DNA from: Stentor roeselii
Taxonomy: Eukaryota; Ciliophora; Heterotrichea; Heterotrichida; Stentoridae
Assembly: GCA_006503475.1 (NCBI GenBank)
Contig: RSEH01000113.1
Coordinates: 81,746 to 145,745, forward strand
DNA length: 64,000 nucleotides
Direction of reading: 5' to 3'
Below are positions 1 through 64,000 of this stretch, in pieces. Both the position numbers and the translations under genes were made by a program. How positions within the stretch are numbered: the stretch's first letter is position 1; the number at the start of each line of letters is the position of its first letter. The notes beneath the pieces were generated by a model that was not told where the DNA came from, ran no database searches, and was given only the letters and a program-made list of their open reading frames with translations.

Positions 1-555
1 TGGAAATACTGTTTTGAAATCTGGAATATGCAAAACATTAGAAGACAATCAATTATAAATGATTCATTTAAGAGATGTAGTGATTTTAAATTTTCTCATG
101 ATGAGATGATCATGGTATCTCATTCAAGAGATGATAAAGTTATTTATATATGGAATGTAGCAGATTGGAGCATTAAATTTATTCTCAATAGTCAAAATAA
201 TCATATTTCTTTTTATTTTTCTGACATGAATTTCTTTCTTGCATCAATAGGTAATGATTTTACAGAAATATGGAATTTAAATGATAAGAGTCTCTCCTTA
301 ACAATTAATGATACTTTATTGTCGATAACCTTTAGTCCAGACAGTGCGTTTTGTGTCGCAGGCTCAAATAAAGATATAAAAATATTTAGTATTCAAACTA
401 AAAGAGTTATAATGAAACTGCTATACCAAATAACCCCATTGAAATTATCATTTACTCATAAAGGTCAATTTTTATGGTTATTAAGCTATGATGCAACATT
501 TAAAATTTCATTTTCGAACAAATATAGGTTGATTGAAAATTCCTATAGATATTAA
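1..555 (+). CDS. WD40-repeat protein, C-terminal part (5' end outside window)
   Basis: The reading frame is open from base 1 and ends at TAA 553-555, so this is the last 184 residues of a larger gene. The first in-frame ATG is at base 28, but the codons before it already read FEIWN, a typical WD-repeat strand, so that ATG is internal. Further WD-like strands are visible (VIYIWNVADW, FTEIWNLND, DIKIFS), spaced by roughly 40 residues. This fits two to four degenerate beta-propeller blades. WD40 propellers are binding platforms; no partner can be named. Codons are more AT-rich than in the genes from 2.7 kb onwards. Confidence 0.7.
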   Translation, partial: WKYCFEIWNMQNIRRQSIINDSFKRCSDFKFSHDEMIMVSHSRDDKVIYIWNVADWSIKFILNSQNNHISFYFSDMNFFLASIGNDFTEIWNLNDKSLSLTINDTLLSITFSPDSAFCVAGSNKDIKIFSIQTKRVIMKLLYQITPLKLSFTHKGQFLWLLSYDATFKISFSNKYRLIENSYRY

Positions 556-850
556 TGATTCATATATACTAAAAGATCTTATGAATGAATAAAGTTAGAA
601 CTAGATAGTAAGGAATGATTCCCGAAGGTTGGTATAGTTATCATTCAAATCTTCCAGGTAATATTTTAAGTTTCAGTATTACTCTATGCTATTTTTTTTA
701 TATCAAAACTGCCTGCAATAAACTAAAGTGATAAATATATAACTTGTTGTTTGAACAAGAATTTGAATCAATTTATTAAAAATAGACCTTAATGATGATA
801 TATATCTTTATCTAGTAGAATGGTTTCTTGAGTCAAACAAATTATGCTAT

Positions 851-2170
851 ATGCTAGACGAAAATTTGGCAAATCTTGTTAGACAAAAGGAAAATATTAA
901 AGAAATTTTTGATGATTCAGTTATAGCTTTAAAATTGTTTGAATACGATAATCATTATTACAAAAGCAAGTGCAAGTCTACTAAAAAATTCATTGAAATA
1001 GCATCAAAATTATTTATTGATTACTCTATTACAAAGCATAGTCATCTTGCTCTCTTACTATCAACATATATATTACAATTTGCAAAAATAGGCATAAATT
1101 TGAATTATCTCAATTTCCATGCTTGTAAAATTTTAATAAATTATTTAAATAACGTGAAAGTCTTAGAAGAATATGTAGGTGACAACTACAATTTTCATAT
1201 TTTGAATTATTTGATCGGATCTATCAATGAAATTGAAGTAATTAACATACTAAAAGAGCACAAATATCAGTTAACTTTAATTTCTTATTCAAAATCTAAA
1301 GAACTTCAGAAATCAGTTAATCCAAACCCTCAGAAAAAAATCAAAGAAGAAAATTTACTGTATAAAAATTTCTATAATACAATAAATGAAAACTTCTACG
1401 ATATCCAATACTTCAAGTCCAATTACTACACAAGAAAAGTAATAATAAAAAAGTATTTACTTCTCTCTGATATTTCTCAAGAAACCAAAGAATCATTAAT
1501 GAAAATTTTCCAAAAAGAAGCGAAATGTAATGAAATACTTAAAAACACAATCTGCAACTATCAAGGTTTTATTCAATCTAAAAACAGCTTTTCTTTAGTC
1601 ATTGAAGATAATGGGATAACTCTTCATGAATTTCTAATAAAAAATCGTACCAGCAGAGTTATAAGGAACCATTTACATGGAAATTGGGACAAAATGAAGA
1701 CAATTTATTATTTAATCCAATATTTTGCCTTTGCAGCTGAAAAAAATATTCTACATAGATGGATTTGTCCTTCATCATTAATTATGAACGAAAATCATAT
1801 CATAAAAGTTACTGATTTTATTTTTGCATCGATTAAAACTGGTGATTTTTGGGATACTACTGAAAAGACACTGCTTCCAAAATTTCCTGAATTTTACAGA
1901 TCACCTGAAGAAGAAAATTTTCAAGGGGAAAAATTAGATTTAGAGAAATGTGATGTTTATTCTTTGGGTCTTGTTATACTTGAAATTATTTGTTTAGAAG
2001 AAATTTCTAAGATAAAACAAAGCCTTGACTTTTATTTGAATCAAGTTAAAGAATATAATCAAGGCAGCATCTATGAATTATTAAAGAATATGCTGTGTGA
2101 AAGACCTCAAGATCGCTTAAGTCTAAGAGAAATATCATATTTAAATTTCTATAAATCATATGAAGACTAA
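851..2170 (+). CDS. Degenerate protein-kinase-like protein (pseudokinase)
   Basis: 439 aa. The first ~180 residues are helical and unrecognised. The rest resembles a eukaryotic protein kinase: VIIKKY near 195 matches the beta-3 lysine strand, a helix with KEAKCNEIL follows, HRWICPSSLI (~310) sits where the HRD loop should be, VTDFIF matches the DFG position, FPEFYRSPEEENF matches the APE region, and CDVYSLGLVILEII matches the conserved helix F. The HRD aspartate is Trp, the loop Asn is Ser and DFG is DFI, so catalysis is unlikely. From the family, such proteins act as scaffolds or allosteric partners; the role here is unknown. Codon use is AT-rich, like the preceding WD40 fragment. Confidence 0.65.
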   Translation: MLDENLANLVRQKENIKEIFDDSVIALKLFEYDNHYYKSKCKSTKKFIEIASKLFIDYSITKHSHLALLLSTYILQFAKIGINLNYLNFHACKILINYLNNVKVLEEYVGDNYNFHILNYLIGSINEIEVINILKEHKYQLTLISYSKSKELQKSVNPNPQKKIKEENLLYKNFYNTINENFYDIQYFKSNYYTRKVIIKKYLLLSDISQETKESLMKIFQKEAKCNEILKNTICNYQGFIQSKNSFSLVIEDNGITLHEFLIKNRTSRVIRNHLHGNWDKMKTIYYLIQYFAFAAEKNILHRWICPSSLIMNENHIIKVTDFIFASIKTGDFWDTTEKTLLPKFPEFYRSPEEENFQGEKLDLEKCDVYSLGLVILEIICLEEISKIKQSLDFYLNQVKEYNQGSIYELLKNMLCERPQDRLSLREISYLNFYKSYED

Positions 2171-2688
2171 AGATATGATAATAGTTAGAAGATTTAGATA
2201 TTGTTTTTTAAGTTAGCTCATCACTCTACACATTGTATATTAAATCATCTCTGAAATTTTATTCTTTATTAAGGATTCAAGTATAAGGTGTGAATTTCGA
2301 AACTTAGAGATTAATAATAGAGTTTATTATTTAATTATTTCAAGTCTAATATTCATTATTCTTGCTACAATTATAATTCTCTCTTGAATTTATCAATAGA
2401 TTCGTAGTTTTTGTTATTCCATAACATAACTTAAATTTTTATTATTTAAACAAAGGATTAATATTATTGTATCAGACAGGCCATATATCAATTCATTCAG
2501 ATAACCTCCTCTGACTTACCAATAAACCATCCACTTAAAACCTAAAACAAATCCAAATAAAAAATCCCAAAATCCATATAAAACCCATCCTAAAAAAAAC
2601 ATACTTCATCAATATTTAAAACTTTTCCAAAAGCCCAACCAGCTAATTTCAACAAAAATCATTAATCAAACTTCAAAATCCTACTAAC
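2171..2688. other. Intergenic, no gene seen
   Basis: AT-rich convergent spacer between the kinase-like gene and the minus-strand SDR gene. From about 2460 the plus strand becomes rich in C and A and poor in G, and this continues into the 3' end of the SDR gene. No RNA gene, repeat array or ORF of note is visible. Confidence 0.6.
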
Positions 2689-3585
2689 TTAATCTAACTT
2701 AACGAGACTTTCACCATCTCTAAGAATGTTATACCTAGGAACGAATCCAAGTTCGACTCTGCCTCTTTTCGGCTCAACAGCCTGATACAAGCTAAGTCCA
2801 AACAAAGTAAAACTATAACTTCCAATAAGCGGCCAAATATTCTCAACCCTTTCCACCTCCTGCACTCCAGTAAGTCTTTTCGCCAATTCAACCAAATCAT
2901 TCAAATCCGTTCCCGAGTCTTCCCCAGCAGCAAAAATTCCATTAGCATAGTTTTCAACCAAAAGTCTATAAAAATTTCCAAGATCAAGTTTATGAATGAG
3001 TAAAAGTCTTCCATTTCCTTGAGGAACAACGATTTTTCCATTTTTCTTACAAGCAGAGAACCATGCATCGACATGACTTCCTCCATAAACAAAGACAGGG
3101 CGAATGACACTGACATTAAGATTGCCTCCAGCAGCGGCGAGGGCTTGTTCTTCATGTGCAAGTCGGAACTTCAGGAAACTTACAGCGTTTTCCGAACCAG
3201 CTTCGTCGTCCGGAGTCACTTTTTCCATTGGTCCGTAGAGAAGACACCCTGTTGTGAACACAAGGCTGACCTTTTCGTTGGCTGCTGTCGCTTTGGCGGA
3301 ATCAAGAAGACCTCTCAACACGTTTGATTCCTTTTCAGCATCTTCGGCACTTCCAACGAAGCCCGTATGGATAATGCTGGAAAAACCTTGGGAAAGATGA
3401 AGGAATTTCGTGTAGTCGTCTTGTGAGTCGTTTATCTCGACGTAGTGGATCAATGGGTTTGCACCTGCGTCTGAGATCTTTGAAAGAGAACGGACTGGAC
3501 AGGTCACTTCGTGACCGTGGTCTACGAGCACCTGGAGCACTCCACTTCCGATTGAACCAGTTGCGCCAGTAAGGAATATTCTCAT
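2689..3585 (-). CDS. Extended SDR: NAD-dependent epimerase/dehydratase family
   Basis: 298 aa. The N-terminus IFLTGATGSIGSGVL is the Rossmann nucleotide-binding motif (TGxxGxxG) of the extended/atypical short-chain dehydrogenases. The next strand carries VTCPVRS, which suggests NADP(H) through the Arg. The substrate half contains VIRPVFVYGG, the usual RP..VYG motif. The canonical YxxxK pair is not evident: the region before that motif reads FLKFRLAHEEQ. It may therefore be an atypical SDR with altered chemistry or a regulatory/binding role. The substrate cannot be named. The start ATG follows AATAAA directly. Confidence 0.8.
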   Translation of the reverse strand: MRIFLTGATGSIGSGVLQVLVDHGHEVTCPVRSLSKISDAGANPLIHYVEINDSQDDYTKFLHLSQGFSSIIHTGFVGSAEDAEKESNVLRGLLDSAKATAANEKVSLVFTTGCLLYGPMEKVTPDDEAGSENAVSFLKFRLAHEEQALAAAGGNLNVSVIRPVFVYGGSHVDAWFSACKKNGKIVVPQGNGRLLLIHKLDLGNFYRLLVENYANGIFAAGEDSGTDLNDLVELAKRLTGVQEVERVENIWPLIGSYSFTLFGLSLYQAVEPKRGRVELGFVPRYNILRDGESLVKLD

Positions 3586-3934
3586 TTTATTACGAACTAT
3601 TATTTCAACAAATATGGAAGATTCAGCAGGAAGGGATTTTTAAAGGGTTTTTGGGTTTTTCTTCAGGTCGAGGTTTTTTATGGATTTTTGAGGAATTTCA
3701 GATTTTGAGTTTTTGGGGATTTTTTCAAGTTGTTTAGTTCTTGGGTTGAAGGAGATAATTATAATGGTTTAATTTTAATAAGATTTTGGTTGATTGGAAA
3801 GTTTATCTACTCAGTTTTTGATTTGATTATAATCTCAGATTATCTCAATCTTTTACAATCATAATCAAATTATCCCAAATAAATCTTAAAATGCTTTTCA
3901 AAGTCACAAAAAATTAATTTATTACTTTCTTATA
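3586..3934. other. Divergent spacer, no gene seen
   Basis: Lies between the SDR start (minus) and the secreted-protein start (plus). From 3600 to about 3800 the plus strand is T/G-rich and nearly C-free, the usual appearance upstream of minus-strand genes here. Nothing else is recognised. Confidence 0.5.
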
Positions 3935-4441
3935 ATGTATTTTTGTTTTTTATTCCAACTAACAGCAAGAGCAGCAGATTGTCCAGTAAGTGAAAGTCAA
4001 ACGTTTAAACTTCACGTGAAAAGTGATACTCTTGTTTGGGTTGTAGGGCCAAATTATCCTAATGGGGCTTATGCTTCATTAATGGACGGAAATTACAAAC
4101 CAAATACTTATACCGGAGGTTTCAATATCTGGGAAACCTCGACTATTGATTCATCTACATATGGAAAAAATCTAACTTTTATTAAAACATTTTATGTACC
4201 TGGAGATTTGAACTCTGCAACTATTTATTTCAATGTTGATGATAAGGGATACTTTTACATCAATGACAAATATACATATTGTTATTCAGACTATTGGTTT
4301 GATAGTTATGCTATGGCTTGTGATGTCCTGAGTTATATATCAGTAGGATCAAATACTTTGAAAGCTTATGTAATGAATGATAATGGTCAAGCATTATTTA
4401 GCTATAGACTTGAGTTAGAATTAGTAATTAAAGGATTATAA
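3935..4441 (+). CDS. Small predicted secreted protein, all-beta
   Basis: 168 aa. The N-terminus (MYFCFLFQLTARAADCP) is a short hydrophobic stretch ending in ARA-A, compatible with a signal peptide cleaved near residue 14. The mature part is rich in Tyr, Asn, Gly and alternating hydrophobics (TIYFNVDDKGYFYINDKY, NTLKAYVMNDNGQALFSYRLELEL). This resembles galactose-binding-like jelly-roll sandwiches, but that is inference from pattern only. Four Cys are present in the mature part. It could be an extracellular or granule-content protein. The start follows CTTATA. Confidence 0.6.
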   Translation: MYFCFLFQLTARAADCPVSESQTFKLHVKSDTLVWVVGPNYPNGAYASLMDGNYKPNTYTGGFNIWETSTIDSSTYGKNLTFIKTFYVPGDLNSATIYFNVDDKGYFYINDKYTYCYSDYWFDSYAMACDVLSYISVGSNTLKAYVMNDNGQALFSYRLELELVIKGL

Positions 4442-4653
4442 TAATTCATAGATCATTAGAGTAATTATTGCTCTTTTTATCATGTTTTTTAGGTATGAGA
4501 TTAAATCTCAATTAATATGAAATAATCTCAATCAAATTCATCAGACAGATCAATATCTCTATTGATTCAGTTGATAAAATTAATAATTCACCATTCTCAT
4601 CATAAATATACCTCAATCCTGAAATAAAAACCTCAATTCCATAATCCTAAATT

Positions 4654-5874
4654 TCAAGCCAAACTAATCTCCTTAGCTAATTTTTCTCCCATAAACTTTA
4701 AAGAAAACTCGCGACAAGCATATTCCTTAGCAAACCTGCTAATCTCATTCCTCTCCATTTCATTATCTTTAATCCTGTTCATAACCCTAGTCCAATTACC
4801 CGGATCCTTATCCAACAAAAACCCACTTTTCAAATGTCTGACACTTTCAGTAGGTCCTCCAGAGTTACTTGCAACAACAGGTGTTCCTCTAGCCATAGCT
4901 TCAACAGGAACGATTCCAAAGTGTTCTGTTTATCCGATACCATTTTCAGGCGTATACAAAACAGCGAGTGCATTTTGAAGAGCTTCTTCCTTTTGCCTAT
5001 CATTTAAATTTTTCACAAAATAAACCTGGTACCCTGGAAGTGGTTTTTCCCAGTCGTTGACTTCAGTGAAAGAAAGTCCGAATTTCGTGCAAAGTTGAAA
5101 AAGTTCAATTAAATGTTCTCTGTTTTCAGCAAGATCCGGGTCGTAACCGCCTCCAATCAACAGTTTCACTGATTTTTCTTGCATTTGTGAATAAGCCTCC
5201 ACTGCCAGGCCGATGTTTTTTTTGCGTTCGTATCGGTTTAAAGAGAAAAAAAAACTGGAATTTGATAGAAAAGCTGGAGATTTTGAAACTTCTGGGAAAT
5301 TTAGGTTTATGCATGGGTAAAGTACTTTTAATTCACGGGTTGAAAGTGATTTGAATGTGGATTGAGTTATTTTCTTGGTGAAATTACTGTTCACGTAGAT
5401 AAGATCTGCCTTTAAAATGCCGAGTTCTTCGATTTTGTCGAGGAAAAAACGGTAGATGCGCTTTAAGGCACTTTCACGTTCTGTGCATAGAAGTTGGTCT
5501 GGGTAGTGACAATAAAAAATCACTTTACTCGATGAAAACCAGAAGATTGGCAAGACTGCAGAGACCTGATCAACAATAACATAATCAAAATGTCCTGCAA
5601 AGAAAACAACATAAAGACTCGCCAACAACATCCTAACCAGACTACAAAAGGCAGTGCCCTTGCCCATGACCTTTGCTGGAAAGACACTTCCTCTAACCTC
5701 AACAGGAATAGTCCCATCTCTTGTTTCCTTAAAGCATCTGGTCCTATCATGTCGAGGTGTAAAAATAGTGACTTTATGACCAGTCATCTGCAGTCCAAGT
5801 GCTAAATTAACAACAAGCTGCTCTGCTCCTCCGATGCCAAGGTCAGGATGTATGATGGCGACATGTTTTTCCAT
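4654..5874 (-). CDS. ALG2: Alpha-1,3/1,6-mannosyltransferase ALG2 (two exons)
   Basis: Exons are complement(4941..5874) and complement(4654..4925). Removing the 15-nt intron gives 401 aa and restores the GT1/GT4 signature NEHFGIVPVEAMARGTPVVA, with SGGPTES following, where ALG2 has NEHFGIVPLEAM. The N-terminus HPDLGIGGAEQLVVNLA is the ALG2/GT4 acceptor-side motif. Family role: adds the second and third mannoses to Man1GlcNAc2-PP-dolichol on the cytosolic face of the ER. Length matches the family. The start codon lies only 2 bp after the stop of the upstream same-strand gene. Confidence 0.92.
4926..4940 (-). other. 15-nt intron in ALG2
   Basis: On the minus strand it reads gtatcggataaacag: GT start, A at position 10, AG end. 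It contains an in-frame stop if retained. Removal joins ...TPEN to EHFGIVP, which is exactly the conserved ALG2 motif. Confidence 0.93.
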
Positions 5875-5876
5875 TA

Positions 5877-7184
5877 TTAAACAATTTTCGTATTTAAAAA
5901 AGTGAATTCAACCATCTCAGGCTCTACAGTTTTTCCATAGTCCCTGGCAGTACTCTGCAAGGCACCTAGTCGAATATTTTGTGTTTTTGAAGGATTTTCA
6001 ACAGTTGATTCATGGAAAGTTCTTCTTTTTGATGTGAATTTGTGCATCTGGATTGAAGTTCCATAAGCGATGCAGACTTTCATGTAACATACTTCGCAGC
6101 CTTTCCCTGGAGAGACGATTGGGACGTAGTCATCACAAATGACTGTCGGGTATAAGCTGAGTGGGTAAATTGGTGATAATCCTGTTAATGAAACTTTTCC
6201 AAGTCCTAGTAAATCTTCTTTTGTTTGAGTTTTAACCCATACTTCGAAAATCAGGGATTTTTGGCTTAGTCTCGCTACGAGTTGAGGACTGGGCAAGAGG
6301 ATCTCGTGGTCTATTGACTGGCCTGAATAGTTCCATAGTACTTTGCTTTTAAGAACTTGCTTGTCTATTGGGGACTTGTATTGGATGTAAAGGCTTGGGG
6401 TTCCTTCGAGGCGGTATATGTGGTCTAATGATATTAAAAGAATGTCGGGAACTCGTGGGTCGGAATCTGAGGTTAGCGGACGGTCTTGTGAAAATTTTAA
6501 CTTTAGGGTTCCTTTTAGAGATTCTTCGTGGTAGAGAGGGATAGTGTATATGGTCTTTTTTGAGTCGTTTGAAATTATCTCCTCCCAAGGCAAGATACCA
6601 TCACCAATCAACTCTTCATCATTCAAAGCCCTCCTCAAGTAAAACTCAATCTGAAAATCCCGAAGTTCAACATTTTTACACTGAACAACATCCAAAGAAT
6701 GAACAGTTTTCGAGTCAAAACTCAGCATTTGCTCATTTTTCCCACAATTCGAAATCGTGAAAGAATCCGGAAAAAATTCATGAACATTATTAAAAGCAGG
6801 TCGATAAAGCCAAGTTTCAAGTAAAACCCGATCAAAAAACTCTTTCTCTTCAGGAACAAAAGCCAAAATTTTCAGTTTAAACTTATGATTGAAGCTATTC
6901 ATGATTAAATTCATTTCATCAACTTGCTTCACTTGTCCTTCAGTTGTTTTTAAGCCTGTGTCTAAATCTTTCTTTTCCCTTGATTGAATCTCGCTTTCTG
7001 GACTAGGGCTCTTCGGCTTTGAAGTCTGGTATATTGCTGGGGTCGGAATTTTTTTGAGACTGCTTTTTCGGACTTTCACTGTTTTCATGCCTGGCTTGGG
7101 AAGAGGAGTGTTTTCGACTTCTTGCATTGTGAGCAACTCGAGTCTTTGAAAACTTTGAAGAACTTCAGAATCGGGTCTTTTCAT
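5877..7184 (-). CDS. C2-domain-like protein
   Basis: 435 aa. The first ~100 residues are basic, Pro/Ser-rich and probably disordered. Two C2-like beta-sandwich segments follow: about 110-235 (VQCKNVELRDFQIEFYLRRA, LIGDGILPWEEI) and about 255-395 (SLYIQYKSPIDKQVLKSK, LIFEVWVKTQTKEDLLGLGKVSL). The LLGLGKVSL strand is the classic C2 motif. Acidic Ca2+-ligand clusters are not obvious, so Ca2+-independent lipid or protein binding is more likely. Tandem C2 modules of this kind occur in ciliary/centriolar proteins, but I cannot assign orthology. ATG is preceded by CTATAAAT. Confidence 0.6.
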   Translation of the reverse strand: MKRPDSEVLQSFQRLELLTMQEVENTPLPKPGMKTVKVRKSSLKKIPTPAIYQTSKPKSPSPESEIQSREKKDLDTGLKTTEGQVKQVDEMNLIMNSFNHKFKLKILAFVPEEKEFFDRVLLETWLYRPAFNNVHEFFPDSFTISNCGKNEQMLSFDSKTVHSLDVVQCKNVELRDFQIEFYLRRALNDEELIGDGILPWEEIISNDSKKTIYTIPLYHEESLKGTLKLKFSQDRPLTSDSDPRVPDILLISLDHIYRLEGTPSLYIQYKSPIDKQVLKSKVLWNYSGQSIDHEILLPSPQLVARLSQKSLIFEVWVKTQTKEDLLGLGKVSLTGLSPIYPLSLYPTVICDDYVPIVSPGKGCEVCYMKVCIAYGTSIQMHKFTSKRRTFHESTVENPSKTQNIRLGALQSTARDYGKTVEPEMVEFTFLNTKIV

Positions 7185-7570
7185 ATTTATAGGTTAATTT
7201 TTTAAAGGATTTTGGAATTGTGGGGTTTGGATTGTTTTTTTTGGAATTTGAGAGTTTTTGGGAAAATTGATTATTTGAGAATTTTGATAAAAGATGTTAT
7301 TTGGAGATGGTGATTGGATGATGAGGAAAGGAAGAAAAAAGATGATTTCTGAAATTATGAGATTAGAAAAGTATTAAAACTTAAAATACTATTCAACTTT
7401 ATCAAAATTATCTAAAAATCTTCATCAATTCTTAATTTTTTTCGAATAAGATTCTTGATAACTTATAAAAACCATCTAAATTTTCAAATTTAATTAAAAA
7501 TATAAACCACTCCAAATCCACCCATAAAACCCAAACCACAAACTATGTGATCCTCAAACCTAAATAAAAA
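7185..7570. other. Divergent spacer, no gene seen
   Basis: Separates divergent genes. The plus strand is G-rich and C-poor up to about 7330, then C/A-rich and G-poor up to the plus-strand start. No RNA gene or repeat is recognised; it presumably holds both promoters. Confidence 0.5.
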
Positions 7571-8092
7571 ATGAGTTTTATATATAAAACTCAAGACATC
7601 GATTCACAGTACCAAAAAATCCTAAACACCCAAAAAGACCTAATCAAAAACAACAAATACATGCGAGAACTAGAACAAAAATACCAAAGATACAGTCGTC
7701 GAAAAACCCGGTCCCACCTTCCCAAGAAGCCAATGACCGAATTAAAAACTCACGACTGGCCAATCGACAATTCAATGTTCACAAACATCCTAAAGCAAAA
7801 GCTCGAAAGTGTTTTTCCATCCCGAGCGAATTCGCATCAACTTTCTTCTCCAAAGCGTAGCCAATCACGTCCAAAAACAAGAAATTCCGAACTTCCTAAA
7901 ATGTTATCAAAACAAGTGATGGTCTCTTCAAACATGAACAACGGTGAAAGCATATCAAGAAAAATTCGTTTAGCAAAGAAGAACTCAAGTGAAGTTCCCT
8001 ATTCAAGACTAAGTCTTGATAACAGTTTGGACTACGTGAATGACGAGGAAGTCCGAGAACAGCATATAATAAGGATTCCTAGGTACTTTTAA
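7571..8092 (+). CDS. Hypothetical basic protein
   Basis: 173 aa, unrecognised. Rich in Lys, Arg, Ser and Gln, with an N-terminal helical stretch (about residues 8-45) and a likely disordered tail with Ser/Thr-rich basic patches. No domain is seen. The stop TAA (8090-8092) is immediately followed by the reversed stop of the next gene with no intervening base, so the two convergent transcripts must end in or overlap each other. Confidence 0.6.
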   Translation: MSFIYKTQDIDSQYQKILNTQKDLIKNNKYMRELEQKYQRYSRRKTRSHLPKKPMTELKTHDWPIDNSMFTNILKQKLESVFPSRANSHQLSSPKRSQSRPKTRNSELPKMLSKQVMVSSNMNNGESISRKIRLAKKNSSEVPYSRLSLDNSLDYVNDEEVREQHIIRIPRYF

Positions 8093-8728
8093 TTACTTAA
8101 ACCCTTTCCTAGTGATCAACATGCCGAATAATGCGAGAAAGAACTGAAGGATAATCAAACAGACATATAAAATAAGTCCTGCTTTCCATTCAAAGTCATT
8201 TGGAGATTTTTTCTGAATCTTTTCATTGGAGACTGAATCAATTTTAACGAAGCCTGAAATAAAGTAATACCCCAGAAATGCCACGAATTGCAAACAAAAT
8301 GATAAAAGAATCAAACATGTTATTGACCTGAACTTGAAATCTCCTCGACGGTATCTTAAAAGGTGGTAGAACATTGAAAATACCTGTGGAATCACTGAAA
8401 CGATACTAACGAATAATATCAATGCTCCTGCTACTTCGAACCTTGTTGGGTAGTCGCAGAACTTTGGGCATTCGTTTTGGATCTCGTCTTTAAGACCGTG
8501 ACATGAGTCTTTTCGCACGTCTGCGATTGTGTCTTCGTTTTTAAAGGCTGAGTCTTTTAAGATTGTTGAAGCTTTTGTCAGCCCGAAGTCCCAGTAGCAG
8601 TAAGTGAACCAGTCTTCTAGTGATATCGTTGTGATGGTTAGAGCGGTGAGAAGTAAACTGCTAATGATGTATATTAGCAAATAGACCTTTCTGACGTGAG
8701 TTGATTTCTTAATAAAGCCGTCTTCCAT
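8093..8728 (-). CDS. Four-span membrane protein, claudin/tetraspan-like layout
   Basis: 211 aa from the ATG at 8728; a longer frame exists only with a TTG start. Four hydrophobic helices at about 16-37, 104-127, 136-160 and 181-204, with both ends cytosolic. The first extracellular loop is the longest and holds a WFTYCYWDF segment and several Cys (DSCHGL, NECPKFCDYP). This layout recalls claudin/tetraspan proteins, but the sequence is too divergent to name. The start codon is 2 bp from the start of the divergent ALG6 gene. Confidence 0.6.
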   Translation of the reverse strand: MEDGFIKKSTHVRKVYLLIYIISSLLLTALTITTISLEDWFTYCYWDFGLTKASTILKDSAFKNEDTIADVRKDSCHGLKDEIQNECPKFCDYPTRFEVAGALILFVSIVSVIPQVFSMFYHLLRYRRGDFKFRSITCLILLSFCLQFVAFLGYYFISGFVKIDSVSNEKIQKKSPNDFEWKAGLILYVCLIILQFFLALFGMLITRKGFK

Positions 8729-8733
8729 ATATG
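8726..8733. promoter_or_regulatory. Head-to-head start codons with a 2-bp gap
   Basis: CAT-AT-ATG: the minus-strand ATG (8728-8726) and plus-strand ATG (8731-8733) sit inside the perfect palindrome CCATATATGG. All core promoter sequence for each gene must lie inside the other gene's coding region, or transcription must start downstream of these ATGs. Confidence 0.7.
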
Positions 8734-10575
8734 GAGCAAATTTCTCAGACCCGAATAACAAAAGAACTAGAAATTCTCAGCAGGATGGAGTCAAAACACA
8801 TAAAAATCCACTTTTCCGACGACCACAAAAGTTTAGAAATAAACCATTCAGTGAAAGGAATCGCTATAACTTTTTACATAACATTACCAGAAAGATACCC
8901 ATTCCTTCCTCCAAAGTTGACAGCCGACATCCCTTCAGATTTACAATCAATATTCCAAGACTCCGGAGATTTACTAAACCTAGTCCTCGACGACAGCTGG
9001 ACTCCAGCAATAAGTCTTTCAACTCTAATCGAAAAAGTGATTCTCTTCAGCAACTATTCTCTAACCACTACAAAATTTCACGTTTTAGGCAAAATAAATC
9101 TTCTATCAATCATTTTAATCGCTGCCACTTTCCGATTCGCACTTTTCAGTCAAAGTTACTCAGGCCACTGGACCCCTCCCTTATACGGCGACTACGAAGC
9201 ACAGCGACATTGGATGGAACTGACGACGAACTACCCTGTCGAAGACTGGTACAAAGCCGAGGCGGACTACTGGAAACTAGACTACCCGCCACTAACAGCT
9301 TGGCATTCTTTCATATTTGGACTTCTTTCAAAGCTCTGGGAGGCTGACTCAATGGAACTCGGCAAGTCTCGAGGGTACTACTCGCCTTCACATCTCGTCT
9401 TTATGCGACTTTCAGTCATGATAAGTGAAATTTTAATCTACTTACCCGCAATTTTGCTTTACTTTTACAGAACTCATGGACAGGTGAATGAAAAGATTAG
9501 GAATGTTGCTTTAATCGCGGTGCTTTTAGCACCGCCTTTCGTGTTAATTGACTATGGACATTTCCAGTATAACAATGTCATGCTTGGATTTGCTTTGATG
9601 TCTGTTGTCTTCACTAATGCCGGGTCGTTTTCAATGGCGGCAGCGGGTCTAGCGCTGAGTTTTAACTTCAAGATAATGGGACTTTATTACTTTTTTCCTC
9701 TGGTTTGCTATTGGGTGGCTGGGGTTTATGATAGAAGTTATCGAGGAAGGCTTAGGAATGGCCCAGGACTTGCAGTTCCAACACAATTTTACCTTTTTTT
9801 GTCAGGGTTTTTCGCTGTCGCCGGCGCAGGATTCGTCGTCAGCTGCCTCATATGGACACCTTGGCTTAGCTGGGAAGAAGGCCTCGAGGTCCTGGGCAGG
9901 GTCTTTCCTTTGGACCGAGGAGTGTTTGAAGACAAAGTTGCTACTTTTTGGTGTGTTTCTTCAGTGGTCGTTAAATACAAGAAGTTATTTTCAGTAAGGA
10001 CGATGACGGCTTTGACGACTTTTGTGACTATTGTTTTAAGTGCACCTTGGCTTTATTTGACAGTTTTAAAGAGAAAGATGAAGAAAAGTCTTGTTTTTGG
10101 AACTGCTGGAGTCGCTTTGACGTTTTTTTTGTTTTCTTATCATGTGCATGAAAAAACTATTCTGGTGCCTTTGATGCCGGTGATGCTTGTGACTGTTTTT
10201 GACTACCCGGACTTGTTTGAAGTGATGATTGTGACGAGTACTTTCAGCATGTATCCTCTTCTTGCTCTTGACCGTCTAAAAATGCCTTATTTTGTGTTCC
10301 AGGTAGGTTTTCTTGCTCTTTCTAAAGTAAACAAGGACAACTTGAAGGCTTGGGTGCAGGTCAGGACTACAAAATGGATTTACCTGGTAATGACCCTTGT
10401 TCACTTGACAGAATTCATCGATGTTCCTGGATATCCTTATTTTTTTGAACTGGTCATTGCTGGGTGTTCTTTTCTTGTTTTTTCAGTGATTTGGGGAGTT
10501 TTACTTGTACAGTTCTGGAAATTAAAACATGAAACTGAACTGTTGGGCAAGACTTTCAAGGATAAGACCAGGTAG
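8731..10575 (+). CDS. ALG6: ALG6-type glucosyltransferase with N-terminal E2/RWD-like domain
   Basis: 614 aa. Residues ~125-605 are a polytopic GT57 enzyme: a first TM segment, then the lumenal signature GDYEAQRHWMELT, YWKLDYPPLTAWHS and later HVHEKTILVPLMP, all diagnostic of ALG6/ALG8 and closest to ALG6. Family role: transfers the first glucose from Dol-P-Glc to Man9GlcNAc2-PP-dolichol in the ER. Residues 1-110 look like an E2/RWD fold (LPERYPFLPPKL, LDDSWTPAISLSTLI); the E2 catalytic Cys is absent. No Met lies between the domain and the first ALG6 helix, so translation as one polypeptide is the simplest reading. No micro-intron is seen at the junction. Confidence 0.88.
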   Translation: MEQISQTRITKELEILSRMESKHIKIHFSDDHKSLEINHSVKGIAITFYITLPERYPFLPPKLTADIPSDLQSIFQDSGDLLNLVLDDSWTPAISLSTLIEKVILFSNYSLTTTKFHVLGKINLLSIILIAATFRFALFSQSYSGHWTPPLYGDYEAQRHWMELTTNYPVEDWYKAEADYWKLDYPPLTAWHSFIFGLLSKLWEADSMELGKSRGYYSPSHLVFMRLSVMISEILIYLPAILLYFYRTHGQVNEKIRNVALIAVLLAPPFVLIDYGHFQYNNVMLGFALMSVVFTNAGSFSMAAAGLALSFNFKIMGLYYFFPLVCYWVAGVYDRSYRGRLRNGPGLAVPTQFYLFLSGFFAVAGAGFVVSCLIWTPWLSWEEGLEVLGRVFPLDRGVFEDKVATFWCVSSVVVKYKKLFSVRTMTALTTFVTIVLSAPWLYLTVLKRKMKKSLVFGTAGVALTFFLFSYHVHEKTILVPLMPVMLVTVFDYPDLFEVMIVTSTFSMYPLLALDRLKMPYFVFQVGFLALSKVNKDNLKAWVQVRTTKWIYLVMTLVHLTEFIDVPGYPYFFELVIAGCSFLVFSVIWGVLLVQFWKLKHETELLGKTFKDKTR

Positions 10576-10599
10576 ATATTATTAGAAAGTTTTATTAAT

Positions 10600-11742
10600 A
10601 TGGCTAGGATACTGCTTGCTTGCTCTGGGTTTAAAGATGTTCTTAATGGCACTGAGGTCTGTCAGGCACTTAAAAAAGGGTTTTTGGCTGCTGATTCTAC
10701 AGTCAATGTCACTTGTCTTCCCCTTAGTGATGGTGGGGAAGGATTTTTAGATGCTTTGAGAAGATCATCGCTTTCTGGGAATATTGAAATTCATAAAGTT
10801 CTTGTCACTGGACCTCTTGGATTTACTGTGGAAGGAGAGTATGGAATTTTTGAAAATGGGAATAATCGGGTTGGGATCATTGAAATGGCTCGGCTCTCGG
10901 GGATTGAAAAAGTTCCTGTTGAAATGAGGAATCCTTATCATACGACTAGTCATGGCACTGGAGAGGTTATTCAACTACTTTATTCAAGAGGGATTAATGA
11001 GTTTTATATTGGACTTGGAGGCAGCGCAACAACAGACGGTGGTCTAAGTGTTCTCTACGCTTTAAAAGCCTTCAAATTCGAATTTTCCAGTCACTCAGAC
11101 TACTCCTCAACCCCTCCAGCCTACCTGACAGGTTCAATGCTAAGCAGCATAAAATCCATTACTTCCACAGACCCATCAATGTCCGAGTCTCTTTCCCTAA
11201 CAATAGCCTGCGACGTGAAAAACCCAATGTTAGGTCCATCAGGTTCAGTAAAAGTTTTCGGCCCACAAAAAGGAATTCTTCCAGAAATGGAAGAAGACTA
11301 CGAAAAAATCATGGAAAACGTGAATCACCTTCTTTCTGGAATAAGAGGAGTCAGCATCGGCCACTCAGAATTTTCAGGAGCTGCTGGAGGAATCTCAGGA
11401 GGACTTTTGGCTGCTTTTTCAAAATGCTCAGTCGTCAGAGGCGTGGATCTCGTTGCTCAGGCCTCGGGACTCACGCAGCTTGTTGAACAGGCGGACTTGG
11501 TCATCAGTGGAGAAGGATCTTTTGATGCTCAGACAAAGGGTGGAAAAGTTGTGAGTAAAGTTTTGGAAATTTGTCCTCGGGCGGTTGTGGTTTGTGGAAT
11601 TGTCAAGGGTGTTGATTATCGAAATGTTTATGATTTGGTTAGTCGATTTGGGAATAGAAGTGTTAGTCATGTGAAAGAATGCCTGGAAATTGTTGCTTTG
11701 GAAATTTTTGAGAAAGAAATTTTGAATGGGCGCAGAGGTTAA
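10600..11742 (+). CDS. Glycerate kinase, bacterial GlxK/GarK type
   Basis: 380 aa, matching the bacterial family length. Start MARILLACSGFKDVLNG corresponds to the PDSFKG region; SDGGEGFLDAL, GLGGSATTDGGLS and GEGSFDAQTKGGKV are the conserved Gly-rich motifs of the GlxK/GarK fold. Family reaction: ATP-dependent phosphorylation of glycerate, usually to 2-phosphoglycerate. This family is mainly bacterial, so bacterial ancestry is possible, but codon use matches the neighbours. The ATG follows ALG6 by 24 bp on the same strand, preceded by TTTTATTAAT. Confidence 0.9.
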   Translation: MARILLACSGFKDVLNGTEVCQALKKGFLAADSTVNVTCLPLSDGGEGFLDALRRSSLSGNIEIHKVLVTGPLGFTVEGEYGIFENGNNRVGIIEMARLSGIEKVPVEMRNPYHTTSHGTGEVIQLLYSRGINEFYIGLGGSATTDGGLSVLYALKAFKFEFSSHSDYSSTPPAYLTGSMLSSIKSITSTDPSMSESLSLTIACDVKNPMLGPSGSVKVFGPQKGILPEMEEDYEKIMENVNHLLSGIRGVSIGHSEFSGAAGGISGGLLAAFSKCSVVRGVDLVAQASGLTQLVEQADLVISGEGSFDAQTKGGKVVSKVLEICPRAVVVCGIVKGVDYRNVYDLVSRFGNRSVSHVKECLEIVALEIFEKEILNGRRG

Positions 11743-11784
11743 TTTTATTTGTGGATGAATACTACATTTAACTAATCTAGCAAC

Positions 11785-12372
11785 TTATATCCTCAATGAT
11801 GGGACATGCGAGTTTAGCAAAGTTTTATTCATAAAACTCAATATTCTGAACCGGCCTCTAAGAAAAGCCAAAAAAATTTCTCTGCTGTATCCAATTTCGG
11901 TTACTTTGAGTTGATAGTCGCTGACAGACATCAAGCTACTCGCAAAATCAGAATTTCCGAAATTTGGAGGAACAGGTGAAATCATATGCCTGGGACTATC
12001 ATTGAAGTTCAAAACCGAGTTTTGGTTTATAATTGAAGTGGTGATACTCTCGGCACCGTTGTTAAGACTTCCAAGCATTTCTTTTAACTTTTCAGGAGGA
12101 TGCTTTTCAGTTTGAATGACTTGGCCTACACTTTCGATTTCTTTGGTTTGTAGCTCTAAGAGCTTCTTCAATTGGTCAATATAATCGAGTAAAAGAATTC
12201 CGCTGCTATTAGGAGATAGTTCAAAAGAAGAGTCATTAAATGTTTGAGTATTCGATATAGAATCTTCCCTTTTAATCGACTTGGAAAAAGTTTCAGCAAC
12301 AAGTTCATTTGAGTCCTTAAATAAATCATAAAAACTATCCTTCGGCCTGGATCGAGTTTTTATTTCATTCAT
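11785..12372 (-). CDS. Hypothetical protein
   Basis: 195 aa from the ATG at 12372, which is preceded by the common CTATAAAT start context; a TTG 12 bases further upstream was rejected. It is acidic and Ser-rich with a helical segment near 75-105 (LLLDYIDQLKKLLELQTKEIE) that could form a short coiled coil. No known domain. It converges with the glycerate kinase gene (42 bp between stops) and follows another minus-strand unknown by 30 bp. Confidence 0.55.
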   Translation of the reverse strand: MNEIKTRSRPKDSFYDLFKDSNELVAETFSKSIKREDSISNTQTFNDSSFELSPNSSGILLLDYIDQLKKLLELQTKEIESVGQVIQTEKHPPEKLKEMLGSLNNGAESITTSIINQNSVLNFNDSPRHMISPVPPNFGNSDFASSLMSVSDYQLKVTEIGYSREIFLAFLRGRFRILSFMNKTLLNSHVPSLRI

Positions 12373-12402
12373 ATTTATAGACAAATACCCAAAAGTTATA
12401 AT

Positions 12403-13125
12403 TTAATAATTATTCTTGAAAGAACTAACTGTACTAAACAAGATATTCTGTGTCGATTCCCTTTTCTTCCCTGGAATTCTATCTTTTTTAACCAGCTGAT
12501 CATGAGCCTCCTTCAACCTTTCCTCAAAATCGTTCATACTAGCAGATTTACCAATTTTTTCCAGATTTTTTGTGAGAATATTGTTAATAACTGCTCTTTT
12601 TTCCAAAAAAACCGTGGCCATTTTCAAAGTCTTTCTTGATTTCTTATTATCTTCCAATATCTGCTTGCAAGAGGCATTTAAAAACGCATGAGAATCAACA
12701 GTTTTCTGCTTCTTTAATTGCTGAGTCAAAGACTTTGGCTCAAGCTTCAAGATTGGTGTGTAAAAAAAATCTTTTTCTCTTTCTGAATCTGACCATTTTT
12801 CTGACTTTCGAGGTTGAAAATAAAGATTTTCAGTCAATCTTTCAATCACATCAGCTGGAGTTGATAAAAATTGAGAGGGCAGAAGACGAGACTTGTAAAG
12901 ATTTGAAAGTTTTTCTTTGTGCTCGGTCACTGCTTTTAAAGACTCGACAGGTCTTAATTGGTCGAAGTAAGTTGACTTCTGGGATCTGGAAACGGATGAA
13001 CCTTGCTTTAAGGTTTGAGAGTTTAGTGAGAAGATACTTGGGGATTGTTTCAGATTGGAGACTGTTTTTTTCTTTTTGAGAGAGTAAATGCTTTTTAGGA
13101 GTTTATTGGATTTTTGTGTTTCCAT
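12403..13125 (-). CDS. Hypothetical basic protein
   Basis: 240 aa. Lys/Ser/Gln-rich, with a basic N-terminus (SLKKKKT) and predicted helices in the second half; no domain recognised. The first roughly 25 codons and the upstream flank have been duplicated in tandem just 5' of the gene (see the repeat at 13045-13350), leaving two decayed copies of the start region. The true start keeps CTAATA directly before ATG. Confidence 0.55.
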   Translation of the reverse strand: METQKSNKLLKSIYSLKKKKTVSNLKQSPSIFSLNSQTLKQGSSVSRSQKSTYFDQLRPVESLKAVTEHKEKLSNLYKSRLLPSQFLSTPADVIERLTENLYFQPRKSEKWSDSEREKDFFYTPILKLEPKSLTQQLKKQKTVDSHAFLNASCKQILEDNKKSRKTLKMATVFLEKRAVINNILTKNLEKIGKSASMNDFEERLKEAHDQLVKKDRIPGKKRESTQNILFSTVSSFKNNY

Positions 13126-13350
13126 TATTAGAGTTATTAGAGAAGTTATTTTAAATGATTTGGGATTTTTTTAGATTGCAGATGTTTTTTCTATTGAGAG
13201 TCAAGATTTTTAAGGAGTTAATCAGATTTTTGTGTTTATAATATTAGGATAATTAGAGTAATTATTTAAAATGACTTGAGATTCTTTTAGACTGTTTTTT
13301 TCTATTGGGATCAACACTTCTCAGGAATTAATAAAATTTTAGTGTTTACA
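13045..13350. repeat. About three tandem copies of a gene 5' end (~110-116 bp unit)
   Basis: The segment covering the first codons of the downstream minus-strand gene plus its flank recurs upstream. The marker tttttgtgttt starts at 13111 and 13227, with a degraded copy (ttttagtgttt) near 13337. In the second and third copies the CAT (ATG) is altered and frame is lost. The copies diverge substantially, so the duplication is not recent. Confidence 0.7.
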
Positions 13351-13386
13351 TTATTAGAGTATTTATTATAAACTGAAAAATTGATT

Positions 13387-14037
13387 TCACTGGTTATTCT
13401 CTGTACCAATTTCCTGAAACTTTTTAAAAAACCCTACTGAGCATTTATTTTGGTCAGCTTTTTGCATGAGTTTTCGTTTCTGCACAAGTAAATATTCCTT
13501 GAACTTCTGCTCTTCAACTTTTTTCAAGTTTTCAAGTCCTTCATTTTTTTCGATGATTTTTTTCTTGATCTGTTCAATTTTTGTTTTGTATTCTTCAAGT
13601 TTTTTCTTCTGGTTCTGAGCATGTCTTGTTCTTTTTTTCTCTAACATCAAAGCTTGCACCCGGCTTTCTTCTTCTTTTTCCCTGATTTTTTGAAGTGATT
13701 CTAAATCTTGGCTTATTCGATTTTCTCTAAATTTTTCAATCTTTTCAAGTTTTTCAAGACTTGTGACTGGCACTGAGAGTTCTCGAGAATGGACTTTCCA
13801 GTAACTTTGTTTTTTTATTTGGAGAAAGGATGATTCTGGTGCCTTTTGAATGTGTTTGCAGGGAAGTTTCAGGGTGCAGATTAAACATCTTCCTTGAGAT
13901 GGTAGACTGGATTCAAGGCTTTGTACGAAGAATTTCATTTCTTTTGATAGCCTTTCATCTACTTTTTCAATGAGTGAGATGTAGTCGTCAGGGATTACTT
14001 CTTGAATGAATGTTTGCATGGACTTTAAGCTTTCCAT
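13387..14037 (-). CDS. Coiled-coil protein with a Cys/His cluster
   Basis: 216 aa. Residues ~45-65 hold RCLICTLKLPCKHI, a compact CxxC...CxH that could bind zinc or simply be structural. From ~85 to 200 the chain is highly charged and heptad-like (LEKLEKIEKFRENRI, KKKLEEYKTKIEQIKKKI), a strong coiled coil. A cytoskeletal or basal-body role would be typical for such proteins in ciliates, but nothing specific supports it. Confidence 0.55.
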   Translation of the reverse strand: MESLKSMQTFIQEVIPDDYISLIEKVDERLSKEMKFFVQSLESSLPSQGRCLICTLKLPCKHIQKAPESSFLQIKKQSYWKVHSRELSVPVTSLEKLEKIEKFRENRISQDLESLQKIREKEEESRVQALMLEKKRTRHAQNQKKKLEEYKTKIEQIKKKIIEKNEGLENLKKVEEQKFKEYLLVQKRKLMQKADQNKCSVGFFKKFQEIGTENNQ

Positions 14038-14190
14038 GGCAGTTTATGGAATATTAAGATTTTTAGTAGAGGAAATTTTAAGTGGAGGTAGGTGGATTGA
14101 AATTAAGAATTATGACAGTTTGTGAAATATTAAGATTTTTAGTAGAGGGAATTTTAATTTGAGGTAGGTGGATTGAAAACTAAGAATTAA
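14038..14190. repeat. Two-copy 76-bp duplication at a gene 5' flank
   Basis: The sequence beginning cagtttatggaatattaag at 14040, directly upstream of the minus-strand ATG, recurs from 14116 with a few substitutions and shares the downstream gaggtaggtggattgaaa. It is a third case of duplication abutting a gene start. Confidence 0.7.
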
Positions 14191-14552
14191 TGACTCTGGT
14201 TTTATTGATATATTTTAGGAACTAGAGGAGTATACAGTAGGTGCCATTTACAGTTTATCTAAAAATTTATTGAATATTTAATCCTATCAAATGATCCTAC
14301 TAATAATTCATTAACTTTTCCATGAGTTTAATTTTCCAATTTTCCAAAAAAAAATTACAATTTTTAATCTTCATTCATAAATCTTCTAAAACTTTCCCCG
14401 AAATCATCTCAAATCCATCAAAACCTCAGTACCTAAAAAAAAACCAAGCTACTCCTGATCCATCCTTAAAAATCCAATCTCCAAACATCCCAAAACCACA
14501 AAACTTCACAACCAACCCCTAATCCCTGCAGTCTCTCAAAGATCTTCTATAA
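14191..14552. other. Divergent spacer, no convincing gene
   Basis: AT-rich, becoming C/A-rich and G-poor from about 14340 up to the Ran-like start. A 66-codon ORF at 14322-14522 has low-complexity composition and no family signature; I treat it as non-coding leader sequence. Confidence 0.5.
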
Positions 14553-15194
14553 ATGGAACGTCAGACTCCCGAATTCAAAATCCTGATGGTAGGTGACAGT
14601 GGAGTAGGTAAAACCTGTTTCATAAAAAAACACTTAACCGGCGAGTTCGATCGAAAATATTCCCCCACAAGTTCAGTCGAGGTTCACCCGATAAAGTTTT
14701 ACACAAATCACGGTCCGATAGTCTTCAACGTCTGGGACGTGGCAGGTCAAAACGACGAGTCAATGCTGAAAGAAGCTTATTTTATCGGAAGTCAAGGCGG
14801 CATCATCATGTTTGACGTGACTGACCGGGCGAGTTATAAAAGTGTTCCGCGTTGGCATCGAGATATTTTTAAAATTTGTGAAAGGATTCCGCTTGTTTTG
14901 GCGGGAAATAAAGTCGAAGTCAAGGAAAGAAAAGTTCAGGGAAAACAGATTATTTATCATAAAAGACATGAACTGCAGTATTTCGATGTTTCTGCGAAAA
15001 TCAGCTATCAGTATGAAAAACCTTTCATTTGGCTTGCTAGAAAAGTCACCAATTGGCCTGATCTTACTTTTGTTGAAGCACCGGCTATGCCTCCTCCTGA
15101 AATTGTTTATGGGTCTGAAGTCTTGCTTAGCTTCAGTGGAAATCATTTGGATATTGTCAGTGAAGCTGCGGAATTTGGAGTGAATGAAGAGTAG
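14553..15194 (+). CDS. Ran-like small GTPase, divergent
   Basis: 213 aa. P-loop GDSGVGKT, HLTGEFDRKYSPT, VEVHPIKFYTNHGPIVFNVWD, VPRWHRDIFKICERIPLV and FEKPF-like YEKPFIWLARK are Ran-specific, so this is Ran family rather than Rab. Oddities: the switch II motif DTAGQE is DVAGQND, the G4 NKxD is NKVE (an Asp that normally reads guanine), and the acidic DEDDDL tail is missing, the chain ending in NEE. It may be a paralogue with altered nucleotide specificity or regulation rather than the main Ran. Known role of Ran: directionality of nuclear transport. Start context is CTATAAATG. Confidence 0.85.
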   Translation: MERQTPEFKILMVGDSGVGKTCFIKKHLTGEFDRKYSPTSSVEVHPIKFYTNHGPIVFNVWDVAGQNDESMLKEAYFIGSQGGIIMFDVTDRASYKSVPRWHRDIFKICERIPLVLAGNKVEVKERKVQGKQIIYHKRHELQYFDVSAKISYQYEKPFIWLARKVTNWPDLTFVEAPAMPPPEIVYGSEVLLSFSGNHLDIVSEAAEFGVNEE

Positions 15195-15196
15195 AA

Positions 15197-15979
15197 TTAA
15201 TCTATTTTAACGTTGTTTTTCACCTTTTTCAACTCGTTCTTTAATTTGGCATACAAAACCACATCACCTCTCTTCAAGTTATTTTTCAATTCAACAATCG
15301 ACAACCAAGGATGACGTTTCACAACTTCTATCAACGGCGCAACACTTTTAATACTCAACTCATTAAAGCTCAAGTACAAGCAAGTGATTCTAGACTGATC
15401 AATCGGTTCAATTAAAATTCCTAATCCCAAATCAGTCAAATCACAACTTTTCAAATCAAGACTAGTCAAAGCAGAGTTCCTAAAAATCAACCCTTTTAAA
15501 GCCTCAGCAGCACCAGGTCCAACTTTCGACCCACTCAAGTCAACATGAACCAAATTAACAAAAACCGAAAAAACGACTTCAAACTGAAGCCTATTAATTT
15601 TTGGAAGTTCTAAAATCTTCAAATTCGCGCAAAAGCTTAAAAGTCTCATCAAGTCCTCATCATCAAGTTCTTCACAATTCATATGATTTTTAAGTGTACA
15701 GCAAAGAATAACCTCTCTACTAAAAGAAGGTCCTTTTACTTTATCTTCAAGTTTACATGAAAATTTTTCAGGACTTGCCAGGTAAAGATTATTCCAAAAG
15801 CTTGACATGTCCTGAGACTCGCTGAGGATTGATTCGATGTTGGCCAAGCCGAAGGCTTGGCTTCTTGAGCAGATTTCTCGAATGGAAGTGATGTAAACAC
15901 CTGAGAGGTCCTCGATGTACCCTGAGTACATCGCGAGGAGGTCGTAGCAGTACTGTTGAAGACTGGGAACTTCATCCAT
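15197..15979 (-). CDS. Leucine-rich repeat (RNI-like) protein
   Basis: 260 aa. Leu-rich repeats from ~110 onwards: LKILELPKINR, LVHVDLSGSKVGPGAAEALKG, LTSLDLKSCDLTDLGLGIL, ITCLYLSFNELSIKSVAPL, LSIVELKNN. Spacing of 26-29 residues is the ribonuclease-inhibitor type. The N-terminal 100 residues have no recognised domain. Binding scaffold; partner unknown. Its stop lies 2 bp from the convergent stop of the Ran-like gene. Confidence 0.75.
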   Translation of the reverse strand: MDEVPSLQQYCYDLLAMYSGYIEDLSGVYITSIREICSRSQAFGLANIESILSESQDMSSFWNNLYLASPEKFSCKLEDKVKGPSFSREVILCCTLKNHMNCEELDDEDLMRLLSFCANLKILELPKINRLQFEVVFSVFVNLVHVDLSGSKVGPGAAEALKGLIFRNSALTSLDLKSCDLTDLGLGILIEPIDQSRITCLYLSFNELSIKSVAPLIEVVKRHPWLSIVELKNNLKRGDVVLYAKLKNELKKVKNNVKID

Positions 15980-15990
15980 TTTAGATTAGT

Positions 15991-16368
15991 TTAATTGGAT
16001 AAGGACTTTTCTATGTTTTCAAAGAGACTTTGAGATTTGAACCAGTCGGATAAAGAGTTAATGCAGGAAAGGTGGCAACTTTGAAAGTCTTTTTTTAAGG
16101 AACAGGATTCTTTGCAGGTTTCAAAGTTTTCTAAACGGGTTTTAAAAGTGGTTTCAATGACTTTAAAGAAATTTTGATGGTTCAAGTCGCATTGGTCGAT
16201 GCAGTCTTGGTTTATTGAAAGACTTTCAAGACATTTAAGGGTGCATTTGCTGGTTTGTGACTTGATGGTTTTTATCTTTTCTTTCAGTTTTTTCATGAAA
16301 AGGTCGTCGTATTCTGAATCAAGACTTTTTTCCACTTGTGCCGAGTTGAAGAAAATGCGATTTTCCAT
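15991..16368 (-). CDS. FAM136A-like twin-CX3C protein
   Basis: 125 aa. Four CX3C motifs, CTLKC, CIDQC, CKESC and CHLSC, in two pairs, with helices between them. Number and spacing match FAM136A-type proteins of the mitochondrial intermembrane space, which fold through paired disulfides. The protein is short and has no cleavable targeting sequence, as expected for such substrates. Function is likely conserved but biochemically ill-defined. It lies 11 bp after the start of the next minus-strand gene region and 11 bp from the divergent GST gene start. Confidence 0.7.
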   Translation of the reverse strand: MENRIFFNSAQVEKSLDSEYDDLFMKKLKEKIKTIKSQTSKCTLKCLESLSINQDCIDQCDLNHQNFFKVIETTFKTRLENFETCKESCSLKKDFQSCHLSCINSLSDWFKSQSLFENIEKSLSN

Positions 16369-16379
16369 TTGTTATAAAA
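16369..16379. promoter_or_regulatory. 11-bp divergent intergenic, TTGTTATAAAA
   Basis: The entire space between the FAM136A-like ATG (minus) and the GST ATG (plus). It contains TATAAAA directly before the plus-strand ATG and, on the minus strand, TTTTATAACAA before the other. Confidence 0.65.
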
Positions 16380-17111
16380 ATGCAAGTCGAACTGATGATT
16401 AACCCGATGTGTCCCTTTGCACAGAGGTGTCTTTATGTCCTTAGCTTTAAAAGAGCTGCGGTGAAAGTAAGAAATGTTGACTTGTCTGATAAACCTTCTT
16501 GGTTTTTAGAAGAAAATCCTTCGAAGTACCTTCCTGCTTTGCTTGTTTGGAATAATGGGACTAAGATTATTATTCATGAGTCGATTATTATTTCTCAGTT
16601 CTTGGATGCTTTACCTGGAATTTCTATTTATCCTAAAGGAGAATGCTTTTTAACTAATGCGGCTCAGAAAGCTGTCATTGATATGAAGGTCGCTACTGAT
16701 GTGGAACCTCTTAGGAGGGCTGTTAGGATGGCTTATTGGAAAAGTCAACCTAATGATCGAGAGGTTTTAAGCTTTAAGAGGATTGTCAAGAATGTTAATG
16801 ATATGGTTTTGAATGGCTGCTATTTTGAGTTTCAGATTTTTGGAAGGGATGTTTTGGGATTTATTGACTTGATGGCCCTACCTCTAATAGAGCGAATAAT
16901 AGCATTCAAAGACCTCGGTCTGAAATATTACGAAAACCTCCGTCTAGACGACTTATTAAAATGGTATTCTCGTATCAGCCAAATCCACTTTATAAAGGCC
17001 CACTCAATGCCTTTAACCCGATATATAAACCTGCGAAAGCAGATGCAGTTAAATAAATACCGAGGTCTGGTCTTACCCGCAGAAGCCTACGACGTAGAAG
17101 CTAAACTCTAG
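16380..17111 (+). CDS. Glutathione S-transferase-like protein (omega-like CPFA motif)
   Basis: 243 aa. The thioredoxin-fold N-terminus has MCPFAQRCLYVLSFKRAAV, the CPFA active-site type of omega GSTs and CLIC proteins, followed by LPALLVWNNGTKIIIHESIIISQFLD, matching the cis-Pro and the glutathione-binding E-S pair. The C-terminal half is helical and ends in a basic tail. Expected chemistry is glutathione-dependent thiol transfer or reduction; the real substrate is unknown. Nucleotide composition flips from G-rich to C-rich near 16868 inside this single ORF. Confidence 0.8.
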   Translation: MQVELMINPMCPFAQRCLYVLSFKRAAVKVRNVDLSDKPSWFLEENPSKYLPALLVWNNGTKIIIHESIIISQFLDALPGISIYPKGECFLTNAAQKAVIDMKVATDVEPLRRAVRMAYWKSQPNDREVLSFKRIVKNVNDMVLNGCYFEFQIFGRDVLGFIDLMALPLIERIIAFKDLGLKYYENLRLDDLLKWYSRISQIHFIKAHSMPLTRYINLRKQMQLNKYRGLVLPAEAYDVEAKL

Positions 17112-17121
17112 GAAATAATAA

Positions 17122-17709
17122 ATGGAATACGAAGGCATTGAAAACCACTTGAAAAACGTCTCAAATGCTTACGCTCATTTCACCTTATTCGAAACAACAG
17201 CAGAGTTCACTTTAATAAGTTCATCATTAGAAAGCATTCTCAGAAGTTCTTCTTCTTTAGAAGGTTTCAATGAAACCTTGAAGTTGATTTTATCAACTTT
17301 AATAGACTCAATCTGGGTAAACCTTTCTAACCCTAAACAATCAGGAGAAGTACAAATCACTGAACATTTGAAAGAAATGACTAAAGAGCACAAGCCTGAG
17401 ATCAAAGATCTCAAAGGAAGTCAAAAGTCTCTCTCAAGATGCGATTCCAGATACGAGCCTCTGAGATATCAAGACCTTCAACTTGTAAGTAAAAGTGAAG
17501 AACATCACTTTTCAACTGAAAGTATTCATTTAAAGTACGCAAGAGAAAAAAGGTTTTTAGGACATCGACGAGAAAGTAGTCACAATTTTTCTGACCCTTA
17601 TAACAACATCGACTATGTCCTTCCAGCAAGTCCTAAAATTTCATTTCCTAGAGAAGCCAGAAAGTTCAGTTTAGGAAATCCAGTCATTAAAGCAGGGAAG
17701 TTCGGATAG
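17122..17709 (+). CDS. Hypothetical protein
   Basis: 195 aa, unrecognised. The first ~70 residues are helical and hydrophobic-patterned (LISSSLESILRSSSSLEGFNE) and the rest is basic, Ser/His-rich and probably disordered. It follows the GST by 10 bp, start context AATAATAAATG. It converges on the next gene with 27 bp between stops. Confidence 0.55.
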   Translation: MEYEGIENHLKNVSNAYAHFTLFETTAEFTLISSSLESILRSSSSLEGFNETLKLILSTLIDSIWVNLSNPKQSGEVQITEHLKEMTKEHKPEIKDLKGSQKSLSRCDSRYEPLRYQDLQLVSKSEEHHFSTESIHLKYAREKRFLGHRRESSHNFSDPYNNIDYVLPASPKISFPREARKFSLGNPVIKAGKFG

Positions 17710-17736
17710 TGTTTATAATAATTTTCTAGAAAAGTC

Positions 17737-18249
17737 TTAAGTGTTTATATTAGAGCCAAAATTACGAGTTTTCTTCTCGAAAAACTCGTCAACTACTGAC
17801 ATTTGAGAGTTATTTGAACTTTTTCGGATGTTGCATCTTGAGTTGGATTCTGAGTCTTCTTTTTTACGTGATTGGCTTGAAATGGCTGAGAATGGACGAC
17901 GGTTGAGACGAAGTGGAATGTCTTTTAGAACTGAGTTTATTATTATTGACTTTGGAACTGTGTTGAGAAGAAGGTCGTTTACTTGGATTATTGATTTACT
18001 TCCGCAGTGGGTGTCGACTTGTTTGAGTCGTTTTTTGGCCGGTCTTGAAGCGGGTTGGTTTGAGGACTTTAATGAGGTTATTAGGATTTTTAAATCGTTT
18101 TGGGATTTTTTCTCTTGAGACTTTAAAGAAACGTCTAATGATCGCTGGTAATTGTATCTTTTTGATCTTGATATTCGCGGCTTTGATTTGAAACCGTCTA
18201 TTGTTAGGTTGAAGTATCGGATAGGGTATTGTTTCGGAGACTTATTCAT
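17737..18249 (-). CDS. Hypothetical basic protein
   Basis: 170 aa, strongly basic and Ser/Lys/Arg-rich with RPFSAISS-like phosphorylatable patches. No domain. An overlapping plus-strand ORF (17828-18118) lacks any signature and has no start context, so the minus reading is preferred. Confidence 0.5.
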   Translation of the reverse strand: MNKSPKQYPIRYFNLTIDGFKSKPRISRSKRYNYQRSLDVSLKSQEKKSQNDLKILITSLKSSNQPASRPAKKRLKQVDTHCGSKSIIQVNDLLLNTVPKSIIINSVLKDIPLRLNRRPFSAISSQSRKKEDSESNSRCNIRKSSNNSQMSVVDEFFEKKTRNFGSNINT

Positions 18250-19038
18250 TGAGAAGTAACGTTTGGATTAATTATCATTAGATTTTAAATAGTTTTAAAG
18301 TACTTGGGTTTTGTTTGGGAGGATTATTATTAGAGAAAATATTAGAGATATGATTTTTTAGAGATTTTTTTTGATTTTTTGGTAGGATTCTTTACTAGAA
18401 AATAAATAATATATGAAATAAAATAATATTGACATCATAACTCAATCTAGTAGATATAAACTAGTGTATAAATTAAAATTAGAAATAGCCTTATTTTTAT
18501 CAACCCAAATAGACCTTAGAGGTTATAAAAATGAAAGTAAGTTTTTTTTACCCGGCATCTTCTATTTTTGTATTAAATCTTTTCTATTTCGATCGAAAAT
18601 AATTTCATGAACCTGATATTTAATTAGGTATAATATTAGAGGAATCTAAGATTATCAATTCACAAATTACTCCTTACACTTAATTAAGAATATAAATAAA
18701 TTCAAATGTCTAATTCAACATGTATCTTAACATATTGATTTAAGCTCATCGTTGAGTTTTACTATTAGCATCTTTCACATGACTCTGATTAAATTGTGTT
18801 TTTAAAATTAAAGGCTTTATGACTCTTTCTTAGAAATGACTCATAATTGTAATAAGGTTCGAAAGGTATTTAAACAAGAGCACACAAAAAAAATTCCATA
18901 ATTAGCTTTTTAATTAATTTCTTTTGATAAAGTTTAATAATCTTCTAGAAGAAAATTTCAAAAGATTAATTCTTTTGAAGGAATAGGCTAAACAAACACA
19001 AACCCCAATCCAATCCAAAATTTAAAAAATCCTTATAA
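18250..19038. other. Divergent spacer, no gene seen
   Basis: About 790 bp, AT-rich; G-rich/C-poor next to the minus gene and C/A-rich from ~18990 next to the kinase start. No repeats or RNA genes recognised. Confidence 0.5.
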
Positions 19039-20172
19039 ATGGGCTCGATTTGTCAATGTTTCAAGCCAACCCCTTCTCAACCAGAAGCCGAGGACATAGA
19101 CGAGCCCTTTATCTCGAAAGACGAGCCGACCCCTTCAAGTCCTATAAGCCTTGATTCATTTCAAGTAGAAAAGCAACTCGGCAAAGGAACCTTCGGAAAG
19201 GTGATGCTCGTCCGAAAGAAAGACAACGGCAAGATTTTCGCGATGAAAATAATTAAAAAAGCTCTGATCGAGAAGTACAAACACGTCGACCATACTAAAA
19301 CAGAAAGAAAAGTCCTTGAAGAGCTCAGTCATCCTTTTCTAGTAAAACTTAGATACGCGTTTCAGTCAAAAACAAAACTTTACATGGTCATGGACTTTAT
19401 CAATGGAGGAGAATTGTTTTATCATTTGAAGAAATCAAGAGTTTTTTCTGTTGATCGAGCAAGATTTTACGCTGCTGAGATACTCATCGCGCTTGAGTAT
19501 CTACATTCTCAAGGAGTTGTTTATAGGGACTTGAAGGCTGAGAATATCTTGATTGATACTTCTGGTCATATTAAATTAACTGATTTTGGACTTAGCAAAA
19601 AGTTCTTCGCTCCTGAGAACTTTAAAACTTACTCATTTTGTGGAACTCCTGAGTACCTTGCACCTGAAATTCTCTTAGGTGTTGGACATGATAAATCTGT
19701 TGATTACTGGAGCCTTGGAGTGCTTATATTTGAAATGCTCTCTGGAGAACTTCCTTTTTTCAACCCTAATAAGCAGGAGCTTTACAAAAGCATTGTTAAG
19801 GCTGAGTATCAAATGAAGACTTACTTTTCACCTGACAGTCAAGACCTGATTCAGAAACTGTTAGAACCGAATGTAAGGAGTACTTAGCAAGTTGATAGAT
19901 TGAATCAGTTTGAAGTTGTGAAAAATCATTCCTTCTTTAAAGGAGTTGATTGGGTAAAAATGAAGAATCTCATGATTGACCCACCATTCAGACCTCGAGT
20001 GAGAAATGAAGAAGATATAACTAACTTTGAAAAGCTAATCACTGATGAAAAAATCCAAGAAAGTATCACTTCAAATCTTGTCGGGTCAGGCCAGTTCATC
20101 AAATTTGATGATTTCACCTACAACCAAAGTCCAAAGTTCGAAATGACAGAAGAAGTAAAAACCCAAAACTAA
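19039..20172 (+). CDS. AGC-family Ser/Thr protein kinase (two exons), N-terminally acylated
   Basis: Exons 19039..19872 and 19888..20172 give 372 aa. MGSICQCF is a candidate N-myristoylation site with adjacent Cys for palmitoylation. The kinase domain (~40-310) has LGKGTFGKVMLV, AMKIIKK, VYRDLKAENILI, LTDFGLSKKF and the T-loop YSFCGTPEYLAPE; all catalytic residues are present. The intron falls in the LLEPN region, and its removal restores LLEPNQVDRLN...KNHSFFKGVDW. The C-tail carries the hydrophobic motif FDDFTY (FxxF[ST]Y), so PDK1-type T-loop and TOR-type tail phosphorylation are expected, as in S6K/AKT. Confidence 0.93.
19873..19887 (+). other. 15-nt intron in the AGC kinase
   Basis: gtaaggagtacttag, canonical GT-AG with A at position 10. 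It contains an in-frame TAG if retained. Both flanking exons match the AGC kinase family without gap. Confidence 0.95.
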
Positions 20173-20207
20173 TGTCATCTAGTTAGCGCCAAATTTTTGA
20201 TATAAAA

Positions 20208-20825
20208 ATGACTGAAATTTCTTACGCGCGAGATTTTGAGACTCCAGAAAAATCCCTTCGAGGTAAATCAAAACGAGGCGAAATTCAAGTGATTTACGGT
20301 CCAATGTTTTCAGGTAAATCAACAGAACTACTGAGAAGAATCCGAAGATTCCGTGTAAGAAACGATTCTTGCATATTATTGAAGACTAAAGACAACCGAT
20401 ACATAGACGATGATGCAAAAGTAGTCACTCATGATCAGTTCAACTTCTTAGAAGCCCTTTCTTGTGATTATTTATTTGAAAAAATCGAGGAGGCTAAAAA
20501 TTATGACGTGATTGGAATTGATGAAGGACAGTTTTTTAAGGATATTATTCAGTTTTGTGAATCTTTAGCGAATATTGGAAAAATCGTAATTGTGGCATGT
20601 CTTGACTCGGACTTTCGAAGAGAACCTTTTGGGAATATTTGTGAGTTGATTGCCAAGGCGGAGAAAATTACTAAGTTGAGTAGTATTTGTCATTATTGCA
20701 AAGATGATGCTTCTTTTAGTGCCCGAATCACTTCAGAAACAGCGATTAAGGTCATTGGTGGAAGGGATAAATATAGACCGGTTTGTAGAAGTTGCTATTC
20801 TGATATAGTTCAGCAGGAAGTTTAA
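20208..20825 (+). CDS. TK1: Thymidine kinase, TK1 type
   Basis: 205 aa. After a ~20-residue leader, GEIQVIYGPMFSGKSTELLRR is the TK1 P-loop; IGIDEGQFF holds the catalytic Glu/Walker-B-like DEGQ; CHYC and CRSC are the four zinc-ribbon Cys (the loop between them is the lasso over thymidine). Reaction: ATP plus thymidine to dTMP, salvage for DNA synthesis. C-terminal KEN-type degrons of animal TK1 are not seen. Start context GATATAAAAATG, 35 bp after the kinase gene. Confidence 0.95.
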   Translation: MTEISYARDFETPEKSLRGKSKRGEIQVIYGPMFSGKSTELLRRIRRFRVRNDSCILLKTKDNRYIDDDAKVVTHDQFNFLEALSCDYLFEKIEEAKNYDVIGIDEGQFFKDIIQFCESLANIGKIVIVACLDSDFRREPFGNICELIAKAEKITKLSSICHYCKDDASFSARITSETAIKVIGGRDKYRPVCRSCYSDIVQQEV

Positions 20826-20869
20826 CAAATAAAGTAAAATAATATATGAGAAGATTTAAGTTTGAAGAA

Positions 20870-21325
20870 TTCTCAAAACTTTCCTTATTATTACAGAATT
20901 TTTCTATTCATTCACTTTTAAACCTTGAATTATTCTCAAACATTTCCCATTATTCCAGAATTTTCCCGAAGACTTTCCCAATTATTATAGAATTTTTTAT
21001 TCATTCACTTTTAAACCTTAAATAATTCTAAAACCTTTCCCATTATTACAAATTTTTCTATTCACTAACTTTAAAATCTTCAATAATTCTAAAACCTTTC
21101 CCATTATTACAAATTTTTCTATTCACTAACTTTAAAATCTTCAATAATTCTAAAACCTTTCCCATTATTACAAATTTTTCTATTCACTAACTTTAAAATC
21201 TTCAATAATTCTAAAACCTTTCCCATTATTACAGAATATTTCCATTAAATCATTTTAAACCTTGAATAATTCTCAAACCTTCCCATAATTACAGAATATT
21301 TCCATTCACTCACTTGAAACTCAAA
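20870..21325. repeat. 61-bp minisatellite, about seven units
   Basis: The marker ttctaaaacc starts at 21026, 21087, 21148 and 21209, exactly 61 bp apart; flanking diverged units begin with ttctcaaa near 20870, 20933 and 21270. Central units are nearly identical and outer units decayed, the usual sign of growth from the middle. The unit carries a conserved tttcccattatta. It fills the spacer between thymidine kinase and the PH-domain gene. Confidence 0.9.
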
Positions 21326-21377
21326 TAAATAATTAACCAGTTCTCTCCCGCAGTACTTTAATTGCCAATCTCAATAA

Positions 21378-22304
21378 ATGTCAAATGAATCCCAAGTCCG
21401 AAGCCACTCAGCAGTGCCTGAAGGACCCTCAGACAAATCCGGGTGGCTCATGAAGCAATCCTCGAACCTTCTACGAACATTCCGGAAACGATTCATCGTT
21501 CTCGAGTCAAGACACTTATTAATCTTCGTAGACGAGTCCCGTAAAGACTTAAAAGCCGTCTTAAACTTCGACCAAATCGAGTCAAAAGCTTTTATCCACC
21601 CAAAAGACTCAAGCAAACTCGTCATTTCCTTTCCATCCTCGTCCACATCAATGATTCTCAAAGGAAAGAAAGACGAGTTGCTCCAATGGGAAAAGTCAAT
21701 TTCAGCTTCAATCTCCTTATCAAGGCCATCATCTTCATTCAACTCTCTGACCTCTGAGAAAAAATTCTGGAAATTTTTCTATATCTCTGAAAACGACTTC
21801 AGAAAAAACGCTCAAACCGGCGACATTCTTTTATTTAAAGGAAAAAGTAAAATTTCTACAGCTCTTCGAGGAATATTGAACTGTGATTTTGATCATATTG
21901 CAGTGATTTACCTGTTAAATGAGTATATTTATTTATTTGAAAGTACTAGAAGTACTGGAGTTGTTTTAACAAGTTGGGATGAGTTTATTGAAAGGAAATG
22001 GTTTGAGATGTATCAACGAGTTACTTACCGAAGACTGATAATGGAAAGAAATCAGAGGTTTTCAGAACTGGCTCATGAGTTTGTAGTAGAAGCTGAAGGA
22101 AAACCTTATAAATTGATGAAATTTCTTGGAAATGCTGATGAAGGGTATTTTTGTTCTGAACTTGTTGCTGAATTTTATCGGAAAACTGGAGTAATTTACC
22201 AAAATATGCCTGCCAAGAAGTTTATGCCGAAACATTTTGTAAGCATGGAACTGAATATTATACAAGCTGAGTTAGACCTGCTGAAAGATATCAGGTTTCA
22301 TTAA
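21378..22304 (+). CDS. PH domain plus NlpC/P60 (YiiX-like) papain-fold protein
   Basis: 308 aa. Residues ~15-112 form a PH domain (KSGWLMKQSSNLLRTFRKRFIVLES, strand pattern, terminal Trp helix LLQWEKSI). Residues ~140-295 resemble the YiiX/YebB group of NlpC/P60 proteins: GDILLFKG, CDFDHIAVIY (His region) and DEGYFCSELVAEFY (the Cys of the CSEL motif). This group is circularly permuted relative to classic NlpC/P60 and includes thiol hydrolases or acyltransferases. The PH domain suggests recruitment to phosphoinositide membranes. Substrate unknown. Confidence 0.75.
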   Translation: MSNESQVRSHSAVPEGPSDKSGWLMKQSSNLLRTFRKRFIVLESRHLLIFVDESRKDLKAVLNFDQIESKAFIHPKDSSKLVISFPSSSTSMILKGKKDELLQWEKSISASISLSRPSSSFNSLTSEKKFWKFFYISENDFRKNAQTGDILLFKGKSKISTALRGILNCDFDHIAVIYLLNEYIYLFESTRSTGVVLTSWDEFIERKWFEMYQRVTYRRLIMERNQRFSELAHEFVVEAEGKPYKLMKFLGNADEGYFCSELVAEFYRKTGVIYQNMPAKKFMPKHFVSMELNIIQAELDLLKDIRFH

Positions 22305-22345
22305 TGTCCTATTAAATTATTGATTTTTATGGGTAGGGTTTATAA

Positions 22346-22777
22346 ATGTATAGTGATTTGTATACCAAACTCTCTGTTGATGAAAGAAAAGTGCTTGAAA
22401 ATTATCATAAAAAACTCGCTTTGTCTAAACAGAGCACTCCTAAGTCATCTTCTCAAGTAGTCGCTCCGAATACCACGAAAAATCAAGTAGTTAAAAAAAA
22501 ATCACTTTCTAAGCAGAATTCTTCTAAAGTGTTTAAAAACAAGGGGACTTTAAGAAGAGCTTCTTCGAAAACTAGTGCGTCATCAAATAGAAGTTTTTTG
22601 AAAAAGGATGAGAATGATGAGAGGACTAATGTCAAGTATGAGGTTGAAAGGCTTTTAAGAGCATTGTATCGACATTCGGTTATTTGTCCTGAGTTTAAAG
22701 AAGAGCTTAAGGCGATTGGAGGCATTGGGTTGTTGGATGAATATCTTAAGTATCGAGAACTTAAGTCTTTAGAATAA
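22346..22777 (+). CDS. Hypothetical basic, Ser/Lys-rich protein
   Basis: 143 aa. A disordered central part rich in Lys, Ser and Thr (about 25-90) sits between a short N-terminal helix (LYTKLSVDERKVLENYHKKL) and a C-terminal helical module (VERLLRALYRHSVICPEFKEEL...YLKYRELK). The start context GTTTATAAATG is the commonest in this window. No family recognised. Confidence 0.55.
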   Translation: MYSDLYTKLSVDERKVLENYHKKLALSKQSTPKSSSQVVAPNTTKNQVVKKKSLSKQNSSKVFKNKGTLRRASSKTSASSNRSFLKKDENDERTNVKYEVERLLRALYRHSVICPEFKEELKAIGGIGLLDEYLKYRELKSLE

Positions 22778-23107
22778 TGAGTAAGGGTTTGGCTTATGGT
22801 TTATCTGGAGTTTTCATATTTTTAGGTAATTTATGAAATGAAGGTAATAGTTAAATCTTTGTTTATTTCTTGTGGGTTGGAAGTTATATCATTTAGAATA
22901 GTTTTATGATATTTGTTATTTAGATACGGTGAACATAGATAATTTTAGGAATTGATTAAATTTTTTTTATTCAATATCTCTACATAGATAGTAACTGGAT
23001 CATTTTATTTCAAGGGTTCAAGTTGCACTTAAAATTTGAATATCTTAAGATTTGGATTAACTTAAATAATGATCACAATTAAGAATTTCTAACCACCAAA
23101 TCTATAA
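22778..23107. other. Same-strand spacer, no gene seen
   Basis: About 330 bp of AT-rich sequence; G-rich at its left end, C/A-rich at its right end before the next ATG. Confidence 0.5.
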
Positions 23108-24115
23108 ATGGGCTGCGATCAAAGTGCCTGCAGTGAGTTACCTGATTCCCTAAACTCAGACCTAATTCTCAAGAATCCCTCTCAAATCTCCCAGATGAAC
23201 GACAAGTCAACAAACCTTTCAAACAACTCACTAACCCAACGAGAAGCAGATTCAAAGACCTATCAACCTCTTCTCTCTCTAATCGAATACTATTTAGAAA
23301 GTAATTCAAACTACTCCGATCTCTTAAAACTAAGTCAAATCTGGCTTCACGAGTTGATTTTTTTCCTAAACCATTCAAATCTAAGTCCAGACAACATAAG
23401 AACAACTTTAACTCTCGATTCATGCGGAAAGTCTCTTCACATTCGACATGAAGTTGATGGAATCACTACTTTCGAGTTCATCAAATTCGTATCCGCGAAA
23501 TTTTCTCTGATATTCCAAAAAGATATCAAAGACTTACACGAAATCGAAAAAAACTTGAAGTCTCTTCATTCATTAACCTGCATTTTTTACATTCGACTTG
23601 GAGAAAACTTCGATTTTGGCTTTGGGGTTGAAAAAATGCTGGATTTAAAACAACTCACATTTGAAAAATCTGAAGATATCTGCAGGATTATTGAATGGAA
23701 TAATCAAAACAATCAACCAGTTCCGACATCGGTTTTAGTTTCAGTTTTAGAAAACACGAAAATTATCAATTTTTACATTTTTGATGGATTTCGAAGGCAA
23801 AATGTTGAAAAAGCTTTTGCGTTGTTTCAGATGTTTGGAAGACCTTTGATGTATAAAGCGGAAGAGTTGTTTAATTCGGGGTTTTGTGATGATGTTAACT
23901 GCTCGGTTTTGATTCGAGATGGAAGGGTGGAAAAGGTTTGTCTTCAGGTGCATTGCAATGTCGTTAGCTTGGAAGTAGTGAAAAGTCTGGGTTTTTATGT
24001 TGATGAGATCAAGTGGGACGAGGTGAGGACGAAAGGAATCTTTCGCGGTCTTGAACTGGAGATGAATTCAGAAGGGTACTCATTGAGTCAGGTGTTACTA
24101 TATTATCCTAATTAA
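23108..24115 (+). CDS. Hypothetical protein with N-terminal dual-acylation motif
   Basis: 335 aa. MGCDQSACS fits N-myristoylation at Gly2 and palmitoylation at Cys3, so membrane anchoring is likely. After a ~50-residue disordered stretch the rest appears globular with alternating helices and strands (GKSLHIRHEVDGITTFEFIKF, INFYIFDGFRRQNVEKAFALFQMFG). No family recognised. The last codons (LLYYPN and stop) lie inside the first unit of the adjacent minisatellite. Confidence 0.6.
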   Translation: MGCDQSACSELPDSLNSDLILKNPSQISQMNDKSTNLSNNSLTQREADSKTYQPLLSLIEYYLESNSNYSDLLKLSQIWLHELIFFLNHSNLSPDNIRTTLTLDSCGKSLHIRHEVDGITTFEFIKFVSAKFSLIFQKDIKDLHEIEKNLKSLHSLTCIFYIRLGENFDFGFGVEKMLDLKQLTFEKSEDICRIIEWNNQNNQPVPTSVLVSVLENTKIINFYIFDGFRRQNVEKAFALFQMFGRPLMYKAEELFNSGFCDDVNCSVLIRDGRVEKVCLQVHCNVVSLEVVKSLGFYVDEIKWDEVRTKGIFRGLELEMNSEGYSLSQVLLYYPN

Positions 24116-24764
24116 AGAGAACTTAATTTTCATTACAAAAACTTGAAATTTTTCTTATAAGGTAAGAGAAAGGTAGTCATTGTTACTATATTATCCTAAT
24201 TAAAGAGAACTTAATTTTCATTGAAATTTTTCTTATAAGGTAAGAGAAAGGTAGTCATTGTTACTATATTATCCTAATTAAAGAGAACTTAATTTTCATT
24301 GAAATTTTTCTTATAAGGTAAGAGAAAGGTAGTCATTGTTACTATATTATCCTAATTAAAGAGAACTTAATTTTCATTGAAATTTTTCTTATAAGGTAAG
24401 AGAAAGGTAGTCATTGTTACTATATTATCCTAATTAAAGAGAACTTAATTTTCATTGAAATTTTTCTTATAAGGTAAGAGAAAGGTAGTCATTGTTACTA
24501 TATTATCCTAATTAAAGAGAACTTAATTTTCATTACAAAAAACTTGAAATTTTTCTTATAAGGTAAAGAGGAAGTGTACTCATTGAGTTAGGTGTTACTA
24601 AATTATCCTAATTAATATCATTACAAAAACCTTGAAATTTTTTTTATAAGATAAAGAGGAAGGGTAGTCATTGAGTCAGGTGTTAATATATTATTCCGAA
24701 ATAAAGAGAACTTAATTATCATTACAAAAACCTCGAAATTTCTCTTATCAAGTAAAGTGGAAGA
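24071..24764. repeat. 78-bp minisatellite built from the junction of two convergent genes
   Basis: The marker gttactatattatcc starts at 24094, 24182, 24260, 24338, 24416 and 24494 (78-bp spacing after the first), with diverged copies near 24594 and 24683. The left-most copy contains the last codons of the 23108 gene (LLYYPN, stop). The right-most copy contains the reverse-strand tail of the Kelch gene (REISRFL, stop). Each unit therefore looks like a copy of the joined 3' ends of both genes. Outer units carry an extra acaaaaac and agtcag that the inner ones have lost. Confidence 0.9.
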
Positions 24765-25639
24765 GGAATTTTCCACTCTGCGAATTTTAAAGTAAATAAA
24801 AAAACCTTTTTTCTCTTCCAGATCTTTTTGTAAAATAATTCAAATTCTGCTTCTTTTTTCAGTTTTAACCAACTAACCTGGTGCAAATCGCCACGATGGT
24901 CCATAAGACTTAAAGTCTCCTGTTGAACAGTCCAAGACCAAAACATTTCAACGAAATTAAACCCTTTTAACACCTTGCGAGTGAGACTTTTCGCATTAAG
25001 CACATTAACCTTATTGTTAAACTTGCAGTCCTTCAGCCAGCCCCCAAACAAAACAACGAATTTTTCCTGAAAAGCGATTAAAACAGGCCTAATCGCAGGA
25101 ATCGCATTTTTTTCTTGTCCAATAGTCCACTTCTTATCTTCCAAGTCATAAAAAAAAACATTTTCATTGTATCTTCCTTGAGCTTTATACCCTCCTCCTA
25201 CAAAAATCTTGTCACCAGCGACACAAGTTGAGTGAAGTTTTACTGGAAAAGGCATTGAACAAAGTAAAACACTTTCCATTGAAATCGTGTCAAAGACTTC
25301 AACTAAATCAGTCAACGAGTTGTTGTCAGAACCTCCCAGGGTGTAAATTTTTTGGAAGTGAATACAACTTGAATGAGAAGTTCTTAAAAAAATCATTTTT
25401 CCGATAATTGTGGAACAGTCTTCAAGATTTGATGATGAAGTGACTAAAGATTTCAAGTCTATCAAAAAAATATCAGGGGATAAAATTGTCGAGGCTTGAC
25501 CTCCGAGAATGTAGAGAAAATTTGAATCGATTACTATGGCTGGATGGAAAATTTTCATTGATACTCGAATTGTGTGACTTCCGTGGTATATGAAAAGATC
25601 GCCGCCGAGTACTCTGAATAAGTAACTCGAACTGTTCAT
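24722..25639 (-). CDS. Kelch-repeat protein
   Basis: 305 aa. Kelch blades with GG doublets: LYILGGQAS, IYTLGGSDNN, KIFVGGGYKAQG, FVVLFGGWLKD, each followed by the downstream Trp/Tyr typical of the fold. Five or six blades would form a near-complete propeller, with a helical C-terminus (FELFYKKIWKRKK). Binding scaffold; partner unknown. Its final codons lie in a minisatellite unit, so its C-terminus may have been shaped by the repeat. The start is 5 bp from the divergent Sec24-like start. Confidence 0.8.
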   Translation of the reverse strand: MNSSSYLFRVLGGDLFIYHGSHTIRVSMKIFHPAIVIDSNFLYILGGQASTILSPDIFLIDLKSLVTSSSNLEDCSTIIGKMIFLRTSHSSCIHFQKIYTLGGSDNNSLTDLVEVFDTISMESVLLCSMPFPVKLHSTCVAGDKIFVGGGYKAQGRYNENVFFYDLEDKKWTIGQEKNAIPAIRPVLIAFQEKFVVLFGGWLKDCKFNNKVNVLNAKSLTRKVLKGFNFVEMFWSWTVQQETLSLMDHRGDLHQVSWLKLKKEAEFELFYKKIWKRKKVFLFTLKFAEWKIPLPLYLIREISRFL

Positions 25640-25644
25640 TATTA
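25640..25644. promoter_or_regulatory. 5-bp divergent intergenic (TATTA)
   Basis: CAT-TATTA-ATG: the complete space between the Kelch start (minus) and the Sec24-like start (plus). Promoter information must overlap coding DNA of the opposite gene. Confidence 0.65.
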
Positions 25645-27561
25645 ATGGAATTCATTAGGACTAGTGCTAGCAGATTTGGAAATAGTAAAAACTCTTGTAG
25701 AGCTGCTGGTGTTCCTGTTGTTTGTACGGTTGAACCTCGGTTTGACTGTTTTTTGCCGAGAACCCAGTTCGGTGAAGGTGAAATCGTCAGATGTTTATAC
25801 TGCAAAGCTTTCATCAGTTTATTCTGTGAAGTCATCTCAAATGAGTTCAAATGGCGATGTGCTTTATGTTTAAGGTTCAACTCGATATCCCCTGGGTATT
25901 CTCGACTATTAAATTCCCAAAGAAACGAACTCGAACATTCTAACTACGAAATTTATGCTGATGAAAATTATATGAAAAAAACTCCTGCTTCTCCTAATTT
26001 CTTGTTTTTAGTCGATGTTTCTGATGGGTTTGAAAGCTTGAATAGTGATACTTTGGAAATTATTTCCCAGGGGATTTTAAATGTTATTGAAAACTCCAGC
26101 TTTTGTGAAAGGACTCAGGTTTGCTTTTTGCTGTTTGATGAAAATTTGCATTTTGTGGACTTGAAACAAGGTGGAAGAATTATTTCTGTACCGGCTGGAG
26201 AGGTTTGGATTCCTTTGACTGGACTTTTGGCTAATCTGCAGGAATGCTTGAAGAATGTTTTAATTGTTTTAGAAGCACTTCCTAAGTTTAGAGGAAGTCA
26301 GAGCTGTTCATTGAGACCAGCTTTGGAAGCAGCCTCTGAATTACTCCTCGAAAGTGGTGGTAAAGTATTTCTCTTTCTATTCAACCATTACCTAGAAGCA
26401 GGTCATCCACGAGAGCTGTCACTACAACCAACAAGCGACTATTTCCATTCTCTATCAGAAGTATACCTAAAACTCAACATAAGCCTCGACATTTTCACAT
26501 CATCCCTAGCCTATTCAGGTCTAGTAAACCTTAGCAATCTCTCATCAAAGACAGGAGGCGAGGTTTATTTCTACAAAGAACTAATCACATCTCAACTATT
26601 ATCAGATATATCCCAATCCATATCAAAGCCAAGAGTATTTGAAGTATTAGCAAAGTTAAGAACAAGTACAGACTGGCGAGTTTCTTCAATTTTCGGGAAC
26701 TTCTCATTAAAAAACGACGTTTTAGTCATTCCTGACCTGACCGACCAGTCCTTTACATACGAACTTTCCCTTGTAAATGAAATTGCATCAAGTCAGTTCA
26801 TTTTCTTGCAATTTTCAATGATTTTCACTTCTTTTGACGGCATCAGGCTGATCCGAGTGCTGAACTTAAAACTCCCTCTTACAAATTCACATCAAATCAT
26901 ACTTGAAAGCCTGAATCAAGACGTTTTAATCAACTTTTTCCTAAAGCAAGGCGCTTCTCTCATGTACAAGCGAGATTCCCTCATCGCCGGGCAGAAATAC
27001 CTGAAAATTCGACATTCCGAAATAAAAAAAGCTTTTTCATTAATTTCCGGTGAATCTTCTAAATCTTTTCAAGACTTTTCAAGGAAAATGGCAGGACTTA
27101 AACGACATGAATTATTTAAAAACACGATATTTCCTTGTAATGTTTAAAAAGACGGGATAGAACTCGATTTTTTCCACTTTTTAAGACTAAAAGCTTCAAG
27201 TCTTTCAATTTTTTTCACTGATGTCTGGCTTTGTCCCCATCTTTTTCGTGTGGAAGGCGAGGACCTCATTTCACTGAATCTCGAAAAGCAAGAGTTAAAA
27301 TCAGAAAGTCTTCACCTTCTCGATGACGGCCTCGAAATCCTTGTCCGGGCAGGTAAGATCTAATCATGTCTTGGAAGGTTTTCAGCTTTGAACGACTCAG
27401 AAGTTTTAGAAATCGCTTCAGAAGGGATCAGAAAAATTATCAGGTCTGGAGGAATAACGCAAAAAGTGATAGTTTTAAGAGAAAATACAGGATTGGATAG
27501 ATTGTAAGTCGTGATTAGACTTTTTCAACATAGAATGAAGATGGAGGGTTGGAATGATTAG
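25645..27561 (+). CDS. Sec24-like COPII coat protein (four exons)
   Basis: Exons 25645..27136, 27152..27352, 27368..27503 and 27519..27561 give 623 aa. The zinc finger (RCLYCKAFISLF...WRCALCLRFN), trunk (PNFLFLVDVSDGF, VWIPLTGLLANLQECL, SLRPALEAASELL, SLDIFTSSLAYSGLVNLSNLSSKTGGEVYFY), beta-sandwich and gelsolin-like end (LLDDGLEILV) follow the Sec24 order. It lacks the long N-terminal Pro/Gln-rich extension of animal Sec24. Known role: cargo selection in ER-to-Golgi vesicles. Exon 3/4 boundaries are less certain: the second intron has no AG at 15 nt, and a 33-nt GT-AG alternative (27353-27385) also keeps frame. Confidence 0.85.
27137..27151 (+). other. 15-nt intron 1 of the Sec24-like gene
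   Basis: gtaatgtttaaaaag, GT-AG, A at position 10, in-frame stop if retained. Confidence 0.9.
27353..27367 (+). other. Candidate intron 2 of the Sec24-like gene, AT instead of AG
   Basis: gtaagatctaatcat looks like the other micro-introns through position 14 but ends AT. Removal keeps frame (…VRAGLGRFSALND). The alternative 27353-27385 ends ttttcag, is 33 nt, and also keeps frame (…VRAALND). One of them must be spliced because the unspliced frame stops at TAA. Confidence 0.5.
27504..27518 (+). other. 15-nt intron 3 of the Sec24-like gene
   Basis: gtaagtcgtgattag, GT-AG, A at position 11 rather than 10. Removal extends the frame by 14 codons to TAG at 27559-27561. Confidence 0.75.
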
Positions 27562-27567
27562 AATTTA

Positions 27568-28299
27568 ATGTCGGCTTTTAAAGTATTTCACAAAGGGTCT
27601 TACTATCGCTTGTCTGCTCAGCCTGTTTCTTTTAAACATCTGGGAAAGGTTCTGCAGAAAATCACTGACGGGGAAAGTGCTTTGGGTTACTTTTTTGATG
27701 ATTTTAATGTGCCTAGGGAAATGAAGAATGAAGAAGATTTCAAAGAATTTATTAGTGAAAGGACTGATGAAAAAGTAGTTTATACTGAAATGCCTACTCG
27801 TGAACTTGCTGATTATATCGACTTAAAGAAAAGCATTTTAATTAACCCTGGACAAGCTCTCACAGAACTGATCAGACAAGAAATATTAAAACAATCTCAG
27901 GTCCTACCATCAGGTCCTGTTCACAAAGGGTCAGTATGTTCTAACTGTTCAGAAAGTCCAATAGTCGGAATCAAATACACTTGCCAATCATGCAAAATCG
28001 ATTTCTGTGAAAAATGCGAAGAAATAAGCCAAGTCCATTCTCACCCTCTTTTAAAATTCCGAAGTGAAAATCAATCCAAAAGTCCATCTTCCCAAATCCA
28101 ATTAAACCCATTTCCTCCCCCAAAAAATCCTAACCCAAAGCCTTCTCTTCAAGAAAAGCAATTCGGAGCCAAGAAGTTCGAAGCAGCGAAGACTTTAAAA
28201 GACCTTGGTTTCCAAGATGACCGTGTGAATCTAGAAGCTTTAGAATGTAATGACTACGAGATAGAAGCAGCAATAGACTACATTTTAATGCGTCAATAA
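27568..28299 (+). CDS. p62/NBR1-like protein: PB1, ZZ finger, UBA
   Basis: 243 aa. Residues ~1-78 are PB1-like (FKVFHKGSYYRLS, basic face, then GYFFDDFNVPREMKNEEDF for the acidic OPCA region). Residues ~118-165 are a ZZ finger (KGSVCSNC, CQSCKIDFCEKC, HSHPLLKF). The C-terminal ~45 residues are a UBA domain (AKTLKDLGFQDDRVNLEALECNDYEIEAAIDYIL). This order is that of p62/SQSTM1 and NBR1 autophagy receptors, which polymerise through PB1 and bind ubiquitin through UBA. It is half the size of animal p62, and no clear LIR motif is seen in the Pro-rich linker. It starts 6 bp after the Sec24-like stop. Confidence 0.85.
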   Translation: MSAFKVFHKGSYYRLSAQPVSFKHLGKVLQKITDGESALGYFFDDFNVPREMKNEEDFKEFISERTDEKVVYTEMPTRELADYIDLKKSILINPGQALTELIRQEILKQSQVLPSGPVHKGSVCSNCSESPIVGIKYTCQSCKIDFCEKCEEISQVHSHPLLKFRSENQSKSPSSQIQLNPFPPPKNPNPKPSLQEKQFGAKKFEAAKTLKDLGFQDDRVNLEALECNDYEIEAAIDYILMRQ

Positions 28300-28308
28300 T
28301 AAATTACA

Positions 28309-29511
28309 TTAAATCCAGCCATTTTTCTTTAGATAGACGACCCCGACGATGAAATAAAAGACAAGTACTGAAAACATGCAGTAAAAAGTATCAAGTCTGA
28401 CTTCGTCGCCAATGGGAAGCTTGAAGTTAGTCCCCCAGAGTCCAGTCATTAAAGCAGGAGGAAGGAATAAAGCTGTGAGTCCCGAGTAAAACTTTGCTAA
28501 ATTCCCTGAACTAAACTGTGAAGTAGTCAATTTATCATCACAGCAGGTCCTGTAAAGTACTTTCGCTTGTTTTAACAGTTGTTTTCCTGTGAAGTTTAAC
28601 TGGTTCATCTTACCAATGCGACCTTTTAAACAACGAATGTAAATTCTAAGTTGTTTCTTGCTTTTCGCTAAAACTTTTAAAGATTTCATGATTTCTAGCT
28701 TTGGCTTTATAAGTTGGGAAAAGTAAATTAAGGACTTTTCTGAGACACTTACTCGTACCAGGTACTCGACACGTTCTTTGTAAGAGATTTCAGTTGAATA
28801 ACACATGCAGGTCTGGCATTCGATCAACAGCGCGAAGAGGATTTTTTCGTATCGGGAAATCATTGATTCTAGGATCTTGTGAAGGTAAATCTCGATAAAA
28901 GAACCGTCTTCTAAAGATATGCTTTTTGATGAACGTACTTCTTGGGTTTCAAGGTCTCGGTTACCTGTTATCAGGTATAGACCTTCGTCTGGGTCGATGA
29001 ATTGAGGGAAGTTTGAAAAGTTTAAATCGTTTTTGAATAGGTTTTCAATGAAATAAGCTTTTTCGAAGGTTATTACGATCATGAAGTCGGGGTAGACTAA
29101 CATTTTCACTTGGATTGGGTTTTCGATGTCTTCGTTTATGGAACAGTCTGAGATTGAGATGAAGAAACAGTTTTCGAAGTACATGACATAGTCTTTTTCT
29201 TTAAAACTCCACTCACAGCACTCAGTTTGAATCAAAGGGTTGAATTTGTAAACTTGAAAAAGTTGTTCAATAGTTTCTTTCTTGTCTACTTTTAGATAAA
29301 GGATGCAGGGCTTTCTTGAAAAAATAGTCGAGGTTGTCAGAATTTCAGTCAATGTCAATGATCGACATGTTTTGCACGCAAGGTCAAAAAGGATGAATAT
29401 CGCAGAAGAATCAGTAGGAAATGTTTCGATTTTTTGTGTTTCATCTGTAAGTTTATTAACCGCATTTGCCACATCTGTAATAGTAACACTTTTAGAGCGA
29501 AGTTCTTTCAT
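28309..29511 (-). CDS. CorA/Mrs2-type divalent cation transporter, variant GTN motif
   Basis: 400 aa. A long cytosolic N-terminal domain is followed by two C-terminal helices (LTALFLPPALMTGLWG and FYCMFSVLVFYFIVGVVYL) as in CorA. The pore motif GMN after helix 1 is here GTN (LWGTNFKLP). The P-P before it and the preceding basic helix (KSKKQLRIYIRCLKGRI) fit the family. GMN is nearly invariant in CorA/Mrs2; Thr at the middle position suggests altered ion selectivity, as seen in ZntB/Alr-like relatives. No targeting sequence for mitochondria is obvious. Confidence 0.75.
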   Translation of the reverse strand: MKELRSKSVTITDVANAVNKLTDETQKIETFPTDSSAIFILFDLACKTCRSLTLTEILTTSTIFSRKPCILYLKVDKKETIEQLFQVYKFNPLIQTECCEWSFKEKDYVMYFENCFFISISDCSINEDIENPIQVKMLVYPDFMIVITFEKAYFIENLFKNDLNFSNFPQFIDPDEGLYLITGNRDLETQEVRSSKSISLEDGSFIEIYLHKILESMISRYEKILFALLIECQTCMCYSTEISYKERVEYLVRVSVSEKSLIYFSQLIKPKLEIMKSLKVLAKSKKQLRIYIRCLKGRIGKMNQLNFTGKQLLKQAKVLYRTCCDDKLTTSQFSSGNLAKFYSGLTALFLPPALMTGLWGTNFKLPIGDEVRLDTFYCMFSVLVFYFIVGVVYLKKNGWI

Positions 29512-30622
29512 TTAGTGTAATAATCTAAATAAATATAACTATTTACTTATATCTTTACAACTTCCATAATATGACCAATATTTTATTGAACCATAAAATA
29601 CTGAGTATTTAAACAAAATGATGTTTCTTGGTAAAATTTAAATAAATCTAAGATTTACATTTAGATTTTTTTTTAAATTTGTTTATGAGACTTCTGAATT
29701 TCTATTCAAAGATGTAGAGATCAATATGATTAACTAAGGCTTAATTATTATTTAGAAAACTTTAAGTTCCTTGATATAAGTTTCTATATTAATAAGGTCA
29801 AGTATATGATAAAGAAAAAGTTCACTCAAAGAATTATAGTTAATCCTAAGTCTATTTTTAAATTTATTAATCATCGTCTAATCGAAACGCACTCATGGCT
29901 TTTCTATCTAGAAAAAAAACTTCTAAAGTTTTGATTCACTTCTTGTTTAAAAAATTATTTTAGTAGTCGATATTCAAAACAACATCATTATTTATCAATA
30001 ATTTATCTGTGTTTCTATTAAATCTTTCAAAAGGTTACCTGGATTAGTTGATCATATAAATTTGTTGAAATATTGAAGAAAACTACAGAAATTTTAAAAA
30101 ATTTAGCACTTCAATCATTTCTTCTGAAAGAACTAGAAATTCTGAAATATTTTATAAGTCTATTGTGCAGGAGGCTTAAAAGCACACTTTTGAATCATGA
30201 AAATCTGAAATTTTTCAATAGTTTATACCTTTGAAACCATGAGAGTACTTGAATTTCTTATCATTTTGAATCAAAACTACCTAGAAATCAATATTTGTGA
30301 CTTAATTTATCTTGACTCACATAAAATCTGAGTTTGTCTTTTAAACAGAGAGAATATATTTACTAGTTAAAAAAGTGATGAGAGAATAATCGAAGGATTA
30401 AGGTTCTGATTTTCTTTTTTAAATACTGGTTTGTGCAAACCTAATCTCATAAATTGCTTCATTTCATCAAATAAAAAATCATTAGAAACCACATCCTATC
30501 TAAAGAAAATCAAATTCAAAAACAATCCCTTTCGACTATCCATGAATTCCTAAGCAATCATCAATGCCAGCTCTTCTTCAAGTAAATAATTCAAATGACT
30601 GAAATACTCTTATAATTCATAA
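29512..30622. other. 1.1-kb divergent spacer, no gene seen
   Basis: AT-rich, no ORF with signature, no repeat array noticed. The last ~150 bases before the plus-strand gene are C/A-rich and G-poor. Possible unannotated RNA gene cannot be excluded by eye. Confidence 0.45.
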
Positions 30623-31780
30623 ATGGTCTCACTTTTGTTCTCAACCAGTCTGAACTCCTTTAAAGAAATCCAAAAGTCCTTATCTCTAAAGCACAAAGAA
30701 CTCTTCAACATCATCAAAGGAATCGATTCCAGAGCAGTTTCAGTAAAAGCCACTCAGGACTCAAGTAAAAAGTTCCCAGCAGACAACAACACGATAGACC
30801 AGCTATTAAAACTATCAGGTCAGATGCAAGAACTTAACCAGAAGTCCTTTCAAAACATTCAAATTTTACAAGAAAAATTCAAGAAACTAGAAACTTTGAA
30901 ACTTCTGATCAAACCAGTTAAACTTCAGCTGGTTCAGACGGAAAAGACTGTCTTAAAAGAGCTGAAATTGTTTGAAAATATGATAAAAGATACGATTTCG
31001 ACTTTTAAACCGAAAAAATCGCAAAGTTTTGAATTTCTTGATATTCGGACTAGATTGGTTTCGGTACTTAAAGGACTTGTGCATGAAGATACTGTTAAGG
31101 TCTTTGCGTCGGGTCTTAAACCAAATTATCCTGTTCATTTGATGAAGGATTTTTATTTGGATTTACTGACGGAAGAACCGGAAATTGAGATTAATTGTGA
31201 AAGCGAGAATAAAAAAATTATTCATCATCTTAGGTTTCTGATTAAAAGTATTGAAAATATCACTGAACCGCTTTTAAAACTTTTAAGAGAGGTTTCTTTG
31301 AAGTGTTCTCCTTCTCAAGAGAAAAATGAAGAACTACCGTATTTTATGAGTGTCACCCCATCTGAGTTAAAAGTCCTAAAACTAAAAATAAACCGTTTAC
31401 ATAACCGCGGAAGCCTAACCGATGAAGAAGCTCGAAACATGTTAGGAAAAATCAGCATCATTCCAGTTTCCCCAAACAACCAAGAAACCGACCTAATCTT
31501 CAAAAACCCATTCGAGAACTCAATCGACGAATTCGACGAAGGAGAGCCAGTAACTGCGACATACGAAAAGCAAACCAACGCTCTCGGCAAGTCTTTTTCT
31601 AAAGATCTAGGCAAAAGACTGAAATCAACTAAAAAGCTCAGCAAACGAAATAGCACCCCAGGTAAAAAAATTGTGAGAAATACCAGCTTGCCCAAAGCAA
31701 TGATTCTTGGAAAAGCGAATTTTAAGGAAAAATCGAAACAAGTTAAGATCAAGTCGAAGTCTCCGCATTCGTTTTTGTAG
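30623..31780 (+). CDS. Hypothetical helical protein
   Basis: 385 aa. Predominantly helical, Lys/Leu/Ser-rich, with coiled-coil-like stretches at ~35-120 (IQILQEKFKKLETLKLL, LIKPVKLQLVQTEKTVLKELK) and a basic disordered C-terminal tail (about 320-385). Start context AATTCATAAATG. No family recognised. The plus strand alternates between C-rich and G-rich blocks three times within this ORF. Confidence 0.55.
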   Translation: MVSLLFSTSLNSFKEIQKSLSLKHKELFNIIKGIDSRAVSVKATQDSSKKFPADNNTIDQLLKLSGQMQELNQKSFQNIQILQEKFKKLETLKLLIKPVKLQLVQTEKTVLKELKLFENMIKDTISTFKPKKSQSFEFLDIRTRLVSVLKGLVHEDTVKVFASGLKPNYPVHLMKDFYLDLLTEEPEIEINCESENKKIIHHLRFLIKSIENITEPLLKLLREVSLKCSPSQEKNEELPYFMSVTPSELKVLKLKINRLHNRGSLTDEEARNMLGKISIIPVSPNNQETDLIFKNPFENSIDEFDEGEPVTATYEKQTNALGKSFSKDLGKRLKSTKKLSKRNSTPGKKIVRNTSLPKAMILGKANFKEKSKQVKIKSKSPHSFL

Positions 31781-32027
31781 AAATATGTAATCAAAGTCTA
31801 ATTTAGATTATTTTAGTTGTGTTGAGGTGGAAAGAGGGTAGGATTAATGATTAATATTTAAAGTTTCAGTTGAGAAGAAGGATTATTTAGAAAGGATTAT
31901 TTTTGGAGGATGTTGTTGAAAGATTTAGCGTTTTGGGAAGATTTTTTAAAGGAAAAATTTGATGAAGTGATTTTTTGATGTTTTTAGAAGATTTTTAATT
32001 AATAGATTTTTTCTGACAATAATAGAT

Positions 32028-32582
32028 ATGGGAGGGATACTTTCAAGATTTTTCTGGAGATTTCAAAGACATAGTTGTAATGCTAATTTGAGGATACCTA
32101 TGCTGGGACTAGATGCTGCTGGGAAAACGACTTTACTTTATCGTCTTAAAATGGGGGAGACAGTGACAACAATTCCTACAATCGGTTTCAACGTAGAATC
32201 CCTGCAAATAAAAAACCTTCATCTAACCATCTGGGACGTAGGAGGGCAAGAAAAAATCCGTCCTTTATGGAAGTTTTACCTCGACAACATCCAAGGGCTG
32301 ATCTTCGTGCTAGACTCTTCAGACACATCCCGTCTAACCGAGGTAAAAGAAGAGTTAAATTCAATCCTATCAATGGACTCATTAAAAAACGTTCCCCTTC
32401 TAATCCTCTGCAACAAGCAAGACATTCCACACGCGCTTCCATCATCAGAAATTGCGAAAATCCTTCAAATCAACTCAAAACGAAACAAATGGACAACAAA
32501 AGACTGTTGCGGTCTTTCAGGTTCAGGTCTTTCAGAAGCTTTTGACTGGTTAGCCGAAGAAATATCAAAGCGAAAATCATGA
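32028..32582 (+). CDS. Arf-family small GTPase
   Basis: 184 aa, the Arf length. MGGILSRFFW is the amphipathic, N-myristoylated helix; GLDAAGKTTLL is the P-loop; TTIPTIGFNVE is switch I with the conserved Thr; WDVGGQEKIRPLW is switch II; CNKQD is G4; the final Ala/Cys loop reads GLSGSGLSEAFDWL. All guanine-binding residues are present. P-loop GLDAAGKT differs from GLDxAGKT only in an Ala. Arf1 and Arl1 are the nearest types; exact class uncertain. Vesicle coat recruitment is the known role. Confidence 0.93.
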   Translation: MGGILSRFFWRFQRHSCNANLRIPMLGLDAAGKTTLLYRLKMGETVTTIPTIGFNVESLQIKNLHLTIWDVGGQEKIRPLWKFYLDNIQGLIFVLDSSDTSRLTEVKEELNSILSMDSLKNVPLLILCNKQDIPHALPSSEIAKILQINSKRNKWTTKDCCGLSGSGLSEAFDWLAEEISKRKS

Positions 32583-32606
32583 TTTGTACTTTATTAATTA
32601 ATCTTA

Positions 32607-34451
32607 TTACAAGTCCTTATAAAAACTCTTTTCCATTAATTTGTCCTTCGCCGCGACTCGAGGTAAAGAAATCGCTTTTCCATCAGGAAGACTTTTAAGC
32701 CAAGCCGAGTCGATTTTTCTTGGAGACTCTTTCTGGCAAAAACGACTTTTCAATGAAGTTTCAGGAGTTTCGCAGTGTCTGCGACCTGTTCGAGCTGCTC
32801 TTTCTGAATAACGATTCGCGTATTCGATCACTTCAGGGTTTTCACTGAGACTTCTACTTGCAGCTTTAAATGAGTATTCCTCGACTATCGCCCTGAAGAG
32901 CTCTTGATGTCTTCTAACTTCTTCATATAAAACTAAGTTTTCTCGCTTTTGGTCTGATATCAGGTCAACTAATGGAGAGTTCAAGTTTTTCACTTTTAAT
33001 GAAAAATCTGAGAAATTTGATTCTGTTGTTTTTATGTTTCTTTCTACTGAATTTGCTAGATTTTCAAGGTCTTTCGCTACTTTTGATTTAAAATCGTCGA
33101 AAGTCTTTAAGTTGATGATGATTTCGTTGATTTTTTCTTTGTAGAACTTTTTGAAAAGATGTGTTTCTGAAGAAATTTTTTCTAGGTCGGTCTCGAGGAT
33201 TATCAGTCTTTTAAACTTTTCTTCGATTTTCTTGTCGATTGATTCAAGGTCTTTACGGGAAAGTTTTGAAGGAGAAGTTTCTTTTGGCTTTGATTTTTTG
33301 TCAAGACCATTACGGCGAAGAGCTCGGATGAAGGAAGTTTCCATCGTTTGGAGGGTGTTGTGCATGTTTTTTATGTTGTTTTCTAGCTCGTCGATGTAGG
33401 ATTTACTGCTGTTTAAGTTGTTTTCGACGATTTTTGTGTAGCTTTTTGAGTCTTCTAAATCGGTTCGGGTTGTTTCGAGTTCTTTTTGAAGGGAGATTAG
33501 TTTACGGTTTATTTGCTTTAAACCTCCTGCTCCTAGAGTGCGACTGGCAGCGATACTTGACTCTTTACTCCCCCTCCTCTGCATAGTTTTCGAGTCTCCC
33601 CCAATAGAGCTTCCTCTAGCCCGTGACTGTCTCGAGACAGGTTTTTCAAATTCTCTAATTTTCGGACTTTCAGTTTTTTTATCCTCAACAAAATGATCCA
33701 AATTATTCGTCTCGACCCTGAGCGAGACATCACTTTTAGCAACCACAGAAGTTTCAAGGTCCGGACTGGTACTTTGTTCAACTTCCGCTTCATTCGATGC
33801 AGTTTCTTCCCTCTTCGCAACGACATCAATATCCTCCATCATATTATCCATTTCCTCCTGACTATCATACTCATCATCTTGCATAGCATCATCTTCCATA
33901 AACAATTCTTCAAGTTTCTGCTCCATCACTACAAGTTTATTCTTCATTTGAGCGAAGTCTTCATTATTCACCTCAAGTGACTTTGACTCACTTGCTTTGC
34001 TGGCAAGTTCAAGTTTCATCTTCGTCTTGAAACCTTCAAAGTCAGAATAAATGTGTTTGTCAACTCTGGACTGAAGAAGAGAGACTTGTTGAGAAATCGA
34101 GGAAAATTGACTCCAGCCTACTTTTGTTTGAAGAAGATGGTCAAAAGTCTCATTTGATACTTTTTGGTCGAGTTGGTTGCAGAAGATTTGAGAAAAATCG
34201 TTGAACTTTTGACTTAGAAGTTTTTCTATTGTTGATAGAAAGTCCTCGAGTTTTAAGGAGAGGAAGGAAGAGGTTATGAATGATGAACATGAAATGCGTA
34301 AGTGATTTAGGTCTTGCTCGTATTTTTCTAGCTGGTGCTCGATTTTCTCTGACTTTTGAAATGCGGTTTTTACCATTTCGAGTTGGTTTACAGCGTCTGC
34401 TATTGAGATCTTTGATGATGTGATTTTAGAGATTTCGTTGGATAACTCCAT
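32607..34451 (-). CDS. Coiled-coil protein
   Basis: 614 aa. Helical heptad segments (LEKYEQDLNHLRIS, QINRKLISLQKELETTRTDLEDS, SYIDELENNIKNMHNTLQTME, IDKKIEEKFKRLIILETDLEKIS) cover most of the chain, separated by an acidic stretch at ~200-245 and a Ser/Arg-rich linker at ~275-315. The C-terminal ~80 residues are basic and disordered (AARTGRRHCETPET). No domain recognised; a cytoskeletal role is plausible but unproven. Confidence 0.7.
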   Translation of the reverse strand: MELSNEISKITSSKISIADAVNQLEMVKTAFQKSEKIEHQLEKYEQDLNHLRISCSSFITSSFLSLKLEDFLSTIEKLLSQKFNDFSQIFCNQLDQKVSNETFDHLLQTKVGWSQFSSISQQVSLLQSRVDKHIYSDFEGFKTKMKLELASKASESKSLEVNNEDFAQMKNKLVVMEQKLEELFMEDDAMQDDEYDSQEEMDNMMEDIDVVAKREETASNEAEVEQSTSPDLETSVVAKSDVSLRVETNNLDHFVEDKKTESPKIREFEKPVSRQSRARGSSIGGDSKTMQRRGSKESSIAASRTLGAGGLKQINRKLISLQKELETTRTDLEDSKSYTKIVENNLNSSKSYIDELENNIKNMHNTLQTMETSFIRALRRNGLDKKSKPKETSPSKLSRKDLESIDKKIEEKFKRLIILETDLEKISSETHLFKKFYKEKINEIIINLKTFDDFKSKVAKDLENLANSVERNIKTTESNFSDFSLKVKNLNSPLVDLISDQKRENLVLYEEVRRHQELFRAIVEEYSFKAASRSLSENPEVIEYANRYSERAARTGRRHCETPETSLKSRFCQKESPRKIDSAWLKSLPDGKAISLPRVAAKDKLMEKSFYKDL

Positions 34452-34953
34452 GATTTTATTTGGTGGGTTTTTTTTTGGTGTTTTGAAAGAGTTGGATTGG
34501 GGTTTAGGTTTAGTGATTTTTGAAGGAGTATCGGGTGTTTAGAGATGGTTGAAGATAATTTGGTTATTGAATTTGAAACTGTTTAGTTTAGATTTGTTAT
34601 TTAGAATAATAAATCGGCTTTTTTAGAGGAAATAATTAAATTTTGGATTAAACTTTATTAATCACTTCAACCTTGTCATTTATTCAATTGAAGTATAGAT
34701 CCATAAAAGTAACAGGAAATATTCTCTAAAAAATATCAAGCCTTTCTCTAATAACAACACAATCAACTCTACAACAATAACTAAAAAATAACACCAATCA
34801 ACAAACGACCAAATAATCAAAAAATAACAAATCTTCAAAAAAGAAGACAAATTTTAAATAAAAGTTTTGTCAGGTGCTGCATTTGCAGCACTTAACCAAA
34901 AAAACTCAATAAATGTAGCGGAATCCGCAAAATTCTGTTAATTAAGAAGGGAA
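34452..34953. other. Spacer downstream of U2, mostly non-coding
   Basis: G-rich/C-poor up to ~34560 (upstream flank of the minus-strand coiled-coil gene), then AT-rich. It contains the hairpin at 34874-34891. No ORF supported. Confidence 0.5.
34874..34891. other. Perfect 7-bp stem, 4-nt loop hairpin downstream of U2
   Basis: GTGCTGC-ATTT-GCAGCAC, with a flanking G-T wobble that could extend it. It stands out in an AT-rich background and lies about 60-80 nt beyond the U2 3' end. It could be a 3'-processing or termination element, or unrelated. Confidence 0.45.
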
Positions 34954-35142
34954 GGGTGAGCCACCTCTTGAGGTTAGTGCAATACAAGGGCGACTCATTG
35001 CAAGGTTCTCAGCCAGCCGAGAATCTCTCGCTCCCATCAAGAAATTAATGTGAAATACGCCACTCAGTAGAGTGGATACCAGTTTTCACACTGATAAGAA
35101 CAGATACTACACTTGATCTTAGCCAAAAAGCCGAGAAGGTAT
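34954..35142 (-). ncRNA. U2: U2 spliceosomal snRNA
   Basis: About 189 nt on the minus strand. The 5' part AUACCUUCUCGGCUUUUUGGCUAAGAUCAAGU is U2's most conserved segment, followed by the branch-site recognition GUAGUA (35110-35105). Stem IIa (AUCAGU/ACUGGU), stem IIb (CCACUC-UACU-GAGUGG), an Sm site AAUUUCUUG (35046-35038), stem III and stem IV with the U2B''-type loop UAUUGCACUAACCUC all follow in order. Its length is that of human U2. Ends are estimated by alignment from memory of U2 structure. In this genome it must help recognise a branch point within a 15-nt intron. Confidence 0.96.
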
Positions 35143-35750
35143 GAAAGTAAATCTTTTTACTAGTTTAAGTAGTCTTTTTTTTCTTTTTTAATATGGGAGC
35201 CTTATATTAAAAATGTCTAAATCGAAACTCAAATTTAAAAATCATCTTTTACAAATTCACTGGCTTGCTGGCACTGTAACCAAAATTTAATAAACTTAGA
35301 ATATACATTCGAAAGTAGGTTATAAAAGAATTAATATTTCAAAATTATATTTTTGCATGAATTTGGTTTAAATCCTAATATCGGTGTTTTATAATTACTT
35401 TAGCTTAAGATTATTTGATTCTGTCCTGAAAAGTCTGCATTAGAAATGTGAAATATATAAAATAATATAGAATTAACTAAAATAATAGTAATCTCTATTC
35501 ATCACAATTAGTGCAGATCTTTGAATCTCACCTTAGTAAAACATGATAAAGTGATAAATAGATTAAAACAAATTATTTGATAATATCAATTCTACCATCT
35601 CTAATTTCAACTACAAAAAATCACAAAAAAACCCTTTTCCTCTAAAATCAAAAAAATCCTGATATTCTTTACCCTCATAAAAATGAGAAAATGATCGATT
35701 AATAAATATTCTAAAAACCAAAAATAATCCTCCAAACTTCCCAAATTAAA
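35143..35750. other. Upstream flank of U2 and downstream flank of importin gene
   Basis: AT-rich. The U2 promoter must lie just right of 35142; a run of T on the plus strand (35171-35190) and TAATATAAGGCTCCCATATT (minus strand, ~35190-35210) are noticeable, but I cannot identify a known snRNA promoter element. Confidence 0.4.
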
Positions 35751-37250
35751 TCAATTAATTCTAAAATTACCACAAAAAGCATCTCCCTCATTAGCATTTT
35801 CCATAAAATCCATCAACTGCTGAGCATGATTCTGAATCCTAAGATTCCGACTAAGTACCAATTTTTGCACTTTCTCATAAAACCCCGACAAGTTCATCAA
35901 ATGAACAACTTCAAATCGATCATTGACCTTTAAACTCGAGTAAACTTTAATCAACGTTTCAATTAACTTAAAAGTCAATTCTCCTTCAATAAAATTGCTT
36001 AAAAACCCAGAAGCTTCTTTTAAAAACCCGATATTAATCAAAGCCCAGACACTTTCATGCTTTCCAAGAGAAGCGATATTAAAAACACTAATAATTGCTT
36101 CTTTTCTGATGTTTTCATCACAGTCATTGACCGATTTGATGATTTTCATGAGAATAGGATGAGCGACAATGATTGCGATTTGATTTCGAGTGCCTGCCGA
36201 TAAGTTGCTAAGAGTCCAGCAGAGATACTTCTTGATTTTCGAGTTTCCTGAAAAACTCTCGAAAAGTTTGTAAAGCTTGTCAAGGATTTCTCTATCAAAA
36301 AGTGCCTGAGTCTCTTCAACAGTCCCTGCTGAGATGTTTCCGACTGACCGTAAAGCAGGTAAAATTACTTTCGGATTAGAAGAGTCTAGTGACTTGATTA
36401 TAAAATGAAAACATTTACTTTTCACTAACTGGGTAATGTTGTTACTTTTATCAGTGATCAGAGATAACGCCCAGAGACTGTGAATAAAAATCTTTTTGTT
36501 TTTTTGCCTTAAAACTGAAGACAGGGTGTTAAGGACCCTGCTTAACAACCCTGCCTCAAGCGAGTCTTTCCCTTCTAAAACATTTCTCAAGGTCCAGATG
36601 ATCAGTTCTTGAAGACCTGGAAACTGTTCAAATATTTCCAGTAAGACTAAAACAGTCCCTTTTTTTATCATCTTTTCTCGTAACTTCAAACTGTCAACTG
36701 ACAAGTTGCTTAAACACCAAATCGCATTTTCTACAATGTTTACATCGAAGTGACCGAGAAGATTTATGCAGAAGTCGTCAATGTTCTGCAAAAGCAAATC
36801 ACTTGTTATAAACTCTGGACCTGAGGAAAGACTTTGAATGCAAAGAAGAGTCGCTTGGAACTCTTCTGAAGACTGAGGCATTGATTTTAAAGTTTCTGAT
36901 AAAGTCTTTACTAGACCTAGTTCTTTTGAAAGCTTTAGTGAAAGGCTTCGGTCCTTTTGTTTCATTTTAGAGTGAAGGAAAAGCACTGTTGTTAGGAAAA
37001 AAGAAGACTCTGGACCTTCTTGTAGAGTTTTTTTGATGTTTTGGAAAGTTTCACGTGTTGTTGGAACCGGGCTTTCGATTGAAGTGGTTTCTGAGGCTTT
37101 TTGACGCTTTTTTGTGATGAAGTCTTTTCGTTTTTGCTTGCGGAGAGAAATTGCGAAGGTTTCTGGCTGGTGGAGAGTTGAGCTGGTTGATAAGAAGTTT
37201 TGGTTGCGGGCTTGAAGTCTCTCTAGAGTGAAAAAAGCATTTAGTGCCAT
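35751..37250 (-). CDS. Importin alpha-like armadillo-repeat protein
   Basis: 499 aa. Basic N-terminal stretch (SLRKQKRKDFITKKRQKA, ~32-50) resembles an importin-beta-binding domain. Armadillo repeats follow with the importin alpha signatures: NAIWCLSNLSVDS, IIWTLRNVLEG, HSLWALSLITD, ALRSVGNISAGT, LCWTLSNLSAGTRNQ. W and N residues of the NLS groove are kept in most repeats. Known role: carries NLS cargo with importin beta. The first ~12 codons lie in a tandemly duplicated unit that extends upstream. Confidence 0.88.
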   Translation of the reverse strand: MALNAFFTLERLQARNQNFLSTSSTLHQPETFAISLRKQKRKDFITKKRQKASETTSIESPVPTTRETFQNIKKTLQEGPESSFFLTTVLFLHSKMKQKDRSLSLKLSKELGLVKTLSETLKSMPQSSEEFQATLLCIQSLSSGPEFITSDLLLQNIDDFCINLLGHFDVNIVENAIWCLSNLSVDSLKLREKMIKKGTVLVLLEIFEQFPGLQELIIWTLRNVLEGKDSLEAGLLSRVLNTLSSVLRQKNKKIFIHSLWALSLITDKSNNITQLVKSKCFHFIIKSLDSSNPKVILPALRSVGNISAGTVEETQALFDREILDKLYKLFESFSGNSKIKKYLCWTLSNLSAGTRNQIAIIVAHPILMKIIKSVNDCDENIRKEAIISVFNIASLGKHESVWALINIGFLKEASGFLSNFIEGELTFKLIETLIKVYSSLKVNDRFEVVHLMNLSGFYEKVQKLVLSRNLRIQNHAQQLMDFMENANEGDAFCGNFRIN

Positions 37251-37825
37251 ATCTTAGTATATTATTTTAGTTAGAGGGGAATTTCTTCGAATATGCAAAG
37301 GGAAATGATGAATGAACTTTGATTTAGAATCTGATTAAGTCTCTTTAGAGTGAAAAAAACATTTAGTGCTGTATCTTAGGATATTATTTTAGTTAGAGGG
37401 GAATTTCTTCAAATATGCTAAGAAAAATGATGAATGAACTTTTATTAAGAATCTGATTAAGTCTCTTTGAGTGAAAAAAACATTTAGTGATATAAATTAG
37501 TATATAATGTGACTTGAGAGGGAATTTCTTCAAATATGTAAAATAAATTTATGAATTAACTTTGATTAACAATGTAATTTAACTCTCTTTAGAGTGAAAA
37601 AACATTTAGTGCCATATCTTAGTATATTATGTGACTTGAGAGGGAATTTCTTCAAATATGCAAAGTAAGTGATGAATGAACTTTGAATAACAATGTAATT
37701 AATTCTCTTTAGAGTGAAAAAAAACATTTAGTGCTATATCTTAGTATATAATATGACTTAGAGGGGAATTTCTTCAAATATCTAAACTAAAATGATAAAT
37801 GAATTTTGATTTCCCATCTAATTAA
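37216..37825. repeat. About five tandem 122-bp copies of the importin gene 5' end
   Basis: The marker agtctct(c/t)t recurs at 37216, 37338, 37460, near 37582 and near 37702, with period 120-122 bp. The first unit contains the real ATG and first ~12 codons of the importin alpha gene plus its flank; later units keep recognisable copies of that start (e.g. GCCAT near 37612), but with frame-breaking changes. Confidence 0.88.
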
Positions 37826-38135
37826 ATCACTCCAGCTGTACTTCAAAATTTTCTATAAAAAATCCATGAATCTTATAACTTAATATCTTTCATATCCTTT
37901 CCAATTCAAATCAACAACCAACTCATAAATTCTCATCCTTCTCCAAAACACCCAGCTAAAAAACCTGCTAAAAACTCCCAAAACCCTAAAAAAAACCATT
38001 CCTTAAATCACCCGTTAAAACCTGCTAAAATCCCAAAACTTAAAACCAATAAATCCCAAATTCTCTTCCCAATCTTTTCCAAAAATCAAAAAAATTCCAT
38101 CCACATTTACCTTCCATTTGAATTCAAACAAATAA
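37826..38135. other. C/A-rich leader of the coiled-coil gene
   Basis: The plus strand is C- and A-rich and nearly G-free for about 250 bases up to the ATG at 38136. No ORF. Confidence 0.5.
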
Positions 38136-41100
38136 ATGATCGGTTCTCCAACAGTAAGAGACCTGAAGCAAGAAAAGCCACTGAACTTGAAGATCACTCC
38201 AAAACAGACGGTAACCCGCATTCAGAGAATCAGCGAGTTGAAACTCGACCTGGACTCCCCGTCGAAGTTGTCAACAGACCGAAAATCTTCACTAAAGTCT
38301 GTTTTGACCCCTACTCCACAGTCCAGACGTTCAGATGTGAACCCTATTCTTTCACCTTCGGCAAAACTCATAAGTTTACCGACAAAAATTGAAAATTTGT
38401 TAACACAGTCCAAATTTGACATCGAAGAAATTTATTACTCGTCAGAAGGACTTTGGGCTTTCAAAAAGAAAATTTCTGAATGTTTTGATCAACTTCGAAA
38501 AGCACTTCTTGAAGAAATTCAGATAAAAGTTGTCAAGGGAAGAAATTTTAATGATAAGTTTCAGGCCACTACTCCGGAAGTCAAGAATGTTATTAAGGAT
38601 TTGAGTAGGTCGAAAGGGATCGTTTGTAGTTTGAGCAGGGATCTTGAAAAAAAGTTACCGGTTATTGGAGAGTATGAAAAAAAAATTAGGGAAATGAGTG
38701 ATGACCTAGAGCTAGAAAAGACCAAAAACACAGAACTAAGTTTCAAACTCTCTAAAATAGAAATCGAAAGAGACGCACTAATGAACACGAACACAAGCAT
38801 CCTAAACTCTCTTCGAAACAGTCGAAACGAGTCAAAAGAAATCCTAGAAATTCTCGACCATTCTCCACTATCCTCTCCAAAGCAATCAGCATTCAGCAAA
38901 AAGCATTTAAGTTTTTTTTCCTCAAAAAGCGACCAAGACGAGAGCGTAGTGATTCTTTCATCTCTTTCCAAAGAAAACGAGGAACTAAAAAGAAACTTAG
39001 AGTTAATAATCCACAACTACGACACCCTATGCACTAAAATGAAAATCCAAAGAGAAGACTTCCAAAGATACCGTGACCAAATGGAAGAAAACAAGTTTTT
39101 TCACGAGGTTAAAGTAAAAGACTTGTTTTTCGACCTCTACCTGAAAATCTTTCCAGAAGAAGAAAATAAACTTCGAATAAATTCACAGTTTTCAAGTCAT
39201 CCACAGACTTTCTTCAGTGAAGTTCTAGGAAAATATGAGAAACTCAAGGAAAATCGAGAAATTCAAGACTTTTTACTAGAAAAGTCTCAGGAAGAGAACA
39301 AAAATCTTTTATCGAAAATCGCTGGTGACAAGGAATTTAACTTTAAACTTGAAAAGGAAATTAAGTCGCAGGTTTCAAATGAACTTGCCCTGGCAAAATG
39401 TGAAATTGTCAGACAAAAGGAAAAAAAAAGGAATTTTAAGCAGAAGTTAAATGAAACAGTTAACAACTTTCAAGTAAAGTACTTGGAAAATCAAAGTTTA
39501 TCTGAAGAAATTCAAATGATTCAGTCTCAAGAATCTCGAATTCATGAAGAATTTCAAAATAAAAATCGTGAAATTGAAGAGATTTCCAAAGAAAACGACT
39601 TGAAATTCTCCCAGATTCAAGAACTTAAAAGAATGTTAAAAGAAAAAGACCAGGAAATGCAAGAACTACGAATAAGTCTCTCAAAAATCAATAAATTTGA
39701 AATAGAGAAAGAAAAAGAGTTCCTAGCCTCGAAGCACTTGATTGAAAACCTACAGAATCAGCTAAGTTCAACAAAAAAGCTTCTTGAAGGCCAGGAGGTA
39801 AAAATTCAAGCTTTAGAATACAACCTGAAGCTAAAAGACGCTGAAATCAAAGGAGTTGAAAGTAAACTCGCCCTTCAAGTCAGCATCAACGAGCGGCTTA
39901 AAGAATCTTCTCAATCCTCAAAACTAGAAATAATAAAAAAGTACCAAGAAAAACTCGAAGAAAAAGAAAAAATCTTCCAAGAGACCCAAGAGTTAAACGA
40001 AAGTCTCGCGAAACGTCTTGAAAACTACTCGAAAACCATTCAAAACTACGAGCAAAAAACTCGTGACTCTGAAAATTCACAGGTTTTAAGAAAAGAAATA
40101 AATGATTCCAAGATGATGATGCAAACACTTATCACCCGATTATCCGCTAGGACCGGGGAAAGCTTTTTAGATCCTTTAGGCACACTTAAAGACTGTATTC
40201 GAATTATTGACTCTTTAAGCATCATTCTTATCAACAACCTCGACTCTGCTAACACCCAAGTCAAATTAGCAAATGCGGAAAGTTTAAAGATGCAAGAAGA
40301 TATTCACAAGTACCAACTCACTGTTCAAGAACTTTCATTAAAATCAGCGAGTTTTGAAACTTCTCTTAAATCTGCTGAAACTGACAAGTTTTTCTTAAAG
40401 GAAAAATGTAGTACTCGTAAAAATTCCTTGATTTCTGTTGAAGGGCAACTTAAGGATAAGGAAATGATTCATTTGCAAACTTTGCAGAATTTAAAAGAAA
40501 AGTTTTCGGTGAAAAAGGAAAAGTTGAAGGAAAGGATTAGAAGTAAAGAAAATGAAATTATTGAGTTGAAGAAAAGAAATGAAGAGGGTGTTAAAAGTGA
40601 AACTCTTTTGTTGATTCAAGAAAGAGAAAAAAATTTGAAAGTTGCTTTGGATGAGGCTTGTTTTAAGGTTAATGGTTTGAATGAGGAATTGTTAAAGGCT
40701 AGGAAAATTAAGGAGGATGATGAGAAATTGATTTATAAGCAGAATAAGTCGATTATTAAATTAGAAGCAATTAGGGATGAACTGATGAAAAGTGAAGCTA
40801 ATTTGAAAATGGAAAAAGATATGGTTTTGAAGGAAAGTAATGAAAAAATCAGAGGATTGCAGGAAAGTTTGAACTTGGTGCAGCTTAAAAAACAGGAAGA
40901 GGATGAAGATAGTTTAAAGGAAGATAGTGATGAGTATGGCGAAGAACATGTTTCGAAGTTGTTTAAACAGATACAGGAAAAAGAAGCTATCATCAAAAAA
41001 GCTAATAAAAGGATCATGGAACTTCAATGGGCTCATCGTGATGTTATTGATCAGTGCAAAGAAAATGAAGAAAAATACTTGGCGCAATTAGAAATTCAGG

Positions 41101-42380
41101 AAAAAATGACTGAAGAGAATGATAGGCTTAATACTGTAATAAACTCCCTAAACGAAAAAATCACAGATCACCAAAAAACCGAAGAAGACCAACGAGAAAA
41201 ACTAAAACAATTCCGAGAATCCGAATCATCCTTCAAAAAATTAGAAATTCAATACAAAGACACAATCGAGGAGCTAAAAATAAAATGTTTAAACTTCGAA
41301 GACGAGTAACAAAAACATAGGATTTCCGGTCTCCAAAGCGAAAACAACGAATACCAACAAATCTTAAAAAACTACGCCGACGAAAACTCAAACCTTGCCG
41401 TTACAAACAGGACCCAAGCAGATCAACTAAAGCGACAAAGAGAAGAAATCGAAGACCAAATCCGTGAAAAACAACATTTTTCATCATCAATCTCAAAACT
41501 TAAACAAGAACTCATCAGCAAAGAAACCCTTTTCGACGTTGAACGAGAAAACTTCGATAAGTTAAGAGAAGTCCTTGAAAAGGAAAAAAATAATTTAGAA
41601 CTTCTCGTCAATCGTCTTCAGGGACAACATGAAAATGACGACGAACAAATAAAAATTTTAAATGAAGAAATGAAAAAACTTGGAGAACGTCGAAATAGTT
41701 TAAGACAAACTTCTGAATCACTTGAAAAAGTTGAAGGTATTGAAAAGCTTCATGATCAGTTACATGAAAAAACTCAGGATTTACTTGAAGCACAAGAAAT
41801 GTGCAGTGATTTGCAGAAGGAAATCGATGATCTTCAGAATGACTTTTCAATAAAAGAACTTACTTTAAATGAAAGTATTTTGAAAGCAAGTCAAGAAGTT
41901 TTGAGTCTTAAAAACCAGGTAAAGGTTTTAAAGAAAGAGAAGAAAAGACTTGAGGGGTTGATGGAGGATATGAAAAAGTCTCTTGATAGTGTAAAATCGG
42001 AAGCTTATGACAGGAACACCCAGATTCAGAAGTTGGAACAAGAGAAAAAATTGATGAATGACTATATGAAAGAAAAACTTAATGGAGAAGAACTTGATAG
42101 TCTCTTGAAAGTCAAACAAAAAATCACTGACTTGATTGAAGAAAATAGAGTATTGCAAGAACAACTTACTTCAACCAGGTCGAATTATGAAGAAATCGTG
42201 GAAAGTCTTAAACACGAGTTAGGAATGCTTAACAAGTACAAGTCGAGCAGCAATAAGTCTATGTGGACTCATGTAGATCAGCTGAATAGACAAATTGAAG
42301 AAAAATCACGAATGTAAGTTTTAGGTAGGGTTATGAACTTAGAATCCCAGCTCTCGAGAAAGAGCAGTAAGGAAGACTAG
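38136..42380 (+). CDS. Large coiled-coil protein (three exons)
   Basis: Exons 38136..41305, 41321..42313 and 42329..42380 give 1404 aa. After a ~100-residue basic, Ser/Pro-rich start, almost the entire chain from ~120 on is heptad-repeat coiled coil (for example LEKEIKSQVSNELALAKCEI, LEEKEKIFQETQELNESLAKRL). No head domain seen. Length and pattern suit a filamentous scaffold such as a basal body, centrin-fibre or golgin-type protein; orthology cannot be set by eye. The two 15-nt introns fall near the end, and each contains an in-frame stop if retained. Confidence 0.85.
41306..41320 (+). other. 15-nt intron 1 of the large coiled-coil gene
   Basis: gtaacaaaaacatag, GT-AG, A at position 10. Removal keeps an unbroken coiled-coil frame across ~330 further codons. 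Confidence 0.93.
42314..42328 (+). other. 15-nt intron 2 of the large coiled-coil gene
   Basis: gtaagttttaggtag, GT-AG, A at position 10. Removal adds 17 codons before TAG; without it the protein would simply end at TAA, so support is weaker. Confidence 0.7.
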
Positions 42381-42405
42381 GTAATTAATTTTATTCTATT
42401 ATGAT

Positions 42406-43095
42406 TCACAACTTATTCGACCCTTCATTCGAAACCATATACATCGTGATCGGTTCTGACTTGGAGTTCAAAATAATCTGATACTTCTCAGCTTCATTCG
42501 AAAACAAGTCAGGATCCGGTACTTCTAAAATACTTCCTAAAGGTGCCCTAATCGCCAAAAGTATTTCATTCTGATTATCAGTAAGACTCGGCAAACTATT
42601 AATATCTTCTTGTGTAATAAAAGCAAGATTAGCATATTCCGGTTCTTTAATAAGTTGATTGAGACTATCTTGCAATTTCTGAGTCCATGCATCAATAACT
42701 TCTTCTTCATCTTTCAATTCTTTCATTTCACGTTCATAGTTTTTTATCTCTTGTGAATAATCTTCACTTGTTTTCGACCCGATCCATCTGATGCGATTTT
42801 TGTGTTTTTTTTCGATAAGGCCGATGCCTTCAAGAACGTTTGTAATGTCGTAAATTCGACGCTTTTGAACTTGCAAGGTTCGCGTCGCATCATTTATTTC
42901 GATGCATTTGTTTGGAGCACTTTGGATCAGTGATACAAATTTTTTTGTAAGGACTCCAAGTGAACTGTCTGGATGGTAAATCGAGTACTTCTTTGATGAA
43001 CCGTGACTTTTGTGCTCTGATGATGGGCTGTAAAGCTCTTCGTCTGTTGTAAAGTCGATGTCGAAGCGCTTTTTTCGAATTCGAGTTAAATTCAT
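42406..43095 (-). CDS. E2F-family transcription factor
   Basis: 229 aa. Winged-helix E2F domain at ~45-110: [18 protein letters not shown], then [22 protein letters not shown], the DNA-contact RRxYD and NRIRWIG. A coiled-coil dimerisation helix ([18 protein letters not shown]) and a marked-box-like segment follow ([18 protein letters not shown]). This is E2F rather than DP. Known role: S-phase gene control as an E2F/DP dimer; a Rb-binding motif is not evident at the C-terminus. It converges with the coiled-coil gene, stops 25 bp apart. Confidence 0.93.
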
Positions 43096-43585
43096 TTTAT
43101 TATTCCCGGGTTGTTTTCAGAAAATGGAAATTTTTTAGGGTTTTTTTTGAAAATTTTGGAATATTGGGATTTTTTAGGGATTTTTTAGGGGGTTGAGAAG
43201 GGTTTAGAATTTTTAGAGATTTGGTGAAAGAGTTTTGGGAAATTGAGGTTTTTTTGATATGAAGGTTAAGAATTAATTTAAAATTTGAGAAAATTCAGAT
43301 TTTTTAGAGTTTTTTGGATAAAGTTTGATTTGTACCACCTATTCTGTAAAATTTCACTTTAAGTGCCTGTTAATAACTTACTGAAGATAAAACCAAAAAT
43401 AATTAAAATTTGATCTAATTAAAATATCTTATTTCAAACATCTTCAATTAGGTCCTCCACATATTTCAATAAAACATTTTCCACCCAAAAGTTAATCCAA
43501 AACTTCCAAACTTCCTAACTTCCTTCCCTAAAATTTTTTATCTAATCAAACATCCTCTGAACCGAGCGATTATTAATCCTTTAAA
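43096..43585. other. Spacer, no gene seen
   Basis: Plus strand is G/T-rich up to ~43320, then AT-rich with a C/A-rich portion from ~43450. No ORF or repeat supported. Confidence 0.5.
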
Positions 43586-44272
43586 CTAAGAACTCAAATC
43601 AGTAGCAGTCACAGTGAAATCAATCATTTTTACCTGCTGATTCACAGGAATATCAATATTTTTTTTTAGATCCTTACTAGAATACCCTTGAACATCGTTC
43701 ATTTCAGTGGCCTGGATAACAGTTGTATCCAAATTTATCACATCAGGTCTAACAGCGACTCCAGGAACGACTTGGACTCCATCATTGACGCCTCTGACCA
43801 AATTTCCACTTCGAGCCAATCTCCTGATTTTTCGAATGAAAAAAAGGAAAAAAACTTCGAAAAGAAGACCTAAAGCCACAAAGATCAAATCAATAAAGAT
43901 TGTTTTGAGAGTGATTCGCTGAGAAAGGCAGTAGACAAGAATTGAAATGAACTCGAAAGTCCAAATCAAAGAAGAGGAAATTTTGTATATGAAATATTTG
44001 TTTGTAGGAGAAAAAATTGATGTTGTTTTTTCGAATTGCAGGTAAAGACTTAAGCTGAAATAAGCTGATGGAATGAAAAGAATTAGGTCTTTTTATAGCT
44101 TACTGATTAGGTAGTGGTAGAATAAAATATCTAGGATTCTGTGGAATATGTAAAAAAGACTCAGGGATAACAGAACGAATATTCGGATTGATTCGTAAAT
44201 GAGCATTAGTTTTAACACTGGCAAAACATTGAGGCTGATTGGAAAGTACCAGAAGGAGCTAAGAATTCTCAT
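43586..44272 (-). CDS. Four-span membrane protein (two exons)
   Basis: Exons complement(44104..44272) and complement(43586..44088) give 223 aa. Hydrophobic helices lie at about 7-30 (FPISLNVLPVLKLMLIYESI), 31-52 (FVLLSLSLFYIFHRILDILF), 59-75 and 100-140 in one or two spans, followed by a basic stretch and a cytosolic tail (about 150-223) that ends FTVTATDLSS. No family recognised. The intron falls between helices 2 and 3; without it only the C-terminal 127 aa would be seen. Start context CCATAAATATG. Confidence 0.7.
44089..44103 (-). other. 15-nt intron in the four-span membrane protein gene
   Basis: On the minus strand gtaagctataaaaag, GT-AG, A at position 10. It joins two membrane-protein exons in frame and is followed upstream by a proper ATG. 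Confidence 0.88.
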
Positions 44273-44566
44273 ATTTATGGTTGCTTTGATGAAATGTTAA
44301 CAACTACAAATTTTTCAAACTAGTAAAAAAGTTAAGATTTAAATAATTTCCTAAAAACAACTCCAACAATTCAAATAATTCATTTTCTTTATTCTAAACA
44401 AAGAATTCGAAATAAAAATTTTTTAAATCCTTTCACTAAATCGCGTAAAACTTATTCAAACCCTCAAAATACCAAACAATAAAAAAAATCCTAAATTCTC
44501 TGACTTAAAGCTAAAAAGCCCATACCCACAATCCAAACAACAGTAATTTCAAAAAAATTTAAAAAA

Positions 44567-45967
44567 ATGGACCCAAAACGTGTGGTTTGCTTAGGAGCAG
44601 GTTTCGTAGGAGGTCCAACAATGGCAGTCTTCGCTTCAAAGCACCCCGAAATCCAATTCACAGTTCTCGACCTTGACTCGTCAAAAGTCGATAGTTGGAA
44701 TTCGAGTTCTCTTCCAATATACGAGCCGAACTTACTCGAGATAATCCAAACAACACGAGGCCAAAACCTTCATTTTTCAACAAACATCTCCGAAGAGGTC
44801 CTTCAAAGCGACATGATCTTTATTTCAGTTCCGACGCCGACGAAGACTCAAGGTCTTGGTGCAGGAAAAGCTTGTGATTTGAGTTATTTTGAATCGGCAG
44901 TTCGAATGATCGCTTCAACATTATCATCATTCAAAGGAACCAAGACAATAGTCGAGAAATCAACAGTCCCAGTCAGAACAGCAGAGCTGGTAAAAGAAAT
45001 TTTAACTTATAACTGCAAAGAACTAGATTTTTCAGTCATTTCAAATCCAGAGTTCTTAGCTGAAGGGACCGCAGTGAATGACCTGCTCTTTCCCAGCAGG
45101 GTGTTAATCGGCGGCGAGTCACAAGCAGCAGTGCAGTCTTTAGCAAGTCTTTACGCAAAGTGGGTCCCTTTAGACAAAATCATCACCACAAGTCTCTGGT
45201 CTTCAGAACTTTCAAAGCTCTGTTCAAATGCGATGCTGGCTCAACGTGTGAGCAGCATAAACAGCATCAGCGCGATTTGTGAAAAAGTAGGAGCTGATGT
45301 TGATGAAGTCTCTAAAGTCCTTTCAAAAGATGATAGAATCGGGGCAAAATTCTTGCAAACTAGCATCGGATTTGGAGGGTCTTGCTTTAAAAAAGATGTT
45401 TTTTGTCTTGTTTATATTTGTGAGACTTTTGGACTTTTTGAAGTTGCGGAGTATTGGAAACAGGTTATTGTTATGAACCAGTTTCAAAGGAATAGGTTTT
45501 CAAGGATTATCACTAGAATGGTCGTCAGTTTAAGAGATAAAATGTTTGCGGTTTTTGGATTTGCGTATAAGAAAAATACGAGTGATACTCGAGATAGCGC
45601 CGCTGCTTATGTTTGTCATTCTTTGATAGTTGAAGGAGCTGTTTTGAATGTTTTTGACCCGAAAGTTGCGAGAGTTCAGATGGTTAATGAAATGAACTCG
45701 CAGGGATTTCTTGAGGGAATTGATGCTGAGAAAAAAATGGTCAGCTTTGCAGATCCTTATGAAGCTGTTAAAGGATGTTGTGCTATTGTTGTTTTAACTG
45801 AATGGGATTTGTTTAGAGGTCTGGATTTTGAGATTATGTTTAATAGTATGACCAAACCTGCTTTTGTTTTTGATGGAAGGAATTTACTGGATCATAGTAA
45901 TTTGAAGAAAATTGGGTTTAAAGTTGTGGCTATTGGGAAAAGTGAATTTTGCATGCAGGTTAGTTAA
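44567..45967 (+). CDS. UGDH: UDP-glucose 6-dehydrogenase
   Basis: 466 aa, the eukaryotic length. N-terminal VVCLGAGFVGGPTMAVFA (Rossmann, GAGxVG), FISVPTPTKTQG, VEKSTVPVRTA, NPEFLAEGTA, and the catalytic GFGGSCFKKDV with its Cys nucleophile near 277, followed by GFAYKKNTSDTRDSAA and VLTEWDLF. Reaction: UDP-glucose + 2 NAD+ to UDP-glucuronate. It supplies glucuronate/xylose donors for glycoconjugates. All key residues (Lys220 region, Asp280 region) appear intact. Start context TTTAAAAAAATG. Composition flips from C-rich to G-rich inside this ORF. Confidence 0.97.
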   Translation: MDPKRVVCLGAGFVGGPTMAVFASKHPEIQFTVLDLDSSKVDSWNSSSLPIYEPNLLEIIQTTRGQNLHFSTNISEEVLQSDMIFISVPTPTKTQGLGAGKACDLSYFESAVRMIASTLSSFKGTKTIVEKSTVPVRTAELVKEILTYNCKELDFSVISNPEFLAEGTAVNDLLFPSRVLIGGESQAAVQSLASLYAKWVPLDKIITTSLWSSELSKLCSNAMLAQRVSSINSISAICEKVGADVDEVSKVLSKDDRIGAKFLQTSIGFGGSCFKKDVFCLVYICETFGLFEVAEYWKQVIVMNQFQRNRFSRIITRMVVSLRDKMFAVFGFAYKKNTSDTRDSAAAYVCHSLIVEGAVLNVFDPKVARVQMVNEMNSQGFLEGIDAEKKMVSFADPYEAVKGCCAIVVLTEWDLFRGLDFEIMFNSMTKPAFVFDGRNLLDHSNLKKIGFKVVAIGKSEFCMQVS

Positions 45968-46991
45968 TTATGGGTTTTGGAGGATTTTGGATAATTTTAG
46001 ATTTTGATAGGTTTCAAAGGAAGAATTTCTTTGAGGGTGTCAGTTTGAGTGAATTTTCAAGATTTTATGTTCAAATCATCTTAGGATAAATATTAGTTTC
46101 ATGTTAATAATGACAAGCCATTCCGTGCAAAGCTCTAACTTATCATGTGAATAATTTCTGAAATTTAGAATTAGTCATTAGTTAATCCTCTCTTGTTTAA
46201 TAGTAAAATGTTTATATATTTATAAAAGATTTTTTAAATCTTTTATTAAGATTATAAGTCAACAAAAACAAAGACATGAATATTATCTAAATTTAACCAT
46301 TTGATTATTAATAGGATATCAATTTTTATCTTAAAATAAAAGTGACAAAGGTAAGAATAATTTTCATATTTTATATTCCTGCATTATAACCAGATTAATT
46401 TCCCAGGAGTACAAATCAAGATCTTACTTTTAGGTCATGTATGTTAATCAAATGCTTTAAAACCTAATAGACCACCAAGATTTCATTAAACCTTGAGTAC
46501 CCCTTGAAGATACTGTCATAGCAACATATCAGTGCCTTGACCAATAATAAGCATGTGAGTTAGTCTCTTTTCTTGTTAAAGTCAGTCAATCTTCAAATCT
46601 CCTTCACGTTTTTGTCTTTATTTAAAAAAATCTCATTTGTCAACTTGACTTCAATTTAGTATCTAGTTTTAGTAGTCAAACAAATATTTATCATATATAC
46701 AAACTTCTAATAGACAAAAATCTAAAATATAAACGAATAATTACTTGTGATGATTCTTTATCTAAAATTTTTCTAAATAGTTCACTTTAGGTATTGTATG
46801 ACTGCATGATTTAGAATTTCTCTTCAGAATTTCCATTTACACTAATAAAAAGTTCTAAAATTCAAACAAATTTTACATTTTTCCAAATAACTTCTAGAAA
46901 TATATTAATAAATATGAAAAATTCGCATCAGACTATCTTTCCAATGTCTCTATAATCAATCCTAATCCCAAATTCAATCTATTATATAAAT
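45968..46991. other. 1-kb spacer, no gene seen
   Basis: G-rich for the first ~100 bases after UGDH, then uniformly AT-rich. No ORF, tRNA or repeat array recognised. Confidence 0.45.
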
Positions 46992-47657
46992 ATGTGCGGC
47001 CAGAATTCACTCTGCAATGTCCCAGATGGATTTTGCAGCTGTTCAGGGTTTGCGATGCCTCTGTCTTTGAGCCACAGTCTATCAATCCTGGTTTCAATGA
47101 TCCACAGTAAAAATCAGGTACTTTTCGACCTAACTCACCAAATTAATGAAATTCTTAAAAAAGTCGACATGCTTGAGCAAAATAGAGAAATCGCGAATAT
47201 GTCAAATTCACAAGAAATTTCTACTCAAAGCTCGATATTAAAAGTGATGCTAAATGAAAAAAGCTATCAACACAAGCTAAAACTTTTAACAGAGCCTCCA
47301 AAGATTCTATATAAAGAAAGAAATTTTTCATTCAAGTGTCTTGTCGAAGATGCAGAAGGAAATCGTTTAAAGCTCAAGAAAACTTTAAAGTTTTCGTTAG
47401 TTTTATTTACAGTAGACAATCCCCCGACAGAGCTAATTCAAAATACTTCAGGAAATCGGATAATTAGATCGAATTTCGATATAAACGAGGATATTGTAGA
47501 GTTTAGGAAGATTTGTATTAACGAGGTGAGTTCTCATTACCGAAACTCAGTGTTTTGTCTCGGAATCAAATGTGAGGACTGCTGTGGCATTGAGCCTTTA
47601 GTGATTCCTGATATTATAGTAAAAGCAAGAAAAATCAAATCTCCTTCCACGCTTTAA
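46992..47657 (+). CDS. Paralogue A of a Cys-rich-N-terminus family
   Basis: 221 aa. The N-terminus MCGQNSLCNVPDGFCSCSG carries five Cys, possibly zinc-binding or palmitoylated. A helix (~40-65) is followed by a beta-rich domain (~85-215): ERNFSFKCLVEDAEGNRL, FSLVLFTVDNPPTELI, VEFRKICINEVSSHYRNSVFCLGI, LVIPDIIVKARK. This beta region recalls p53-like/Ig-like transcription-factor folds (the VSSH...F.L.I...P.IVKARK pattern), but I cannot name a family. It is a tandem paralogue of the next gene. Start context TATATAAATATG. Confidence 0.65.
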   Translation: MCGQNSLCNVPDGFCSCSGFAMPLSLSHSLSILVSMIHSKNQVLFDLTHQINEILKKVDMLEQNREIANMSNSQEISTQSSILKVMLNEKSYQHKLKLLTEPPKILYKERNFSFKCLVEDAEGNRLKLKKTLKFSLVLFTVDNPPTELIQNTSGNRIIRSNFDINEDIVEFRKICINEVSSHYRNSVFCLGIKCEDCCGIEPLVIPDIIVKARKIKSPSTL

Positions 47658-47879
47658 AATTAGGAAATTTAAAAAAAATTAATCTGATAAAACTCTTAAA
47701 ACATGATGAAAAAAGCTCTGATCACCATAAATATAAAAAAAAATCATATAAATATTCCAATATTCTTAATCTCTCAACATGATAAATCCTTATCAACCTC
47801 CTAAAATATAATAAAATCCAAGTCGAATATTATTATATTTACACATATCTTTCATTTGCTTAAATATGGACCTTATATT

Positions 47880-48587
47880 ATGTGTTTATTAAATCCCTTT
47901 TGCCCAGTTCAAGACAACTCATGTAACTGCGCAGCTACCTTAAATCCATCGCTAAACCTATGGACCTTCAACGCGATGCACTCTTTCCTCACATCCAAGA
48001 CCTCATTACTAAAAGAACTCAGTTCAACCGTATCAGAAATCGACAAGAAACTTGACAGCATTTCAAAAGAATCCCATTCAAAAACTCAAAACATGCAATA
48101 CGAAATCGCATCTCCTTCAATGATTCTGAAGACAATCAACCCTTCCAAAACCTTTCATTATAAACTTCAGCCAATCCACGATCAGCCCAGTCTAATATAT
48201 AAAGAAAGAAACTTTTCATTAAAATTTCGAATTATAAACAACGAGGACTTTCCCGTGACTTTAAAAAATCCTGGCGTGTTTCGATTAAGTCTTTTCACTG
48301 TCGACAACCCGCCTTGTGACCTCATGAAAAACAATGACAAGAGGAAGATTTTAAGAGGAAATGTTGAAGTTTTAGCGAATCATGAAGTCGAGTTTAGGAA
48401 AATTTGCATTAATCAGGTCAGTTCTCATTTCAGGAATGGAGTTTTTTGCTTGGCTGTCGTACCTGACCCTAGTGACTCGATACAGCCATTTATTATACCT
48501 GACGTCATTGTTAAGGCTAGGAAAATTCTTGAGGAACCAAGAAAAATACGAAAAACTCATGAGACTGAATCGATTAAATTGCAGTAG
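47880..48587 (+). CDS. Paralogue B of the Cys-rich-N-terminus family
   Basis: 235 aa from the ATG at 47880; a longer reading uses TTG. It shares with paralogue A the N-terminal pattern MC...NxxC.VxD..C.C, the linker helix, and the C-terminal blocks YKERNFSLKFRI, FRLSLFTVDNPPCDLM, VEFRKICINQVSSHFRNGVFCLAV, FIIPDVIVKARK. The tail is longer and basic. Differences are spread evenly, so the duplication is old. Same possible p53-like fold, same uncertainty. Confidence 0.65.
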   Translation: MCLLNPFCPVQDNSCNCAATLNPSLNLWTFNAMHSFLTSKTSLLKELSSTVSEIDKKLDSISKESHSKTQNMQYEIASPSMILKTINPSKTFHYKLQPIHDQPSLIYKERNFSLKFRIINNEDFPVTLKNPGVFRLSLFTVDNPPCDLMKNNDKRKILRGNVEVLANHEVEFRKICINQVSSHFRNGVFCLAVVPDPSDSIQPFIIPDVIVKARKILEEPRKIRKTHETESIKLQ

Positions 48588-50124
48588 ATTAATAAGAATT
48601 AGAGTTAGGTTGAAGGATATTGAAAAGTTAATGTAAGGTTGTGGAAGGTTTTGGAAGGTTTAATTTTGGTGGAGATTTTGAAAAATTTTCTAGAACAAAT
48701 TTGGTAAATTGAAAGGTTTTTTTGTTTTTAGGTTTTGGAGATTGGGGTAAGTGGGTTTGGGACTTGAAGTGAGTTTATATTGGTAGTTTGGAAAATTAAT
48801 TAGGTGGATGGAGAGGAGAATGAAAATGGCTCAAGATGTATTTGGTTACTTTTAAGAAAGATTATAATATTAGAGCTAGAAATTTTATTTATTAACCATA
48901 TTTTTAGTTTAATAGCAATTCTTATTACTTAAACTCTAATATCTACACATAAAATATACTGGCTACATGAAAGAGCATGACTGACAAACAGAAAACTCCA
49001 AAAATACAAAATTATTAAAATCTAAAAAACACTAATTTTTATTCTGTATTCATCGCAGTAAGATTTACATAAACACCATAAAAATATAGTTTAATTTGTC
49101 ATAAGCTTAAACTCTTAGTCATTTTTGAAAAACAATAGTAATGTCTATATTCATACTTACTTCAGTAATGAATTTAGTTAACACTACTTACTTAAATTTT
49201 TATGACTTGAAGGAATATTTATGAAGATTCATTATTGCCTTTTTTGAAAGAAATAATTGAAAAATAACTCGCTAGAACTAACTACTCATTTAATTAGATA
49301 CTGTTAACACTCAGATTCTCTATCATTTTCATCAAATGATAGCTCAAAATCCTTCCTTATAGCTAATCTCTGCCTAATTCTCTGAAATTTTGAATAAATT
49401 CCAATTGAAATCCAAATCTTAATCTTATATTTAACATTTTTGACACAGACAAAATAGTAAGAATGAAAAAAACATTTGTAAATTTTAGTCTATGATCAAA
49501 AGAATGTAAAATTTAAATTCGGATTGTCTGAAAACAAAGATAGACCTTAATTATTAATTTTTTTATGTGTTTTGATATTTTATGATATCTCTGAGGAAGT
49601 ATTTAGATTTTTAAGAAGAATTTCTGAGTTTTTATACTTTAAATCGATTTAATTATTACTTGTTTGAAGTTTAGATAGGATCGGCTTATGTAATGAAAAG
49701 ATATGATATTCAATCTTCAACAATAAATATTTAGTTCAGATCCTGAAGAGTAATCATTATTTATCTAAGAACTTTGAAACTCACACAAGTTCATTTATTC
49801 AGTAATCCTAAACCCATTTTCCATACCACATACAAGGATCCTAATAAAGCACCAACATAAACAAATTCACTTCTCCAACCTTCCCAATCCAAATCTTCAA
49901 ATCCAAAACCCTGATAATCCTTCAATCAACCCAATCTAAAAATTTACAATAAAACCACCTAACACCCTAAAACCAAAATCTCCAAATAAATCTCCACCAA
50001 AACCTCAAACCTTTACCTCTAAACAATCCACCCAAACCAAAACCTTCTCAATTCTCCTCATCCAAACCCCAATAACTAAAAATCGCTAAAACTCCATCAT
50101 CTTCTTCAAATCCACTAAAATATT
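48588..50124. other. 1.5-kb spacer, no gene seen
   Basis: G/T-rich for ~250 bases after paralogue B, AT-rich in the middle, then for ~300 bases before 50125 the plus strand is C/A-rich and almost free of G. No ORF or RNA gene recognised. Confidence 0.5.
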
Positions 50125-50712
50125 ATGGAAACCACTCGCAAAACCCTTAAAACAATCAGCATCCAATCCCAAATCGACGACTCAGTGACTCCAATATCAA
50201 TGGAAATCGTTGACAGTCCAGTGATAAAAAAGCGAAATCTAAACGAATTCCCAACAGAAGAGACTCTAAACGTTCGTTCAATAAACTCTCCAAACACAGC
50301 ATCATCTCTGATAGAAACCTTTTACGGAAAGTTAAAAGGAGCAGTTTTAAACAATAAATTAAGCGAAACCTTGCGTCACATGCGTTCATCAAGTGAATCA
50401 AAAGTGGAAATAATAGAAGAAAAAGACAGCAGTGAAGAAAGAATCGAAATTGAAACACCTATTTACATAAGAGACCCTCATGAACTAGTCACAAGTCCTG
50501 AAGTCCCTACTTTGGTCTGGTGTTCTTATTGTAAAGGTGAAAGGAAAACTGACCTGGACTACGTCAACAGCTCGAAAACGTTTTGGGCTGCTGTCGGAAT
50601 CTTCTTGGCCGGGGGGGTCGCAGGGTGTTGTCTTGCACCTTACTGCACGAATAAGTGTAAAGCGCAAAGATTCACTTGCTCGAGATGTGGCCATGTTTTG
50701 TTCAGTGACTAG
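50125..50712 (+). CDS. LITAF-domain protein
   Basis: 195 aa. The C-terminal ~70 residues are a LITAF (SIMPLE) domain: CSYC knuckle, a hydrophobic membrane-inserting stretch (WAAVGIFLAGGVAGCCLAPYC), then CSRCGHVLF, giving the CxxC...HxC-like zinc pair of the family. The N-terminal ~120 residues are acidic/Ser-rich and disordered. Known LITAF proteins sit on late endosomal membranes and affect lysosomal targeting. The ciliate role is unknown. Confidence 0.85.
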   Translation: METTRKTLKTISIQSQIDDSVTPISMEIVDSPVIKKRNLNEFPTEETLNVRSINSPNTASSLIETFYGKLKGAVLNNKLSETLRHMRSSSESKVEIIEEKDSSEERIEIETPIYIRDPHELVTSPEVPTLVWCSYCKGERKTDLDYVNSSKTFWAAVGIFLAGGVAGCCLAPYCTNKCKAQRFTCSRCGHVLFSD

Positions 50713-50764
50713 AAATTTTTAAAGGAATTAATAAGGCTATTAGGAATTTGAGTGATTGATAATT

Positions 50765-52096
50765 ATGGATTTTCTTATTAGAAATCTTTCAAAAAGCTTG
50801 AAAAAAGCTCTGGTTACTCCGGCTTCACAGGTTTTTGATATTTTAGAGGATATCAAAACGAAAGTGAGTGATGAGGATAAAGAAAGGTTGAATTGGTGTA
50901 TTGAACAACTTAAGTCTGGAAGCTTTTCAGCACCTCAGCCTAGGATTCCTGCACTTACTGCTATTCAGATATCGCAGGAAACTGTTGATATTATTGAAGG
51001 ACATTCACAGCTTCCTTCGCTTCGACTTGCTATGAGTGATGAAAAGTCGTCGAAGGAGTCTTTGGAATATCGAAGTAGATCGGCTTTGAGCTCTGATATT
51101 GGAACTGGCTTGAATATTGAGATTGATTTACCTGAAGCTGATTTTGATATTCAAGATTTTGATCTTCCTATTTTTGGACTGGCTGAAAAATATGGGGAAA
51201 ATATTCTCCTGAGCATTTACGCTTTCAAAGCCTTTTCAAAATGGGACATTTTCACAAGTCTAGGAATGAATATCCAAGTATTTCTCCGATTTGTCTCAGC
51301 CGTGGCAGACGGGTACAAACCAAACGCATACCACAACGTTTTACACGCAGCAGACGTGATGCAAGCATGCCACGTATTCCTATCATCATCAGGTCTTTAC
51401 CAACTATCCGAGATGAACCAGATGCATTCAAGTTCCCTTTTATTAGCAGCTTTAATCCACGACTACAAACATCCAGGTTTAAACAACTCTTACCTGATGT
51501 TGACAGGGCACAAAATCGCTTTTCGGTATAACGATCAGTCTATTCTTGAGAACTATCATGTTTCTAAAGCCTTTCAATTGACTCAGAATGAATCACTGAA
51601 TATTTTTCAGTCGTTATCAAAGGAAGAGTACAGAACTATTAGGAAATTGATGATCAGTGCTGTTTTAGCTACTGATATGAGTAAACATTCTATTCATGTT
51701 GGAGAGGTTCAGACCAAGCTGTATAAAAATAAAGATTTGAGAACTGAGAAAGGGTTTATTTTAGAATGCTTTTTACATCTCGCTGATTTGAGTAACCCTT
51801 GTCGTAATTTCGAGATTAGCAAGAATTGGGCTGCAAGGGTCAGTGAAGAGTTCTTTTTGCAGGGCGATAAGGAAAGGGAAAATGGAAGTGAAATTTCTCC
51901 ACTTTGTGATCGGTTTAGTGTCAATATTGCAAAAAGTCAAATTGGGTTTATTAGTGGAGTCATTATTCCGTTTATTACACCTATATGTAGAGAAGTGAAA
52001 GGACTTAGATTCTTAATCAATAATTCCAAAGCAAATAGAGAGAAATGGACATCACTTATTGATGAATACCAAGAAAAGATTAATAAAAGGGAATAA
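50765..52096 (+). CDS. Class I cyclic nucleotide phosphodiesterase
   Basis: 443 aa from the ATG at 50765; a longer reading starts with TTG. The HD-type catalytic domain occupies ~140-420: YHNVLHAADVMQ, IHDYKHPGLNN (HDxxHPG) and LHLADLSNP hold the metal-binding His/Asp residues; NGSEISPLCDR and QIGFI contain the Gln that contacts the purine. All metal ligands are present. No TM, GAF or PAS domain in the N-terminal ~135 residues. Known reaction: hydrolysis of cAMP or cGMP to the 5'-monophosphate; which one cannot be told. Confidence 0.93.
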   Translation: MDFLIRNLSKSLKKALVTPASQVFDILEDIKTKVSDEDKERLNWCIEQLKSGSFSAPQPRIPALTAIQISQETVDIIEGHSQLPSLRLAMSDEKSSKESLEYRSRSALSSDIGTGLNIEIDLPEADFDIQDFDLPIFGLAEKYGENILLSIYAFKAFSKWDIFTSLGMNIQVFLRFVSAVADGYKPNAYHNVLHAADVMQACHVFLSSSGLYQLSEMNQMHSSSLLLAALIHDYKHPGLNNSYLMLTGHKIAFRYNDQSILENYHVSKAFQLTQNESLNIFQSLSKEEYRTIRKLMISAVLATDMSKHSIHVGEVQTKLYKNKDLRTEKGFILECFLHLADLSNPCRNFEISKNWAARVSEEFFLQGDKERENGSEISPLCDRFSVNIAKSQIGFISGVIIPFITPICREVKGLRFLINNSKANREKWTSLIDEYQEKINKRE

Positions 52097-52312
52097 ATAA
52101 TAGAAACTATTTCTATTGACTGAGAGTGAAGTGGATAGTAGTAAGTAATTATTTTAAATTTCTTGGTACTCAATATATGAGTGTAATCCATAAAGTGAAA
52201 ATTCGAAACCGATCTGATTTTCATCCCACTTAGAGCCGAAATATTTAAATTTCTTTAAATTTAAGCTTAACCGAGTCAATTTTTCCCTAAATTGCTTAAT
52301 ACTGCTAATAAA

Positions 52313-52843
52313 ATGGATTTTAATTACGACGACGAAGCGATAAATCCAATTCAAATCACCCAAGGAGTATTTTTCGTGCCATGTCGTATAAACAATTCAA
52401 CTGCAGAATACGTCCCATGCGTGACTCCCCTAAAAACTACCACTTTTCAATTGAAAATATCAAGCCGACATGTCTGGACATCAGAAGAGGACGAGAATTT
52501 AAAGAAAATCGTTGAAAACACTGGCGCTAAAAACTGGTCAAATGTTGCTTATCAATTAAATGCACAAATTTATCAAGGTCTTCCCATTCGGCAAGGAAAA
52601 CAATGCAGAGAAAGATGGTTCGGAAGTCTTGCTCCTGAGATACAAAAAGAACCTTGGAGTGTTTATGAGGATTTCATTTTGTTTCATCAGCAGAAAAGAT
52701 TTAGAAATAAATGGACCTTGATTTCTCAATATTTACCTGGAAGAACAGAAATTCAAATGAAAAATCGGTGGAGGAAAATTGAAAAAAGTATGAAAAAACA
52801 GATGAGGACTATGAAAAAATTCTTAAGAAAAAGATTTTTTTGA
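52313..52843 (+). CDS. R2R3-like Myb protein
   Basis: 176 aa from the ATG at 52313; upstream in-frame TTG rejected. Two SANT/Myb repeats: HVWTSEEDENLKKIVENTGAKNWSNVAYQLN...RQGKQCRERWFGSL and EPWSVYEDFILFHQQKRFRNKWTLISQYLPGRTEIQMKNRWRKIE. Trp spacing is typical and the recognition helices (GKQCRERW, EIQMKNRW) are intact, so sequence-specific DNA binding is expected. The basic C-terminus (KKQMRTMKKFLRKRFF) could be an NLS. Confidence 0.88.
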   Translation: MDFNYDDEAINPIQITQGVFFVPCRINNSTAEYVPCVTPLKTTTFQLKISSRHVWTSEEDENLKKIVENTGAKNWSNVAYQLNAQIYQGLPIRQGKQCRERWFGSLAPEIQKEPWSVYEDFILFHQQKRFRNKWTLISQYLPGRTEIQMKNRWRKIEKSMKKQMRTMKKFLRKRFF

Positions 52844-53197
52844 CTGTCTAGTCAGTTGTTATCCGATAGATAAAGTACAGAATTTTGATTAGATATTTCA
52901 TTTTTGGTTTGTTTAGTATTTTATATTAAATCTTAACTGTTTTGAAATTTAAAATCCTTAAATATTAGTGAATTGATTTTGTAAAATCTTCAATTTAAAA
53001 GGCTCTAAAGCATATATAACTAAATGATTAAATTGAATAAATATTCTTAAGTAAATATCTTTCGATATATTAAAATCTCACAAACATCATAAAAATACCT
53101 TAATCCAACAAATTTATTAATCCTATCAACCTTAATAAACCTAAAAAAATGCCAGAAAATCGAAAATTATTATAATTATTCCCTAGGCCCCAGAAAA
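52844..53197. other. Spacer, no gene seen
   Basis: AT-rich; the last ~100 bases before the F-box gene are C/A-rich. Nothing recognised. Confidence 0.5.
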
Positions 53198-54868
53198 ATG
53201 GATCTGCCAGTCAAAAGAAAATCCAACTCTTCCTCTACCTCCCCATTCAAAAGGTCAAAAAGACTCGAAACCCAATCAAAAAAACTTGAAAGTCTCAGTC
53301 CAAACCTATTAAACCTAATCCTCAACTTTTTACCATTCTCCGAAGTAGTCTCAATCATATCAAACTTGAACTCTTCCTTCAAGTACATCGCTTTAAACTC
53401 CTGCAAAACAAGGACAAACATGGAATTCGATTTAAATTTAATTTCAGATAAATTTTCAACAAAAAAGTTAAAATTCGAAGAGTTTTTTGAATTAACTTCA
53501 AGTAAAAGTTTAGAAGTTTTGAAGATAAAAGTTAATAAATTCTTGAAAAGTTCTGGAAAAAACTTTGGACTTGAAAAAATTTTTAATGCTTTGGTGAATG
53601 ATAGGTTTAAAACTTTGAAGTGCTTTAAACTTGATTGTAAAAATTTTAGTGTGATTGAAGTTGAGGATATTGCTGGAAAGTTTGATGGGTTGGAATGTTT
53701 GGAGATTTCTGCGAATTTGAAGTTTCCGGATATGGTTCGGTTTGTTTGTGAAAGAGTTATTGGCAAGGTTTCATCATTCAAAAGACTAGAACTAAAATAC
53801 AGTTCATTCACCTCCACAGAAGACATTTCAGATCTTTTAGAAAAAATTTTAAGTACAAGTCTAACAGACTTTTGCTTAAAGTTCACAAATAGTTTTTTAT
53901 CTCCTATTCAACTGACGAGATTAGAAATTCATAACTTTTTTCTCATAAGTCTGACTCTTCCTCCAGAGTTTGTTTTGACTCACGAGTCCTCCGAGTCAGT
54001 TTGCAAGTTTATTTTAAGCTGCAAGACTTTAAAAACCCTTTCAATTTCTTCAACTATTTCCAGATCTTTGCAGAATTTCGTAAAAGTTCTGAGTTTTAAT
54101 AAAACACTTCAGTCTTTGAAACTTTCAGGTTTTCAAAACGATCGATTTTTGAACTATGAGCTGAATTCTCTGGATTGTATTGAAATCATGAAGGCTCTTA
54201 AGTCTAGTTGTATTGAAAACTTGTCGATGTCAATCAACTTCACCACAAATAAATCCTTCTACATCGACATCGATGAAGAAAAAATAATAAACCAAAAACT
54301 CAGCAAGTTCATTCAAATCTTCCAAGAAATGATAGAAAAAAATAAGCTCATCAAGAAAATAAGCATCATCTTACGTCAAGTTCCATTTTATGTAGTGAAG
54401 CGTTACTGCAAGTCGCTAATCAATCTAGTAAGATCAGGAAAACTTCATTTTTTATTCGGGTACAATTTTTTTGACTTGATTTTCAACAAGTCACGAGTTT
54501 TCCAAGTGAAAAAAAGACACGCGACTTTGAGTAACTCTTCAAAAGAATTCAGAACCCTCGCTCATCTCATTAAACTTTCCTCATCATTTTCATTAGGAAT
54601 TGAAAGAATTGTTGATAAAAAAATCTATAAAATCGATTTTTCATTAGGAGACCTTGCAAGAAAATTCAAGACGGAAAATGAGGTCCTTATCACTAAAACT
54701 CGTTCAGAATTTGTGAACTTTATCATTGTTGTCATGCTTTGGAGCTTAAAAAACTCGATTTTGGCTGTTGGGGATAATCGAGAAGTTTTAGAAGAGAAAA
54801 ATTTTTATAAGATCCTCGGGTTTTTAGATACTTCAAGTAAAATATATTTAATTAAGAAAAATATCTGA
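53198..54868 (+). CDS. F-box-like protein with degenerate leucine-rich repeats
   Basis: 556 aa. After a basic 30-residue start, LSPNLLNLILNFLPFSEVVSIISNLNSSF (about 33-60) fits an F-box. The rest has irregular Leu-rich repeats of RNI type (FKRLELKYSSFTS, LKTLSISSTIS, LQSLKLSGFQNDRF, CIENLSMSINF). F-box/LRR proteins are substrate receptors of SCF ubiquitin ligases; the substrate here is unknown. An overlapping antisense ORF (53176-53886 minus) is a composition shadow. Strand composition switches at about 53760 and 54240 inside this ORF. Confidence 0.7.
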   Translation: MDLPVKRKSNSSSTSPFKRSKRLETQSKKLESLSPNLLNLILNFLPFSEVVSIISNLNSSFKYIALNSCKTRTNMEFDLNLISDKFSTKKLKFEEFFELTSSKSLEVLKIKVNKFLKSSGKNFGLEKIFNALVNDRFKTLKCFKLDCKNFSVIEVEDIAGKFDGLECLEISANLKFPDMVRFVCERVIGKVSSFKRLELKYSSFTSTEDISDLLEKILSTSLTDFCLKFTNSFLSPIQLTRLEIHNFFLISLTLPPEFVLTHESSESVCKFILSCKTLKTLSISSTISRSLQNFVKVLSFNKTLQSLKLSGFQNDRFLNYELNSLDCIEIMKALKSSCIENLSMSINFTTNKSFYIDIDEEKIINQKLSKFIQIFQEMIEKNKLIKKISIILRQVPFYVVKRYCKSLINLVRSGKLHFLFGYNFFDLIFNKSRVFQVKKRHATLSNSSKEFRTLAHLIKLSSSFSLGIERIVDKKIYKIDFSLGDLARKFKTENEVLITKTRSEFVNFIIVVMLWSLKNSILAVGDNREVLEEKNFYKILGFLDTSSKIYLIKKNI

Positions 54869-54975
54869 GAATTGAAGTTTTAGGATTTTGAATAAGTTTG
54901 AGAGATCTTTAGTTAAAGTTTAGATTATGCTTCGCTGATAGTTCAGAGAGATAGAATTATTTGAATATTAGGAAA

Positions 54976-55150
54976 GGAATTTCGCTTTTATCTTGAATTT
55001 GGATATCAGAGGGTCCATGGCTGGAGTAATTTTGATGCCTTGAAGAAATGTGTGAATGGATTTTTGGGAACTTTGATTCAGATGATTTTGTCTCATGCAT
55101 TGTTTTTAAAGCTGAACCGAAACTGATGAATGATTTGGTTGCAAGAAAAT
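54976..55150 (+). pseudogene. Fragment of a VWA gene, decayed
   Basis: Reads NFAFILNLDIRGSMAG before losing frame, then by frameshift matches FGNFDSDDF...CIVFKAE...LM. This aligns with the C-terminal half of the VWA genes at 56-61 kb (NFAVLLNLDISGSMGG...NDVASCLVFND...LI). The MIDAS Ser is Arg, and a stop plus a frameshift are visible. Only this half is recognisable. Confidence 0.75.
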
Positions 55151-55966
55151 CAATTACTCAGAAGAAAACCTTCTACCATATTAAATAATCATCAAACTAC
55201 CCTAAAAATAGACTATCAGAAAGAGATAAGTAAGAAAATTGTTGTCTAGTTAGTGAATTCAATAGTTAATAAATATTAGAAATTATATGAGAGAATTTTT
55301 TTTTATATTAAACCATATATTAGTCTATTAAAATTTTCCCAGACCTCTGAATGCTATTGTGAAGAATTTAAACATCTTATTCATGAATCACTGCTGGCTA
55401 ATTAAAAACTGCTAAAGCATTCCTATTTCGTACCTTGCAATTATATACTGAAAAGCCAAGTAAATCATCAAAAACACTCAAAAAATTATAAGTTTTTAGA
55501 TTTAATAGTATCTCATTTCCGAAGTATGCATGTGATTAAATTTTCTTATTGTTATTTGCATGTTTTTCTCAAAGGTTAAGATTACAACAATCTAAGTAAT
55601 CTAAAGTCAAGTTTTTTCTACCTGAAAAATAATTTATGTTAAATTTATTCCTGATCTCCGAATTTATAAAATATTTACAATACATGCCATATCTGATAAT
55701 AAATTCATATTTATCAAAGCATTCACTTCCAATAGTTGATCCTCATTACTAAAATCTAAATCACGTTAATCAATCTTTTCACATTCAAATTTCATCCCAT
55801 ATACTAAAATCTAAATTTAAAACTATTTAAATATTCATCAAATAATTTCTTTTTCATATAAAAGTTAGCTAAACGTTAAAATTCATCCTATATCAGAACC
55901 GATAAATCTGTAAACAACTATTTTAATAAACATGCTTAAATATTATAAGATTATAAAATTCCCAAA
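55151..55966. other. AT-rich spacer, no gene seen
   Basis: Low-complexity AT-rich sequence between the VWA fragment and the minus-strand VWA gene; no ORF or repeat recognised. Confidence 0.5.
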
Positions 55967-56851
55967 CTAAATAATAACACAGCAGCACTTTCCCTCAGTT
56001 TTCGGCTGATCTACCAGTCTAGGATGAGAATCATTATCAATAATTTTCAAGTCTTGGACATGATCCTCAGAACAACGAGCACTTGGACCATCATCATACT
56101 TCAAAGATCCTTGATTTTCCAAAAATTTATCTAAAAAGTTTACCTGATCATTAAAAACAATTCCTAAAACAAAGTCATTTGAATCCAAATTACCATAAAA
56201 CTCTTTGATACTTTTTATCAAGGCATTGAACCTGCCTCCAGCCATCGATCGACTAATGTCCATGTTTAAAACAACAGCAAATCTTTTTTTGCGAATATCG
56301 AAATCAGGTTTGTTTTCATTAGAAACTGAGAAAAAAGAATCTTTTTCATCAGTCAAATATTCAAGTTTCCCCAAGCGATGCATTTTTAATCTGAGAGAAA
56401 TTTTTTTGAATATTTCGTCAAAGTTGACTCGATCTATGCTAAAGACTTCACAAGTGTCCTCGCCGAGATTCTTTAAAAACTTTAAATCAGCTATGGCCTG
56501 GCTTTTAGGATCTATTCCTATGAAGATTGTTAGACAATTTTCTCTTGGGATTTGAGACTCCATCAATGAAAATTGATTTGAAAGATCGGATAGTGAAGTT
56601 GAGGATGAATTGTCTTTTCCATGGGATATGATCACATGAACAAAGATAAAGTTGCTAGTTAAATCGAGTTCTGATAAAGTGGTTTTGAATTTCAGAATCA
56701 TTTTTGAACCTAACATTAAGGAATCTCTTAAGGATGAACTTCCATTAGGGTGGATTAGTTTAATGTTTTTTGAGATATTTGAGTCTCTCGCTGATTTAAA
56801 CCCAATTCTGCCAAGAGTTTGGCTTAAAAAAGCTTCATTCAGATTTTCCAT
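55967..56851 (-). CDS. Circularly permuted VWA-domain protein, C-terminal CVII
   Basis: 294 aa. The second half of a VWA fold comes first (SSLRDSLMLGSKMIL, FIFVHVIISHGKD, FIGID, EIFKKI), and the first half comes last (RFAVVLNMDISRSMAGGRFNALIKSIKEFYGNLDSNDF...FNDQV). Thus MIDAS DxSxS is near the C-terminus, not the N-terminus. The MIDAS Thr is Ser and the usual TDG is SHG, so metal binding may be weak. A ~50-residue acidic linker leads to GKCCCVII, a CaaX box with two more Cys for palmitoylation. It is the most diverged of the three intact copies. Confidence 0.8.
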   Translation of the reverse strand: MENLNEAFLSQTLGRIGFKSARDSNISKNIKLIHPNGSSSLRDSLMLGSKMILKFKTTLSELDLTSNFIFVHVIISHGKDNSSSTSLSDLSNQFSLMESQIPRENCLTIFIGIDPKSQAIADLKFLKNLGEDTCEVFSIDRVNFDEIFKKISLRLKMHRLGKLEYLTDEKDSFFSVSNENKPDFDIRKKRFAVVLNMDISRSMAGGRFNALIKSIKEFYGNLDSNDFVLGIVFNDQVNFLDKFLENQGSLKYDDGPSARCSEDHVQDLKIIDNDSHPRLVDQPKTEGKCCCVII

Positions 56852-57705
56852 TTTTAAGCAAAAATAAACAAATTTATAAAGTTTGTATAAAATTTATTAA
56901 TATTTCAAATTAATTTAACTACTTGAAATATTCCATCGTACTTACCAGTCCTTTGAGTTTTACAAAAGTGTAAATACCCTCTATTCAAACTTCCTAAATT
57001 CCACCTGAATTTCAATTCCAATCACTAAGAAAAGTCCATAACTAAGGAAAATACTCTAAAACCTTGAAGTTGATTCATAAAGCCTTAAATTTATCTACAT
57101 TATTTTAAGAATCATAAAGATTATTATTGATTATTAGTGAATTTTTCTTAGTAATTTAATATATTATTTACTTAAATATAAAATGTTTAAGATTTACTTT
57201 TTAAAGGTGTAATGTTTGAGTTGACACCATTTCCTGATTTTCCCAATAATCTAACCATATTATAATTTATTTGTAAAATTCAGCATCAAATTCATGAGAA
57301 AAATTCAATTATCAAATATTTTTTATATTCTCATCAACCATAATTCCAAAAAAAAATACAAATACTATTTACTTCTAAGGCATATTATTACATTTCCTAC
57401 AAAAATGAAAAATTGCACTTTCGCCTCTAAGACTAAAATTTTACCTTTAAAATCCCAAATAACTAAATCAAACTAGCATAAGCTTGAATCAAATAAAACC
57501 ATCAAGAATCCAACACTAAAAACATCCTATAAACCAAAAATTTCACTTTCCTAAAAATAAAAAAAATTTCTTCATAAAATTTGTAAGTCAACAACTTTGA
57601 TAAGAATCCCAAAAGTCTAATCTTTCTCCAAAATTTCTGAACTTCAAACGCAATCTTCATTAATAAATTCTATTAATTTTCGATTTTCTATAAATTTCTA
57701 TAAAA
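56852..57705. other. AT-rich spacer, no convincing gene
   Basis: A 60-codon ORF at 57294-57476 is of low complexity and has no start context; I do not annotate it. From ~57480 the plus strand becomes C/A-rich ahead of the VWA pseudogene. Confidence 0.45.
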
Positions 57706-58440
57706 CTGGATAACAAAGTAGCAGCACTTACTCGAATCCTAATGAGCAGCAGCTTCGAATCAATAAAAACCTAACAATAATGAGCAGACTTTCACATGTC
57801 CATCCAAACGGTCAGACAGCTCTGCGAGATTCAACATTGCTAGGAATCCAATTAATTCTAAGTCTAAACCAACAACTCTCAGAAATCGATTTATCCGAGG
57901 CTTTTTCCTTTGTGCACATCGTGATAACAGATGGAATCGACAACTCCTCTCGGACTTCATTAGATTAACTAGGTTCAATGTTCAATTTAGTAGGAATGTT
58001 GATACCTAAAGAAGTTGTCTCACAGTTTTTATCGGTGTTGATTTGAGTGTCGATGCAGCAAGAGATCTTTCTTCACTTTCAGAACTTGGACTAGATACCT
58101 GCCAGTTTTATAATGTTCACAATGTTGAACTTAATAGTATTTTTCAAAGGATGCCTATGAGTATTGGGGTTCGAAGACAGACAAATATTGGATTGTTTCA
58201 GGCTGGAGCTGTTACTGGAATGGCTGTTCGTCAGCAGAATATTCCTTTTTTGATGTTAAGAGGGAAAATTATGCAGTTGTACTTAATTTAGACATCAGTG
58301 GATCGATGAATGGCCAAAGGTTTCATGTTTTGAAGAATAGTGTTCAGAGCTTTTTGAAGAATCTTGAACCGAATGATATTGTGACTTGCATGGTTTTCAA
58401 TGGAACGGTTCAGATGCTTAATAATTACCGATGCTAGGTA
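57706..58440 (+). pseudogene. VWA pseudogene, permuted type
   Basis: Alignable along its length to the 58940 and 60153 genes. The start ATG is CTG (57706), an early stop follows, then the frame reopens (SRLSHVHPNGQTALRDSTLLGIQLI...AFSFVHIVITDGID), hits TAA at 57966, frameshifts near 58020 (…IPKEVVSQF), reopens at ~58043 (SVDAARDLSSLSELG...GVRRQTNIGLFQAG) and shifts again near 58265 before DISGSMNG. The end NNYRC has lost the CaaX tail. It documents decay of a once full-length permuted copy. Confidence 0.88.
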
Positions 58441-58939
58441 AATTTTCGATTTAGTGATAGTTTAATCAAATTTAAAAAAAGTCTTTTTATAAATATATTT
58501 AAATGCATAGAAAGATTGATTGAAATTTATGTTGTAATGTTTGATTTTCAACAATAGTGATGGTATAAATATTGAAATTAATAGTAAGAATTCATGAAAT
58601 AGCAGAAATATTGTAGTAAATGTTAAGTATGAATTTATAATTTCTGAAGGTTTTAATAGAATATCAAAGTTTTTGCTATTAATCCTTTGAATTCGAGTCT
58701 TAAATCAATTTAATAAAGAAATTTAATATGAATAAATTTAATTGTTTAATACATAACTGAACAAAGATAATATAACTTGCAAAAAACTTAGCCAGAGTGC
58801 TTTCTTCATTACAAGAAATATAATTTCAGATATTCAATCATTTTTGAAAACACCTAAAATTATAATAATAATTTTTCAAGACTCACCTACTTTACTAAAA
58901 TAACACGCTAAATAACGAATATTCTACATAATTATAAAA
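58441..58939. other. AT-rich spacer, no gene seen
   Basis: No ORF. In particular there is no upstream exon that could supply a conventional N-terminal VWA half to the 58940 gene. Confidence 0.6.
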
Positions 58940-59719
58940 ATGGAATCTAATCTCAAAGCAGCCTTACTAAGTCAACTTCTAATAAAATTCGGCTTCGAGG
59001 CGATAAAAAATACATCAATAATGAAGAGACTATCATACGTCCGTCCAGATGGCGAAACCGCTTTACGAGATGCTACTTTAACAGGGATCCAGCTAATGAT
59101 AAACCTAAACAAATCCTTACTGCAACTCGAACTATCTCAAGCCTTTTCCTTCGTCCACATCGTAATAACAGATGGAGTCGATACAGTATCCAAGACCCCA
59201 CTCGACAAACTTGCCCTGATGTTCGGTTTAATAGGAAGAGGAATTCCAAAAGACCGTTGTTTGACAGTATTCATTGGAATCGACTTAACTGCTGAAGCAG
59301 CAGTTCAACTTGCTTTACTTTCAGCTCTTGGTGGAGACACCTGCCAATTGTACAACGTTCATAATGTTGAACTTAATGAAATCTTTCAAAGAATTAAAGC
59401 AACTATTGGAATTCGAAGACAGACTAGTATTGGAATGTTTCAATCTGAGGGTATGGCTGGAATGGCTTTTCAGCAGCAGAGTATTCCTGTTATGATGCTT
59501 CAAAAGAAAAACTTTGCAGTTGTGCTTAATTTAGATATCAGTGGATCTATGAATGGCCAGAGGTTTAACTCTTTGAAGAATAGTGTTCAGAGGTTTTTGA
59601 ATAATCTTGAACAGACAGATGTTGTGACTTGCCTTGTTTTTAATGAAAAAGTTCAGATGCTTAATAATTATCAGCCTAGGCAGACTGAACCTCCGAATAT
59701 CGAGTGTAAGGTCTATTAA
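58940..59719 (+). CDS. Circularly permuted VWA-domain protein, C-terminal CKVY
   Basis: 259 aa. Order: helix (~1-30), GETALRDATLTGIQLM (MIDAS Thr), AFSFVHIVITDGVDTVSKTPL (MIDAS Asp), CLTVFIGIDLT, EIFQRI, linker GIRRQTSIGMFQSEGMAGMAFQQQ, then NFAVVLNLDISGSMNGQRFN (DxSxS), FLNNLEQTDVVTCLVFNEKVQMLNNYQP. All MIDAS residues are present, so Mg2+-dependent binding is plausible. It ends CKVY, a Cys at -4. A GTAAGGTCTATTAAT sequence overlaps the stop; splicing there has no AG at 15 nt and is not proposed. Start context AATTATAAAAATG. Confidence 0.85.
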   Translation: MESNLKAALLSQLLIKFGFEAIKNTSIMKRLSYVRPDGETALRDATLTGIQLMINLNKSLLQLELSQAFSFVHIVITDGVDTVSKTPLDKLALMFGLIGRGIPKDRCLTVFIGIDLTAEAAVQLALLSALGGDTCQLYNVHNVELNEIFQRIKATIGIRRQTSIGMFQSEGMAGMAFQQQSIPVMMLQKKNFAVVLNLDISGSMNGQRFNSLKNSVQRFLNNLEQTDVVTCLVFNEKVQMLNNYQPRQTEPPNIECKVY

Positions 59720-60152
59720 TATTAATTTATTTAGATTTGGGTAAATAATTACTCTTGTTATCTGTTCTGTACTAAGTAGTATAAAACATTAAAAAACCTT
59801 GTAATCTTTTTATTCATTTTTATAAAATTATTCTAATAAAATAGTCTATAAAATAAACTTAAATATGTATTCCAAATAAACCCTCAAAGAAATCCTAAAA
59901 CCTAAAAAACTCGAATTTCCATAAATCCCTAAAAATCCCAAGCAAAAAAAACATAATAAAATAATATCCTTAAATTCTCAAAAAATTCTCAAAATCTCTC
60001 ATTTCTCAAATTCCTAAAAAAGCCTCCAAGATTCCATCCCGACAAGAAATTTCCGACTTTTTCCCCTCTGAAAAAAAAATCCAATTTTTTTTCAGATTTT
60101 CTTCAACATAAGAAATCTTTCCATTGAATATTCTACATTCCATCAATAAAAA
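59720..60152. other. Spacer, no gene seen
   Basis: AT-rich, then C/A-rich before the next ATG. No sequence encoding a VWA half is present here. Confidence 0.6.
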
Positions 60153-60938
60153 ATGGATAATGTTAAAGCAGCACTAATCGGGCGTCTGATGGCCCAGCTA
60201 GGATTCGAGACAATTCGAAACTCGACTCTATTAAACCGTCTATCATCAGTTCGCCCTGAAGGAGAGACGGCCTTGCGAGATGCGACACTTGCAGGTATCC
60301 GAGTGATATTGAAACTAAACGAAACCTTATCAGAACTAGGTGCATCAGAAGCCTTTAGCTTCGTTCACATCGTGATAACCGACGGGGTGGACACAGTGTC
60401 GAACACTTCTCTCGAAGAGCTTTCAATGATGTTCGCGCTGATCGGACGAGGCATTCCGAAAGAAAGATGTTTGACTGTTTTCATCGGGGTTGAACTGAGT
60501 CCAGAAGCCGCCATGCAGCTTGCATTACTTTCGGCTCTTGGAGGAAACACCTGCCAATTATACAATGTTAATAAAGTTCAATTAGGAGAGATCTTTGAAA
60601 GGATCTCTGCAAGTATCGGAGTTAGAAGACAGGTCAACATCGGAATGATTCAAGCTGGAGGCGTCAATGCCATGGCTGTTCAGCAGCGCAATGTTCCTGT
60701 CATGACTATTCGAAGAAGGAACTTCGCTGTTTTGCTCAATCTTGATATTAGTGGGTCTATGGGCGGACAACGATTTAATGCTTTGAGAGGAAGTGTCCAG
60801 AACTTTTTAAGGAATCTGGACGGAAATGATGTTGCGTCTTGCTTGGTGTTTAATGATAGGGTACAGCTGATTAATAACTATCAGCCAAAACAGGTTAATA
60901 TGGTGCAAGGAACTCAAGTTACATGCGTGCATCAATAG
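60153..60938 (+). CDS. Circularly permuted VWA-domain protein, C-terminal CVHQ
   Basis: 261 aa, about two-thirds identical by eye to the 58940 product. Same permuted order: GETALRDATLAGIRVI, AFSFVHIVITDGVDTVSNTSL, CLTVFIGVELS, EIFERI, linker GVRRQVNIGMIQAGGVNAMAVQQ, then NFAVLLNLDISGSMGGQRFN and DVASCLVFNDRVQLINNYQP. All MIDAS residues are present. It ends CVHQ (Cys at -4). The conserved Gln-rich linker and IRRRNF stretch separate the two halves. Start context ATCAATAAAAAATG. Confidence 0.87.
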   Translation: MDNVKAALIGRLMAQLGFETIRNSTLLNRLSSVRPEGETALRDATLAGIRVILKLNETLSELGASEAFSFVHIVITDGVDTVSNTSLEELSMMFALIGRGIPKERCLTVFIGVELSPEAAMQLALLSALGGNTCQLYNVNKVQLGEIFERISASIGVRRQVNIGMIQAGGVNAMAVQQRNVPVMTIRRRNFAVLLNLDISGSMGGQRFNALRGSVQNFLRNLDGNDVASCLVFNDRVQLINNYQPKQVNMVQGTQVTCVHQ

Positions 60939-61639
60939 TAAAATTTAGTAATCTTTCTATTCTTTTGATCTGGGTTTTTTTTTGAGGATTTTAGGATTTT
61001 TGAAATTTTTTGAACTTTGGAGATAATCAAGGATTGGAAATTGAAATCATCTGAGTAGTGATTGAGGATAAGGATTTTTTAGTTTGTATTTGAATCTTTC
61101 AAATAGTGTTTGAAGGGTTTTTGATGTGAAAGTTGTGAATCTTCATGTTTACTTCAGGGATTTAGTATTGAAGTGGTTTTGGATAAGTTGAGACTGGTCT
61201 TGATAAAGAGATTCACTTTTGATGAACATCTATAGATCTTAAAACTTGCCTTTACAATAAGATCCTTTTCTTATAAATTTTACTAACATTTTAGGTTTAG
61301 AGTAATAGAAAGATAGAGAATATTCAGGATGCTAGATTTAAAGAACCATGGCAAGGATTAATATGAAAACTCTCTCAAGTTCATAGGTGACTTTTTGTCA
61401 TGAGAAATAGGAAATCGCTTTACCATAAGTTTATATATAATATAAAATGGATTAGCTAAGGAAAGTTTTAAAGGTTTTAGGTATGGTAGAAAGGTAAATA
61501 ATTATGCGATATTGCTTTGCATTTCAAGAGGAAATTTATAGATTTGAGTCTAAGGATCAATAAGAGACTGACGATTTTTACGAAGTAGCATCAGTGGATT
61601 TTTTGGTGTTTGGAATGAAATATTTTTTTGAAGGATATT
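60939..61639. other. Spacer, no convincing gene
   Basis: G/T-rich for ~250 bases after the VWA gene, then AT-rich. Short coding-like phrases appear from ~61560 but no continuous frame. Confidence 0.45.
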
Positions 61640-62006
61640 GATATTTTTGCAAGATTTATGATGAAAAGCCCGAAATATATTAAGAACTTTCCTCCGGAAG
61701 TTTACCAGGATATGATTATTCGATTTGAGGGAAATCTTTCTGAATTTGCTTCAAAAATCAAAATTTAAATACCCCTGATGTTCAGTTAATTCATATAACC
61801 AAGTTTGAGAAAGGTAAAGAGCCTGTCCCATCATGCAGATTTCATATTATTGGATAGTTTTGGCTAAGGACAAAGATGTAGCTGAAAAGCTTGCTAAAGA
61901 ATTGGTAGAAATTATACTTGAAGCAATTTATAAGAAACTTGAGGAAATAGATAAGAAAATTGAAGCAATAGATAATAAATTTGAAAAAAAAATTACTATA
62001 AGATAA
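61640..62006 (+). pseudogene. Decayed coding remnant of unknown family
   Basis: Three phrases read like ciliate protein in different frames: SPKYIKNFPPEVYQDMIIRF to a stop near 61768, then by frameshift TPDVQLIHITKFEKGKEPVP to a stop near 61856, then an ATG-initiated 57-codon frame (61833-62006) ending EEIDKKIEAIDNKFEKKI. Frame breaks between adjacent conserved-looking phrases suggest a broken gene. No family recognised. Confidence 0.4.
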
Positions 62007-64000
62007 AAATTTCGAATACTTAAAAAGAAAAAACTTCTGTAAATGAAGAAAATATAAAATTCATTAAACAAGTACTTAAAAGAATTGAATATATCAAAAA
62101 TGCAAGTTCCTAAGAAACTAAGATCATTATTAATGCATTTCTAGATTCAGAACAAATTACATTAGCTTCTTTATTCAAAAAATTAGAGAATAGATTCACC
62201 CAGCAACCTAATTAATAAAATCATTCTATACTAGATTATATAAAATACATAATATTAACTTAGGCTATTATTAATTATTTAAACCGTCATATATTATATT
62301 CAAATTCTCATGATAGAAAATTGGCACTCTGTTAAATTTCTGAGTTTAAGAAATGAAATTTAACAATCTCAACTTTTTAAGGTTTTTTGACCTTCTTAAC
62401 AGATATTATACTGAAAAACAATATTTATACAAAGAATCTTAGTTAGTAGTTAATTTCTAAATTAAAGGTGCATAAACTTTAAAATCTTTATTGAAATTAC
62501 ATGCTTGGTGATTATAAAGAAGAAATATTTTCCATCATTTGAAAAAGTAACTCTTCATAATCCTCTAATATCTGATTCTAAACAGTCATTAATTTCTTTT
62601 AAATTCTTAATTCTTGAACAATTGATTTATTGCTACTTCTATCAAATTTATCTAGCTTTCACAAATATATTGGAAAAATTCCAAAAAGTACTTTCACTTA
62701 AATTCCAGCAATTGATATTCACAGATTTAATAAATTCATTCAATTTTCCTCACAAAATAAATTACTTTTGAAAACTAAATGTGTTGGTTTACTTTTGAAT
62801 GAACTATAAAATTTATTGGAGTTCGAAATAAGGCTGTAAACCTTATCATATCAATAAAAAATCAGTTTAAGTTAGCTGATAAAATATTGACATAGTGCTT
62901 TCTATTTTTTTATTACTAAATTGGATGAAAGGTAGAAATATATTTAACTATATCATCAATTGTATTAGTTTTTTTAATAGGTTATACAGTTTATTAATTC
63001 GATCGAAATTTATCAGGAGTGATAAATATTAAAAACACCATAATCTAGCATTTCTATGATTAGATCATAGAGAAATTTATTTGAGTTTCAATCAGTGGCA
63101 TATTGATGTTACTTCTAATGAATGAGCTTAAAAGTTTCAAAATTGAAATTGCTTCAAACTTGGATGAATCTTTCGGTATGGCCAGTCAATGATGTTTAAT
63201 TTTTCTCGAATACACTACAGCAGCATAATTCTTTGTATTTTTTTCAATTAAAGTATATTTGTCCATAAATTTCGAATATAGCCTTGACCTATTCTACAGA
63301 CTTAAGAATAATATTTTTCGGTAAATTTTTAAAGATAATAAAAGAATTTATGATATTTCGATAAATGAAATAATACATCAGATTATGATATATCCGTCAT
63401 TCGAACCACTCAATTATTTTTTATTTATTAAGAGAAAAAAAAAAATTATTGGTAAAAATTACTGTTGAAAGTGAATTTATTGTACTGATTTCTGAAAAAT
63501 TTTTTAGAAAAGGTAGTTTAAGCATTTCAATAATTATTCTGAGTCAAGATCAGAAAAAAAAATAATTTTAAAAAATATATCAATCGAAAGAAGAGGTTCC
63601 TATGATTTTCTGTTATTATTGATAGTAAATATAATTTTGATATTTTAAATCAGATCGAAATACCAAGTTTAATTCAAATTATTTTGTAGTGCAGGATTTT
63701 TTTTCTTCTTTACTTAAATAAATTTTGCAAATTCATTTCATTCTTGCATAGGTAAGAATTTAGTTGGCCGATAATTGCTTCAATATTATACTTCATGTTG
63801 GTTAAGTTCATATAAAGAAACATAAGTTGACCGAAGAACCTTGTATATCGCAGAAGGCAACAAAGCATAAAAAAAGAAATTTAGGAAAGATGAATTCTGA
63901 ATAAATAAAGAATAGTTTTACTAATAGTTTGAAATAGTATGAGTATTATGTGATTTCGAAAAACATTAATACAACAATATCAAGAAGTTATCTATGCTCT
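62007..64000. other. AT-rich gene-poor end of the window
   Basis: About 2 kb with no supported gene. An 88-codon ORF (62505-62771, plus) is Phe/Leu/Ile-rich and without start context; it may be random or another remnant. No telomeric repeat is present at the edge, so the chromosome continues. Confidence 0.5.

Follow-up and report, generated by a model that had tools for sequence, protein, structure and literature searches.

We found that the proteins of a gene cluster in the giant single-celled ciliate Stentor roeselii are probably natural circular permutants of the von Willebrand A (VWA) domain, with a chain that closes on itself. We give this reading a probability of about 0.8. The cluster lies in the window (the whole stretch of 64,000 nucleotides that was analysed; GC content 33.5%). 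Judged from sequence, the circular permutation of the domain is real, and four points are established at this level: the order of the halves, the homology of both halves to VWA in genes C and D, constraint on both halves, and upstream DNA free of the DxSxS motif. The permuted domain is most likely closed within one chain.

Canonical VWA and integrin I domains (PF00092, PF13519) have the same DxSxS, Thr-loop and TDG segments as the Stentor proteins, and the model of the Stentor protein has the same alternation of beta and alpha elements. In contrast to the canonical domains, the Stentor halves are swapped, a linker runs between the old termini, and the chain now begins and ends between betaC and the Thr loop. 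The polypeptide would therefore start at that point and run through alpha2/Thr loop, betaD (TDG), alpha5, betaE, alpha6, betaF, alpha7, linker, betaA (DISGS), alpha1, betaB and betaC (strand names were assigned in this analysis, to a predicted topology). The features are as follows.

54945-55185, plus strand: relic of a further copy, decayed and frame-broken, outside the span given for the cluster
55967-56851, minus strand: gene A, intact, 294 aa; permuted VWA whose MIDAS is degenerate (Ser for Thr, SHG for TDG); tail GKCCCVII
about 57706-58437, plus strand: pseudogene B, which has lost its start codon and contains an in-frame stop and frame breaks
58917-58929, plus strand: 13-base element GAATATTCTACAT; its end lies 10 bases upstream of the ATG of C
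58940-59719, plus strand: gene C, intact, 259 aa; permuted VWA with the full MIDAS residue set; tail IECKVY
60126-60138, plus strand: second, identical copy of the 13-base element, 14 bases before the ATG of D
60153-60938, plus strand: gene D, intact, 261 aa; permuted VWA with the full MIDAS residue set; tail VTCVHQ
60222-60422, plus strand: alpha2/Thr loop (GETALRD), helix and ITDG strand of gene D; residues 24-90, VWA model positions 61-117
60633-60716, plus strand: linker of gene D, connecting the former C and N termini; residues 161-188
60717-60893, plus strand: betaA with DISGS, alpha1, betaB and betaC of gene D; residues 189-247, of which 192-247 correspond to VWA model positions 3-59

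The three intact open frames described in an earlier, sequence-only reading of this DNA (A, C and D) are present. C and D share 65% identity over 245 residues, and A is 35-38% identical to each of them over the whole protein. The fragments of pseudogene B, the first of which was identified by eye, correspond, in the same permuted order, to three parts of C and D: N half, middle and C half.

Pfam recognised only the C-terminal DISGS part of these proteins as VWA. Positions 2-52 of PF00092 matched C residues 194-241 with 26.4 bits (cut-off 23.8), gene D fell below this cut-off (22.1 bits), and the C-terminal part of A matched only PF13519, with 14.2 bits (below the cut-off of 27). We therefore built our own VWA model from 31 bacterial VWA domains and ran it on the 1693 stop-to-stop frames of the window. 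Both C (48.0 bits, E = 1.1e-13) and D (41.5 bits, E = 1e-11) gave two-part matches in reversed order. In open-frame numbering, model positions 61-116 fell at 33-97 of C and positions 3-55 at 201-253 (subtract 8 to obtain the residue from the ATG); in D, positions 61-117 fell at 25-91 and positions 3-59 at 193-248 (subtract 1). The C-terminal DxSxS part scored 32.5 bits in C, 25.3 in D and 19.1 in A. The N-terminal stretch alone gave i-Evalues of 0.0043 (C), 0.0027 (D) and 3.6 (A; 4.0 bits). Thus, the first-half signature of the VWA superfamily (betaA with DxSxS, alpha1, betaB) is present, and the second-half signature (Thr loop and TDG strand) is found in C and D and is not detectable in A alone. 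The sequence-only reading had placed the Thr/TDG half first and the DISGS half last in all three proteins. This order, the reverse of the canonical one, was seen directly in C and D, where both parts are significant; in A it follows by alignment only.

Swapping the halves hardly changed the Pfam scores of C (26.4 to 26.5) and D (22.1 to 22.3). Rotated A was newly listed for Pfam VWA, in one stretch over the joint (16.2 bits, still under the cut-off). Because the gain was close to zero, we turned to a profile-profile comparison with hhalign, for a family of only three intact sequences. Here the swap did matter: the family scored 61.9 against a single VWA profile and 82.5 after rotation. Against two VWA profiles in tandem the unrotated family scored 79.4 in a single collinear alignment (family residues 25-244). 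Collinearity on a doubled profile or with a rotated query is the behaviour that marks a circular permutant. Column shuffles reached at most 73.1 with the doubled profile and 67.4 with the rotated family. The N half of the family alone scored 33.9 (200 shuffles: mean 13.3, maximum 21.1), and in each of the three tests the observed score was reached by 0 of 200 shuffles. Single-sequence N halves behaved similarly for D (35.5; maximum of 60 shuffles 16.2) and C (31.9; maximum 25.0). The N half of A scored 12.4, which is the level of its shuffles (60 shuffles: mean 12.05, maximum 18.0); the assignment of A thus depends entirely on its homology to C and D. The evidence for the N half comes mainly from residues 25-117; the remainder of this half is weakly aligned.

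A second profile library gave the same picture. PHROG 7371, labelled as of unknown function, was matched at positions 69-114 by C residues 29-85 (E = 1.5e-4) and at positions 71-114 by D residues 31-84 (E = 7.9e-4); three canonical VWA domains match this profile from position 8 or 9 on. The C halves of C and D gave weak matches (E = 0.02-0.07) to PHROGs 2426 and 5359, near the start of the VWA part. Gene A had no match in the PHROG profiles. Among PDB sequences, the best named matches of the C half included the VWA domains of ITIH heavy chain H1 (6fpy) and calcium-channel alpha2/delta-1 (6jp8), both large extracellular proteins; these matches were weak (best E = 0.006). ITIH1 differs from the Stentor proteins in that its DxSxS piece precedes its TDG piece in the chain, and the N piece of the match, taken by itself, did not come near significance (i-Evalue above 1000). 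Rotating D brought no gain over unrotated D in the search of PDB sequences.

We used AlphaFold2 to predict the structure of the monomer. The better model (C first in an alignment of 6 rows, 3 of them pieces of B) had a pLDDT of 74.7 and a pTM of 0.77 and was one compact alpha/beta unit, obtained from a shallow alignment. The first model (D first, 3 rows) had a pLDDT of 67.9 and a pTM of 0.69. The remaining four models of each run were lower in pLDDT (54.8-61.3 in the first run and 56.8-62.9 in the second). In the better model, the elements from residue 42 on were helix 42-62, strand 69-77, helix 88-101, strand 107-114, helix 118-134 and strand 135-140. A low-confidence stretch (146-186) was followed by strand 191-199, helix 207-222, and strands 228-235 and 237-240. 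Helices and strands thus alternate through both halves of a single unit, and their predicted succession is the order that a permuted VWA calls for. This prediction, together with the profile statistics, the second profile library and selection on both halves (below), supports the circular permutation that the sequence-only reading had offered as one of two possibilities.

The other possibility was that half-domains pair between chains, giving domain-swapped dimers or head-to-tail polymers. The low-confidence stretch that joins the halves (residues 146-186 of the model) makes such pairing sterically possible. However, the termini of VWA domains are normally close together (PMC3919171), and a linker of ~28-40 residues would easily bridge them, so that closing within the chain should win. 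The compact monomer prediction also speaks against pairing between chains, which we consider unlikely. Still more speculative, and quite improbable in our estimation, is the notion that the halves complete each other between chains to form metal-dependent head-to-tail polymers that are anchored in the membrane via a lipidated tail Cys. If true, this giant cell would possess a system of VWA filaments that assemble themselves.

It might also be that an unrelated Rossmann-like alpha/beta unit makes up the N half, having come to resemble the VWA Thr/TDG segment by convergence and been fused to the first half of a VWA domain. Submitted alone, neither the N half of C nor that of D had a Pfam match, and among the NCBIfam matches none was restricted to the N half. 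The leading Foldseek matches were mixed, and many of the best 50 rows for the better model against the PDB read as Rossmann-like; none of these 50 was labelled VWA, and the best query TM-score was 0.39. The top PDB match, 3rag, had a probability of 0.99, TM-scores of 0.39/0.44 and an rmsd of 11.6. No PDB or BFVD match had E <= 1e-3, which is expected when an order-dependent aligner is given a permuted fold and is not positive proof of permutation. Two local fold matches were to VWA-type proteins. One is a viral protein annotated as VWFA, at rank 15 in BFVD (111 columns, rmsd 3.9). The other, obtained with the first model, is a chain of the 19S proteasome that we take to be the VWA protein Rpn10 (rank 23, 75 columns, rmsd 3.2). 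Against convergence, two separately built profiles select one and the same stretch, correctly in register, with the GxT and TDG positions also matching, and we regard a convergent origin of the N half as very unlikely.

The reversed order might instead reflect a wrong gene model, with a hidden upstream exon carrying DxSxS and a C-terminal DISGS half that begins a second, truncated VWA domain. Short introns could hide such an exon. According to PMC9505925, Stentor uses the standard genetic code and has introns of 15 bases (92.8%) or 16 bases. The window contains four candidate 15-base introns (GTA..AG) that join long frames, none of 16 bases, and between 0 and 2 for every other length in the range 10-25. 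However, no D-x-[ST]-x-[ST] motif occurs in any coding-strand frame upstream of the ATGs, over 433 bases for D, 502 for C and 914 for A, in agreement with the earlier statement that no exon is missing upstream. The N termini of A, C and D line up with one another from the ATGs onward, and in D an in-frame stop is separated from the ATG by a single codon. Similarity among the upstream regions is limited to short, scattered matches (best E = 0.004 for A-C over 31 columns, 0.007 for C-D over 13 bases and 0.012 for A-D over 32 columns). The VWA and C-half models, run over the whole window, found nothing else significant beyond A, C, D, B and the relic. We judge a gene-model artefact to be highly improbable. 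A different genetic code was considered and rejected, as the standard code gives the frames of A, C and D normal stops.

Comparison of D with C gave a dN of 0.266 and a dS of 1.71; the latter is near saturation, and so the estimate is rough. Taken separately, the N half has a dN of 0.224 and the C half one of 0.215. These values are low relative to dS, which indicates that both halves are held by selection.

The linker had been called conserved. We found that its length is kept and its sequence is variable, making it the least conserved part of the domain. D and C are identical at 107/160 positions in the N half, 12/28 in the linker and 41/59 in the C half; for D and A the corresponding values are 59/160, 5/28 and 29/59.

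The MIDAS motifs DISGS, GETAL and TDG are all kept in C and D, which have the complete residue set (DxSxS, T and D). Gene A lacks this set: its motifs read DISRS, SSSL and SHG, with two metal-site residues lost. In the permuted fold, the chain of C and D would close on itself to form a single VWA-like fold, bringing DxSxS, Thr and Asp together in one MIDAS metal site, and the two proteins may act as metal-dependent protein-binding modules. Such a fold would have betaA next to betaD in the doubly wound sheet of the VWA superfamily. By its residues, the protein of gene A is probably metal-independent.

The C-terminal tail would leave the fold at the betaC edge, bearing a Cys four residues from its end. 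A CaaX box has Cys at -4, an aliphatic a2 and a suitable X. The sequence-only reading described all three tails as CaaX-like. The Cys at -4 is present in all three intact genes, but only the tail of A (CCCVII) fits CaaX well: D (CVHQ) has His at a2, and C (CKVY) ends in Tyr. Of the stop-to-stop frames of at least 150 aa in the window, 3/52 have Cys at -4 and these are exactly A, C and D; some of the 52 are antisense and improbable as genes, and the count was made after the pattern had been noticed. Aligned, the tails of D and C share 1 of 11 residues, the Cys. The final frame of pseudogene B ends in NNYRC and has no Cys -4 tail. We looked for a 3' intron that might alter the tails and rejected this by eye only. 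From the tail residues, prenylation is plausible for gene A only, and its tail Cys is perhaps a lipid-anchor site.

The VWA domain belongs to the most widespread of all binding domains, and in members of the integrin type, movement of the C-terminal alpha7 helix controls affinity. If the fold is right, alpha7 is tied via the linker to the DxSxS strand and the free ends lie elsewhere, so the fold and the metal site would be separated from the usual pulling route. The likeliest origin would be permutation by duplication, a model taken from PMC3320104; applied here, two tandem VWA copies would have fused and the outer halves would then have been lost.

We recognised no natural permutant of a VWA or I domain in the open-licence PMC literature, among the matches listed, and within this scope the earlier statement that no such family has been described holds. 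The rearranged VWA is new, within the same literature, as a variant of a well-known domain. Other domains have natural circular permutants. Published examples are the cpRAS GTPases, permutants of a widespread domain of which one type also carries a VWA domain (PMC2430557), and swaposin, a permuted saposin (PMC3320104); the permuted part described there is a GTPase or a saposin and not VWA. Families of VWA paralogues in Tetrahymena and Paramecium are also noted in PMC2430557. Stentor transcripts named 'von Willebrand factor domain protein' appear in PMC9371601; they have the presumed organism and the domain name in common with the proteins described here.

Searches for relatives among phages (tblastn with C), viral contigs and genome contigs gave nothing usable. 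Three candidate loci were rejected: the first lies opposite a long frame read as MetE-like, the second lies opposite an unrelated phage-like frame, and the third had match numbers identical to those of the second. The family profile matched 5 of 398 bacterial genomes, each only at profile positions 149-243, and there was no permuted relative among them.

The genes form a tandem cluster that is still turning over, with pseudogene B and the relic at 54945-55185 as decayed copies. The turnover and pseudogenes described earlier are thus confirmed by B, which has lost its start and frame, and by the frame-broken relic, in which nothing but the linker end and the DISGS half can be recognised. The cluster offers a test case for permutation by duplication within such a setting. 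The relic lies just beyond a 591-codon frame that has no Pfam match. The 13-base element GAATATTCTACAT that precedes the ATGs of C and D is perhaps a promoter or start element.

We found that the permuted VWA family has a fifth, decayed copy in the window.
54945-55185 (+), relic, frame-broken, in which the DISGS half and some of the linker are all that is left
53093-54865 (+), 591-codon frame upstream of the relic

A Pfam search with the 591-codon frame gave no match. Three neighbours assigned by Pfam are of ordinary kind.
44504-45961 (+), UDP-glucose/GDP-mannose dehydrogenase
50765-52093 (+), cyclic nucleotide phosphodiesterase
52310-52840 (+), Myb-like DNA-binding protein

A 13-base element, GAATATTCTACAT, precedes the intact family genes C and D. 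The two copies are alike at 13/13 bases, and the element is possibly a start or promoter element.
58917-58929 (+), ending 10 bases before the ATG of C
60126-60138 (+), ending 14 bases before the ATG of D

Among candidate introns joining long frames within the window, those of 15 bases were in excess over other lengths, consistent with a Stentor-like genome.
19873 (+), candidate 15-base intron
27137 (+), candidate 15-base intron
41306 (+), candidate 15-base intron
44103 (-), candidate 15-base intron
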